Position numbers and translations under genes: made by a program. A stretch of 37,390 bases of DNA from positions 1-37,390 of the forward strand of contig JAUNEN010000025.1 in the NCBI GenBank assembly GCA_030525525.1. Reading direction: 5' to 3'. A model generated the notes under the pieces. That model was not told the DNA's origin. It saw only the letters and a list, made by a program, of their open reading frames with translations, and made no database searches. Of this stretch, positions 1 through 37,390 are shown piece after piece. This DNA is from Erysipelotrichaceae bacterium (GTDB taxonomy: Bacteria; Bacillota_I; Bacilli_A; Erysipelotrichales; Erysipelotrichaceae). Each line of letters opens with the position of its first letter. The first letter of the stretch is position 1.

Positions 1-2
1 AT

Positions 3-32
3 AAAAAAAGCGGAAAAGCGAAATGCTTTCCC
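3..32 (-). terminator. Intrinsic terminator of the his operon
   Basis: Read on the minus strand, a GGAAAGC / GCTTTTCC hairpin with a five-base loop (one bulged T) is followed by a run of seven T. It begins five bases after the hisE stop codon, so it closes the ten-gene histidine operon. Confidence 0.8.
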
Positions 33-36
33 ACTT

Positions 37-360
37 TTATACATTTGTGACAGGTTTTCTCTCAGCTTTGAGATTGTGCTGTTTCAGAGAACGGCGCACC
101 ATTTCTGCTTCAACATCTTCAATTGTAATGCCTTTTTCAACCATCAATACAATCACATGGTAGAAAAGATCATTGATCTCACCGATCAGCTCCTCATTGG
201 ATTGCGAGAGAGCTGCGACGACAACTTCGGTGCTTTCCTCACCGATTTTCTTCAGGATTTTCTCAAGTCCCTTTTCATAAAGATATGCCGTATAGCTTCC
301 CTGTTCCGGATTCTTCTTTCGCTCAAGCGCAAGATCATACAGGTTTTCAAGTTCTTTCAT
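37..360 (-). CDS. hisE: Phosphoribosyl-ATP diphosphatase HisE
   Basis: Second step of histidine synthesis: hydrolyses phosphoribosyl-ATP to phosphoribosyl-AMP and pyrophosphate in the cytoplasm. The 107-residue protein has the family's metal-binding signature, EESTE at about 41-45 and EINDLFYH at about 61-68, typical of all-alpha MazG-like pyrophosphohydrolases. It is a stand-alone HisE, not the HisIE fusion common in other bacteria. It is the last gene of the operon, overlapping hisI by four bases and followed directly by a terminator. The start ATG uses a purine-rich RBS within the end of hisI. Confidence 0.95.
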
Positions 361-686
361 AAAACCTCCTCACCGTCGATATTCCTGTAAAAGCAGCTGT
401 ATTTGCCGGTATGGCAGGCTGCCGTATCCTGATCGACTTTCAGAAGAATCGTATCTTCGTCGCAATCAACCAGTATTTCCCTGACATGCTGGTAGTGGCC
501 GCTGGTTTCTCCTTTGACCCAGAGCTCATTGCGGCTGCGCGACCAGTATGTCGCCAGTTTTGTATCAATTGTTTTCTGCAGGCTTTCCTCATTCATGTAT
601 GCAAGCATGAGAACCTGCGATGTCGTATAATCCTGCACGATGCAGGGAACCAGACCGTTCCCTTTTTCAAAATCGATTCTGATCAT
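357..686 (-). CDS. hisI: Phosphoribosyl-AMP cyclohydrolase HisI
   Basis: Third step of histidine synthesis: opens the adenine ring of phosphoribosyl-AMP to give ProFAR. The 109-residue protein carries the whole family signature: YWSRSR..LW.KGETSGH at about 47-63, the DCDED metal site at 74-78, and the zinc ligands in ACHTG (C91, H92) and SCF (C98). It is separate from HisE. It overlaps hisF and hisE by four bases at either end, indicating translational coupling. Confidence 0.96.
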
Positions 687-1444
687 AGACGCACCGGGAT
701 TCCTTTCTCTTTCAGATATTCCTTGACTTCACGCACGCTCAGCTCGCCATAGTGGAAAAGACTTGCCGCAAGAGCCGCATCTGCCGCATCTTCTTCAAAT
801 ACTTCCGCAAAATGGGCAAGACTGCCGCACCCGCCGCTTGCAATCACAGGCACATTGACAGCGCTTCTGACCGCCTTCAGAAACGGAATATCAAAGCCGG
901 CCTTGGTGCCGTCCGCATCCATGCTTGTCAATAAGATTTCCCCGGCGCCGCGCTTCACACCTTCTTTGATCCATTCCACTGCATCGATTCCGGTATCGAT
1001 TCTGCCGCCGTTGACAACCACATTCCAGCCGCTTGCGTCCTCTCTTTTGCGGCCGTCCACCGCCAGGACAATGCATTGTGAACCGAACATATTTGCCCCG
1101 TCCGTCAGAAGCTGCGGATTGCGCACGGCAGCACTGTTGAGCGAAACCTTATCGGCGCCCGCTCTTAAAATCAGACGGATATCATCGCATGTGCGGATGC
1201 CGCCGCCGACCGTAAAAGGCATAAAGACCTGCTCCGCCACTTTTTCAACGATGTGCACCATCGTATCGCGATGTTCATGGGTTGCGGTGATGTCAAGAAA
1301 TACAAGTTCATCCGCTCCCTGCTCATAATACTGTTTAGCAAGAGATGCCGGATCGCCGACTTCCTTGAGACCGACAAAGTTGACGCCTTTGACAACCTTG
1401 CCGTCTTTCACATCAAGACACGGAATGATCCTTTTCGTGATCAT
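683..1444 (-). CDS. hisF: Imidazole glycerol phosphate synthase, cyclase subunit HisF
   Basis: Cyclase half of the HisF-HisH glutamine amidotransferase; converts PRFAR plus ammonia to imidazole glycerol phosphate and AICAR. The (beta/alpha)8 barrel has both catalytic aspartates in canonical positions, D11 in IIPCLD and D130 in VLAVDG, plus the GGGIR phosphate-binding loop at about 80-84. The ATG at 1444 is chosen over one five codons upstream because it forms an ATGA overlap with the hisA stop, has GGAGG seven bases upstream, and puts D11 and D130 at their standard numbers. Length is 253 residues. hisH lies two genes upstream in the same operon. Confidence 0.96.
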
Positions 1445-2163
1445 AATGCGCCTCCGCATAAGGCGACCGCTTCATTCAGGTCAATGTCGCCTGTATAGAT
1501 TGCCTTGCCGATAATTGCGCCGTAGAGATTCATCTCTTTGAGAACTCTCAGATCATCGATACTGCGGATACCGCCGGAAGCGGTGATATCGCATGTGACT
1601 GCCGATGAGAGTTTTTCAAGCATTTCAAAGTTCGGACCGCTGAGTGTTCCGTCTTTTGAAATATCGGTAAAGATAATATTCTTTGTGCCGAGCTCTTCAA
1701 GATGCTTTGCAAAATCAAGATAAAAGTATCTGCTTGATTCAAGCCAGCCATCCGTGCATGCATAGCCGTCACGGCAATCCATTCCGACAGCGATCTTTTC
1801 GCCATATTCGGCAATCGCTGCTTTGAGAAGCTCTTCATTGGATACGGCTGCCGTTCCGAGGATCACTCTTGAAACGCCGTTTTCGAGATACCAGCGGATA
1901 TCATCCATCGTGCGGATACCGCCGCCCACCTCTACTCTGCAGGAAACTGTCTTTGCCGTGCGGGCAATCAGCTCAGCATTTTCACGGGTACCGCTTTTGG
2001 CGCCGTCAAGGTCAACCATATGAATATAAGGTGCTCCTGCCTTTTCGAAAGCTGCAGCTGTTTCACTCACGGAAGAAGCCACCACTTCGCTTTTTGCATA
2101 GTCACCCTGGTACAGACGCACGGGTCTGCCCTGAATCAGATCAATTGCGGGAAGGATAATCAT
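1441..2163 (-). CDS. hisA: ProFAR isomerase HisA
   Basis: Fourth step of histidine synthesis: Amadori isomerisation of ProFAR to PRFAR. A 240-residue (beta/alpha)8 barrel homologous to HisF, with catalytic aspartates D8 (LPAID) and D129 (VGMD) and the GGGIRT loop at about 80-85. A TrpF-like dual role (PriA) is typical of actinobacteria and nothing here suggests it. It overlaps hisH and hisF by four bases on each side. Confidence 0.96.
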
Positions 2164-2768
2164 AAAACCTCCTTGGCAAACCAGCTGAGAATGGCAAGTC
2201 CGTCCTCAGCACTTTTTTCGGGATGGAACTGGGTTCCGATGATGTTGTTCTTCCGGACAAGTCCCGGCACTCTGATATCGCCGTACATGGAATATCCGAT
2301 GAGATCTTCATCATCATAAGAAGATGCGTAATAAGAGTGTACATAGTAGACATACGGATGTTCACTCAGTTTTTCACTCAGCTCGCATGCATGATTCCAT
2401 TCAAGTTCATTCCAGCCGATTTCAGGAACCGGCAGATCTGTTTCCATGCGGATGATTCTGCCTTTGAGAAAACCGAATCCCTTCGTTAATCCGTTTTCTT
2501 CGCTCTCTTCAAACAGCATCTGCATGCCCAGGCAGATTCCAAGCAAGGGTCTGCCGCCTGCCGCATATTCTCTGATCAGCGTGTCAAGACCGCGGTCAAT
2601 GATATTCTTCATGCAGTCGCCAAACGCCCCGACCCCCGGCAGGATGAGCTTTTCACACTCCGCAAGAACAGCGGGATCGGATGAAATGCATGATGAAACG
2701 CCGATCTTCTTCAGGGCATTTTCAACACTGCGCAGGTTGCCCATACCGTAGTCGATGATCCCGATCAT
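2160..2768 (-). CDS. hisH: Imidazole glycerol phosphate synthase, glutaminase subunit HisH
   Basis: Class I glutamine amidotransferase subunit that feeds ammonia to HisF. The catalytic triad is visible: nucleophile C79 in the elbow LGICLGMQ, and the His-Glu pair in QFHPEKS at about 182-184. The N-terminus DYGMGNLRSV is characteristic of HisH rather than other amidotransferases. 202 residues, the usual length. It overlaps hisB and hisA by four bases each. Confidence 0.96.
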   Translation of the reverse strand: MIGIIDYGMGNLRSVENALKKIGVSSCISSDPAVLAECEKLILPGVGAFGDCMKNIIDRGLDTLIREYAAGGRPLLGICLGMQMLFEESEENGLTKGFGFLKGRIIRMETDLPVPEIGWNELEWNHACELSEKLSEHPYVYYVHSYYASSYDDEDLIGYSMYGDIRVPGLVRKNNIIGTQFHPEKSAEDGLAILSWFAKEVL

Positions 2769-3346
2769 TCAAGCATTCCTTTCGTACTCATCAACACATC
2801 CGAATTCACATGCATGGCTTCTTTAAGGGCGTGTGCAAGTGCCTTGAAAATCGCTTCTGCACGATGATGGTCATTGGAGCCGTAAAGCAGATTCACATGC
2901 AGGGTGATCCCGGCATTGAATGCAAACGCACGCAGGAATTCCTCCACCATCTCAGTTGCCATCATACCGATCGAATCACGGTCGAATTCGCAGTTGAAGA
3001 CAAGGTACGGTCTGCCGCTGATATCAAGATTGACAGATGCCAGTGCTTCATCCATCGGCAGTGTAAACGAGCCATAGCGGGCAATTCCCCTTCGGTCGCC
3101 GATTGCCTGTCTGAACGTTTGGCCAAGTACAATCCCGCAGTCTTCAATGGTGTGATGATCATCCACATCAAGGTCGCCATCCGCTTCCAGAACCAGGTTC
3201 ATCGAGCTGTGGAAAGCAAACAGCGTCATCATATGATCAAAGAAACCGATGCCGGTTGAAATGGTTGAAATGCCTTCTCCGTCAAGATTGAGTTCGCAAT
3301 GAATATCTGTTTCAGCTGTTCTTCTGTCGATCACTGCATTTCTCAT
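2765..3346 (-). CDS. hisB: Imidazoleglycerol-phosphate dehydratase HisB
   Basis: Dehydrates imidazole glycerol phosphate to imidazole acetol phosphate using manganese. The 193-residue protein has the two internal metal motifs, DDHHTIED (H64, H65, E68) and NDHHRAEA about 90 residues later, and FFDHM at 36-40. It is the monofunctional form: the N-terminal histidinol-phosphatase domain of enterobacterial HisB is absent and no other phosphatase is encoded in the operon. It overlaps hisC and hisH by four bases. Confidence 0.96.
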   Translation of the reverse strand: MRNAVIDRRTAETDIHCELNLDGEGISTISTGIGFFDHMMTLFAFHSSMNLVLEADGDLDVDDHHTIEDCGIVLGQTFRQAIGDRRGIARYGSFTLPMDEALASVNLDISGRPYLVFNCEFDRDSIGMMATEMVEEFLRAFAFNAGITLHVNLLYGSNDHHRAEAIFKALAHALKEAMHVNSDVLMSTKGMLE

Positions 3347-4371
3347 AATTCCTCCAAAAACTGCTTCAGAGCCGAAAGCATCAGATCATTCTCCGCCTTT
3401 GTACCGATTGTAATCCGGAAGTGATTGCTTGATGCATAATCACGGATGGTGATTCCCTTTGCAGCAAGAATTTCAATCATACGCTGTTTCTTTTCCGTGC
3501 TTCCGTAAAGGAAATTGGCTTCTGAGTGTCTGATATGAAGTTCGGGGCAGTCCTTAAGAATATCATATACGCGCTTGCGCTCAGATACGATATCCTGAAT
3601 CTGATTTCTGAAAAAACCTGCATGTTTCAGCACAACACAGGCAGCCGCCATCGAGATGCTGTTGAGTGCATAAGGCACAAATGCCTTCTTCAGAGGTTCC
3701 ATATTCTTTTCGGATGAGATCAGAAAGCCGATTCTGATGCCCGCCATGCCGTATGCCTTGGAAAGAGTTTTCGTCACATAGACAGACGGATACTGATCAA
3801 TCAGAGTCACGCTGCTATGTTCTTTGGAAAAATCCATATATGCTTCATCAATGACAACCGGAATGTCTCTGAAAGCTGCCGCAATCTTTGCAATTTCTTC
3901 TGCTGAAGCACAGAAACCGGTCGGATTGTTCGGATTGGAGAACAGGATCATATCCGCTTTGTTTTCTTTGGCAAAAGCGATGAAATCTTCCGCACTGAAT
4001 GAACCGTCTTCAGCCGTCTGAAAGCGGATCACATCTGCCTCATATGAAGATGCATAATAGTCATACATTGAGAAATCCGGTGTGAGTGTGCAGAGCTTCT
4101 TTCCTTTGCCAAGGAAGCTGCCGATCAGATAGCCGAGCATCTGATCAGAACCGTTGCCGGCAAGCAGCTGTGTGCTCTTTAAACCGTTCAGTTTTCCATA
4201 CGCTTCCAGCAGCTCAGTTTCATCCGTATCGGGATAGCGGTTGAAATTGATTCGGGCAATTGCTTCAATGATTTCAGATCTGATTTCATCACTCAGATCA
4301 TGGGAATTCTCATTCGCATTGAGCAGAATTCCGTCTGTTTTCACAACATTGTAGCTGTCGATCGTCTTCAT
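3343..4371 (-). CDS. hisC: Histidinol-phosphate aminotransferase HisC
   Basis: Pyridoxal-phosphate enzyme of fold type I that transaminates imidazole acetol phosphate with glutamate. The Schiff-base lysine is K205 in KTLSKAYG. SNPNNPTG at about 145-152 and the conserved IDEAYMDF at 174-181 are present. 342 residues is normal for HisC. Operon position next to hisB and hisD, with four-base overlaps at both ends, supports HisC over a general aromatic aminotransferase, although members of this family can be broad in substrate. Confidence 0.95.
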   Translation of the reverse strand: MKTIDSYNVVKTDGILLNANENSHDLSDEIRSEIIEAIARINFNRYPDTDETELLEAYGKLNGLKSTQLLAGNGSDQMLGYLIGSFLGKGKKLCTLTPDFSMYDYYASSYEADVIRFQTAEDGSFSAEDFIAFAKENKADMILFSNPNNPTGFCASAEEIAKIAAAFRDIPVVIDEAYMDFSKEHSSVTLIDQYPSVYVTKTLSKAYGMAGIRIGFLISSEKNMEPLKKAFVPYALNSISMAAACVVLKHAGFFRNQIQDIVSERKRVYDILKDCPELHIRHSEANFLYGSTEKKQRMIEILAAKGITIRDYASSNHFRITIGTKAENDLMLSALKQFLEEL

Positions 4372-5648
4372 TTCATTCTCACTTTCGCCGCATTTGCATG
4401 TGCCTGCAGCTGCTCTTCTTCAGCCATGGAAACGATATGATCTCCATACGCCTTCAATGCTTCTTCGGTGTAGTAAAGGAATGATGATTTTTTGATAAAT
4501 GCATCAACGCCAAGCGCACTTGAGAATCTCGCAGTGCCGCTGGTCGGCAGGACGTGGTTGGTGCCGCCGAAGTAGTCGCCGATCGATTCGCATGTATAGT
4601 AGCCAAGGAATACCGAACCGGCATTGCGGACACGGTTGAGATAAGGCATCGGATCAGAGACCATCAATTCAAGATGCTCCGGCGCGATGGCATTGGAGAA
4701 ATCAATGCACTCCTCAATTGTATTGCAGATAATCGATGTTCCGTAATTCCTGAGTGAAGCTTCGACAATCGCCCTTTTCGGCAGAACGTCTGTCTGGATG
4801 CGCAGCTGCACATTGACCTTTTCGCATAATTCTTCACTTGTGGTCAACAGAATTGCAGAAGCCATCGGATCGTGCTCTGCCTGGGAAAGAAGATCGGCTG
4901 CCACAAATGCCGGATCTGCTTTCTCATCCGCAATGACGAGAATTTCACTGGGACCGGCAATCATATCGATATCCACTTTGCCGTAAACAAGCTTTTTCGC
5001 TGCAGCGACATAGATATTGCCCGGGCCGACGATCTTGTCAACCGCAGGGATTGATTCGGTTCCGTATGCAAGTGCCGCGATTGCCTGCGCCCCGCCGATC
5101 TTATAAATCTCAGTCACACCGGCAAGACGCGCCGCAAAGGCAATATTCGGATTGATTCCGCCTTCTTTGGAAGGAGGTGTCACCATGACGATTCTCTTCA
5201 CACCTGCCACATGAGCCGGAATTGCATTCATGAGGACTGAGCTGGGATACTGGGCACGGCCGCCCGGCACATAAATACCGGCCGACTCCAGAGGGATCAC
5301 TCTCTGCCCCAGGAAAATTCCGTATTCCTTCTGCTGGATGTAGGAATTCTGAACCTGGGCACGATGGAAGAATTCAATATTCTGCTTTGCTTTCTTCATC
5401 GATTCCATGAAGAAGGGATCGCACTTTTTGATTGCTTCATCAATCTCTTCTTCACTGACTCTGAAATCATCAATCTGAATGCCGTCAAACTTTGCCGTAT
5501 ATTCCTTACAGGCTTTATCTCCTCTTTTGCGGACATCTTCGATAATGCGGGAAGCAGCCAGCAGAATCTCTTCGGAAATTTCTGCCGAACGTGAATCAAG
5601 ATAAGCACGCAGCTGTGCGGTTTCAGTTCTGTCAATTTTCTTCAGCAT
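4368..5648 (-). CDS. hisD: Histidinol dehydrogenase HisD
   Basis: Zinc enzyme catalysing the last two oxidations, L-histidinol to L-histidine with two NAD+. The key residues are visible: zinc ligands Q256 and H259 in QAEHDP, the catalytic pair E324-H325 in IAPEHLEL, and D358 in SIGDYFGG. 426 residues is standard. The start at 5648 overlaps the end of hisG by 17 bases, the only overlap in the operon longer than four bases; an AAAGGA RBS sits about nine bases upstream inside hisG. Confidence 0.96.
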   Translation of the reverse strand: MLKKIDRTETAQLRAYLDSRSAEISEEILLAASRIIEDVRKRGDKACKEYTAKFDGIQIDDFRVSEEEIDEAIKKCDPFFMESMKKAKQNIEFFHRAQVQNSYIQQKEYGIFLGQRVIPLESAGIYVPGGRAQYPSSVLMNAIPAHVAGVKRIVMVTPPSKEGGINPNIAFAARLAGVTEIYKIGGAQAIAALAYGTESIPAVDKIVGPGNIYVAAAKKLVYGKVDIDMIAGPSEILVIADEKADPAFVAADLLSQAEHDPMASAILLTTSEELCEKVNVQLRIQTDVLPKRAIVEASLRNYGTSIICNTIEECIDFSNAIAPEHLELMVSDPMPYLNRVRNAGSVFLGYYTCESIGDYFGGTNHVLPTSGTARFSSALGVDAFIKKSSFLYYTEEALKAYGDHIVSMAEEEQLQAHANAAKVRMK

Positions 5649-6273
5649 GAGGAATCATCCTTTCCAGATCATTGATCAATGTCATGATCTCATCTCTTTT
5701 CATTTTAAAGCTTGCTTTATTCACGATCACACGGGCGCTGAGTTCTGCCGCCGTGTCATAGACAACAAGTCCGTTTTCCTTGAGGGTCGCTCCGGTTTCC
5801 ATGATATCGACAATCCCGTCGGTTAATCCGAGCACCGGTGCCAGTTCCACCGAGCCGTCGATCTTGATCACTTCGATATCCTTTCCTTTGGAGCGGAAAT
5901 AATCCTTGGCAACATTGGGATATTTGGAACCGATCCGGATATGACCGCTCTTTTCTAGCGGATTGGCGCCTGCCAGTCCGGCCACGATGAAGCGGCATTT
6001 GCCGATCTCAAGATCAAGCATTTCGTAATAATCCTTGCCGCCCTCCATCAATGTGTCCTTGCCGACAACTCCGATATCGGCAACCCCGTGTTCGACATAT
6101 GTGATGCAGTCATTTGCTTTGACAAGGAAATAGCGGATGTCTTTCTTCGTATCCGGAAAGACGAGAGCCCTTCCCTTGTTTCTTAATTTTTCAATGCCGT
6201 ATCCGCTTTTTTCAAGCATGGCAACCGTCTGGCTTTCAAGACGGCCTTTGGTGAGTGCAACCGAGAGACTCAT
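5632..6273 (-). CDS. hisG: ATP phosphoribosyltransferase catalytic subunit HisG, short form
   Basis: First committed step of the pathway: condenses ATP and PRPP to phosphoribosyl-ATP. At 213 residues it is the short HisG that lacks the C-terminal histidine-binding regulatory domain and needs HisZ as partner; hisZ is the gene immediately upstream. Visible family features are SVALTKGRLE at the N-terminus, ADIGVVGKDTL at about 66-76, and the PRPP-binding stretch near VDIMETGATLKENGL. Feedback control would act through HisZ. Confidence 0.96.
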   Translation of the reverse strand: MSLSVALTKGRLESQTVAMLEKSGYGIEKLRNKGRALVFPDTKKDIRYFLVKANDCITYVEHGVADIGVVGKDTLMEGGKDYYEMLDLEIGKCRFIVAGLAGANPLEKSGHIRIGSKYPNVAKDYFRSKGKDIEVIKIDGSVELAPVLGLTDGIVDIMETGATLKENGLVVYDTAAELSARVIVNKASFKMKRDEIMTLINDLERMIPHAEEN

Positions 6274-7373
6274 CTGACCACCTCCATCTCACCCGCTTCA
6301 CGGGGAATCATTTCAACAGGTTCCGTTTTTCTTAATTCACGTGCCTTTTTCATCGCTGATGCAATCTGATCCTTCGGATAATAAAGCTTTGTGATTTCTG
6401 ACTTTTCAGAAGACATGATATCAAGCAGATAATCCAGTTTGACCCCGAAACCGATCGCCGGCAGATCCCTGCCGAGTTTGGAAAGCAGCGTATCATATCT
6501 GCCGCCGGAGAGCACGCTTGTACCGATTCCTTCGGCATAGCCTTCAAAGATAATGCCTGTATAGTATTCAAGATGAGGCACCTTGCCAAGATCAAATGTC
6601 ACATGATCTCCATAGCCAAGTTCTGAAAGGATATCCCTGAGTGTAATCATATGGCTGATTTCTTCTCTGAGCTCTTCATCAAAGCAGAGCTTCATCGCAT
6701 TTTCAAGCGCCTCTTTCCCGCCTAACAGCGGAAGTGCATTGAAGAAGCGGCCAGCCTCACTGCTTAAGGACAGTGTTTTGAGATACTCCTTCAGTGCCGG
6801 GATTTCCTTGCGGTCAATCAGATCTGCCAGCACAGCCGCCTTCTCAGTATCAATGCCACTTTTTTCGCAGGCCAGTCTGAATAATTCCGAACTGCCGATT
6901 TCAAGAGTATACTTTTCAGCGCCCAGGGCAGCCATGACATCCAGCGCGCAGGAGAGTACTTCCACATCGCTGCTATCATCCAGTCCGATCAGTTCCACGC
7001 CGCAATCGGTCACTTCATTGCGTTTGCCGGCAAAGCTCTGTCTCACCTTGTAGACATTGGAACAGTAGCAGAATCTCAAAGGCAGATTGTCAGAGGCATA
7101 TTTGCCTGCTGTTACTCTTGCGATCGGAAGTGTCATATCCGTACGGAGTGCGAGAAGCTGTCCGCTTTCATCGACGAATTTGTATAATGTTTCTTCCTTC
7201 AGAGCCGTAAATGTATTCTGATAAGTTGAATAGAATTCAATCAGAGGTGTTTCGATCTGCCGGTATCCGTATGATTCATAGACCGCCATGATTTTACTCT
7301 TCAGCCTGTCTTTGATCATGCATTCATCGCTCAGTATATCCCGCATTCCCGAAGGGATCTGAATCTGTGTCAT
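6270..7373 (-). CDS. hisZ: ATP phosphoribosyltransferase regulatory subunit HisZ
   Basis: Histidyl-tRNA synthetase paralogue without aminoacylation activity; forms the hetero-octamer with short HisG and carries the feedback histidine site. The 367-residue protein has class II synthetase-like motif 2 (LRTDMTLPIAR, about 96-106, then RFCYCSNVYKVR) and motif 3-like GGRYDTLL near 290. It lacks the C-terminal anticodon-binding domain of HisRS, which together with its position before hisG makes it HisZ rather than hisS. First gene of the operon, preceded by a strong AAGGAGG RBS and the T-box leader. Confidence 0.93.
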   Translation of the reverse strand: MTQIQIPSGMRDILSDECMIKDRLKSKIMAVYESYGYRQIETPLIEFYSTYQNTFTALKEETLYKFVDESGQLLALRTDMTLPIARVTAGKYASDNLPLRFCYCSNVYKVRQSFAGKRNEVTDCGVELIGLDDSSDVEVLSCALDVMAALGAEKYTLEIGSSELFRLACEKSGIDTEKAAVLADLIDRKEIPALKEYLKTLSLSSEAGRFFNALPLLGGKEALENAMKLCFDEELREEISHMITLRDILSELGYGDHVTFDLGKVPHLEYYTGIIFEGYAEGIGTSVLSGGRYDTLLSKLGRDLPAIGFGVKLDYLLDIMSSEKSEITKLYYPKDQIASAMKKARELRKTEPVEMIPREAGEMEVVR

Positions 7374-7391
7374 ATCATTGCCTCCTTAAAC

Positions 7392-7420
7392 AAAAGGACG
7401 CCCTCATAAAGGGACGTCCT
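7392..7420 (-). terminator. T-box regulated transcription terminator before hisZ
   Basis: On the minus strand AGGACG(T)CCC pairs with GGGCGTCCT around a seven-base loop and is followed by four T. The upstream arm begins directly after the conserved T-box sequence, so formation of the antiterminator is mutually exclusive with it, as in classical T-box leaders. Confidence 0.85.
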
Positions 7421-7652
7421 GAACGTGGTTCCACCCGATTTCACCGTCTCCTCGCGAAGAACAGCCTCATGAAGTACTGACATACTTCTGTGCTTTAACG
7501 TGCACTCACGTCACTCCCTACTGAAAAACTGTTCGGAAGTGCGGCTCGGGGATGTGGTTCATCAGGCATGTACTGCTTCCTTTTCACCGCCCGGAAGCTC
7601 TCTTTTCAGCATATGGATCTGACTACTCTTTCCCGTCTCTGCCTTTTTGATT
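7392..7652 (-). promoter_or_regulatory. T-box leader (tRNA-His sensing) of the his operon
   Basis: About 260 bases of minus-strand leader with the diagnostic T-box sequence GGGTGGAACCACG at 7436-7424. An AGTA near the start, an AGAGA element, and GAAC at 7560-7557 followed by CAC at 7556-7554 fit Stem I with CAC as specifier codon, meaning it would read tRNA-His. Uncharged tRNA-His would stabilise the antiterminator and open the his operon. The T-box call is near certain; the specifier assignment rests on spacing and motif context and was not folded. Confidence 0.9.
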
Positions 7653-7658
7653 GATACA

Positions 7659-7686
7659 ATCATACCATCGGTTTTTCGCAAGTCAA
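7659..7686 (-). promoter_or_regulatory. Sigma-A-type promoter of the his operon
   Basis: TTGACT at 7686-7681, a 16-base spacer and TATGAT at 7664-7659 on the minus strand. Predicted transcription start is near 7652, just ahead of the T-box Stem I. It is 41 bases downstream of the previous gene's stop codon. Confidence 0.75.
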
Positions 7687-7727
7687 CCGCGAAATGTGAA
7701 TTCTTTCAATGTGTGAAAACATTTTCA

Positions 7728-9047
7728 TTAATGTCTGAGTTTCAGAAACAGAATCCCGCCTCCGACTGCAAGCAGACCCACACCTGCTCCGATTGACACA
7801 ATCAGGGGAATATTCACTTTTTTCTTTTCCGGTTCTTTCTTTTCTTCGGCCGGCTGTCCGGCCGCCTGTGCACTCTGTTTCTTCAATCGGTCGGACAGCT
7901 CAATCAGAGGATAATTCTGATCCGTGCGGCTGACTGCCGTATGTTCGATATCGGGAACTGCCGCCGCATATCCTTCTGCCGCCTCGGATAAATGAATCCT
8001 GTAGGTCTGATCTGCTTTGATTTTTTCATTCTGAACAAGATGATCTTCATTGCCGGTCCGCCATGAGTCAACAATATTTCCGCTCACATCAAATACAGAA
8101 ATCAGAGCACCTGAGACATAGTTTCCTTCCTCGTTGACAAGCCGCACGATAAAGCCGCATTTCTGAACCTTCGTTTCAATTTTGGCGGACGGTTTCTTTT
8201 CTTCGGCGGGCAGATAGATTTCAGGAATCACAAAGGAAGTAAGCACCGGTCCGCTTTCCTCTTCGCTCACGCTCAGCACTTCGGCTTCCGTCTCTTCCTC
8301 TTCGGTCAGTTCTTCCGTGATGAGAGGTTCTTCCGGTTCCCGTGGCAGAATATGCCAGAATTCATAATACGGAACAGGTCCTTCCGGTTCTGTGACATCA
8401 TCAATACTGCCCGCTTCATCTAGATAGTATTCGATTTCAAACGGACCGTCCTCTTCTTTCATGACATCAGGAAACGTGATCAACAGATCCGCACCTTCTT
8501 CAAATCCTTCGACAGGTTCTTTCTGTGAAAGAATCAGGGAACGCGAAGAAGGAAAGGCAAACAGCTCATCTTCTTCATTTCTGACAAAGCCTTCTTCATC
8601 CGGTACAAATTCAACAAGCACTTCATCGCTCTCATCTTTCAGTTCAAGCACGCCGCCTTCCGCAAATAATTTTGTTTCACGGACATATTGGAAGATGCGG
8701 ACTTCAAAGGGATGAATGGTGAGGGTTCGCTTTGAATCGGTACGGGATTGCTGCTTTGTGATCAGGATTTCTTCGTTCACAATCCACCCATCCGGAATGT
8801 TTTCTGCATGGATCAGATATTCATTTCCCTTCTTCAGTTCAATTTCTGCAGTTTTCTCATTCACCGGAAACAAAGTCACAGTCCCTTCTTTCAGATCGTG
8901 GACAGAAATCTCTGTTTCACAAAGATCGCATTCCTCATCTGCTTCAAGTGTGATCTCAAGTATGGTGTATTCGGAAGAATGGTGTCTTTCTGATTCGGGC
9001 AGAAACAGCATCGAAAGCGCCATGAACAGCGCTGCCGCATTCTTCAT
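7728..9047 (-). CDS. Acidic secreted membrane-anchored protein with SpaA/Cna-B-like repeats
   Basis: 439 residues with a short N-terminal hydrophobic signal (about 3-17), a long extracytoplasmic region very rich in Glu and Asp, a Pro/Lys/Glu linker (about 385-405) and a C-terminal membrane helix (about 408-435) ending in a short basic tail. Two segments, about 25-115 and 295-385, look like prealbumin/Cna-B beta sandwiches (patterns such as ISVHD..GTVTLF and GFIVRLVNEEG..VSGALISVFD). No LPxTG-type sortase motif precedes the last helix, so anchoring is probably by the helix itself. Its start overlaps the SSB-like gene by four bases (ATGA), so the two are coupled. Precise function unknown. Confidence 0.75.
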   Translation of the reverse strand: MKNAAALFMALSMLFLPESERHHSSEYTILEITLEADEECDLCETEISVHDLKEGTVTLFPVNEKTAEIELKKGNEYLIHAENIPDGWIVNEEILITKQQSRTDSKRTLTIHPFEVRIFQYVRETKLFAEGGVLELKDESDEVLVEFVPDEEGFVRNEEDELFAFPSSRSLILSQKEPVEGFEEGADLLITFPDVMKEEDGPFEIEYYLDEAGSIDDVTEPEGPVPYYEFWHILPREPEEPLITEELTEEEETEAEVLSVSEEESGPVLTSFVIPEIYLPAEEKKPSAKIETKVQKCGFIVRLVNEEGNYVSGALISVFDVSGNIVDSWRTGNEDHLVQNEKIKADQTYRIHLSEAAEGYAAAVPDIEHTAVSRTDQNYPLIELSDRLKKQSAQAAGQPAEEKKEPEKKKVNIPLIVSIGAGVGLLAVGGGILFLKLRH

Positions 9048-9415
9048 GCCATGCTCTCCGCTGTCATAGCTTCCTGTGAAAGAAGTTCGGAGCTGATCAT
9101 ACCGGGCGAATCACAGGGATGGGCATACTCGGCGACGATCTGCGTCATGACACGCTTTCTGCCGTCCGTACCGATGTATTCGGATTTTTTGAGTCTGCCT
9201 TTGATCATCAGCCTTTCGCCGGCTGAATAACCCTTTGCAAATGCTGCAGCTTTTTCACCCCAGAAGACAACATCGAGATAATCGTGTGCTCTGCTTGGCT
9301 CCGGGCGGCTGACAGCCAGCTGAAAATTGCACATGTCCTGATCTGATTTCGTTCTTTTCAGAACAGGATCGCGCGTCAGAGTTCCGCTGACGCAGATTTC
9401 ATTTAAATCTGTCAT
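9044..9415 (-). CDS. Single-stranded DNA-binding (SSB-like) OB-fold protein
   Basis: 123 residues; the OB-fold pattern of bacterial SSB is clear: VSGTLTRDPVLK at the start, CNFQLAV, DYLDVVFWGEKA and a GERLMIKGRLKK strand followed by DGRKRV. The C-terminus ends in ESMA and lacks the acidic DDDIPF-like tip that recruits partner proteins to main SSBs, so this is probably an accessory paralogue. The start at 9415 has GGAGG six bases upstream; a longer reading from TTG at 9460 has no comparable RBS. Downstream it is coupled to a secreted protein, an odd partner. Confidence 0.85.
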   Translation of the reverse strand: MTDLNEICVSGTLTRDPVLKRTKSDQDMCNFQLAVSRPEPSRAHDYLDVVFWGEKAAAFAKGYSAGERLMIKGRLKKSEYIGTDGRKRVMTQIVAEYAHPCDSPGMISSELLSQEAMTAESMA

Positions 9416-9477
9416 AACTAACCTCCAGGCTCTTTGGCCTCTGACATATATATTGTTCAAAAGGTCAGTCTCTCCTT

Positions 9478-9505
9478 AAAAAAACCGCAAAGTTTTCCTT
9501 TGCGG
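9478..9505 (-). terminator. Terminator downstream of the glycosyltransferase-MarR gene
   Basis: Minus strand: CCGCAAAG / CTTTGCGG with a GAAAA loop, followed by seven T. It begins six bases after the stop codon at 9512 and separates that gene from the SSB-like gene. Confidence 0.85.
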
Positions 9506-9511
9506 CGCATG

Positions 9512-10810
9512 TTATTCAACTTTCAGCATCTCCCGGATATTCCGGTCGGCTTTGCGGATCAACTGATCAAACTGTGACTTTTCTTCGTCACTCATACCCT
9601 TTGTCAATACGGACAGAAGGTCTTCGCATGCCTGATCAAGATCCTTTAACAGATCTTCCCTGACCACCTTGAATACCGGCAGCTGTCTGTCAGGCAGATA
9701 GGTCTGAGTAATGACATTCTTCATTTCAAGCTTTTCAATGGAAGCCAGCACGGTGAACTGGTTGAAACCGATGAAGTCTGAAATCTCATTGGTGAAGTGG
9801 ATATGCCGGGCAAAGTGAATGGCACAGATGATCCACATATCCCTGAGGCTCAGATCATATTTGATTCCGACCGTGCTGATATAGCGCTCAAACAGCTTGC
9901 GCTGATAATACGACATCATTAACGGTGACTCTTCGCCATGTTCATACGATACCTGAACTGTCTCTTCTCCGAGTTTACGGGTTCCCGGCATCATCGGCAC
10001 AACCATGTCATCGCTTGCGGCAGCGATCAGGAAGCCGGCAATATTTGCCCGCTCAGCCTTGTATTGTTCTTCATTGAGGACATCTTTGAAGAATCTGCTG
10101 TAATAGGTAAAGACACTCAGCTTCATCTGAATCAGACGGACAGGATTCAGATTCTTTGAAACAAGTCCGCCTTCGGTTTTCACATAATAGTACACCGGCA
10201 CGTTGAGCGTGCGGATCTTATTGACGTGCAGAAGATAATCAAGATTGAATACAAAATCTTCGCAGAAGCTGAGTTTTTCATCCATGCGGATCTGATGTTC
10301 ACGGATGATATCCGCTCTGTAGAGTTTGTTCCAGAGAACGCCGTAATAATAATCCGCCGGGTTCTCCATCATATATTCGCTGTATTCCCTGAGGCTCAGC
10401 AGCTTGTCGGCGTCAATTGAACTCTTGCGGGCAACCCTGTCTCCCACAACGCGGTAAAAGCCTGCCACAACAAGATCGCACTCATCTTCTTTCATTGCTC
10501 TGTAAAGCAGCTTGGTTGAATCGCTTGTCATCCAGTCATCGGCATCCAGGAACTGGATATATTTTCCTTTTGCCTTTTCAAGACCGAGATTGCGGGTGGC
10601 GGAAACACCTGAATTTTCTTTGTGGATCACCTGGATTCTGGGATCCTTTGCGGCATATTCATCAAGGATTGCCGCACTGCCGTCCTTTGAACCGTCATTG
10701 ATCAGGATCAGTTCAAAATCCGTGAATTCCTGCGTAAGAATACTGTCAATGCATCGTCCGATTGCTTTTTCAGCGTTATAAACCGGAATAATAATACTGA
10801 CTTCTGTCAT
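9512..10810 (-). CDS. GT2 glycosyltransferase fused to a MarR-like winged-helix domain
   Basis: 432 residues. Residues 1 to about 215 are a GT-A family 2 glycosyltransferase: SIIIPVYNAEK, LINDGSKDGS at about 36-45, NSGVSATRNLGL and the DxD-type motif LDADDWM (DADD 89-92). After a linker, residues about 300-432 read as a MarR-family domain: a helix LSLRDMWIICAI, a helix-turn-helix (TNEISDFIGFNQFTVLASIEKLE) with wing region (PDRQLPVF), and the closing GMSDEEKSQFDQLIRKADRN seen in MarR dimerisation helices. One open frame of normal quality, no frameshift. Substrate unknown; no signal peptide. RBS GAGG is seven bases from the ATG. The MarR call is by eye. Confidence 0.75.
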   Translation of the reverse strand: MTEVSIIIPVYNAEKAIGRCIDSILTQEFTDFELILINDGSKDGSAAILDEYAAKDPRIQVIHKENSGVSATRNLGLEKAKGKYIQFLDADDWMTSDSTKLLYRAMKEDECDLVVAGFYRVVGDRVARKSSIDADKLLSLREYSEYMMENPADYYYGVLWNKLYRADIIREHQIRMDEKLSFCEDFVFNLDYLLHVNKIRTLNVPVYYYVKTEGGLVSKNLNPVRLIQMKLSVFTYYSRFFKDVLNEEQYKAERANIAGFLIAAASDDMVVPMMPGTRKLGEETVQVSYEHGEESPLMMSYYQRKLFERYISTVGIKYDLSLRDMWIICAIHFARHIHFTNEISDFIGFNQFTVLASIEKLEMKNVITQTYLPDRQLPVFKVVREDLLKDLDQACEDLLSVLTKGMSDEEKSQFDQLIRKADRNIREMLKVE

Positions 10811-10849
10811 AATTTTTCCTCACATATGTATCATTTCACATCCTGCCCG

Positions 10850-10885
10850 AAAAGAAAACCGGATTTCTCCGGAAGTTTCTTTTCC
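10850..10885 (-). terminator. Terminator after larA
   Basis: Minus strand: AAAGAAA(CTT)CCGGA, a GAAA tetraloop, TCCGG and TTTTCTTTT. The A-rich and T-rich flanks extend the stem. It starts two bases after the larA stop codon. Confidence 0.75.
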
Positions 10886-10886
10886 T

Positions 10887-12137
10887 TTATTTTTCAATCA
10901 GCTTCGGAAGTGTGCTGCCGCCGTACGGCATTGCAATCACGGTCGGATTTGTTCTGCCTGCAGCAGCTGCTTCAAAGGCTTCCTTCAGGTTTCCTGCAGG
11001 CTTCAGAATTGTCTTTTCAACAACCGAAGGATCCATATCGGAAACAAGATAGATATCTGCCTTTTCTCTGACCATTGCAATCGCAGCAGCCTTATGGGCA
11101 CCAAGGATGAAGTGACGCTGAATTTCTTCAACCATGTCATGCGGATTCGTATAGGTCGTCATCCACTCCGTGAAATGACTTTCGCCGAATCCTTCCGCGC
11201 ATGAACCGATCAGAATGACAGCCCCGCCGTCTTTGACCGCATGCTTGGCATTGTCGAGTGCCTTCTGGGTCTGATAGAGGTTGAGATCCTTCGGCTTGCC
11301 GCCCTGGCTGACAATGACGATATCTGCTTTCTGACGAATCGGTCGCATATAGAAGCGATCCAGGAATGCGCATGCTTTGCGGTGAGCAGCTGTCACATCG
11401 CCGCTGACTGCATAGACAATTTCCTTCTTAGTATTCAGGACAACATTGACAATGAAGTCGATCTTTCCCATTTCACCGGCTTCTTCAATATCTTCACGCA
11501 CCGGATTTCCTTCCAGTCTGCCGGCGCAGGATTCCGGTTTCACCATATGACGGTGATTGTACTGAATGGCATCTCTTGTCGAAACACCAGGCATCATTGC
11601 CTTGGCACCGCCTGAATAGCCGGCAAAGTAATGATATTCCACATTGCCGAGACAAATCCTGCGGTCAGCTTCCATGACGCGGCGGTCAAAATCAACCGGC
11701 GTCCCTCTGGAAGTTGTGCCAACATGCACGACATCGTCGGGATCGGAATCCAGGCATCTGATTTCAGCATATGCCCTCTCTCCGGCAAGATGTTTCTTTT
11801 CTTCTTCTGTCTGCTTACGGTGGGAACCGAGGGCAAAGAACAGTGTGATATCCTCTTTGCGGATACCTGCTTCATATAATTCATCGAGCAATGAAGGCAT
11901 GATGCTGTAGGTCGGACAGGGTCTTGTGATGTCGCTGGTGATGATTGCGATGGTTTCGCCGGGTTTCACGATATCTTTCAGTTTTCCTGTACCGACAGGC
12001 TCATGCAGAGCATCTTTCACAAGCTTTGCTTGATCAAGTCCTTCGGGAAGATCATCAGGCATCAGGACATCCAGAACCATTGAATCTTCGATATCCAGTG
12101 TTTCTGTACGGCTGCCGATCTTAAAATAAAGCTCCAT
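10887..12137 (-). CDS. larA: LarA-family nickel-pincer 2-hydroxyacid racemase/epimerase
   Basis: 416 residues matching lactate racemase LarA throughout. Catalytic and cofactor-binding residues equivalent to L. plantarum LarA are present: D69 and R72 (SDITRP), H106 (GSHRKQT), H169 and K179 (EYHYFAGYSGGAKAMMPG) and a His in NHRHM at 195-197. Family members use the nickel-pincer nucleotide but vary in substrate (lactate, malate, phenyllactate and others), so lactate is not proven. larB, larC and larE for cofactor synthesis are not in this window. It lies 11 bases after serA and is probably co-transcribed with it. RBS AAGGAGAG precedes the ATG. Confidence 0.85.
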   Translation of the reverse strand: MELYFKIGSRTETLDIEDSMVLDVLMPDDLPEGLDQAKLVKDALHEPVGTGKLKDIVKPGETIAIITSDITRPCPTYSIMPSLLDELYEAGIRKEDITLFFALGSHRKQTEEEKKHLAGERAYAEIRCLDSDPDDVVHVGTTSRGTPVDFDRRVMEADRRICLGNVEYHYFAGYSGGAKAMMPGVSTRDAIQYNHRHMVKPESCAGRLEGNPVREDIEEAGEMGKIDFIVNVVLNTKKEIVYAVSGDVTAAHRKACAFLDRFYMRPIRQKADIVIVSQGGKPKDLNLYQTQKALDNAKHAVKDGGAVILIGSCAEGFGESHFTEWMTTYTNPHDMVEEIQRHFILGAHKAAAIAMVREKADIYLVSDMDPSVVEKTILKPAGNLKEAFEAAAAGRTNPTVIAMPYGGSTLPKLIEK

Positions 12138-12148
12138 ATTCCCTCTCC

Positions 12149-13324
12149 TTATTCATCCCACTTGATGATTCTGACTCTGACCATTCCCTTGACTTCATTG
12201 AGCTCACGGATGTTGTGTTCATCAACTTCAGAGTTGACATCAAACAGCGAGTAGGCATAATCGCCGAGAGATTTGTTTGTCATGTTTTCAATGTTGATCC
12301 CGTCTTCCGAAAGCACCGCGGTAATCGCCGCCAGCACACCGGGCAGGTTCTTGTGAATCAGACAGATTCTGGCCTTGCCGCTGCGTTCGAGAATCACGGT
12401 CGGCATATTGACTGAATTCTTGATGTTTCCGTAGCGCAGATAATCATCGATTTCCATCGCTGCCATTCTTGCGCAGTTGGCTTCGGACTCATATGTTGTT
12501 CCGCCAAGATGCGGTGTCAGGACAACATTTTCTGTATTGATCAGTCTTCTTGTCGGGAAGTCGGAAACAAACTTTGCGACTTTGCCGGATTCAAGACCTT
12601 CAATGATCGCATCTTCATCAACAACCGCATCACGTGCATAGTTGATGATTCTGACGCCGTTTTTCATTTTGGCGATTGCTTCCCTGTTGATCAGATGACG
12701 GGTATCACCCTTCAGCGGAACATGCAGGGTAATGAAATCACTGTATTTCAGAAGATCATCCAGGCTGCTGACACGGAAGACATGACGGCTGATGCGCCAT
12801 GCGGCATCAACGGACAGATAAGGGTCATATCCGTAGACTTTCATTCCCAGTGACAGGGCAATATTGGCAACTGCAGAACCGACATTTCCGGTACCGATGA
12901 CACCGAGTGTCTTGCCGGCATATTCGGGGCCTGCAAACTGCTTCTTGATTTTCTCCATGCGTGCTTCAACCGGGCCTTCGGAATCATCATATGTATAGAC
13001 CCATTTCATCGCATTGAAGATATCACGGCCTGCCATTGACATGGCAAACAGGAAGAGTTCCTTGACGCCGTTGGCATTTCCGCCGGGTGTGTTGAACACC
13101 ACGATGCCCTTTTCGCTGCATTCATCAAGGGGAATTGTATTGACGCCGATACCGGCTCTGCCGATGCATTTGAGTTCTTTATTGAACGGATATCCATGCA
13201 TGTCACTCGCTCTGACAAAAATGGCATCCGGACGCTGCACATCATCGCCGACAATATAGTCTGCCGAAGTGAGTACATCCTTACAGGAATCAGATATGTT
13301 ATTCAGTGTTTTGACCTTGTACAT
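12149..13324 (-). CDS. serA: D-3-phosphoglycerate dehydrogenase-type 2-hydroxyacid dehydrogenase with ACT domain
   Basis: 391 residues: a D-2-hydroxyacid dehydrogenase core with Rossmann motif GVIGTGNVGSAVA (about 140-152), catalytic Arg in NYARDAVVDE, and the catalytic His in LTPHLGGTTYESE, then a C-terminal ACT domain from about 318 (ICLIHKNLPGVLAAITAVL). This is the short SerA architecture that makes 3-phosphohydroxypyruvate for serine synthesis, with the ACT domain a likely serine sensor. serC and serB are not adjacent; the neighbour is a LarA-family racemase, so a different hydroxyacid substrate cannot be excluded. It has its own promoter at about 13360. Confidence 0.85.
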   Translation of the reverse strand: MYKVKTLNNISDSCKDVLTSADYIVGDDVQRPDAIFVRASDMHGYPFNKELKCIGRAGIGVNTIPLDECSEKGIVVFNTPGGNANGVKELFLFAMSMAGRDIFNAMKWVYTYDDSEGPVEARMEKIKKQFAGPEYAGKTLGVIGTGNVGSAVANIALSLGMKVYGYDPYLSVDAAWRISRHVFRVSSLDDLLKYSDFITLHVPLKGDTRHLINREAIAKMKNGVRIINYARDAVVDEDAIIEGLESGKVAKFVSDFPTRRLINTENVVLTPHLGGTTYESEANCARMAAMEIDDYLRYGNIKNSVNMPTVILERSGKARICLIHKNLPGVLAAITAVLSEDGINIENMTNKSLGDYAYSLFDVNSEVDEHNIRELNEVKGMVRVRIIKWDE

Positions 13325-13359
13325 CGTTGTATCCTTCTTTCTACCCTGCGGTTCGTCAC

Positions 13360-13368
13360 ATTATAGCA
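13360..13368 (-). promoter_or_regulatory. Extended -10 promoter of serA-larA
   Basis: Minus strand TGCTATAAT: a perfect -10 hexamer at 13365-13360 with an upstream TG. No good -35 hexamer is seen at the expected distance, which fits an extended -10 promoter. The predicted start lies about 30 bases ahead of the serA ATG. Confidence 0.6.
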
Positions 13369-13405
13369 TACTCGTTTCAAAAAGCACGGTTTTGCCGAAT
13401 GTTTT

Positions 13406-14611
13406 TCAACATGCATTCAAAATCTGGAAAATATAGAATTTCAGATATGAAGTTTCGTCATTCTGCCATAAAACCGGATGGTCGCTGTTCTGCTGGGTCA
13501 CGCTGACCTGTTTCAGCAGAACACCTGCTTCGAGAGCCGCTTCCTTAAGCATCTGTTCAAACAGAGATGTTTCCATATATCTTGAGCAGGAACATGTCGC
13601 AAGATACCCTCCGTTTTTAAGAACTTCCATTGCCCGCTTGTTGATGCGCTTGTAGCCGTTATATGCCTTGAAGACAGTTTTTCTGGATTTGGTGAAGGCA
13701 GGCGGATCAAGAATGATGAGATCAAACTGACCTTCCTGAATCTCATCCAGATATTCAAATACATCAGCCTGGATGAATTCCATCCTGTCTTCAAGATGAT
13801 TGAGGCAGGCATTTGCATAAGCCTGATCAAGTGCAGTCTTCGAAACATCGACTGCCGAAACATGTTCTGCATTCCCAAGTGCCGCATTCAGTGCAAATCC
13901 GCCCGTATGGGTAAAGCAGTCAAGAACCTTCATGCCTTTTGCATAACGGCGTATGAGCATGCGGTTTGATTTCTGATCGAGGAAATATCCTGTCTTCTGA
14001 CCGTTTTCAATATCCACATTCAGCAGAAGACCGTTTTCATTGATCACAGCCTGAGGCGAGCTCTCACTCTTTCCGTAAAAGCCTTTGTATTGTTCAAGAC
14101 CTTCCTTTGCCCTTGCCGCAATATCATTTCTTTCATAAATCCCGTGGATCTCGATTCCTTCTGCACCAAGTACATTTCTGATGATGTCATAAATCATCTG
14201 TTTGCGCTGTTCCATCCCTGAACAGCTGACCTGCGTCACAAGAATATCCTGATAAAGATCGGCAATGAATCCCGGCAGCAGATCTGCCTCGCTGTAAATC
14301 ATGCGGCAGCTTCTCAGATTGTCGTAATTGGTTGCCTTTCTGAAATCAAAGGCTGCCTGAATCCGCTTTTCAAAGAAAGCTCTGTCAAAGACATCATGTT
14401 CATTGCGGCTGAGAATCCTTACGGCAATATGCGAACAATCCGAATAGAAGCCGGAAGCGATGAACTTCCCGTCCTCACTTTCAATTCTGACGATATCGCC
14501 GTCTTTCACATTCTCATCATGCAGGATGAGATTGTTGCGGTACATCCACATCTGGCCGTTTTCAAGAAACGGTCTTCCCTGTTCATTCACTCTGACTGCC
14601 GGCAGTTTCAT
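13406..14611 (-). CDS. RlmI-like class I SAM-dependent rRNA methyltransferase
   Basis: 401 residues with the RlmI/RlmK layout: an N-terminal PUA domain (about 1-75), a central linker domain with GQKTGYFLDQ, then a Rossmann methyltransferase with motif I in VLDCFTHTGGFALNAA, motif IV LDPPAF and motif VI TCSCSR, whose cysteine is typical of m5C methyltransferases. The E. coli relative modifies C1962 of 23S rRNA; the exact base here is not proven. The start ATG overlaps the upstream HD-domain gene by four bases. A weak CGG-CAAAA-CCG hairpin plus TTTTT at 13379-13397 may end the transcript. Confidence 0.85.
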   Translation of the reverse strand: MKLPAVRVNEQGRPFLENGQMWMYRNNLILHDENVKDGDIVRIESEDGKFIASGFYSDCSHIAVRILSRNEHDVFDRAFFEKRIQAAFDFRKATNYDNLRSCRMIYSEADLLPGFIADLYQDILVTQVSCSGMEQRKQMIYDIIRNVLGAEGIEIHGIYERNDIAARAKEGLEQYKGFYGKSESSPQAVINENGLLLNVDIENGQKTGYFLDQKSNRMLIRRYAKGMKVLDCFTHTGGFALNAALGNAEHVSAVDVSKTALDQAYANACLNHLEDRMEFIQADVFEYLDEIQEGQFDLIILDPPAFTKSRKTVFKAYNGYKRINKRAMEVLKNGGYLATCSCSRYMETSLFEQMLKEAALEAGVLLKQVSVTQQNSDHPVLWQNDETSYLKFYIFQILNAC

Positions 14612-15192
14612 GCATTCTCCTTTTCAAGAATCCCTCTGAGGTATTCTGCTTCACGTTTATATTTTTCAAGTCGGTAAAGATCTTTCTGGGTGATATGTTC
14701 AAGTCTTCCAAGATCGCTGTTATGTCTCAGATCCGCCAGTTTGACATAGATCGCATCACGGTTTGCGGCAATCCGCTCAATATAAGCACTGCGCGCTTCT
14801 TCTTCGCGATGTGTCAATGCGTCCACGCATCCGATCACCTTTTCGTCAAATCCTTCCGCCCTTAAGTCATCAAGTGTCACCGGCGTATCTTCAATCACAT
14901 CATGAAGCAATGCCGCAATCACGGAAACCATATTGCCTTGTGCAAATGAGGAAACCGTCACCGGATGATTGATGTAATCGGCACCTGCCTTGTCCTTCTG
15001 TCCTTTATGAGCTTTATAAGCAATCTGAAGAGCTTTTTCATACATGCGTGCTTCAGCCTCGCTGATTTGCGTACATGAATCTGCAAGCTCTGAATGCACC
15101 CATTGATTTGAAAATGCATCAAGCATACAGACTCCGCTGTTTTCCTGTCTGTAGACACGGTTGCCGTTTTTCCGATCGATCAGATAAGTCAT
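14608..15192 (-). CDS. Stand-alone SpoT/MESH1-type HD-domain hydrolase
   Basis: 194 residues. From about residue 50 it carries the RelA/SpoT hydrolase signature: AGADYINHP, ALLHDVIEDTPVT and KLADLRHNSDLGRL, giving the His, His-Asp and Asp metal ligands and the ED dyad of (p)ppGpp hydrolases. No synthetase, TGS or ACT domain follows, so it resembles small alarmone hydrolases. The N-terminal 50 residues are not recognised. The start at 15192 has GGGAGG seven bases upstream; 13 codons further upstream are open but lack an RBS. It overlaps the rlmI-like gene by four bases. Hydrolysis of (p)ppGpp is inferred. Confidence 0.75.
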   Translation of the reverse strand: MTYLIDRKNGNRVYRQENSGVCMLDAFSNQWVHSELADSCTQISEAEARMYEKALQIAYKAHKGQKDKAGADYINHPVTVSSFAQGNMVSVIAALLHDVIEDTPVTLDDLRAEGFDEKVIGCVDALTHREEEARSAYIERIAANRDAIYVKLADLRHNSDLGRLEHITQKDLYRLEKYKREAEYLRGILEKENA

Positions 15193-15219
15193 GACTGAAC
15201 CTCCCATGAATACGAAAGC

Positions 15220-15250
15220 ATTATATAGCAAAAAAGGAAGACATCTTCAA
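15220..15250 (-). promoter_or_regulatory. Promoter of the HD hydrolase - methyltransferase pair
   Basis: Minus strand: TTGAAG at 15250-15245, a 17-base spacer and TATATA at 15227-15222, overlapping a TATAAT at 15225-15220. It gives a short 5' leader before the GGGAGG RBS. It overlaps the tRNA-Leu terminator hairpin. Confidence 0.45.
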
Positions 15251-15263
15251 TGATCTGTCTTCC
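15230..15263 (-). terminator. Terminator after tRNA-Leu
   Basis: Minus strand GGAAGACA / TGTCTTCC hairpin with an AT-rich loop, then TTTTTT. It lies about ten bases beyond the tRNA CCA end. Confidence 0.75.
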
Positions 15264-15273
15264 TCTTCATAAA

Positions 15274-15360
15274 TGGTGCCCGCGGTCGGACTCGAACCGA
15301 CACGGTGTCGCCACCGGGAGATTTTGAGTCTCCTACGTCTACCAATTCCATCACGCGGGC
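15274..15360 (-). tRNA. tRNA-Leu(CAA)
   Basis: 87 bases including the encoded CCA. Acceptor arms GCCCGCG / CGCGGGC, anticodon stem GGAGA / TCTCC around the loop CTCAAAA gives anticodon CAA (reads UUG). The long variable arm (CGGTGGCGACACCG) is the class II feature expected of tRNA-Leu, and GGTTCGAGTCC is the T-arm. Confidence 0.95.
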
Positions 15361-15408
15361 ATTTGCTGAGTGCTCCATTATTTTATCTTAGCTTCTTCAC
15401 AAATGCAA

Positions 15409-15441
15409 TAACAGGAGCTGCCTGACGGCCAGCTCCTGTTA
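15409..15441 (-). terminator. Hairpin after the EF-G-like gene, probable terminator
   Basis: A strong stem TAACAGGAGCTG / CAGCTCCTGTTA with a short loop lies about 20 bases after the stop codon. The following sequence on the minus strand is only moderately T-rich (TTGCATTTG), so termination may be partial and tRNA-Leu could be read through. Confidence 0.55.
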
Positions 15442-15463
15442 CAAAATTCAGATTTCAGTCAGC

Positions 15464-17536
15464 TTATTCAGCCTGTCTTGCCTTTGCTTCGGCGATAACC
15501 TTGTCTGCAACTTCCTTCGGTGCAGTCTGGTATCTGTCGAATGCCATGACATATCTGCCTCTGCCCTGTGTCATTGCACGGAGTTCGTTTGCATATGTCA
15601 GCATTTCTGCTACAGGTACTTCAGCGTTGATGACCTGGTCGCCTTCATCGTTGACAGCCATATCCATGATGAGACCGCGTCTCTTTGTGATATCGCCCAT
15701 CAGTGTTCCGGTATATTCTTCCGGAGCGATGACTGTGACTTTGCCGATCGGCTCAAGCAGTGCAGGCTTGGCATTGGGCATTGCCTTGTTGTAAGCAAGT
15801 CTTGCGGCTTCCTTGAAGGCAACTTCCTTGGAGTCTACAGGATGGTAGGAACCGTCGAACAGTGTAGCCTTGACGCCGACAACCTTGTATCCGGCCAGAG
15901 GGCCCTTGTTCATGCAGTCACGCAGACCCTGTTCTGTCGGAGGGAAGTACTGCTTCGGTACGGCACCGCCGAATACTTCTTCTGCGAAGATCATGTCGTC
16001 GCTGTCACACGGTTCGAAACGTACCCAGACGTCACCATACTGACCGGCGCCGCCGTTCTGCTTCTTGTATTTACCCTGAGCTTCAGCCTTGCCGCGGATT
16101 GTTTCACGGTACTGAACGATCGGAGTTTCTGTTTCAACTTCAACCTTGTACTTCGACTTGAGCTTGGAGATGATGAGGTCGATGTGCTGGTCGCCGAGTC
16201 CGTACAGAACCTGCTGATGTGTTTCAGCATTGTTGACCAGACGGATTGTGCCGTCTTCCTGCATCAGGTTGCGGATACCGACGGAGAGCTTGTCTTCGTC
16301 TGCCTTTGTCTTCGGCTTGATTGCATATCCGAGCATCGGCTCCGGATAATCGATTGTTGCATAATGTACAGGCTTTGCCTTTGTGCAGAGTGTGTCATTT
16401 GTATCAGTGGATGAGAGCTTGACGACTGCACCGATGTCACCTGTGAACAGTTTGCCGACACCGATCTGGAACTTGCCGTTGATAACGAAGATCTGAGCGA
16501 TCTTTTCGGTTGTGTCCTTCTTGGAGTTGTATACCTGGCTGTCGCTGTTGAGAACACCGGACATGACCTTCAGATAGGAAATCTTTCCGACGAACGGGTC
16601 GACAACTGTCTTGAAGACGAATGCGGAGAGAGCTTCGTTCTCGTTTGTTTCCATGGGAACAGGAGCGTCCTTCGCATCGAGGGCGTTTACTGTACCCTTT
16701 TCAGCATAGCTCGGGAAGTATTCAGTAATGAGATCCATCAGTCTCTCAATACCTGTCTGGCTGATTGCGCTTCCGCAATAGACAGGGCGGATGTCACCGG
16801 CTCTGACGCCGATTCTGAGTCCCTTTGCGATTTCATGTTCATCGAATTCTTCACCTTCGAAGAATTTTTCCATGAGTTCATCATCGCCCATCGCGATTGC
16901 TTCAGCGATTTCTGCATAGTGTTCTTCAACCGCATCAGCCATGTCGGCAGGAACTTCCTGCGGCTGCTTCGGGTTGGCATAATACCAAGCCTTCTTTCTC
17001 AGGATGTTGACTGAACCGACAGTCTTGCCGCCTTCAATGATCGGCATTTCGAACAGGAATACGCTCTTGCCGAACTTGGCGCGGAGTGCTTCGTAAACCT
17101 GATCGTAATGTGCATGTTCGTCATCGATCTTGTTGATGAAGAAGATGGTCGGCAGCTTTTTCTTTGCAGCAGCTTCCTTCCATGCTCTTTCGGTACCGGC
17201 TTCGATGCCTTCCTTGCCGTTGACAATGATCAGTGCGTTGTCACCGACAGCGATACCTGTTGCTTCTTCACCTTCGTAGTCCATGTAACCCGGAGTATCG
17301 ATGAAGTTGATCTTCTTGTTCTTCCATTCAACCGGTGCCAGGTGGCAGTAAACGGAGAGGCCTCTCTTGCCTTCTTCCGGATCAAAGTTCAGGAAAGTTG
17401 TTCCGTCATTGTTCTTTCCGAACTTATCGATCTGCTTGTTTTTGTACATGCATGCTTCGATGACTGTACTTTTGCCGGCACCGGAGTGACCCAGTACAAC
17501 GACATTTCTTACTTCATTTGCCAGATAATCTTTCAT
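15464..17536 (-). CDS. EF-G-like translational GTPase (EF-G-2 type paralogue)
   Basis: 690 residues with the EF-G domain order: G domain (P-loop GHSGAGKST at 16-24, DTPGYMD in switch II, NKID), domain II, domain III, domain IV beginning near YRETIRGKAE and QNGGAGQYGDV, and domain V. It departs from housekeeping EF-G: the P-loop is GHSGAGKS rather than GHIDAGKTT, switch I reads KRGLSVYCHLA, and the catalytic PGH histidine of switch II is Tyr (PGY). These are traits of the EF-G-2/EF-G-like subfamily, whose role is not settled. Co-oriented 23 bases after an ankyrin gene. RBS AGGGAG is rather far (about 12 bases) from the ATG. Confidence 0.85.
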   Translation of the reverse strand: MKDYLANEVRNVVVLGHSGAGKSTVIEACMYKNKQIDKFGKNNDGTTFLNFDPEEGKRGLSVYCHLAPVEWKNKKINFIDTPGYMDYEGEEATGIAVGDNALIIVNGKEGIEAGTERAWKEAAAKKKLPTIFFINKIDDEHAHYDQVYEALRAKFGKSVFLFEMPIIEGGKTVGSVNILRKKAWYYANPKQPQEVPADMADAVEEHYAEIAEAIAMGDDELMEKFFEGEEFDEHEIAKGLRIGVRAGDIRPVYCGSAISQTGIERLMDLITEYFPSYAEKGTVNALDAKDAPVPMETNENEALSAFVFKTVVDPFVGKISYLKVMSGVLNSDSQVYNSKKDTTEKIAQIFVINGKFQIGVGKLFTGDIGAVVKLSSTDTNDTLCTKAKPVHYATIDYPEPMLGYAIKPKTKADEDKLSVGIRNLMQEDGTIRLVNNAETHQQVLYGLGDQHIDLIISKLKSKYKVEVETETPIVQYRETIRGKAEAQGKYKKQNGGAGQYGDVWVRFEPCDSDDMIFAEEVFGGAVPKQYFPPTEQGLRDCMNKGPLAGYKVVGVKATLFDGSYHPVDSKEVAFKEAARLAYNKAMPNAKPALLEPIGKVTVIAPEEYTGTLMGDITKRRGLIMDMAVNDEGDQVINAEVPVAEMLTYANELRAMTQGRGRYVMAFDRYQTAPKEVADKVIAEAKARQAE

Positions 17537-17559
17537 ATTGCTTTCTTACTCTCCCTGAA

Positions 17560-18228
17560 TTATTTGAGAATATCCTTAAGATCCGCCAAGCATTCCTTAC
17601 GGACATAATGGATTGCCATGTTGGCATTATTATCCTTGACCTGCTTGTCTGCGCCGTTGTCGAGAAGAAGATTGACAAGGCTCGGATAGCCGATATATGC
17701 CGCTCTCATCAGAGCTGTGCATCCTTTGTGGTCGACTGCATTGATATTTGCGCCGTTCGCAAGAAGATATTCAATAATATCTGTCTTGTATCCGTTGACT
17801 GCCTCCATCAGTGCTGTTCTTCCCTGTTCGTCGACAGCGTTGACATCTGCGCCTTTGGAAACAAGATACTCAACAACTTCCTTTTCACCGAGAAGTGCTG
17901 CTCTCATCAGAGCTGTTCTTCCCTTATTATCGTGTGAATTGACATCGGCACCTGCATGAACGAGCATTCTGCAGATTTCAACATGTCCTTTTTTTGCGGC
18001 ACCCATGAGTGCTGTCTTGTTGTTTCTGTCGCGCTTGCGTGCATCTGCGCCGTTGTCGAGCAGATATCTGACGATATCTACATAACCGCGCTTTGCACTT
18101 CTCATCAGAGCCGTCCTGCCGTCACCGCTGGCGACATTGACGTCGGCACCCTTTGCCACCTGCGCACAAACTTTTGCAAAATCGCCGCTTGCTGCTGCAT
18201 CAAAGAATTCCTGATTTGTCTGATCCAT
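17560..18228 (-). CDS. Ankyrin-repeat protein
   Basis: 222 residues made almost entirely of six or seven 33-residue ankyrin repeats from about residue 5, with the consensus GRTALMRAA..G...IV.YLL.NGADVN repeated (for example at about 37-69, 70-102, 103-135, 136-168 and 169-201). No signal peptide or membrane helix, so a cytoplasmic protein-binding module is likely. It has a strong RBS (AGGAGG) and is followed after 23 bases by the EF-G-like gene, suggesting one transcript. Ligand unknown; the EF-G-like GTPase is the obvious candidate by context only. Confidence 0.9.
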   Translation of the reverse strand: MDQTNQEFFDAAASGDFAKVCAQVAKGADVNVASGDGRTALMRSAKRGYVDIVRYLLDNGADARKRDRNNKTALMGAAKKGHVEICRMLVHAGADVNSHDNKGRTALMRAALLGEKEVVEYLVSKGADVNAVDEQGRTALMEAVNGYKTDIIEYLLANGANINAVDHKGCTALMRAAYIGYPSLVNLLLDNGADKQVKDNNANMAIHYVRKECLADLKDILK

Positions 18229-18274
18229 ACTGTTTTCCTCCTACTGATAATCAGATAATGAAGTTTTTTTGACC

Positions 18275-18301
18275 AAAAAAGATGGACATGAAATATCCAT
18301 C
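18275..18301 (-). terminator. Terminator between the small transcription unit and the ankyrin gene
   Basis: Minus strand: GATGGATAT / ATGTCCATC, nine pairs including one G-U around a three-base loop, followed by six T. It begins at the last base of the stop codon of the 34-codon ORF and lies about 46 bases before the ankyrin start, so it either ends a small gene or acts as an attenuator. Confidence 0.8.
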
Positions 18302-18405
18302 TAAAAAACATTTTCGGATTTGTTATCAACCCTGCCTAAAAGACCGCGATCCTCCGTGTTCATTTCTTTTTGAGATACAATTAAAAATCCATTCAGAACA
18401 AGCAT
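18301..18405 (-). CDS. Possible 34-residue small protein or structured leader RNA
   Basis: In the 315-base gap between the YgjP-like gene and the ankyrin gene, an ATG at 18405 opens 34 codons (starting MLVLNGFLIVSQKE and ending SENVF) and stops at the terminator. GGAG lies about ten bases upstream of the ATG. A promoter-like element at 18481-18454 and the terminator at 18301-18275 frame a transcript of about 170 bases. The peptide is not recognised; an inner ATG at codon 15 is an alternative start. The same RNA could fold instead: AAAGAC / GTCTTT and TGTTC / GAACA nest, and GGATTT in the loop can pair with AAATCC downstream. Coding status is uncertain. Confidence 0.3.
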   Translation of the reverse strand: MLVLNGFLIVSQKEMNTEDRGLLGRVDNKSENVF

Positions 18406-18453
18406 ATTATGAAGTCTCCGTCTTTATGGAAGATTGAAATCTTACCTAAGTAC

Positions 18454-18481
18454 ATTTTATCGAAAACGCTTAAATCTTCAA
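18454..18481 (-). promoter_or_regulatory. Promoter of the small transcription unit before the ankyrin gene
   Basis: Minus strand TTGAAG at 18481-18476, a 16-base spacer and TAAAAT at 18459-18454. The predicted transcript starts near 18447 and would run about 170 bases to the terminator at 18275. No other explanation for this stretch was found. Confidence 0.5.
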
Positions 18482-18543
18482 TAGAATTTCTTTGAACATC
18501 CTGTGATATTTATGAAAACTCTGTCAAAATTATGAAACATCTT

Positions 18544-19242
18544 TCATGATTTCAGCATTTTCTCGGCTTCTTTGTAGTTCGGCATATAGGATGCCACATA
18601 TGCCCAGAATCTTTTTGAATGATTTGCCTCCAGCATATGAACATATTCATGAAGCAGCACATAATCAAGACAAACCGGACTGAAATGAATCAGTCTGACA
18701 GAAATGGAAATGTGTGCTTTGGCCGGCGTGCAGCTGCCCCATCTGCTTGTCATGTACTTCAGAGTAAGGCGCGGCAGCGGTTTTCCGTATGTCTGACAGA
18801 TCATAGAATCAAGGTCTCCCCTTCTTTCTTTGATCATATAGAGAAGCTGCTTTGATGCCTCACGGTAAAAAAGAGCCATCCTGTTTTCATCAGTATCTTC
18901 CCTCAGATGATAGACAATCCCGTTCTCATCAACACTCATGTAATCACGTGCCGACTTCACACACGAAACCGGAAGCCTTCTGCCCAGCCACATCGCATCT
19001 TCATTTCCTGAGCCGTATGAGCAGCTTTCTTCTTTCTTTTCGGTACTGGCTTCCGCTTTGAAAATCCATTTTTCACGGCTTGCAATGAATTCACGGATCT
19101 GCGCATCGCTGACGGATCTTGCGCAGCTGATTTTCAGCGATCCGTTTTCGCCCATTCTCATCCAGAGATTTTTGATTCGCTTGTATTCAATAAACACCTG
19201 CCTTCTTTTTCCGGCAGCAGTAACCTCAATAACTTTTCCCAT
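18544..19242 (-). CDS. YgjP-like (SprT/M48-type) zinc metallopeptidase
   Basis: 232 residues. The C-terminal half has the YgjP/DUF45 zinc site HEYVHMLEANHSKRFW (HExxH plus the downstream His) near 197-212, preceded by the family motif KYMTSRWGSC. No signal peptide or membrane helix, so cytoplasmic. Substrate unknown. No Shine-Dalgarno sequence precedes the ATG; a TATAAT lies only seven bases upstream, which suggests a leaderless mRNA. The first in-frame alternative Met is at about residue 28 and would remove conserved N-terminal sequence. Confidence 0.85.
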   Translation of the reverse strand: MGKVIEVTAAGKRRQVFIEYKRIKNLWMRMGENGSLKISCARSVSDAQIREFIASREKWIFKAEASTEKKEESCSYGSGNEDAMWLGRRLPVSCVKSARDYMSVDENGIVYHLREDTDENRMALFYREASKQLLYMIKERRGDLDSMICQTYGKPLPRLTLKYMTSRWGSCTPAKAHISISVRLIHFSPVCLDYVLLHEYVHMLEANHSKRFWAYVASYMPNYKEAEKMLKS

Positions 19243-19249
19243 GCGATTT

Positions 19250-19255
19250 ATTATA
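19250..19255 (-). promoter_or_regulatory. -10 box abutting the YgjP-like start codon
   Basis: Perfect TATAAT on the minus strand ending seven bases before the ATG. A -35 box is not clear. If used, transcription would begin at or next to the start codon. Confidence 0.5.
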
Positions 19256-19297
19256 TACTTGCAAATGCGTCATCCTGCGAAAAAAGATTTTTTGCTG

Positions 19298-19326
19298 TTG
19301 TTTTCATTTTTCCTTTGTGCTATTAT
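19298..19326 (+). promoter_or_regulatory. Promoter of tRNA-His
   Basis: Plus strand TTGTTT at 19298-19303, a 17-base spacer ending in the extended element TGC, and TATTAT at 19321-19326. The tRNA begins 12 bases after the -10 box. Confidence 0.7.
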
Positions 19327-19338
19327 CTACTAGCACAT

Positions 19339-19416
19339 GGCGGCTATGGTGAAGTTGGTCAACACACTGGATTGTGGCTCCAGCACTCGTGGGTTCGAGT
19401 CCCACTAGTCGCCCCA
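19339..19416 (+). tRNA. tRNA-His(GTG)
   Basis: Anticodon stem CTGGA / TCCAG with loop TTGTGGC gives GTG. The acceptor stem GCGGCTA / TAGTCGC is preceded by an encoded G(-1) facing C73, the histidine identity pair, and CCA is encoded. It is the only plus-strand gene in the left 33 kb and has its own promoter and terminator. It supplies the tRNA class that the T-box upstream of hisZ senses. Confidence 0.95.
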
Positions 19417-19419
19417 TGC

Positions 19420-19450
19420 AAAACCGGTCATTCGGCCGGTTTTTTTGTTT
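19420..19450 (+). terminator. Terminator of tRNA-His
   Basis: Plus strand AAAACCGG / CCGGTTTT hairpin with an eight-base loop, continuing into a seven-base T run three bases after the tRNA CCA end. Confidence 0.85.
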
Positions 19451-19496
19451 TACTGCAGTTATGAATATCTGATTTCCTTCTTTCACACAGATCATG

Positions 19497-19526
19497 AAAA
19501 ATCCCCGCAGGCTGCAGGGATTTTTG
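19497..19526 (-). terminator. Terminator of the LtaS-like gene
   Basis: Hairpin with AAAAATCCC and GGGATTTTT arms and GC-rich inner pairing, about 30 bases after the stop codon. The symmetric A and T flanks could also stop convergent transcription from tRNA-His. Confidence 0.75.
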
Positions 19527-19558
19527 TAACTTGCTGAATCAGATCCTTTAATTCAGAC

Positions 19559-21646
19559 TCAGGCTTCTGCTTCCTGAGCTTTTTTTGAATCAAGTTCACT
19601 TCTTTCATGGATGCTGTAATGATCGAAGAGGAAGCGGTAGAAGTCGGTTTCCTCCACTGCAATTGACATTGCATATCTGCTTTTGACAGCCGCCAGCGTA
19701 TCGCTGAAATGCTTCTCAAGGAATTCTTCGGAACGCTGCTCTGCTTCAGGCAGAAGAATCATTTCACCTTCCGGGAAATTGTATTTGATATATTCCGTTA
19801 CAAATGACTGATTGTACAGCTGCGCCGCATGGATACCGTCTCCGAAAACATCCGTTCCGGCATACAGTCTTGAATCATACTGAACATTGAACAGATTGAA
19901 AACGGTCGGAAGGATATCGACATTGCAGCAGGGTGTATCAACCATGACCGGCTCTTTCAGCCCGGCGTTGTAAATAATGCAGGTTGATCTGTAGCTTTCA
20001 AAGTCTTCATCAGGTTCTTCACCCCTGAGTGCTTCATAGGATTCATCGCTCAGATAGTACGGATAATGATCACCCGCAAGAACAATCACTGTCTTTTCAA
20101 GCTGATCTGCTTCTTCAAGTCTCTGCAGCAGATATTCCATCGCTTTTTCAAGTTCATAGTTTGCCGCAAGATAGCCGACTGCATTGACGGGAGTCTCTTC
20201 ATCCAGCATTTCAGAAACTGTATCGTAATTGCTGTAGACAATCGGATTGGATACCGTATAGTTGCCATGTCCCGAAAAAGTCATGTAATACGTAACAAAT
20301 CTTTCTTTATTGATATAATCATCGACAGACTGCTCCATCATCTCAAGATCTGATGAGGGCCATGAAGTCGTAAAGGTCATTCCGTCATTCATGAACTTGC
20401 ATGTGAAGCCCATATTGGGCAGTGTCTCTTCCCGGCCGTAATAATAGCCGAGATAATTGTGATAGGCTCTGGCTGAAATGTTTTCACTCTGCGCAAACAC
20501 ATTGCCGAGAGTAACCGACATATCCTTCTCGATTGACTGTCCCATAGTGCCGCTGATGACACCTTTGTTTGTATTCTGTCTGGCAACATCCGGCCAGAGT
20601 CCGCTCAGGAATGCATACTCACCGTTTGTTGTTGTATTGGGGAAAGAATTGTAGAAGCGATTCAGGACAATGCCGTTACTGGCCATTTTGTATAAAGTCG
20701 GAGTCACCTTCTCATCGATTGCCATCGAAGAGAAGGATTCTGCGCAGATATAGATCAGATTATATCCTTCAAAAAGACCGGTATATTCATTCTGCAAAGT
20801 CGGCGATTCTGAATTCAGATACTGACATAATTCATCGATCTTTTCATCGCTGCTGAATTTTCTGAGATCCCCGAAATCAAGACCCGGATACTCGTTGTAT
20901 AACACACTTTCATCTGCTTTCGGTGCTTCCTTATACTGTCTGCTTTCTGCTGCATCAAGCAAAGTACTGTCTGCACTGATACCGAAAAGCGAGCCTTTCA
21001 GTTCCACAAGAAAATTCGGCAGTGCACCGAGTCTGACAGATGCGCTGTCGGTATCGATATATCTGCTGTGATATGCCCCGTAAACCGTATAATCCTGTGT
21101 CCCGGCCAGCGGAAGTGCAACCACGATCAATCCCCATACCGCAAGTGAGCCAGCCAGTATAAACGGATGCAAAAGCGGTTCATAATGATTGAGACCGTTC
21201 TTCAGCACTGTCAGCATCCTTATAACCACCGGCAGTTCAATCATCACAATGCTCAGGATGTTTTCCCGGATCGTCACACTGACATTCCACCAGAAATCAT
21301 TCAGCGCATCTGTTCCCATTCCGATCATCGATGCCGAAAACAGTGAACCGAAGCTTTTGAAATAAATCAGTTCGGCAATATAAAAGAAAGACACTGCAAA
21401 AAGCAGCACCGTTTCAAGTACAACATTGATCTTCTCGTGTTTTGACATCCACGCCGTCAAAGACGCAATAAAAACAGCAATCGGAATGATGAACAGAAAA
21501 TTCCAGATACCAACGCCGTCTGTCGATGAATGAATCTGTATGTAAAGCAGAATTTCCCAATACAGAAGAATCAGATAGTAGACAGAAATATTCCGCAAAA
21601 TTGTTTTTCCGCTGCGTTTCAGCTGCCCTCCCCGGGACTTCTTCAT
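19559..21646 (-). CDS. LtaS-family sulfatase-fold membrane phosphoglycerol transferase
   Basis: 695 residues. The N-terminal third has about five membrane helices (about 20-40, 48-66, 75-95, 130-150, 165-185), then an extracytoplasmic sulfatase-fold domain. Active-site features of the LtaS/alkaline-phosphatase superfamily are visible: metal-ligand Glu in ICAESFSS (about 303), the nucleophile Thr in NTTTNGEYAFLSG (about 335), His in SGHGNY (about 460) and LAGDHYPY (about 525). It probably transfers glycerol- or another phospho-alcohol phosphate onto a surface polymer; making lipoteichoic acid is likely but not certain. It follows the FemX-like gene by 95 bases on the same strand. Confidence 0.85.
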   Translation of the reverse strand: MKKSRGGQLKRSGKTILRNISVYYLILLYWEILLYIQIHSSTDGVGIWNFLFIIPIAVFIASLTAWMSKHEKINVVLETVLLFAVSFFYIAELIYFKSFGSLFSASMIGMGTDALNDFWWNVSVTIRENILSIVMIELPVVIRMLTVLKNGLNHYEPLLHPFILAGSLAVWGLIVVALPLAGTQDYTVYGAYHSRYIDTDSASVRLGALPNFLVELKGSLFGISADSTLLDAAESRQYKEAPKADESVLYNEYPGLDFGDLRKFSSDEKIDELCQYLNSESPTLQNEYTGLFEGYNLIYICAESFSSMAIDEKVTPTLYKMASNGIVLNRFYNSFPNTTTNGEYAFLSGLWPDVARQNTNKGVISGTMGQSIEKDMSVTLGNVFAQSENISARAYHNYLGYYYGREETLPNMGFTCKFMNDGMTFTTSWPSSDLEMMEQSVDDYINKERFVTYYMTFSGHGNYTVSNPIVYSNYDTVSEMLDEETPVNAVGYLAANYELEKAMEYLLQRLEEADQLEKTVIVLAGDHYPYYLSDESYEALRGEEPDEDFESYRSTCIIYNAGLKEPVMVDTPCCNVDILPTVFNLFNVQYDSRLYAGTDVFGDGIHAAQLYNQSFVTEYIKYNFPEGEMILLPEAEQRSEEFLEKHFSDTLAAVKSRYAMSIAVEETDFYRFLFDHYSIHERSELDSKKAQEAEA

Positions 21647-21741
21647 ATACGCACCGGCCTTTCATTTTTCACAGATCCGGCAATACCGGAATCTGTATAC
21701 TGATTTGAATGTTTTTCAGAAAGTACCGTCTGCAATACCAT

Positions 21742-22974
21742 TTACTGCTTACTCCTTTTTGCAAGAACCGTATGGAATTTCCTGACTGCAGGAATCAAGC
21801 GGGAAACTGCGTAGTAAACCGGCGCATAGACCGGAAGGTCAAATTCTCCGATATATGATTCAAAATCCGGACCGTAGAGTTTTTTGTATCCGGCAAGGCT
21901 GTCATCAAGTGTTCCTTCCACGCCGCCGAGGTTGCAGTATTTACAGCCGTTTTCTTCAGCCCAGTCAATTGCATCCTGGAATGAATTATTCGATCTGTAG
22001 ATTCCCAGTTCTTCATCCATACCAGCATAAAGCAGTTCTGAATAACGTCCCGAGCGGATGATCAGAGCGCCGGAAATATATGCCGTATTTCCATACTTTT
22101 CCTTCATCTGCTCAAGTACACCGACCGATTTTTCAACACTTGCAATCTGCTCTCTGATTTCCGCCTTTTTCGCTTCCTTATACTGCGGATTTTCAAGCTG
22201 GGTGTTTAATGAGACAAGTCTCTCATTTTCATTTTTCAGTGAATCATCGATGTTGATATATGCAATGGAGATATTTGCATCTTCTCCATACACCTTCATC
22301 ATATGTTCGAAATATTCCTGTGAGCGAAGTGCGATGTTTTTGCGGTCAGCTGTTTTTTCTTCCAGCTTTGCAAACAGCTCGGCGCCATCCGCTTTCATCC
22401 GCATGACCTGAACGCCCTTTTTCTTCGCATGATTCAGATAATATTTCAGTTTCTTATCTTTCTTTCGGTTTGTTCCGAGATACACAACCGCCTGGCTGCG
22501 CGGCTGCACGGTATCTTCAAACCGCATCGTTTTGCCATGATGAATCCAGCCGTAATTCTTCAGGATTTCAATCGCCTCATTGCCAAGATCGCTTTCTGTT
22601 TCACCGTCTGCACTCACTCTTGAATCGATGACAAGCGGATCGATTTTGATAAAAGCAGCTTTTCTCTCATGACCGAACTTCTTCAGTCTCTCAAAGAAGA
22701 CTGCACAAAGTTTTTCATCGGACCAGTCGAGTAACGGTCCTCTTGGAATATAAAAGAGACTGAAGCCGAGGCCGATTCTGCGGATGAGAATCTGGGCAGC
22801 AGCCACAATTTCATTTTCACTTCTCAATACAACTCTGCAGCTGTCCCAGTTTGATTTCACTTCTGCCCATCTTGATTCCTGTAATAATGAGCCGTTGGGA
22901 TGGTTTTCCGCAAACGCATCAAACTCTTCTTTGCTGCAATCTGTTTCAAAAATTAATCTCGTATAATCTTTCAT
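21742..22974 (-). CDS. FemABX-type peptidoglycan bridge aminoacyltransferase
   Basis: 410 residues of the FemA/FemB/MurM fold: two GNAT-like lobes with the N-terminal pattern NHPNGSLLQESRWAEVK, FYIPRGPLLDW, KYYLNHAKKKGV, and in the second lobe SGALIIRSG..SELLYAGMD, then NLGGVEG and GYKKLYGPDFESYIGEF. A charged coiled-coil arm (about 235-290) interrupts the second lobe, as in FemA and FemX. It would add amino acids from aminoacyl-tRNA to the lipid II peptide at the inner membrane face. It has its own promoter and a structured 5' leader; the LtaS-like envelope gene follows. Confidence 0.88.
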   Translation of the reverse strand: MKDYTRLIFETDCSKEEFDAFAENHPNGSLLQESRWAEVKSNWDSCRVVLRSENEIVAAAQILIRRIGLGFSLFYIPRGPLLDWSDEKLCAVFFERLKKFGHERKAAFIKIDPLVIDSRVSADGETESDLGNEAIEILKNYGWIHHGKTMRFEDTVQPRSQAVVYLGTNRKKDKKLKYYLNHAKKKGVQVMRMKADGAELFAKLEEKTADRKNIALRSQEYFEHMMKVYGEDANISIAYINIDDSLKNENERLVSLNTQLENPQYKEAKKAEIREQIASVEKSVGVLEQMKEKYGNTAYISGALIIRSGRYSELLYAGMDEELGIYRSNNSFQDAIDWAEENGCKYCNLGGVEGTLDDSLAGYKKLYGPDFESYIGEFDLPVYAPVYYAVSRLIPAVRKFHTVLAKRSKQ

Positions 22975-23058
22975 CTGAACTATCTCCGTTTTTGACTGCC
23001 TGCATCAGTGCTTTTTACTCCTGATACAGGGCAATATCGGTTCTGAAAGAACGCAAAT

Positions 23059-23087
23059 ATTATAGATTATTGCCTGTTGATCCACAA
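23059..23087 (-). promoter_or_regulatory. Promoter of the FemX-like gene
   Basis: Minus strand TTGTGG at 23087-23082, a 17-base spacer and a perfect TATAAT at 23064-23059. The resulting leader of about 75 bases contains a near-perfect ten-pair hairpin (CCTGTATCAG / CTGATGCAGG). Confidence 0.6.
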
Positions 23088-23145
23088 TATCAATGATTTG
23101 TGCATACAGCAGAAACAGCCTTTCAGATCAGGCTTTTTCATTCTC

Positions 23146-23179
23146 AAAAAACAGGCCCTGCATTTTTATGCAGGGACCT
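23146..23179 (-). terminator. Terminator after the 139-residue hypothetical gene
   Basis: Minus strand CCCTGCAT / ATGCAGGG with an AAAA loop, further AGG / CCT outer pairs, then GTTTTTT. It starts about eight bases after the stop codon. Confidence 0.85.
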
Positions 23180-23186
23180 CGGTTGA

Positions 23187-23606
23187 TTATTCGCCGATGT
23201 TTGCGCCGGGATTCAGATCAATCTGATCCGGAATCACATTCTGCTCAATCTCTTCAATATCAGCTGAGAACTCCGGCGGCAGGATGATGCTTAACAGCAT
23301 CGGCTCGGGCTTGTAGGCAAGCATCATGGTTTCGCCATGGTATTCCATGACTGCCGTGACGCATGTGATCGGGACATCTTTGTAATATTCGGCAAACACC
23401 TTCGGGCTCGGTACGAACGGAAGCTGTTTTGTGTCTCCCGGCCAGTCGGTGCTTTCAACCGGTTCGGTCAGAATCACGCCATGGCTGGTGATGTCATCGT
23501 CATGGAGAATCATCGAGATATATCCGAGCATCTCCTCTTTGCTCAGGTCTTTTACATTGTATGTGTAGGTTGTGCAATGAATGTCTTTTTCTACTGATCT
23601 TGTCAT
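23187..23606 (-). CDS. Hypothetical protein of 139 residues
   Basis: Not recognised. A soluble acidic protein without signal peptide, membrane helix or cysteine cluster; the C-terminal 25 residues are rich in Glu, Ile and Pro. It has a complete gene context: promoter at 23660-23631, AAGGA seven bases from the ATG and a strong terminator just after the stop, so it is a single-gene unit and almost certainly real. Neighbours are an orphan SAF-domain protein and a FemX-like gene, which do not suggest a role. Confidence 0.8.
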   Translation of the reverse strand: MTRSVEKDIHCTTYTYNVKDLSKEEMLGYISMILHDDDITSHGVILTEPVESTDWPGDTKQLPFVPSPKVFAEYYKDVPITCVTAVMEYHGETMMLAYKPEPMLLSIILPPEFSADIEEIEQNVIPDQIDLNPGANIGE

Positions 23607-23630
23607 GTTTAGTTCCTTCTTTCAGCTATT

Positions 23631-23660
23631 ATCATAGCTCATTGCAACTTCCTTTTCCAA
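23631..23660 (-). promoter_or_regulatory. Promoter of the 139-residue hypothetical gene
   Basis: Minus strand TTGGAA at 23660-23655, an 18-base spacer and TATGAT at 23636-23631, about 25 bases before the ATG. Confidence 0.5.
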
Positions 23661-23682
23661 CCTCAGTTTGTGACTGTGAAGG

Positions 23683-24423
23683 TTATTGCTTTGAAGTTTC
23701 CGGATGCAGCAGCTGAATCAGGTAAGCGGTGATCGGTGAAGCTTCGTCAAGATATGCTTCATGATCTGTATTGTATGTATCGGCTGACATATACAGCTGC
23801 ATCGTTCCGGCTGTCTTAGCCATGCTCAGAAGCTCCAGATGATTTGATGCGACTGCCAGTTCTGCAAGATACGGAACACCGGTGCTCTCGGAAGAGGAAA
23901 GTGATACGCCTTTATGATCGCGGATGTCGATGATCCTGACATTTCTTAAAAGACACCCGGTGATCGGCGCTTCGTTTCTCGGATTCACTGTCACAAAAAT
24001 ATCAGCTCTCTGACCGGCACTCATACCGCTTAAGGAAGCGACATCCACTCCCATCGTAAATGATACCTGGTTTTCCTTTAGCTGCGAGGCTGCGTGATCG
24101 GGAAGTTCGTCTTCGTCATACAGCATGCTTGCATAAAACGGCGAGCCGGCCGGGATCATCCCCTGGATTTCGGTATACTTGCCGATGATCTTCGATTTGT
24201 CATTCTCGGCAAGATTCTGAAGATATCTCGAAGAAATCCTGACCTTGATGAGATCATCTTCTTCGATCTTAGTGCGCGGCATGATGTCATGGGCGGCGAT
24301 ATAGGTTTCCGTAAGATCAAGCTTTGCATTCACATAAACTCTGAAGAGAATGTAGTTTGCACATAACAATGCGGCTGTAAGAACAACGACCATTCCAATT
24401 TTTATGATGATTTTCTGTTTCAT
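23683..24423 (-). CDS. CpaB/RcpC-like SAF-domain membrane protein
   Basis: 246 residues. One N-terminal membrane helix (about 5-28) is followed by a SAF domain: YIAAHDIMPRTKIEEDDL, then GKYTEIQGMIPAGSPFYASML, the pattern seen in Flp-pilus assembly protein CpaB. The C-terminal half (VSFTMGVDVASLSGMSAGQRADIFVTV) also resembles the CpaB/RcpC region. No Flp/Tad pilus genes are nearby. The start at 24423 has AGGAG about 11 bases upstream; an in-frame TTG seven codons earlier is weaker. Function by family only. Confidence 0.65.
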   Translation of the reverse strand: MKQKIIIKIGMVVVLTAALLCANYILFRVYVNAKLDLTETYIAAHDIMPRTKIEEDDLIKVRISSRYLQNLAENDKSKIIGKYTEIQGMIPAGSPFYASMLYDEDELPDHAASQLKENQVSFTMGVDVASLSGMSAGQRADIFVTVNPRNEAPITGCLLRNVRIIDIRDHKGVSLSSSESTGVPYLAELAVASNHLELLSMAKTAGTMQLYMSADTYNTDHEAYLDEASPITAYLIQLLHPETSKQ

Positions 24424-24486
24424 ATCAGTTAAATCTCCTGTCAATCAGAATATTCAAAAGATTGGTTCAGTCTCCTCAAAAAAAAA

Positions 24487-24523
24487 GAAAAAAATACTGC
24501 CGCACCATAATCTGCAGCAGTAT
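24487..24523 (-). terminator. Terminator of the polymerase-nitroreductase operon
   Basis: Minus strand ATACTGC / GCAGTAT stem with an inner stem-loop, followed by seven T, a C and more T, about nine bases after the nitroreductase stop. Confidence 0.8.
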
Positions 24524-24532
24524 CAGGCTTTC

Positions 24533-25060
24533 TCAGTCAATCACAGCGACTTCTTCCAGAGCTTTGCGGTTTTTGAATGCAGGCTGCCCTTCCCCGTGTC
24601 CCAAAGCAATCACTGACATGATTTCTTCATCTTCGGAAATGGCGAGAATGTCTCTCAGCTGTTCGCTGTCTCTTAAGCCCATGATGAGTGTGTCGAGTCC
24701 GTGATTTTTCGCAGAGAGAATCAGATAGGCATCATGCAGACCGAGATCATACGCACCCCAGAGATCGCCGCCCTCATTGTCAGGAACGGATTGTGTATGG
24801 CCGGAAACTTTTCTGACAAATGTTGTGACCAGCAGACACGCACCGGCAGAGCTCTTCTGATTGAATGAAGGAAGTGTGCTTCTGACCTTTTCCAGTTTTT
24901 CTTTTTCAATAACTGCGTAGACTCTTGCGGTCTGTGAGTTCTTCCAGCTCGGCGCACTCTGAGCTTCCTTCAGAATTGTTTCGACCAGTTCTCTTTCAAT
25001 CGGTTCATCTTTGTAGGAGCGCACGCTGCGGCGCTGCTCAATCAGCTGTTCAAATTCCAT
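24533..25060 (-). CDS. Nitroreductase-family flavoprotein
   Basis: 175 residues with the FMN-dependent nitroreductase fold: RRSVRSYKDEPIERE at 10-24 (FMN phosphate contacts), SAPSWKNSQTAR in the first third, and GLDTLIMGLRDSEQL towards the C-terminus. Usual length for the small family members. Substrate cannot be read from the sequence. RBS CAGGAGG is present. It is the last gene before the terminator, 16 bases after the YolD-like gene. Confidence 0.85.
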   Translation of the reverse strand: MEFEQLIEQRRSVRSYKDEPIERELVETILKEAQSAPSWKNSQTARVYAVIEKEKLEKVRSTLPSFNQKSSAGACLLVTTFVRKVSGHTQSVPDNEGGDLWGAYDLGLHDAYLILSAKNHGLDTLIMGLRDSEQLRDILAISEDEEIMSVIALGHGEGQPAFKNRKALEEVAVID

Positions 25061-25076
25061 GTTTCCTCCTGTTGTT

Positions 25077-25514
25077 TCAGATCTGTATCAGATCAATGAT
25101 ATCTTCAAGCATGATTTTCTGTCTGTCTTCGGTTTCAAGAAAACTGTTTTCCAGTCTTCTGATTGCTGTTTCCTTTGTTTCAAAACTGCCGCCTTCCTTC
25201 AGCTCATCGCTTTTGAAATAAGTGATCTGCACCCTTTGATGATGACTCAATGCTTCGTGTGCCGTGCGGTCAAGCTGCTGTTTCTGTTCTTCCGAAAGCT
25301 GCGGTTTGGTTTCGGTCAGTCTTGCCGTTTCGGCAATTGCCGCATCATATCCGGTGAGTGCGGCAAACGGAGAAAACTGAGCGGCTCTTGAAGTCCGTGG
25401 GGCAGGACGGTGATTCTTTGATACATGATGAGGTACATTCAGAATATCGCCATAGCGTCGTTCCGCTTCTTTTGCGGCCTCTTCCATTTCGGCTGTCACG
25501 TACGCGGCGCTCAT
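25077..25514 (-). CDS. YolD-like protein, partner of the Y-family polymerase
   Basis: 145 residues with the hallmark RAAQFSPFAALTGYDAAI at about 43-60, found in YolD-like proteins that accompany Y-family polymerase genes in Bacillota. The C-terminal half has the strand VQITYFKSDEL and a helical tail. The start ATG overlaps the polymerase stop by four bases, so the two are translationally coupled. The family's exact role is not established; association with a translesion polymerase is the consistent clue. Confidence 0.8.
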   Translation of the reverse strand: MSAAYVTAEMEEAAKEAERRYGDILNVPHHVSKNHRPAPRTSRAAQFSPFAALTGYDAAIAETARLTETKPQLSEEQKQQLDRTAHEALSHHQRVQITYFKSDELKEGGSFETKETAIRRLENSFLETEDRQKIMLEDIIDLIQI

Positions 25515-27004
25515 GCTTTATGTCCTCCGATCTGCTCATTTCTCTCTTTTCCGGTTGCCCCTTCTTCCAGGCTGACGCCTTTGAGAATTGCATTTTTGCC
25601 GTATTTTTTCTGGATTGTCAGAATTGCCTTCTGAACGCTGTGTTCTTTTTTCAGATCTTCTTCCAGCTTCTCGTTTTTCTTTTCTTCCCGTTCATGATTG
25701 TCAAACAGAGAGATCTGAGAGAATTCAACCATTTTGGCGGCAGTATCTTCAGGAAGCACATTGCAGGCGGTGATATTGATGCGTCGTATCGTCAGTGAAG
25801 GATCGGTGATTCTTTCATAGAGCTTCAATACGGCATCGATAATCATTCTTGATGATGAAGTCTTTCTGTTCAGATGGGCAGTGCCATGAGCACCTTTCGG
25901 AGCCATGCGCCCGTACCAGTCAGCTTTGACTTCACCGGTATAATCATCATCAAGTCCGCTTCTGTCATAGCCGATATGCAGCACAAACGTGTCGCTGACA
26001 AGCTGATGATCGACCAGGCTCAGAACAAGCGAATCCGTCATTTCCCTGACGATGATCTTTGCTTTTTCATTGGAATACGGACTCATCAGCACCTGACCGG
26101 AACCGATTGAGTTCGAAGAAGGTTTATAATCTTTGATCTCTGAGATGAGCGTGTCTTCATATCCGAATGCATGATCGATGAGAAACTCCGCATTGACACC
26201 AAAGAGCTTATAAAGAAGTTCTTCGTTTTCAATCGCGCATCTGGCGACATCCCCCATCGTATACATGCCGTTGGCTTCAAGCTTTGCGCCGATCCCTCTG
26301 CCTACCCGCCAGAAATCTTTCAGCGGACGATGTGTCCAGAGATATCTTCTGTAATCCATCTCATCAAGTTCCGCAATCCGCACACCGTCTTCATCCGCCG
26401 GCATCTTTTTGGCAACGATGTCCATGGCAACTTTGGCAAGATAGAGATTCGGTCCGATTCCTGCTGTCGCCGTAATACCGGTTAAGGCGAGTACTTCTCT
26501 GATCATTCTGATTGCCAGCTCATGGGCGGTGCAGTTATATGTTTTCAGATAGCCGGTCACATCCATGAATACTTCATCAATGGAGTAAACATGAATGTCT
26601 TCCGGTGCAATGTAGCGCAGATAGACGCTGTAGATCTTTGATGAGTATTCGATATACATCGCCATGCGGGGAACTGCCGCAATGTAACTGAGTTCAAGAT
26701 ACGGATCGTTTTTCAGCTCTTCACTGTTGATGGAAGCGCCTCTGAACGGTTCATAGCGGATCGCTTCCCTTCTTGCACGGTTGATCTCACGCACCTTCTG
26801 CACAACTTCGTAAAGCCTGCATCTGCCGCCGATTCCATAAGCTTTCAGCGCAGGCGAAACAGCCAGACAGATTGTCTTATCCGTCCGGCTGGTATCGGCG
26901 ACCACAAGGTTGGATGTCAGAGGATCGATTCCTCTCTGCTGACATTCCACACTCGCATAAAACGACTTGAGGTCTATGGCAATATAGGTGCGTTGTGCGC
27001 TCAT
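25511..27004 (-). CDS. Y-family (UmuC/DinB-type) translesion DNA polymerase
   Basis: 497 residues. Catalytic metal ligands are visible: D11 in YIAIDLKSFYASVE and the Asp-Glu pair in VYSIDEVFMDVT (about 142-153). The steric FY pair, the helix-hairpin region (RRYLWTHRPLKDFWRVGRGIGAKL) and a little-finger domain follow. Near the C-terminus SQISLFDN looks like a beta-clamp binding motif. It resembles the UvrX/UmuC branch more than housekeeping DinB. It lies between an OB-fold gene (11-base gap) and a YolD-like gene. No LexA-type CGAAC-N4-GTTCG box was seen upstream of the operon. Confidence 0.92.
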   Translation of the reverse strand: MSAQRTYIAIDLKSFYASVECQQRGIDPLTSNLVVADTSRTDKTICLAVSPALKAYGIGGRCRLYEVVQKVREINRARREAIRYEPFRGASINSEELKNDPYLELSYIAAVPRMAMYIEYSSKIYSVYLRYIAPEDIHVYSIDEVFMDVTGYLKTYNCTAHELAIRMIREVLALTGITATAGIGPNLYLAKVAMDIVAKKMPADEDGVRIAELDEMDYRRYLWTHRPLKDFWRVGRGIGAKLEANGMYTMGDVARCAIENEELLYKLFGVNAEFLIDHAFGYEDTLISEIKDYKPSSNSIGSGQVLMSPYSNEKAKIIVREMTDSLVLSLVDHQLVSDTFVLHIGYDRSGLDDDYTGEVKADWYGRMAPKGAHGTAHLNRKTSSSRMIIDAVLKLYERITDPSLTIRRINITACNVLPEDTAAKMVEFSQISLFDNHEREEKKNEKLEEDLKKEHSVQKAILTIQKKYGKNAILKGVSLEEGATGKERNEQIGGHKA

Positions 27005-27015
27005 TTGTTTTCTTC

Positions 27016-27492
27016 TTATTTCTGAGGAATCAGTCCGCTGTTAAAGCTCTGGCGTCTTCTTCTGCCGAGCATAAACATTCCGGTGGCTGTGACACTGAGC
27101 TCAGGGAGTCTTGCCGGGTTGGCTGAATTATCACGGATATAGGCTCTTCCCTCAATCAGAACACGATCTCCTTCATTGAAACCGTAAGCCTCATCGGCTC
27201 TCCAGTCTCTGGCTGTATAGCTGATGATGTCGATGGAGCCGTCCTCTTCGCTGTAGGAGTGATACCAGACACGGCTGCCTGTTTCTTTGGTCAGAACGGA
27301 AATCTTCTTGTCAAGTCCGCGGATTGTCAGACGTCCGAATGCCATCTTCTTATCCTGCGACTCACCGAGATCGGTGCGCATTCTGGCCATACCGTCTGCT
27401 TCAATCGTGCCGATCATTGTGACGTGATAGCAGATCACCTCACCGTTTCTGTCTCTGATGGATTCAAATGAAAAATAATCTTTAACACTCAT
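27016..27492 (-). CDS. OB-fold (SSB-like) accessory protein next to the Y-family polymerase
   Basis: 158 residues. The segment FNEGDRVLIEGRAYIRD followed by a Pro-Leu-Ser-Val-Thr-Ala strand resembles strands 4-5 of an SSB-type OB fold, and the N-terminal half has alternating strands (VICYHVTMIGTIE, FGRLTIRGL). The C-terminal tail is basic (GRRRRQS) rather than acidic, unlike housekeeping SSB. The start at 27492 has GGAG eight bases upstream and lies two bases after the previous stop; a longer in-frame reading would overlap that gene by 67 bases. The family call is by pattern only. Confidence 0.65.
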   Translation of the reverse strand: MSVKDYFSFESIRDRNGEVICYHVTMIGTIEADGMARMRTDLGESQDKKMAFGRLTIRGLDKKISVLTKETGSRVWYHSYSEEDGSIDIISYTARDWRADEAYGFNEGDRVLIEGRAYIRDNSANPARLPELSVTATGMFMLGRRRRQSFNSGLIPQK

Positions 27493-27494
27493 TC

Positions 27495-27842
27495 TTATTG
27501 CTCCGTATTTTTCTGCTCTTCCAAAAGAGCGATCATCCTTTTTACAATTCTCTGCGGCCATCCCTCAACCAACCGCTCATCAAATGCATTCTCAAACCAA
27601 TGGTCTTCCCTTAACAGCATGCACAGCAATGCTGCGCATCTTTCAAAATCAGCAGCAGGAAGTGTTCTTAACTCCGCATCTGCGTCAATCGGAAGATGAA
27701 AGAACCGCCTGTCGTCAATGATGATCAGTCCCAGTGTCCTGAGACTTCCGTAATAAGCATCCTTTCGCATCGGATGCATTTCCAGAAGATTGTTCAGCAC
27801 AAACAGTGCATCTTTTTTATTCACCGCCGCCGCTCTGTTCAT
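27495..27842 (-). CDS. Small DUF6508-like protein
   Basis: 115 residues. The C-terminal pattern (CAALLCMLLREDHW..AFDERLVEGWPQRIVKRMIALL) resembles the DUF6508 family, short helical proteins of unknown function; this is a memory-based match and should be tested. The start overlaps the preceding hydrolase gene by 26 bases; GAAGG lies about nine bases upstream of the ATG. Its stop is two bases from the OB-fold gene start, so it is embedded in the polymerase operon. Confidence 0.55.
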   Translation of the reverse strand: MNRAAAVNKKDALFVLNNLLEMHPMRKDAYYGSLRTLGLIIIDDRRFFHLPIDADAELRTLPAADFERCAALLCMLLREDHWFENAFDERLVEGWPQRIVKRMIALLEEQKNTEQ

Positions 27843-29100
27843 TGCTTTCAGCCTTCGAACCGTTCAGCCATGCAAGATAGGCTTCGAGATATTCATCCTG
27901 TCCGTAATAATGATCGCTGTCGGTTGTGTGGACGGTGATATCGCAGTTCTGACTCTTTGCATAGTCAATATAATCCATCGCGCTCTGCGGACTGATGAGT
28001 TTGTCCTTTGTGCCGTAGCTGACAAACTGTCTGACATTCACCGAGTTGAAACGCTTGATGATATCTGTTTCATCAAGCAGCTTCTCGCGCTCGGTCACAC
28101 TGCGGACACGTTCGGAATCATAATGTGTAAACAGCAGCGGTACATTGTTGCGGTAGTTCATGAACGGATAAATCATGGCAGCTCCCGCAACTGCTTCGGA
28201 TGTATTGTCGATATTATCGGGTGTATATCCTTCCGGAAGAATATAGCTGCCCCATGTTGTGTTCACATAATCACAGGCAAGGTTTCCGCCTGCTCCATAG
28301 CCGAGCAATGTGATCTGATCAGGATTGTATCCGTAATCGGAAGCGTGTGCTCTGACCCATCTGACAGCACGCTGCAGATCCATCTCTGCGATCGGTGCCG
28401 GATACGGGTTTGCACGGTACCAGAACACAAATGCACTGATGCCGTGCTCATTCAGTGTTTTTGCAATATCTGCGCCTTCATCATCTTTTCCTTCGTTTGA
28501 GCGGATTGCATAGCCGCCGCCCGGAATGATGATGACTGCTTTTTCACTGTCTTCAGCAATATAAGGAATCACGAACGGTTCATCATTGAAGAGCCAGGAA
28601 TCATATTCCCCCTGGATTCCGTGTGTATATGTATAGGTATCGGTAATTGAAAGAATATCTTTATATTCGCTTCCGGTGATTGCTTTTTCAAATCTCAGGC
28701 GGGCAATCGGAACGGGAGGCTCTGAATCAACCTCCATATAATCAACCTTGTTGACCAGACCGTTGCCGGGAATCACACTTCCCCAGATATTGACTCTGCG
28801 GTCAAAATCCGCAATCGGCTTCCCCTCATCATTGCCGAGCGGATTGATCATGAACAATGCAGTTCCGATCAATGCGGAAAGAACTGCACATGTCAGAATA
28901 ATTCCCAGAACTCTGAGAATCTTGCTGTACCATGCACGGTCTTCCCAGTCAGGACCGGTGAAGAATGTCATGATAAACAATAAAATGCCGCCGATCGCCA
29001 GAATCGCAAGATTCAGCTTCAGATTCAGCGTAAAGACTGCCCGGTAAATCCCGAAGGCAATCAGGGCTGCCGCCGCAGCAAAACCAATCAATCGTTTCAT
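27817..29100 (-). CDS. Membrane alpha/beta-hydrolase-fold protein lacking the nucleophile serine
   Basis: 427 residues. Three membrane helices (about 3-21, 30-48, 62-86) lead into an extracytoplasmic esterase/lipase-like domain: oxyanion motif IIPGGGYAIRSNEGKD, then the nucleophile elbow, an acid Asp in YGTKDKL and a terminal His in DSDHYYG. The elbow reads LLGYGAGGNLA where the family has GxSxGG, so Gly (codon GGA) replaces the catalytic Ser, a change needing at least two base substitutions from TCA. It may be a pseudoenzyme or use a different chemistry. First gene of the polymerase cassette; no clear promoter was seen in the 111 bases upstream. Confidence 0.8.
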   Translation of the reverse strand: MKRLIGFAAAAALIAFGIYRAVFTLNLKLNLAILAIGGILLFIMTFFTGPDWEDRAWYSKILRVLGIILTCAVLSALIGTALFMINPLGNDEGKPIADFDRRVNIWGSVIPGNGLVNKVDYMEVDSEPPVPIARLRFEKAITGSEYKDILSITDTYTYTHGIQGEYDSWLFNDEPFVIPYIAEDSEKAVIIIPGGGYAIRSNEGKDDEGADIAKTLNEHGISAFVFWYRANPYPAPIAEMDLQRAVRWVRAHASDYGYNPDQITLLGYGAGGNLACDYVNTTWGSYILPEGYTPDNIDNTSEAVAGAAMIYPFMNYRNNVPLLFTHYDSERVRSVTEREKLLDETDIIKRFNSVNVRQFVSYGTKDKLISPQSAMDYIDYAKSQNCDITVHTTDSDHYYGQDEYLEAYLAWLNGSKAESNEQSGGGE

Positions 29101-29211
29101 ATAATCCCCTGTTTAATCTGTCAATATGATAAACCCAAACCAATCACGGTGAACTTTCCCTATATTTAAGATTAATTAATATTTTTTCATAATCACGATG
29201 ATTTGCAAGTA

Positions 29212-32200
29212 TTATTCAACACTTTTCAGCGCTGTTACGGGGTCAATCACATCAAGATAGCGGTCGGAAAGCACATTGACGCATAATGCAAAGCCGAAAG
29301 ACAGGCCGGCAGCTATGAAATAGGACTTCAGATGAAGCGAAACGGCAAGATACATCGAAGGCAGATTCAGAATGATTGTCAGTGTCTGTGCAAACGCATA
29401 GCCGAGCGGAATCCCGATCAGAATGCCGATGCAGGTCAGGATCAGCGTCTCTCTGTCGATATATGTATGCACTTCCCCGTCAAAGAAACCGAGCACCTTG
29501 ATGGTTGCGATTTCACGGGTGCGCTCGGAAACATTGATTGAAGACAATGTAAACAAGACGACAAAAGCAAGTGCCGCCGACATCACAATGATGATATAGA
29601 CCACCACATTGATCAGCAGGAATGCATCCTCAAACTGAACTTCCACATCCTGCGATGAAAGCACGTTCATCACCTTCGGCTGCGATTTGAGCATATCCTT
29701 GTAGGCTTCCTCATCCGCGTCCGCCTTCAGATTGATCAGTTTGCCGTTTTTCATATAACCGTCAAAATTCTTCTCAAATGTGCTGCGGGTCATATACATA
29801 TAATTGCCGAGATAATTTTCACAGAGCTCATTCACGCATACATCCGCCGTTTCGAGATCTGCCGTTTCAACATGGATCGTGCTGCCCTTTTCAAAGCCGA
29901 GCACATTGGCGGCGTTGACTGTCACATACACGCTGTCTGCTTTCAGATCTTCAAGCTTCTGACCGTGATGATGCATGATGATATATTCCGAAAGATCTTC
30001 TTCATCATCAAACACAAACAGCGTCAGGCTTTCCTGACGTGAATTTCCGTATGAAACCCTGGCTTCACTGATCATGAGATCAATATATGATTCCGTACCG
30101 GGATCTCCGGCAACTGCCTCATCGAGTTTTTCATGTTCCTCACCCTGGGCAGCGCACAGCATGTCATACAGGAATGTCTGCTCATACTGACGGGGCACAA
30201 GATCTCTGACCGAATCACCGATTGCAAACCCGAACAGCAGCAGTGCCATACAGCCGGCAATGCCGAATACCGTCATTAACATTCTCTTTTTATAGCGGAA
30301 AAGATTTCTGGCCGTCACTTTGTCAAGAAATGACATGCGTGTCCAGACTGTACGCCACTTTTCAAGGAAAACCCTTGAGCCTGCCTTTGGCGCTTTGGGA
30401 CGCATCAGAGAAGCCGGCACCTGCGTCAGCTCACTGTTTGCCGCAAAATAGACGGCACCTAATGTTGCCCCTAAAAACAGCAGCGGGCCGAGAATCCCGT
30501 AAAGCGGTAGAAATGACAGCCTGTAAAACGGCAGAAGATACATGATTGAAAAAATCGTAAAGATAAACAGCGGCAGACCGATAAATGCAAGCAGAGTACC
30601 GAAAAGACTTCCCAGCAGACACGCCGCTGCCCCATATACAAGATACTTGGCCATGATTTCAAAATTGCTGTAGCCAAGCGACTTGTATGTACCGATCAGG
30701 CCTCTTTCCTCTTCCACCATGCGGGTGATTCCGGTTAAGGAAATCAGAATCGAGACAACCAGAAAGACAACCGGAAAGACGGTTCCGATGGATTCGATGC
30801 ACTCTGCATCGGATTCAATATTTGCATAGGAAGAAAGTGCAGCTCTGTCCCTGATATACCAGGCTGCCTTGTCAATATCATCGATTGTTTTATATGCATC
30901 CGCGATTTCTTCAGACGCTTCCTTTTCACCTTCGCGGTATTCTTCCCAGCCTTCTTCCAGCTTTTCACGTGCTTCCCGCAGCCGGGCATAGCCATCCATG
31001 ATCTGTGCCAGGGCATCATTCAGCTGCTGCAGGGTGCTGAAACGGCTGCTGTTGAGCTGAGCCTGTGCTTCTTCGAGCTGTCTGAAACCCGCCGCAATCT
31101 CTGCTTCGCCATAGGCGATTCCTTCTTCAATCTGACGGATTCCGTCATCAATCTGCGCAATTGCATCATCGATTCCGGTTTCTTCAATTCCGTTTTCAGC
31201 CAGCTGATCGGTGATGGATTTCCGTAATTCAACCAGTTCTTCTCTCTGTGTCTTCAGCTTTGCGAGAGCCGTTTCATAGACGCTGATCAGTTCACCGACC
31301 GTTTCAGGTTCTTCGCTTCCGGCAATCTCAGCCAGAAGGCCCGGCATGTCTGAAAGCTGTTTACTCATTTCGTCAAACGAGCCTTCGATATTTTCTGTTT
31401 CATTGATCATTTCAAGCATTGCGATCAGCTGCTTTCCTTCTTCCCGGGAAACAATATCGATCACATATGCATTCCGTTCCAGGGCATTCTCATAGCCGCT
31501 TAAAAACGTTGAAACACTCTCCAGGTCATTGAGAGGATCGTATTTACGGATCACTTCCGCAAGCTCTTCACAGGATTCTCCGGTTTCACTCATCGATGTT
31601 TCATCGTCCAGCGTTTTCAGGACTTCGATGAGTGCCAGTGTTTCTTCATGATGAAGAATCTCATGATCTTCTTCCGCCCCTTTTACAAGTGCAAGAATCT
31701 CTTCTGAAGCTTCATGGATGGTTTCTTCATCAATCTCAATTCCTGCTTCCTGCAGATTTTCAATGACTGTGCTGACCTGTTCAATTCCGTCAAAAAGATC
31801 ACTTAACGGCGTCTCTTCATCAAGTCCCCTCAACAAATCAATAAACAGAACAACCTGCTCATCTTCCAGCTGCGCAATTCCTTCATCAAGCTGCTTCAGA
31901 CCGTCATCGATCTGTTTCAGACCTTCCTTTGCCTGAATCAGATCTTCCCTGTTTTTCCTGAGATCTTCGATCTGTTTCAGAAGGTCTGCTTTTGTCTTTG
32001 CAAAACTTTCCTGTTCTCTCAGCAGCAGTGCATAGTTTTCATCAATTAAACGCTGGGCATCGGCAAGAGCTTTTTCAGCTGTTCTTCTGCCGTCTTCAAG
32101 CAGCGCCGCATTGTCATCAAGCTCGCGTTTACCGTCTCTGATTTCCCTTTCGCCGTTTTCAAGTTCTTCCTTTGCCTTCTGCAGTTCTTTGAGAATTTCC

Positions 32201-33021
32201 TCTTCCGCTTCACGGACTTCTTTTCTGGCATCCTCTTTGATTTTTTCGGTTCTTGCATTTTCGCGGTCAGTCCGGATGGAATCTTCAATCGTCTTTTTGA
32301 CTTCTTCAATTCTGTCCTTGTATGCCGATGAAAAACAGAACAGTTCATCTGTTCCTTCAAGAAGGATTTCAGCCTGTGTATAAAGCCCGCTTTCAGCAGC
32401 TTCATTCATCACAAAAACCGTGTCGCCCGCAATCGAAGCGTCACGATAGGCAACCGATCCGAACGGATTGTTGACATTGCGGACATCCGTCACAACGGCC
32501 GTAATGACAAATTCCTGATTCAGGATGCGGCTTTCTGTTTCTTCATTGACGGTGCCGGTAATGATGATCTTTTCGCCGGTCTTCGCACCGGTATCTTTGA
32601 CAAAGCGCTCGGTCACGGCAGCTTCGTTGATTTTTTCGGGAAGCTTTCCTTCTTTGACATAAGGCATGTTGATGGATTCGGTACCGATGGTTGTCAGTGT
32701 GACGCTCAGTTCCGTATCACCGCATACGGCAGAACATTCTTCGCTGTAGATTCCCTGCACCGATCTGATCCCTTCGGCATTTCTCAAAGCTGAAAGATCA
32801 TCATCGTCAAAGCCGAGTGTTGAGACAATTGAAAGATCATGAAGATTCTGCGCATCAAAAAACTCATCTGCGGAAACCCGCAGATCCTGACAGGCTGCCT
32901 GCAGACCGGAAAACATCATGACGCCGAGCATCGTGATGACCATGATTGATAAAAATCTTCGTCTGCCTGCACGTATCGTGCGGATGATGTCTTTTGTATA
33001 CGGAGATCCTCTTTTTACCAT
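29212..33021 (-). CDS. Very large FtsX/MacB-type ABC transporter permease with coiled-coil ectodomain
   Basis: 1269 residues. Membrane helix 1 at about 22-44 is followed by an extracytoplasmic part, then about 450 residues (about 230-735) of Glu/Lys/Leu-rich coiled coil with repeated ELEN/QLEE/AQLN heptads. A first FtsX core (helices about 745-870), a second transmembrane segment (about 905-928), another ectodomain and a final FtsX core with helices (about 1135-1260) follow. The start ATG overlaps the ATPase gene by seven bases with GAGGAG just upstream. Paired with the ATPase it forms a type VII (MacB/LolCDE-class) mechanotransmission system; the cargo or signal is unknown. Confidence 0.85.
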   Translation of the reverse strand: MVKRGSPYTKDIIRTIRAGRRRFLSIMVITMLGVMMFSGLQAACQDLRVSADEFFDAQNLHDLSIVSTLGFDDDDLSALRNAEGIRSVQGIYSEECSAVCGDTELSVTLTTIGTESINMPYVKEGKLPEKINEAAVTERFVKDTGAKTGEKIIITGTVNEETESRILNQEFVITAVVTDVRNVNNPFGSVAYRDASIAGDTVFVMNEAAESGLYTQAEILLEGTDELFCFSSAYKDRIEEVKKTIEDSIRTDRENARTEKIKEDARKEVREAEEEILKELQKAKEELENGEREIRDGKRELDDNAALLEDGRRTAEKALADAQRLIDENYALLLREQESFAKTKADLLKQIEDLRKNREDLIQAKEGLKQIDDGLKQLDEGIAQLEDEQVVLFIDLLRGLDEETPLSDLFDGIEQVSTVIENLQEAGIEIDEETIHEASEEILALVKGAEEDHEILHHEETLALIEVLKTLDDETSMSETGESCEELAEVIRKYDPLNDLESVSTFLSGYENALERNAYVIDIVSREEGKQLIAMLEMINETENIEGSFDEMSKQLSDMPGLLAEIAGSEEPETVGELISVYETALAKLKTQREELVELRKSITDQLAENGIEETGIDDAIAQIDDGIRQIEEGIAYGEAEIAAGFRQLEEAQAQLNSSRFSTLQQLNDALAQIMDGYARLREAREKLEEGWEEYREGEKEASEEIADAYKTIDDIDKAAWYIRDRAALSSYANIESDAECIESIGTVFPVVFLVVSILISLTGITRMVEEERGLIGTYKSLGYSNFEIMAKYLVYGAAACLLGSLFGTLLAFIGLPLFIFTIFSIMYLLPFYRLSFLPLYGILGPLLFLGATLGAVYFAANSELTQVPASLMRPKAPKAGSRVFLEKWRTVWTRMSFLDKVTARNLFRYKKRMLMTVFGIAGCMALLLFGFAIGDSVRDLVPRQYEQTFLYDMLCAAQGEEHEKLDEAVAGDPGTESYIDLMISEARVSYGNSRQESLTLFVFDDEEDLSEYIIMHHHGQKLEDLKADSVYVTVNAANVLGFEKGSTIHVETADLETADVCVNELCENYLGNYMYMTRSTFEKNFDGYMKNGKLINLKADADEEAYKDMLKSQPKVMNVLSSQDVEVQFEDAFLLINVVVYIIIVMSAALAFVVLFTLSSINVSERTREIATIKVLGFFDGEVHTYIDRETLILTCIGILIGIPLGYAFAQTLTIILNLPSMYLAVSLHLKSYFIAAGLSFGFALCVNVLSDRYLDVIDPVTALKSVE

Positions 33022-33716
33022 TCAATCTCCTCGATCGGCTTCGGAGCCGGGTTGACTTCCATTGAAATGACCTTTCCGTTTTTGAAGCGGATCAGACGGT
33101 CAGCCATTTCCGCAAGCGCGGAGTTATGGGTAATGATCAATACAGTGATACCGTCAATGCGGCATGCGTCCTGCAGAATCTGAAGCACCTGCTTGCCGGT
33201 CTGATAATCCAGTGCACCGGTCGGTTCATCACATAAAAGAAGCTTGGGATTTTTGGCAATCGCTCTGGCGATCGAAACACGCTGCTGCTCGCCGCCCGAA
33301 AGCTGGGAAGGAAAATTGTTCATTCTTTCGCCAAGACCGACCTTTTTCAGTGTTTCGGCCGGATCAAGCGCATGATCTGAAACATGCACTGCCAGCTCAA
33401 CATTTTCCAGAGCTGTGAGATTGGGCACAAGATTGTAAAACTGAAACACAAAACCGATGTCATGGCGTCTGTAGGCAATCAGCTCCTTGCGGTTCATGGA
33501 TGAAACCTTCCGGCCGTCCACGCTGACACTTCCCCTTGTCACAAGATCCATCCCGCCCAGAATATTGAGAGCAGTCGTCTTGCCGGCACCGGAAGAACCG
33601 AGTATGACCGCCAGTTCGCCTTTTTCCACGATGAAATCAGCGTCATCGAGGGCTTTGATCAGTGAGACGCCGCTTCCGTATTCTTTGTGAACGTGTGAGA
33701 ATTCGATATATGCCAT
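33015..33716 (-). CDS. ABC transporter ATP-binding protein (MacB/LolD family)
   Basis: 233 residues with all ATPase motifs: Walker [11 protein letters not shown]-loop [11 protein letters not shown], signature [14 protein letters not shown], Walker [13 protein letters not shown] and the switch His in ITHNSALAE. The pattern is that of LolD/MacB-type ATPases paired with FtsX permeases. The ATG at 33716 is preferred: an in-frame ATG at 33740 lies upstream of the predicted -10 box (33737-33732) and would not be transcribed. No Shine-Dalgarno sequence is visible and the predicted 5' leader is about nine bases. Confidence 0.88.
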
Positions 33717-33731
33717 ATGTTTTGCACAAAA

Positions 33732-33760
33732 ATAATACATTTTGATATTTCTGTGATCAA
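33732..33760 (-). promoter_or_regulatory. Promoter of the ABC transporter genes
   Basis: Minus strand TTGATC at 33760-33755, a 17-base spacer and TATTAT at 33737-33732. It lies next to the operator at 33764-33782. Confidence 0.55.
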
Positions 33761-33763
33761 TGA

Positions 33764-33782
33764 ACAGATTCACAGAATCTGT
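33764..33782. promoter_or_regulatory. Inverted-repeat operator, probable TetR binding site
   Basis: ACAGATTC-ACA-GAATCTGT: a perfect eight-base inverted repeat with a three-base spacer. It sits between the divergent -35 boxes of the ABC genes and the TetR gene, the usual place for an autoregulating TetR operator. Confidence 0.65.
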
Positions 33783-33787
33783 CACAT

Positions 33788-33816
33788 TTGTATATGGAAG
33801 AAAGTCGCATTATAAT
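33788..33816 (+). promoter_or_regulatory. Promoter of the TetR regulator
   Basis: Plus strand TTGTAT at 33788-33793, a 17-base spacer and a perfect TATAAT at 33811-33816. The hexamer ends six bases before the ATG, so the transcript is predicted to be leaderless or nearly so. Confidence 0.65.
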
Positions 33817-33822
33817 TACGTC

Positions 33823-34374
33823 ATGAATAAAAGGCCCAAGATTACAGAACAGACCAGAAATAACCTGATCAGCGCATTCTGGTCTCTTTATATGAAAAAA
33901 CCTCTTTCACGGATTTCCGTGAAGGAGATTACGGATCTTGCCGGCTACAACCGGGCAACCTTTTATCATTACTTTACCGATGTACCCGCTCTGCTTGAGG
34001 AAGAAGAGACAGCACTTCTTGAAGAAATCAGACTTCTCTTCGAACACGCTGCAGAGTCGGATGATCCCCGGGAACTTACACGAAAGATCGGCTCGCTTCT
34101 TGTCATTCTTAGAAACAACAACCTCAATGCAAGCGCGCTTCTCTCAGACCATGGGGATCCGCAGTTTGTCAGCAGCCTGAAAGAGCTCTTATGGCCTTAT
34201 ATCAACACATATCTTCTAAAAACAGGAGACTGTGAAAACTATGAGGCAGAACTGATCAAGGAGTTTTATCTTTCCGGCATCTTCGGTACCGTCAGAAAGT
34301 GGCTGGCTGATCCGCAGATTGAAATTGATGAACTCATTCAGCTTTTAATCAGGCAGATCACACATCTCACCTGA
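33823..34374 (+). CDS. TetR-family transcriptional regulator
   Basis: 183 residues. The N-terminal helix-turn-helix is TetR-type: ISAFWSLYMKKPLSRISVKEITDLAGYNRATFYHYF (about 15-50, written with the recognition helix at its end), followed by a helical ligand-binding domain. The ATG at 33823 is chosen over one 21 codons upstream, which lies inside the operator and ahead of the -10 box. No RBS is visible. Divergent from the ABC pair with a palindromic operator between them, so it likely represses the exporter and itself. murD follows after 29 bases without a terminator. Confidence 0.88.
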   Translation: MNKRPKITEQTRNNLISAFWSLYMKKPLSRISVKEITDLAGYNRATFYHYFTDVPALLEEEETALLEEIRLLFEHAAESDDPRELTRKIGSLLVILRNNNLNASALLSDHGDPQFVSSLKELLWPYINTYLLKTGDCENYEAELIKEFYLSGIFGTVRKWLADPQIEIDELIQLLIRQITHLT

Positions 34375-34403
34375 GTATTGTATATCCATTAAAGGAGGCA
34401 TAT

Positions 34404-35741
34404 ATGGAATTTCAGAACAAGAAAATTCTGGTCATCGGCCTGGCCCGCAGCGGACTGGCGGCCATCAGACTTCTGCACGCGATCGGCGTAAAGGATATTA
34501 CCCTGACCGAACAGAAGGAAGTCAGGGAACGCGAATATCTTGAAAGCATCGGCGTCACAATTCTTCCCCAGAGCGATGAAGTCTTCTCAAGACCTTATGA
34601 CATTGTCATCAAAAACCCGGGCGTACCGCCGATCTCACCTTTCATCCGCCGCTTCAAGGACAGAGGCGTTCCGGTCATCACCGAAATTGAGCTTGCCTAT
34701 CAGTGTGCAAAGCCCCAGCATTATATCGGTATCACCGGCACCAACGGAAAAACGACAACAACAACCCTTGTCTATGAAATTCTGAAAAAAGCATACGGTG
34801 ACAAAGCTCATGTCGGCGGCAACATCGGCATTCCGCTGAGCGAAGTTGTTCTTAACAACAACCTGCTCAATGAAGAAGGCCATTATATCTCCCTTGAGCT
34901 TTCAAACATGCAGCTGATCGATACCGATGAACTGCGTCCGGAAATTGCCACCATCGTCAACATGACACCTGATCACATTGATTTCATGGGCGGTCTGGAC
35001 AATTATTACTACTCCAAGACAAGAATTTATAAAAACATGAAGGACAGCGATCTCTTCATTCTCAATACCGATGATCCGGTTGTGGCGGATTATACGTCAC
35101 GCTACCCGATTCACTGCCCGACCCTGACATTCTCACTTGACAGAACAGATACAGATGCATACCTCAAAGACGGCTGGATGGTAGTCAACGGGGAGAATCT
35201 GCTTGAACTGAACAAGATCAAGCTTCCCGGCAGGCACAACCTTCAGAACATCATCATCGCAGTCAGCGCCTGCCGCCATGCCGGTGTTTCGGCTGATGAT
35301 ATCCGTGAGGTCATCTACAATTTCAAAGGTGTCGAGCACCGCATTGAATTTGTCCGTGAACTGAACGGCGTCAAATATTACAACGATTCCAAAGGCACAA
35401 ATACAGACGCAACCATCACTGCCCTCAAGGCATTTGACAAAGGTGTGATTCTTCTTGTCGGCGGATTTGAAAAAGGCCTGTCCATGGATGAGATGAAGAA
35501 TTATCTCGGCTGCGTCAAGCAGGTCATCGGCTTCGGCGCTTCCGGACGCAGAATTGCGACTGATCTTGTCGGGGACAAAGCGATTGTTGTCACAACCCTG
35601 GATGAAGCAGTTGCCGAAGCAGTGAAATGCAGCGAAAGCGGAGATATCGTTCTTCTTTCACCGACAACATCTTCATTCGACCAGTATTCATGCTTCGAGG
35701 AACGCGGTGAGCATTTCAAGAGGATTGTGAATTCGTTATGA
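34404..35741 (+). CDS. murD: UDP-N-acetylmuramoyl-L-alanine:D-glutamate ligase MurD
   Basis: Adds D-glutamate to UDP-MurNAc-L-Ala in cytoplasmic peptidoglycan synthesis. 445 residues with the Mur ligase layout: N-terminal Rossmann domain (VIGLARSGLAA), central ATPase with P-loop GITGTNGKTTTTT and the carbamylated-lysine region, and the C-terminal domain with YNDSKGTNTDATITAL and LLSPTTSSFDQY. AAAGGAGG precedes the ATG. Its stop overlaps the murI start by four bases, pairing the ligase with the enzyme that makes its D-glutamate substrate. Confidence 0.96.
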   Translation: MEFQNKKILVIGLARSGLAAIRLLHAIGVKDITLTEQKEVREREYLESIGVTILPQSDEVFSRPYDIVIKNPGVPPISPFIRRFKDRGVPVITEIELAYQCAKPQHYIGITGTNGKTTTTTLVYEILKKAYGDKAHVGGNIGIPLSEVVLNNNLLNEEGHYISLELSNMQLIDTDELRPEIATIVNMTPDHIDFMGGLDNYYYSKTRIYKNMKDSDLFILNTDDPVVADYTSRYPIHCPTLTFSLDRTDTDAYLKDGWMVVNGENLLELNKIKLPGRHNLQNIIIAVSACRHAGVSADDIREVIYNFKGVEHRIEFVRELNGVKYYNDSKGTNTDATITALKAFDKGVILLVGGFEKGLSMDEMKNYLGCVKQVIGFGASGRRIATDLVGDKAIVVTTLDEAVAEAVKCSESGDIVLLSPTTSSFDQYSCFEERGEHFKRIVNSL

Positions 35742-36544
35742 AAAACAGAAACGCCTATATCGGAGTGTTTGACTCCGGAGCCGGCGGACTGACAGTCGTA
35801 AAGCACATCGAGGAGATGATGCCGAATGAAAATATTCTGTATTTCGGTGATACGGCACATCTTCCCTACGGCACAAAATCCGAGAAGCAGATCAAGGAAT
35901 TTGCCACAAACGATGTTGCCTTCCTCAATGGTTTTGAATTAAAGAGTCTTGTCATCGCATGCAATACAGCTGATTCCGTGGCAAGGGAAACATTGATCAA
36001 GGAATTTGATCTTCCGATCTACGGAGTCATTGATCCGGCCGCACGCAAAGCTGCCGAAGTCAGCGAAAACGGAAAAATCGGCATTATGGCAACCACCGCA
36101 ACCGTGCGTTCGGATGCCTATGCCAAAAGAATCCGCCATTACCGCAAAGATGCAGAAGTGCATTCACTTGCCTGCCCTCTTCTGGTTCCGTTAGTTGAAA
36201 ACAGAAGATACAAAAAAGAAGATATTGTCGTTTCAACAATTCTTCAGGAATATCTCGATCAGCTCACTGTTCACGGCATCGATACGCTGGTGCTTGGCTG
36301 CACGCATTATCCGCTTTTAATGGACGCGGTGCAGAGCCTGGTGCCTGACATGAAGGTGATCTCCTCTTCAAAAGAAGCTGTTCTCTCTTTGAAAAAGAGT
36401 CTTGAAATGACCGGTCAGCTGAATGATGAATCAGGCAGTGAAAGAAGATTCTATGTCAGTGATGACGCTGACGCATTCCGGGCAAATGCGGAAGTCTTCC
36501 TCAATGAAAAGCTCACCAGAGAAGTGATTCAGGTATCCGTTTAA
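35738..36544 (+). CDS. murI: Glutamate racemase MurI
   Basis: Interconverts L- and D-glutamate, supplying MurD encoded just upstream. 268 residues with the two catalytic cysteines in IACNTADSVA (about 72-81) and LGCTHYPLL (about 187-195), and the N-terminal GVFDSGAGGLTV with the base-activating Asp. Start ATG overlaps the murD stop (ATGA). A bidirectional terminator follows. Confidence 0.96.
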   Translation: MKNRNAYIGVFDSGAGGLTVVKHIEEMMPNENILYFGDTAHLPYGTKSEKQIKEFATNDVAFLNGFELKSLVIACNTADSVARETLIKEFDLPIYGVIDPAARKAAEVSENGKIGIMATTATVRSDAYAKRIRHYRKDAEVHSLACPLLVPLVENRRYKKEDIVVSTILQEYLDQLTVHGIDTLVLGCTHYPLLMDAVQSLVPDMKVISSSKEAVLSLKKSLEMTGQLNDESGSERRFYVSDDADAFRANAEVFLNEKLTREVIQVSV

Positions 36545-36590
36545 AAAAACAGGATCAGACAGATGTGTCAAACATCTTCTGATCCTTTTA
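36545..36590. terminator. Bidirectional terminator between murI and the PH-like gene
   Basis: Stem AGGATCAGA / TCTGATCCT plus inner AGATG / CATCT, with TTTTAATTTG and T run to the right on the plus strand and seven A to the left, which read as a T run on the minus strand. It serves the two convergent genes. Confidence 0.85.
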
Positions 36591-37016
36591 ATTTGTTTTT
36601 TTCCCGATAGGACTCACATCCGCCACTTCAACGTGATGATCTTCCAGAATCTTCAGAGCTGTTTCATATTTCGAAAGATCAGCATCAATCGAAGCGAGGA
36701 CTTTATTCTTTTCACCATAGATGAAAATGAAGGATTTTCTCATGCCGACCATTTTCACTTCATCAAACGGAATCAATCGTTTCCCGCTCATGATCCCTTC
36801 ATCCGAAATGATGATTTTCGCATTTGAATAATCAAAGATCATGGCAAATCCACTCAGTGCTGAGATCAGAAACAGCCAGAATGCAAATCCGTGAATGCCT
36901 GATGTCAGTTCACTGTAAATCAAAGACAGAATTGTAAGAACAGTGAAAATGCCCGCCACCGATGCGGCAAGCCATAATGAAGATCTGTTTTTGACAATCA
37001 CTTCTTTTCTGTTCAT
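36588..37016 (-). CDS. Small membrane protein with PH-like C-terminal domain
   Basis: 142 residues with two membrane helices (about 14-35 and 42-60) and a soluble C-terminal domain of strands (KIIISDEGIMSGKRLIPFDEVKMVGM) that resembles bacterial PH-like domains such as DUF6560. The ATG at 37016 has GGAAGG six bases upstream and TATAAT at 37040-37035; a longer in-frame reading would run into tRNA-Gly and is rejected. Function unknown. Its stop codon lies at the edge of the shared terminator with murI. Confidence 0.75.
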   Translation of the reverse strand: MNRKEVIVKNRSSLWLAASVAGIFTVLTILSLIYSELTSGIHGFAFWLFLISALSGFAMIFDYSNAKIIISDEGIMSGKRLIPFDEVKMVGMRKSFIFIYGEKNKVLASIDADLSKYETALKILEDHHVEVADVSPIGKKTN

Positions 37017-37093
37017 ATCTTTCCTTCCACGCATATTATAACGGATTCCGGGAAAGCTCCCGATGAATCCTGCCCGGCATGCTGAATCGCAAC

Positions 37094-37115
37094 AAAAAAA
37101 CTCGGTTTCCCGAGC
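37094..37115 (-). terminator. Terminator of the tRNA cluster
   Basis: Minus strand CTCGG, a GAAA tetraloop, CCGAG and seven T, eight bases after the tRNA-Gly CCA end. Confidence 0.9.
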
Positions 37116-37122
37116 TTTTTGA

Positions 37123-37196
37123 TGGAGCGAGTGAGCGGAATTGAACCGCCGTGTCCACCTTGGCAAGGTGGCGTTCTACCATTGAACTACACTCGC
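37123..37196 (-). tRNA. tRNA-Gly(GCC)
   Basis: 74 bases with encoded CCA. Acceptor GCGAGTG / CACTCGC, anticodon stem CCACC / GGTGG around TTGCCAA gives GCC. Last tRNA of the minus-strand cluster before the terminator. Confidence 0.95.
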
Positions 37197-37201
37197 ATCA
37201 A

Positions 37202-37278
37202 TGGCGGTCCTGACGAGATTCGAACTCGCGATCTTCTCCGTGACAGGGAGACGAGATAAACCACTACTCCACAGGACC
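37202..37278 (-). tRNA. tRNA-Asp(GTC)
   Basis: 77 bases with encoded CCA and discriminator G. Acceptor GGTCCTG / CAGGACC, anticodon stem TCTCC / GGAGA around CTGTCAC gives GTC. Confidence 0.95.
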
Positions 37279-37284
37279 ATGGTA

Positions 37285-37375
37285 TGGCGAGGAAAGAGGG
37301 ATTTGAACCCTCGCGCCGGTTTCCCGACCTATGCCCTTAGCAGGGGCACCTCTTCGGCCTCTTGAGTATTTCCTC
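37285..37375 (-). tRNA. tRNA-Ser(GCT)
   Basis: 91 bases with encoded CCA. Acceptor GAGGAAA / TTTCCTC, anticodon stem TGCCC / GGGCA around CTGCTAA gives GCT, and a long class II variable arm is present. The tRNA cluster probably continues beyond the right edge of the window. Confidence 0.93.
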
Positions 37376-37390
37376 ATCTGCCAAGTGCAC

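Follow-up and report, generated by a model that had tools for sequence, protein, structure and literature searches.

The fusion gene and its surroundings

The window, that is, the whole stretch of DNA that was analysed (37,390 nucleotides of contig JAUNEN010000025.1 from an Erysipelotrichaceae bacterium), contains a complete gene that joins a family 2 glycosyltransferase (GT2) to a MarR-like winged-helix domain. The gene, its parts and the two flanking hairpins are located as follows:

9512–10810, reverse strand: complete GT2-MarR-like fusion gene, 432 aa, ATG start, one frame, with more than 50 intact homologues
9962–10810, reverse strand: GT-A/GT2 catalytic domain with its C-terminal helices (223–261), residues 1–283, assigned from PF00535, the structure model and the closest PDB entry, 5hea
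10535–10546, reverse strand: DADD, residues 89–92, nucleotide-sugar/metal (DXD) motif, from an alignment of 52 homologues
9926–9961, reverse strand: variable linker, residues 284–295, with a mean pairwise identity of 14% over 284–299
9515–9925, reverse strand: MarR-like winged-helix domain, residues 296–432, predicted from a 44-sequence profile, AlphaFold models and a structure search
9665–9793, reverse strand: helix-turn-helix (HTH) and wing, residues 340–382, canonical wing D-x-R absent (DRQ instead), net charge −1
9484–9506, reverse strand: terminator-like hairpin directly 3′ of the fusion gene, GCCGCAAAG-GAAAA-CTTTGCGGT, then a T run
10859–10872, reverse strand: terminator-like hairpin in the interval between larA and the fusion gene, CCGGA-GAAA-TCCGG, then TTTTCTTTTC; also present in relatives L039, L040 and L010

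The gene order in the window is larA, hairpin, fusion gene, hairpin, ssb. Since a hairpin lies on either side of it, the fusion gene looks monocistronic here. The larA-side order is the same in near relatives, L039 and L040 among them.

Two further loci of the window deserve mention in their own right. The gene at 7728–9047 (reverse strand), which shares 4 nt with the end of ssb, encodes a 439-aa protein that has no Pfam match and resembles in style a SpaA-domain surface protein encoded at a relative's locus (L077). At 15464–18228 (reverse strand), an EF-G paralogue of 690 aa adjoins a 222-aa ankyrin-repeat protein.

A GT2 enzyme with a predicted MarR fold

The catalytic part is readily recognised. 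PF00535 matches residues 5–171 at 2.4e-40 with 138.6 bits, against a curated cut-off of 23.3, and D89, D91, D92 and the ED motif (E184-D185) are invariant in 52 homologues, so that both the profile score and the intact DXD-type and ED motifs assign the protein to GT2. The best structural match of this part in the PDB is CgT, the C-terminal GT-A domain of dGT1 from S. parasanguinis (5hea; Z 29.3, 2.1 Å over 237 residues, 32% identity), which spans model residues 1–264, followed by TarP, TarS and RmlT. The fusion protein is best explained as a soluble GT2 glycosyltransferase of the GT-A fold, judging from these sequence and model comparisons.

The C-terminal part is harder to place. On their own, the last 133 residues of the window protein gave weak matches to HTH_27 (0.15), to NCBIfam SlyA (2e-4, under the cut-off) and to SlyA in the PDB (0.004), and a Pfam scan of residues 300–432 of this single sequence yielded no match to PF01047 or PF12802. 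Weak matches, among them EAD9 (0.02) and Tenui_PVC2, were discarded as chance. A profile of 44 homologous C-terminal domains found MarR proteins in the PDB at 2e-9, and most of the 60 chains among the matches listed were MarR-type. At the sequence level, the relation to MarR is thus detected by the family profile and stays below threshold for the single window sequence. The initial annotation had read a MarR pattern in the window sequence and proposed PF01047/PF12802 as the check; these two profiles did not recover it and the sequence alone could not have proved it, but the profile of the relatives bears it out.

AlphaFold predicted the whole protein with a pLDDT of 89.1 and a pTM of 0.87 (52-sequence alignment) and the domain alone with a pLDDT of 93.0. 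The predicted helices are α1 296–317, α2 322–334, α3 340–347, α4 351–363, α5 385–402 and α6 408–428, with wing strands at 367–371 and 378–382, giving the full MarR topology α1-α2-α3-α4-wing-α5-α6 in a complete domain that spans 296–428. Because the full-length fold search returned, among the matches listed, only glycosyltransferase structures, the winged helix was modelled on its own and used as a separate query. The best 50 matches listed by VIA-align for this domain against the PDB are all MarR-type regulators, with Z from 13.9 to 11.7 over 106–138 residues. In the models, the C-terminal domain thus has the MarR fold, with the dimerisation helices α1/α5/α6 as well as the winged helix. The earlier reading of a GT2 domain and a MarR-like winged helix in one frame is confirmed by PF00535, the family profile and the models, in which residues 300–432 do form a winged helix; the estimate of about 130 residues for the C-terminal segment was also right, and the domain begins near residue 296. 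The strand, which that reading left unnamed, is the reverse one.

Distribution, origin and gene neighbourhood

More than 50 intact fused homologues, with identities down to about 40%, were found in independently assembled genomes. A whole-protein query detected the protein in 33 of the 195 sampled family genomes (E < 1e-60), in a single copy each, and all matches reach the winged helix. A search with the C-terminal domain recovered fused proteins, similar in length, from 24 of the 35 other genomes of the genus (E < 1e-8); stand-alone matches reached about 1e-4 at best, which is the level of ordinary MarR proteins. Named Erysipelotrichaceae relatives, including that of genome NK3D112 (L040), share 70, 69 and 59% identity with the window protein, and further fused relatives occur in a Solobacterium MAG and in Clostridia/Lachnospiraceae MAGs (42–44% identity). 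Since class-wide (395 genomes) and phylum-wide (392 genomes) samples contained no fused member outside the window's genus, the distribution is patchy, comprising Erysipelotrichaceae and some Clostridia as far as the sampled sequences go.

In plasmid and phage collections, the matches were either glycosyltransferase-only or on gut contigs. One fused sequence (L162, MT839439.1) comes from a short faecal contig that carries the unverified label "Bacteriophage sp." and is probably bacterial in origin. Among PF12802 matches elsewhere in the window's genome, which were examined for a second fusion, the one on C57 belongs to an unrelated protein. A separate observation concerns L160 (G120:C16), a protein of 708 aa in one frame, in which an alpha/beta-hydrolase-like region of about 275 aa, its family assigned by eye, precedes the GT2-winged-helix part.

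Two close relatives have no winged helix, namely L161 (301 aa, gut contig, 49% identity) and L156 (267 aa, Subdoligranulum variabile, 41%). In a maximum-likelihood tree of the glycosyltransferase part, the 58 fused sequences group without exception in a single clade (UFBoot 89), and the next branches outside it are L161 (UFBoot 89) and then L156 (94). As the fused sequences form one clade and its nearest sisters are glycosyltransferase-only, a single gain is the simplest reading: the winged helix was probably acquired once, by a glycosyltransferase-only ancestor, with moderate tree support. The alternative that two neighbouring genes were joined by misassembly or chance read-through, in favour of which we saw nothing, has a negligible probability, given the more than 50 intact homologues from independent assemblies, NK3D112 among them, and their position as one clade sister to glycosyltransferase-only proteins. 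Because the intact fusion recurs in independent assemblies, it is real and not an assembly error, which settles that concern of the initial annotation through the survey of relatives it had called for.

We then examined the neighbouring genes at 26 placed loci. A GH3 glycosidase gene lies directly downstream of the fusion gene at 12 of them, typically with an overlap of 4–11 nt; its product has about 775 aa, matches PF00933/PF01915 and shows no obvious signal peptide by eye. At 8/26 loci, from several genera, the gene immediately upstream encodes a GtrA-like membrane protein (PF04138, just under the cut-off); it is co-oriented with the fusion gene and in most cases abuts or overlaps it. The GtrA-like and GH3 neighbours tie the family to glycan metabolism by gene context, and neither partner is obligatory. 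In the window's genome, a search with the GtrA-like protein found nothing at E 0.01, and one with the GH3 yielded only partial matches (31–45% identity). As a separate observation, an operon of GtrA-like, GT2-MarR and GH3 genes with start-stop overlaps recurs at L084, L085, L087, L089, L091 and others.

Role of the winged helix and comparison with known systems

The MarR regulator SCO3205 contacts DNA through its recognition helix and through wing Arg98, which is positioned by Asp96, and it dimerises through α1/α5/α6 (PMC3737563). As controls for the 44 fused domains we took stand-alone MarRs of those genomes and of related ones, a set that is smaller and of different divergence. The wing motif D-[KRQ]-R is present in 0/44 fused domains, against 13/16 stand-alone proteins in a single group of MarR homologues and 21/22 in a mixed stand-alone set (D or N first). 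The window protein has DRQ within a shortened wing. Against controls of this kind, mean pairwise identity is lower in the fused domains for the recognition helix (0.30 versus 0.53) and the wing (0.13 versus 0.32), and similar or higher for α1 (0.35 versus 0.32) and α5 (0.28 versus 0.20), while α6 (0.23 versus 0.30) is no better kept than in the control. The net charge of HTH and wing is −0.3 in fused versus +1.8 in stand-alone domains (Mann-Whitney p 5e-5), and that of the whole domain averages −3.4 versus +0.8. The identity, charge and motif comparisons thus indicate that most of the dimerisation part has been retained and the DNA-reading part has not, and we infer that the role of an ordinary sequence-specific repressor was lost.

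The domain is nevertheless under purifying selection, with a dN/dS of 0.05–0.11 in three close pairs. The HTH-wing stretch has a dN/dS of about 0.06–0.19 in close pairs, and since it is constrained there, the HTH face has some role and is not fully inert. An operator of the pseudopalindromic kind that MarR homodimers bind was looked for in five aligned short 5′ regions; no palindrome besides the larA terminator is conserved among them, which is weak evidence. In L162, and in no other aligned member, about 35 additional residues rich in Lys/Arg are inserted in the wing, as a potential binding site for nucleic acid or for an anionic polymer.

One possible explanation is a trigger enzyme, functionally comparable to BirA or PutA, in which the MarR-like domain has remained a DNA-binding repressor, either of its own gene or of a glycan operon, while the glycosyltransferase domain senses a nucleotide sugar. 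A complete winged helix related to SlyA/MarR, selection on the HTH face in close pairs, the partial DRQ in the window protein's wing and the basic wing insertion of L162 would fit such an enzyme, and a glycosyltransferase and a GH3 enzyme in one operon would make a sensible regulon. However, D-[KRQ]-R is absent from 44/44 domains, the recognition helix and wing show little conservation and no basic character, the domain is on average acidic where stand-alone MarRs are not, and the short 5′ region lacks a conserved palindrome apart from the larA terminator. We therefore regard the trigger enzyme as unlikely, and the self-regulating, DNA-binding enzyme that the initial annotation named first is not supported by the same evidence, which agrees better with its second suggestion, namely that the winged helix now serves dimerisation or protein contacts. 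A more elaborate version, in which a bifunctional glycosyltransferase-repressor senses a sugar nucleotide or acceptor and controls the GtrA-like/GT/GH3 glycan-remodelling operon through altered MarR-derived DNA contacts, seems quite improbable. A glycosyltransferase that serves as its own transcription factor is not known to us.

The winged helix might instead hold an acceptor polymer or a protein (the GH3 enzyme, the GtrA-like protein or a glycosylated protein), with dimerisation absent or secondary. The wing and α4 diverge fast between lineages and are constrained within them, the extra domains of TarS have been proposed to hold its acceptor polymer (PMC5156392), and RiPP recognition elements on PF00535 enzymes bind peptides (PMC12710340), all of which would be in keeping with docking. 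No partner gene is common to all loci, however, and the window's genome lacks a GtrA-like match and has only partial GH3 matches, which makes docking without a main role for dimerisation unlikely in our estimate, somewhat more so than the trigger enzyme.

We favour an oligomeric glycosyltransferase with a MarR fold repurposed for dimerisation and/or partner contact, to which we assign a probability of roughly 0.57 on the grounds of sequence conservation, purifying selection, models, gene context and analogy. The constrained HTH face, the basic wing insertion of L162, the modest conservation of α6 and the smaller, differently diverged control set count against it. Because the MarR fold is a ready-made dimer and related glycosyltransferases oligomerise via an extra domain, the winged helix would pair two GT2 chains. 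We then propose the following model. A glycosyltransferase-only GT2 ancestor acquired a C-terminal MarR-type winged helix, probably once. Judging from its conservation and fold, this domain would dimerise the enzyme and/or dock a partner or acceptor, and two catalytic domains would be brought together as they are by the helical domain of CgT or the trimerisation domain of TarS. The acceptor of the sugar that the enzyme is predicted to transfer is probably a glycan of the cell envelope or one linked to protein, and in many relatives the enzyme probably acts together with the GtrA-like membrane protein and the GH3 glycosidase encoded alongside.

The family is a clear natural case in which a sugar-transferring enzyme of gut bacteria gained a DNA-binding repressor fold, probably in a single event, and in which the fused domain was retained in single copy in many family members while the canonical wing motif was lost. 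MarR domains may thus be recruited as oligomerisation or docking modules. The domain can also serve as a marker in the annotation of proteins in which profile libraries recognise only glycosyltransferase family 2, and it points to a GtrA-like/GT2-MarR/GH3 operon in gut Erysipelotrichaceae. If DNA binding proved true, glycan biosynthesis would gain a trigger enzyme of a new type.

Among known systems, the MarR/SlyA regulators (PF01047, PF12802) share the complete α1–α6 and wing fold (Z up to 13.9, profile E 2e-9), but the domain described here is fused to GT2, has lost the wing D-[KRQ]-R and has an HTH face that is neutral on average. BirA and PutA combine an enzyme and a DNA-binding domain in one chain and bind operators, and neither is a glycosyltransferase; unlike them, the fusion protein gives no sign of operator binding in its sequence. 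We found no published glycosyltransferase-MarR fusion in the literature (open-licence PMC papers), in agreement with the initial annotation, which knew of no described system of this architecture. RiPP recognition elements are winged helices fused to enzymes, PF00535 glycosyltransferases included, and thus share with the fusion protein a winged-helix domain on a GT2 enzyme, but their strand-helix order differs from the α1–α4, two strands, α5–α6 of our model (PMC12710340).

The wall teichoic acid glycosyltransferases TarP, TarS and RmlT share the GT2 fold (Z about 26) at 20–24% identity to the glycosyltransferase part. The C-terminal modules through which TarS trimerises also help it to bind the acceptor and to act processively (PMC5156392); its trimerisation domain is carbohydrate-binding-module-like and has no MarR fold. 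CgT is alike in both its GT-A domain and its C-terminal helices; it oligomerises and needs its extra domain for full activity, and deletion of the helical domain abolishes the dimer and lowers activity (PMC5063993). Unlike the fusion protein, CgT has a helical dimerisation domain only, without a winged helix, and its substrate is the adhesin Fap1. GT2 enzymes that carry an accessory domain for oligomerisation or docking are already known, and what is new here is the MarR origin of such a putative domain.

Follow-up and report, generated by a model that had tools for sequence, protein, structure and literature searches.

A uORF-terminator leader conserved before the ank-EF-G operon of Erysipelotrichaceae: a probable ribosome-mediated attenuator

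In the attenuation of the E. coli pyrBI operon, the position of a coupled ribosome relative to a terminator decides the outcome while polymerase pauses set the pace. Readthrough occurs when low UTP pauses the polymerase, the genes controlled serve pyrimidine synthesis, and the sequence of the leader peptide is unimportant. We describe here a leader that precedes an ankyrin-repeat gene (ank) and a paralog of elongation factor G (EF-G). It can be likened to pyrBI in its peptide, the sequence of which also appears unimportant, and in the proposed roles of ribosome position and pausing, but its upstream open reading frame (uORF) stops at the terminator stem whereas the pyrBI frame runs through the terminator.

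Several other systems share part of this layout. The msrDL leader has a short uORF beside a Rho-independent terminator and controls a translation factor; a ribosome held at its stop codon obstructs the terminator and a NusG-type pause has been proposed, features to which we liken the ank-EF-G leader. The msrDL uORF, however, has six codons and a peptide that arrests release with erythromycin (PMC10314930), while the ank leader uORFs have 17–47 codons and an unconstrained peptide. In tlrB (yxjB) of B. subtilis a NusG pause buys time for initiation before a Shine-Dalgarno (SD)-sequestering hairpin forms (PMC6851288; PMC12288461), and a ribosome close to the stop codon hampers the terminator (PMC6851288); we propose both for the ank leader. 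The tlrB leader encodes a 9-aa arrest peptide (RYR) where the ank leader has no arrest motif, and its hairpin sequesters chiefly the SD of tlrB itself (PMC6851288), whereas in the ank leader it would be the SD of the uORF. HflXr/rli80 of Listeria also places a uORF and a terminator before the gene of a ribosome-acting GTPase, but it has antiterminator and anti-antiterminator folds and an RLR arrest motif (PMC6310831), neither of which was found in the ank leaders. The vmlR leader of B. subtilis has a uORF and an intrinsic terminator in common with it, as well as a NusG TTNTTT pause to which the pause-like motif of the ank leaders may correspond, and differs by a three-codon uORF, an antiterminator fold and lincomycin-type inducers (PMC9226507). 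The best reading of the ank leader is an attenuator that would resemble pyrBI, msrDL and tlrB and do without an arrest peptide. Precedent for such occlusion comes mostly from E. coli, where a terminator a few nucleotides past a stop codon was almost fully repressed and translation was required for this (PMC4824070).

Layout and conservation of the leader

Within the window (the whole 37,390-nt stretch analysed), an earlier note made from the sequence alone had described a small unit at 18275-18481 with a promoter, an RBS, a 34-codon ORF and a terminator, and had offered a small protein, a small RNA or an attenuating leader as its nature. All four elements are present, and the unit is encoded on the minus strand, in the 5' to 3' order promoter, SD, uORF, terminator, spacer, ank, EF-G paralog (Table 1). 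As the note had stated, the ORF stop abuts the terminator: the TAG at 18303-18301 overlaps the first bases of the stem. Its six terminal T also stand, while the nine pairs it gave to the stem become ten on computation, three of them G-C. The gene of a YgjP-type metallopeptidase lies upstream of the unit, at 18544-19242. The interval is not, as had been claimed, the only gap over 300 bases, since 7374-7727 is another; that gap holds a T-box leader (7407-7648, minus strand) before an ORF at 6270-7373 and his genes.

Table 1. Features of the ank-EF-G leader and operon in the window
Feature	Position	Strand	Remark
Palindrome TGAAAGATGTTTCA, candidate operator	18533..18546	-	5' of promoter; position kept in genus
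Sigma-70-type promoter, TTGAAG-16 nt-TAAAAT	18481-18476 and 18459-18454	-	Both hexamers kept across 61 aligned genus loci
AAAGAC, 5' strand of helix able to sequester the uORF SD region	18420..18425	-	
uORF Shine-Dalgarno, GGAG	18416..18419	-	Also seen in genus alignment
uORF, 34 codons, ATG 18405 to TAG 18303-18301	18301..18405	-	Relatives keep start, frame and stop; not peptide
GTCTTT, 3' strand of uORF-SD-sequestering helix	18339..18344	-	Within uORF
TCTTTTAGGCAGGG, predicted NusG-type pause motif	18330..18343	-	41 nt 5' of terminator stem
Intrinsic terminator, stem 18302-18280, six T 18280-18275	18275..18302	-	10 pairs, 3 G-C
ank Shine-Dalgarno, AGGAGG	18237..18242	-	In spacer after terminator
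ank, ankyrin-repeat protein, 222 aa	17560..18228	-	First gene of operon
EF-G paralog (EFG II type), 690 aa	15464..17536	-	Start 23 nt past ank

Taken in the window alone, the elements of the leader exceed chance only modestly: a scan of 4 kb gives 11 promoter-like sites against 5.7 by chance (sd 2.2) and 11 terminator-like sites against 3.5 (sd 1.9), and the fold of the window's own leader is unremarkable (z = -1.40). Together with the relatives they are far above it. The gene ank was present in 64 of 70 same-genus genomes; relatives carry the names Erysipelotrichaceae, Solobacterium sp. and Lactimicrobium massiliense. We read 63 upstream regions (G068 is truncated and was left out) and used the 61 leaders with at least 180 nt upstream, dropping L043 and L061 for their short upstream sequence. 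The genus alignment keeps the promoter hexamers, the GGAG, the ATG, the ORF and the terminator, and the terminator pairs vary on both arms: six rows, for example, have G-C in place of A-T, and three have A-T in place of G-C. In 33 of the 63 genus loci the distance between ygjP and ank is 281-336 nt; elsewhere other sequence takes the place of ygjP and the leader is still found beside ank.

An order-wide sample of 196 genomes held ank in 135, spanning 48 of 71 genera. Taking 80 of the 101 listed ank-bearing genomes outside the genus gave a set of 141 species' leaders, in which we called an intrinsic terminator when it lay at most 150 nt from ank, and a uORF when an SD-preceded ATG ORF of 17-47 codons ended at -25 to +12 nt of the stem start. 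A terminator shortly 5' of ank was found in 133 of the 141 leaders (8 had none), and a uORF ending at its stem in 114 of these 133, compared with 6.7% of 2660 shuffles of the upstream sequences. The remaining 19 had no uORF by the criteria applied; the calls depend on the thresholds, and some misses, such as L132, have a terminator just under threshold. The last base of the stop codon coincides with stem start +1 in 62 of the 114 uORFs, the stops themselves being TAA (55), TGA (31) and TAG (28). Since the loci are related by descent, locus counts overstate their independence and genus-level counts are safer: outside its own genus, the arrangement occurs in at least one member of 36 of the 44 sampled genera and in none of the sampled members of 8. 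Judged by this comparison, the leader of the ank-EF-G operon is conserved across Erysipelotrichaceae, which supports the attenuating-leader option of the earlier note.

As a genomic control, we took 400 kb of the same-genus genome G061, in which 43 of 279 crude gene starts have an upstream terminator. Four of these 43 show the uORF-terminator combination, one of which resembles the end of a longer gene. At one locus of this genome (L230, gene at 4621-5827), a 402-codon ORF that begins MYNVRKIQDDIYWLGASDRRLEKFENTYSV follows a 16-codon uORF whose end falls at a terminator stem (offset +1), possibly another leader of the same type.

A palindrome lies further upstream. In the window it is the candidate operator of Table 1, which begins at the ygjP stop codon; most of 59 genus loci carry a TGAAANNNNTTTCA palindrome some 300-320 nt upstream of ank. 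The consensus of the CcpA cre site is TGWAANCGNTNWCA, with a central CG. At least 9 of the 11 fixed cre-type positions are present in 56 of the 59 loci (null 12%), and the central CG is often missing, including in the window.

Reading frame, RNA folding and the pause-like motif

We compared substitutions in 17 close pairs. In the uORF the three codon positions change at much the same rate (0.123/0.151/0.146), and 37 codon changes are synonymous against 127 that are nonsynonymous, whereas ank in the same pairs shows 0.025/0.013/0.256 with 898 synonymous and 123 nonsynonymous changes. By this measure we found no purifying selection on the uORF peptide. The 34-aa peptide of the window has no Pfam or NCBIfam match, and the leader peptides of different genera are unrelated. 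The frame, on the other hand, is kept: across the stretches that the uORFs occupy, frame 0 is open in all 114 (by selection of the loci), while the +1 frame is stop-free in 8 (4/55 in the genus, 4/59 in the others) and the +2 frame in 15 (7 of 55 and 8 of 59). Equal substitution across codon positions combined with a kept frame argues against a functional small protein and suggests that translation, rather than its product, is used.

The uORFs are unexpectedly rich in valine. Valine makes up 14.1% of their residues, against 6.3% in a proteome sample of G061 (2.2-fold), and GTN per codon amounts to 13.9% in frame 0 but 4.8% in +1 and 2.9% in +2, where base content predicts 6.8%. Of 37 genera, 33 have more GTN than expected (p=1.4e-6). 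GTT accounts for 53% of the valine codons in genus uORFs (124/235), for 35% in G061 and for 26% in the long ORFs of the window. Save at the last codons, the valines are evenly spread and not clustered. This frame-locked excess may mark regulatory codons or tuned elongation; the ank-EF-G operon that follows is not biosynthetic.

Turning to RNA structure, a consensus fold of the 61 genus leaders returned no structure besides the terminator, and the Rfam search that the earlier note had suggested gave no family at gathering score for the leader stretch, with sub-threshold matches only at relaxed thresholds. A structured small RNA thus gains no support beyond the terminator. The potential GGATTT/AAATCC pseudoknot of the note is broken in the nearest relatives, L024 and L025, which read GGACTT. 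Of the features that its proposed alignment of relatives bore on, the ORF frame and the terminator proved to be kept, while the peptide and the pseudoknot did not. Over 133 loci, neither the 5' arm of the terminator (mean z +0.11, sem 0.08) nor its 3' arm (mean z -0.04) pairs in excess with the upstream 120 nt; hence nothing here points to an antiterminator of the classical kind. Whole leaders are nevertheless more stably folded than their shuffled versions (mean z -1.30, sem 0.12).

One pairing does recur. The uORF SD window pairs with the 3' part of the uORF, with a mean z of -0.88 over 114 loci and, by genus, of -1.25 (37 genera, 29 of them negative, Wilcoxon p=2e-5), whereas a control window further 5' gave -0.17 (p=0.45, by genus). 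It is weak or absent in many loci, z lying below -1 in only about 40%; strong examples are L196, L181, L148, L188 and L197. The AAAGAC/GTCTTT stem, which the earlier note had listed among nested stems, turns out to be one case of this family-wide tendency. It is on comparison of the loci that the arrangement, its conservation, the free peptide, the missing antiterminator signal and the SD pairing rest.

Finally, we looked at the T-rich sequence within the uORF. TNTTTT starts 37-46 nt 5' of the stem in 46 of 61 genus loci (null 3.7%), and a second T-rich copy lies 74-90 nt 5' of the stem in 23 of 61 (null 7%). Outside the genus it is mainly near genera that hold the motif at that place; anywhere in the leader, TNTTTT occurs in 18 of the 59 other loci. 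The NusG of this genome carries VVRNTPGV, and presumably residues N81 and T82 lie within its RNTPGV. These two are the pro-pausing residues of NusG, whose pause register runs from -11 to -6 as TTNTTT with an elemental Y at -1 and G at +1, the motif being necessary and not sufficient (PMC12288461). Among the 46 motif-bearing loci, the base ten positions past the first T of the motif (+1) is G in 40 and the base before it (-1) is a pyrimidine in all 46; -11 is T in only 19, and the window's own copy has G rather than T at -11 and A rather than G at +1. The motif about 41 nt before the stem is thus predicted to sit in a NusG-dependent pause register.

The ankyrin and EF-G genes

The EF-G gene follows ank in 80 of 80 family loci tested. 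In the window, its product is 36% identical to the canonical EF-G (DTPGH), which is encoded by a separate gene of the genome (G000:C127), and its best NCBIfam model is NF009381, elongation factor G. It reads GHSGAGKST, with a Gly in G1, and RGLSV instead of RGITI in G2, and the switch II His is replaced by Tyr (DTPGY instead of DTPGH). A search of 140 non-canonical EF-G loci, a set that includes some genomes twice, gave DTPGY in 134 and DTPGF in 2, with the motif not found in 4. EFG II proteins, a subfamily that has the loss of RGITI as one of its defining traits, are widespread EF-G duplicates with no settled role (PMC3150367). The paralog of the window fits this subfamily, as judged by motifs rather than by a tree. 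In Bacteroides, an alternative EF-G2 is required to colonise the gut and is induced when carbon becomes limiting (PMC10294740).

Four further EFG II loci, from genomes that belong to the same class but to other families (L279-L282, 43-44% identity), were also inspected by eye. Upstream of these we saw no ankyrin gene and no uORF-terminator leader, implying that the ank and leader arrangement is not general to EFG II. From this comparison of loci, the pairing of ankyrin and EF-G appears to be a family-specific partnership. Our literature searches found no paper joining Erysipelotrichaceae, ankyrin and elongation factor G, and none joining elongation factor G, ankyrin, operon and Firmicutes. PMC8632094 gave no match for Erysipelo-, elongation factor, fusA or EF-G, and the sole mention of Erysipelotrichaceae in PMC11109978 concerns another motif.

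Predicted mechanism, alternatives and meaning

We favor, with a probability of about 0.72, a leader that acts as a ribosome-mediated transcription attenuator of ank-EF-G and whose peptide would have no function of its own. A promoter-like score of at least 9 is found upstream of 97 of the 114 uORFs, while the spacer between stem and ank (median 41 nt) scores at least 10 of 12 in only 1 of 133 loci. As the spacer is almost devoid of promoter-like sequence, readthrough is the likely source of the operon mRNA, and a ribosome close behind the polymerase is likely the switch. The distance from the stop codon to the end of the termination zone is 29.6 +/- 5.3 nt. A ribosome whose A site holds the stop codon would have a footprint that covers the 5' arm of the terminator.

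From these features we infer pausing, occlusion and the direction of control. RNA polymerase would pause within the uORF, at the NusG-type motif in this genus, letting a ribosome load before the uORF SD folds onto the 3' part of the uORF; the pause would hold the polymerase before the SD-sequestering strand emerges, as for tlrB (PMC6851288). By the time the polymerase arrives at the T-run, some 30 nt downstream, a ribosome that keeps pace would sit at the stop codon and cover the terminator 5' arm, so that no hairpin forms and ank-EF-G is transcribed. With no ribosome, or a lagging one, both the SD hairpin and the terminator would form and transcription would end. Candidate inputs on the position of the ribosome are the rate of translation, valyl-tRNA, drugs, and release or recycling. 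Fusidic acid increases termination in vitro, as cited in PMC4824070. Several points speak against the model: in B. subtilis the polymerase often runs ahead of the ribosome (PMC9226507), part of the sampled loci and genera lack the uORF or the terminator, the pause-like motif is confined to the own genus and near ones, and the SD pairing is weak or absent in many loci.

The same data can be read in other ways. In a classical attenuator, a ribosome stalled within the uORF (for example at valine codons or by a drug) would switch the RNA to an antiterminator fold. The valine-rich uORFs, the phasing of GTN to the reading frame and the better-than-shuffled folding of whole leaders all fit this, but the valines are dispersed, neither terminator arm shows excess upstream pairing, and the R/K-X-R/K arrest motif is not in excess in the last 10 residues (8 of 114 uORFs against 9.6 in shuffled ones); we regard it as unlikely. 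A uORF that merely tunes a constant level of readthrough at a fixed partial terminator and senses nothing would agree with the differences in uORF length and SD helix among genera. Yet the uORF, the stop at the stem, the SD pairing and the pause-like motif of the genus are kept across many genera, beyond what a fixed setting needs, which makes this explanation quite improbable.

The two other options of the earlier note fare worse. A gene for a small protein, standing alone between a promoter and a terminator of its own, would agree with the kept SD, ATG, frame and stop and with a peptide motif, F.V...LFGGV, that recurs in the genus. The core of the genus uORFs, TCTTTTNGGCGGGG, is however constrained at the nucleotide level, third positions included, peptides are unrelated between genera, and the even substitution of codon positions (37:127 synonymous to nonsynonymous, against 898:123 in ank) contradicts selection on a protein; we hold this reading highly improbable. 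Nor is there much room for a terminated small RNA acting in trans. Attenuation would anyway give an RNA of about 170 nt, but there is no conserved fold except the terminator and no Rfam match, and a reading frame is kept. A genus-leader pattern run against the 70 whole genus genomes matched 20 times, once in each of 20 genomes and always at the ank leader (0 matches for the pattern reversed as a control), while in the sampled loci the linkage to ank is by design, as they were sampled beside it.

Returning to the ribosome-mediated attenuator, a tentative and rather doubtful extension is a feedback loop, in which the leader would gauge the passage or exit of ribosomes on a peptide-neutral, valine-rich mini-ORF, and EFG II and the ankyrin protein would in turn alter that movement or remove the ribosome from the stop codon. 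If this were true, an EF-G paralog would be controlled by the very process it serves, family-wide and with no drug-arrest peptide. A conserved, probably translation-sensing leader before the operon of an EFG II suggests that this gut family makes the protein in response to the state of translation, and it would give an experimental handle on the role of EFG II. Moreover, ribosome-polymerase coupling in Firmicutes is disputed, and some 114 natural variants in which the peptide is free while frame, stop and terminator are fixed may serve as a comparative model for it.
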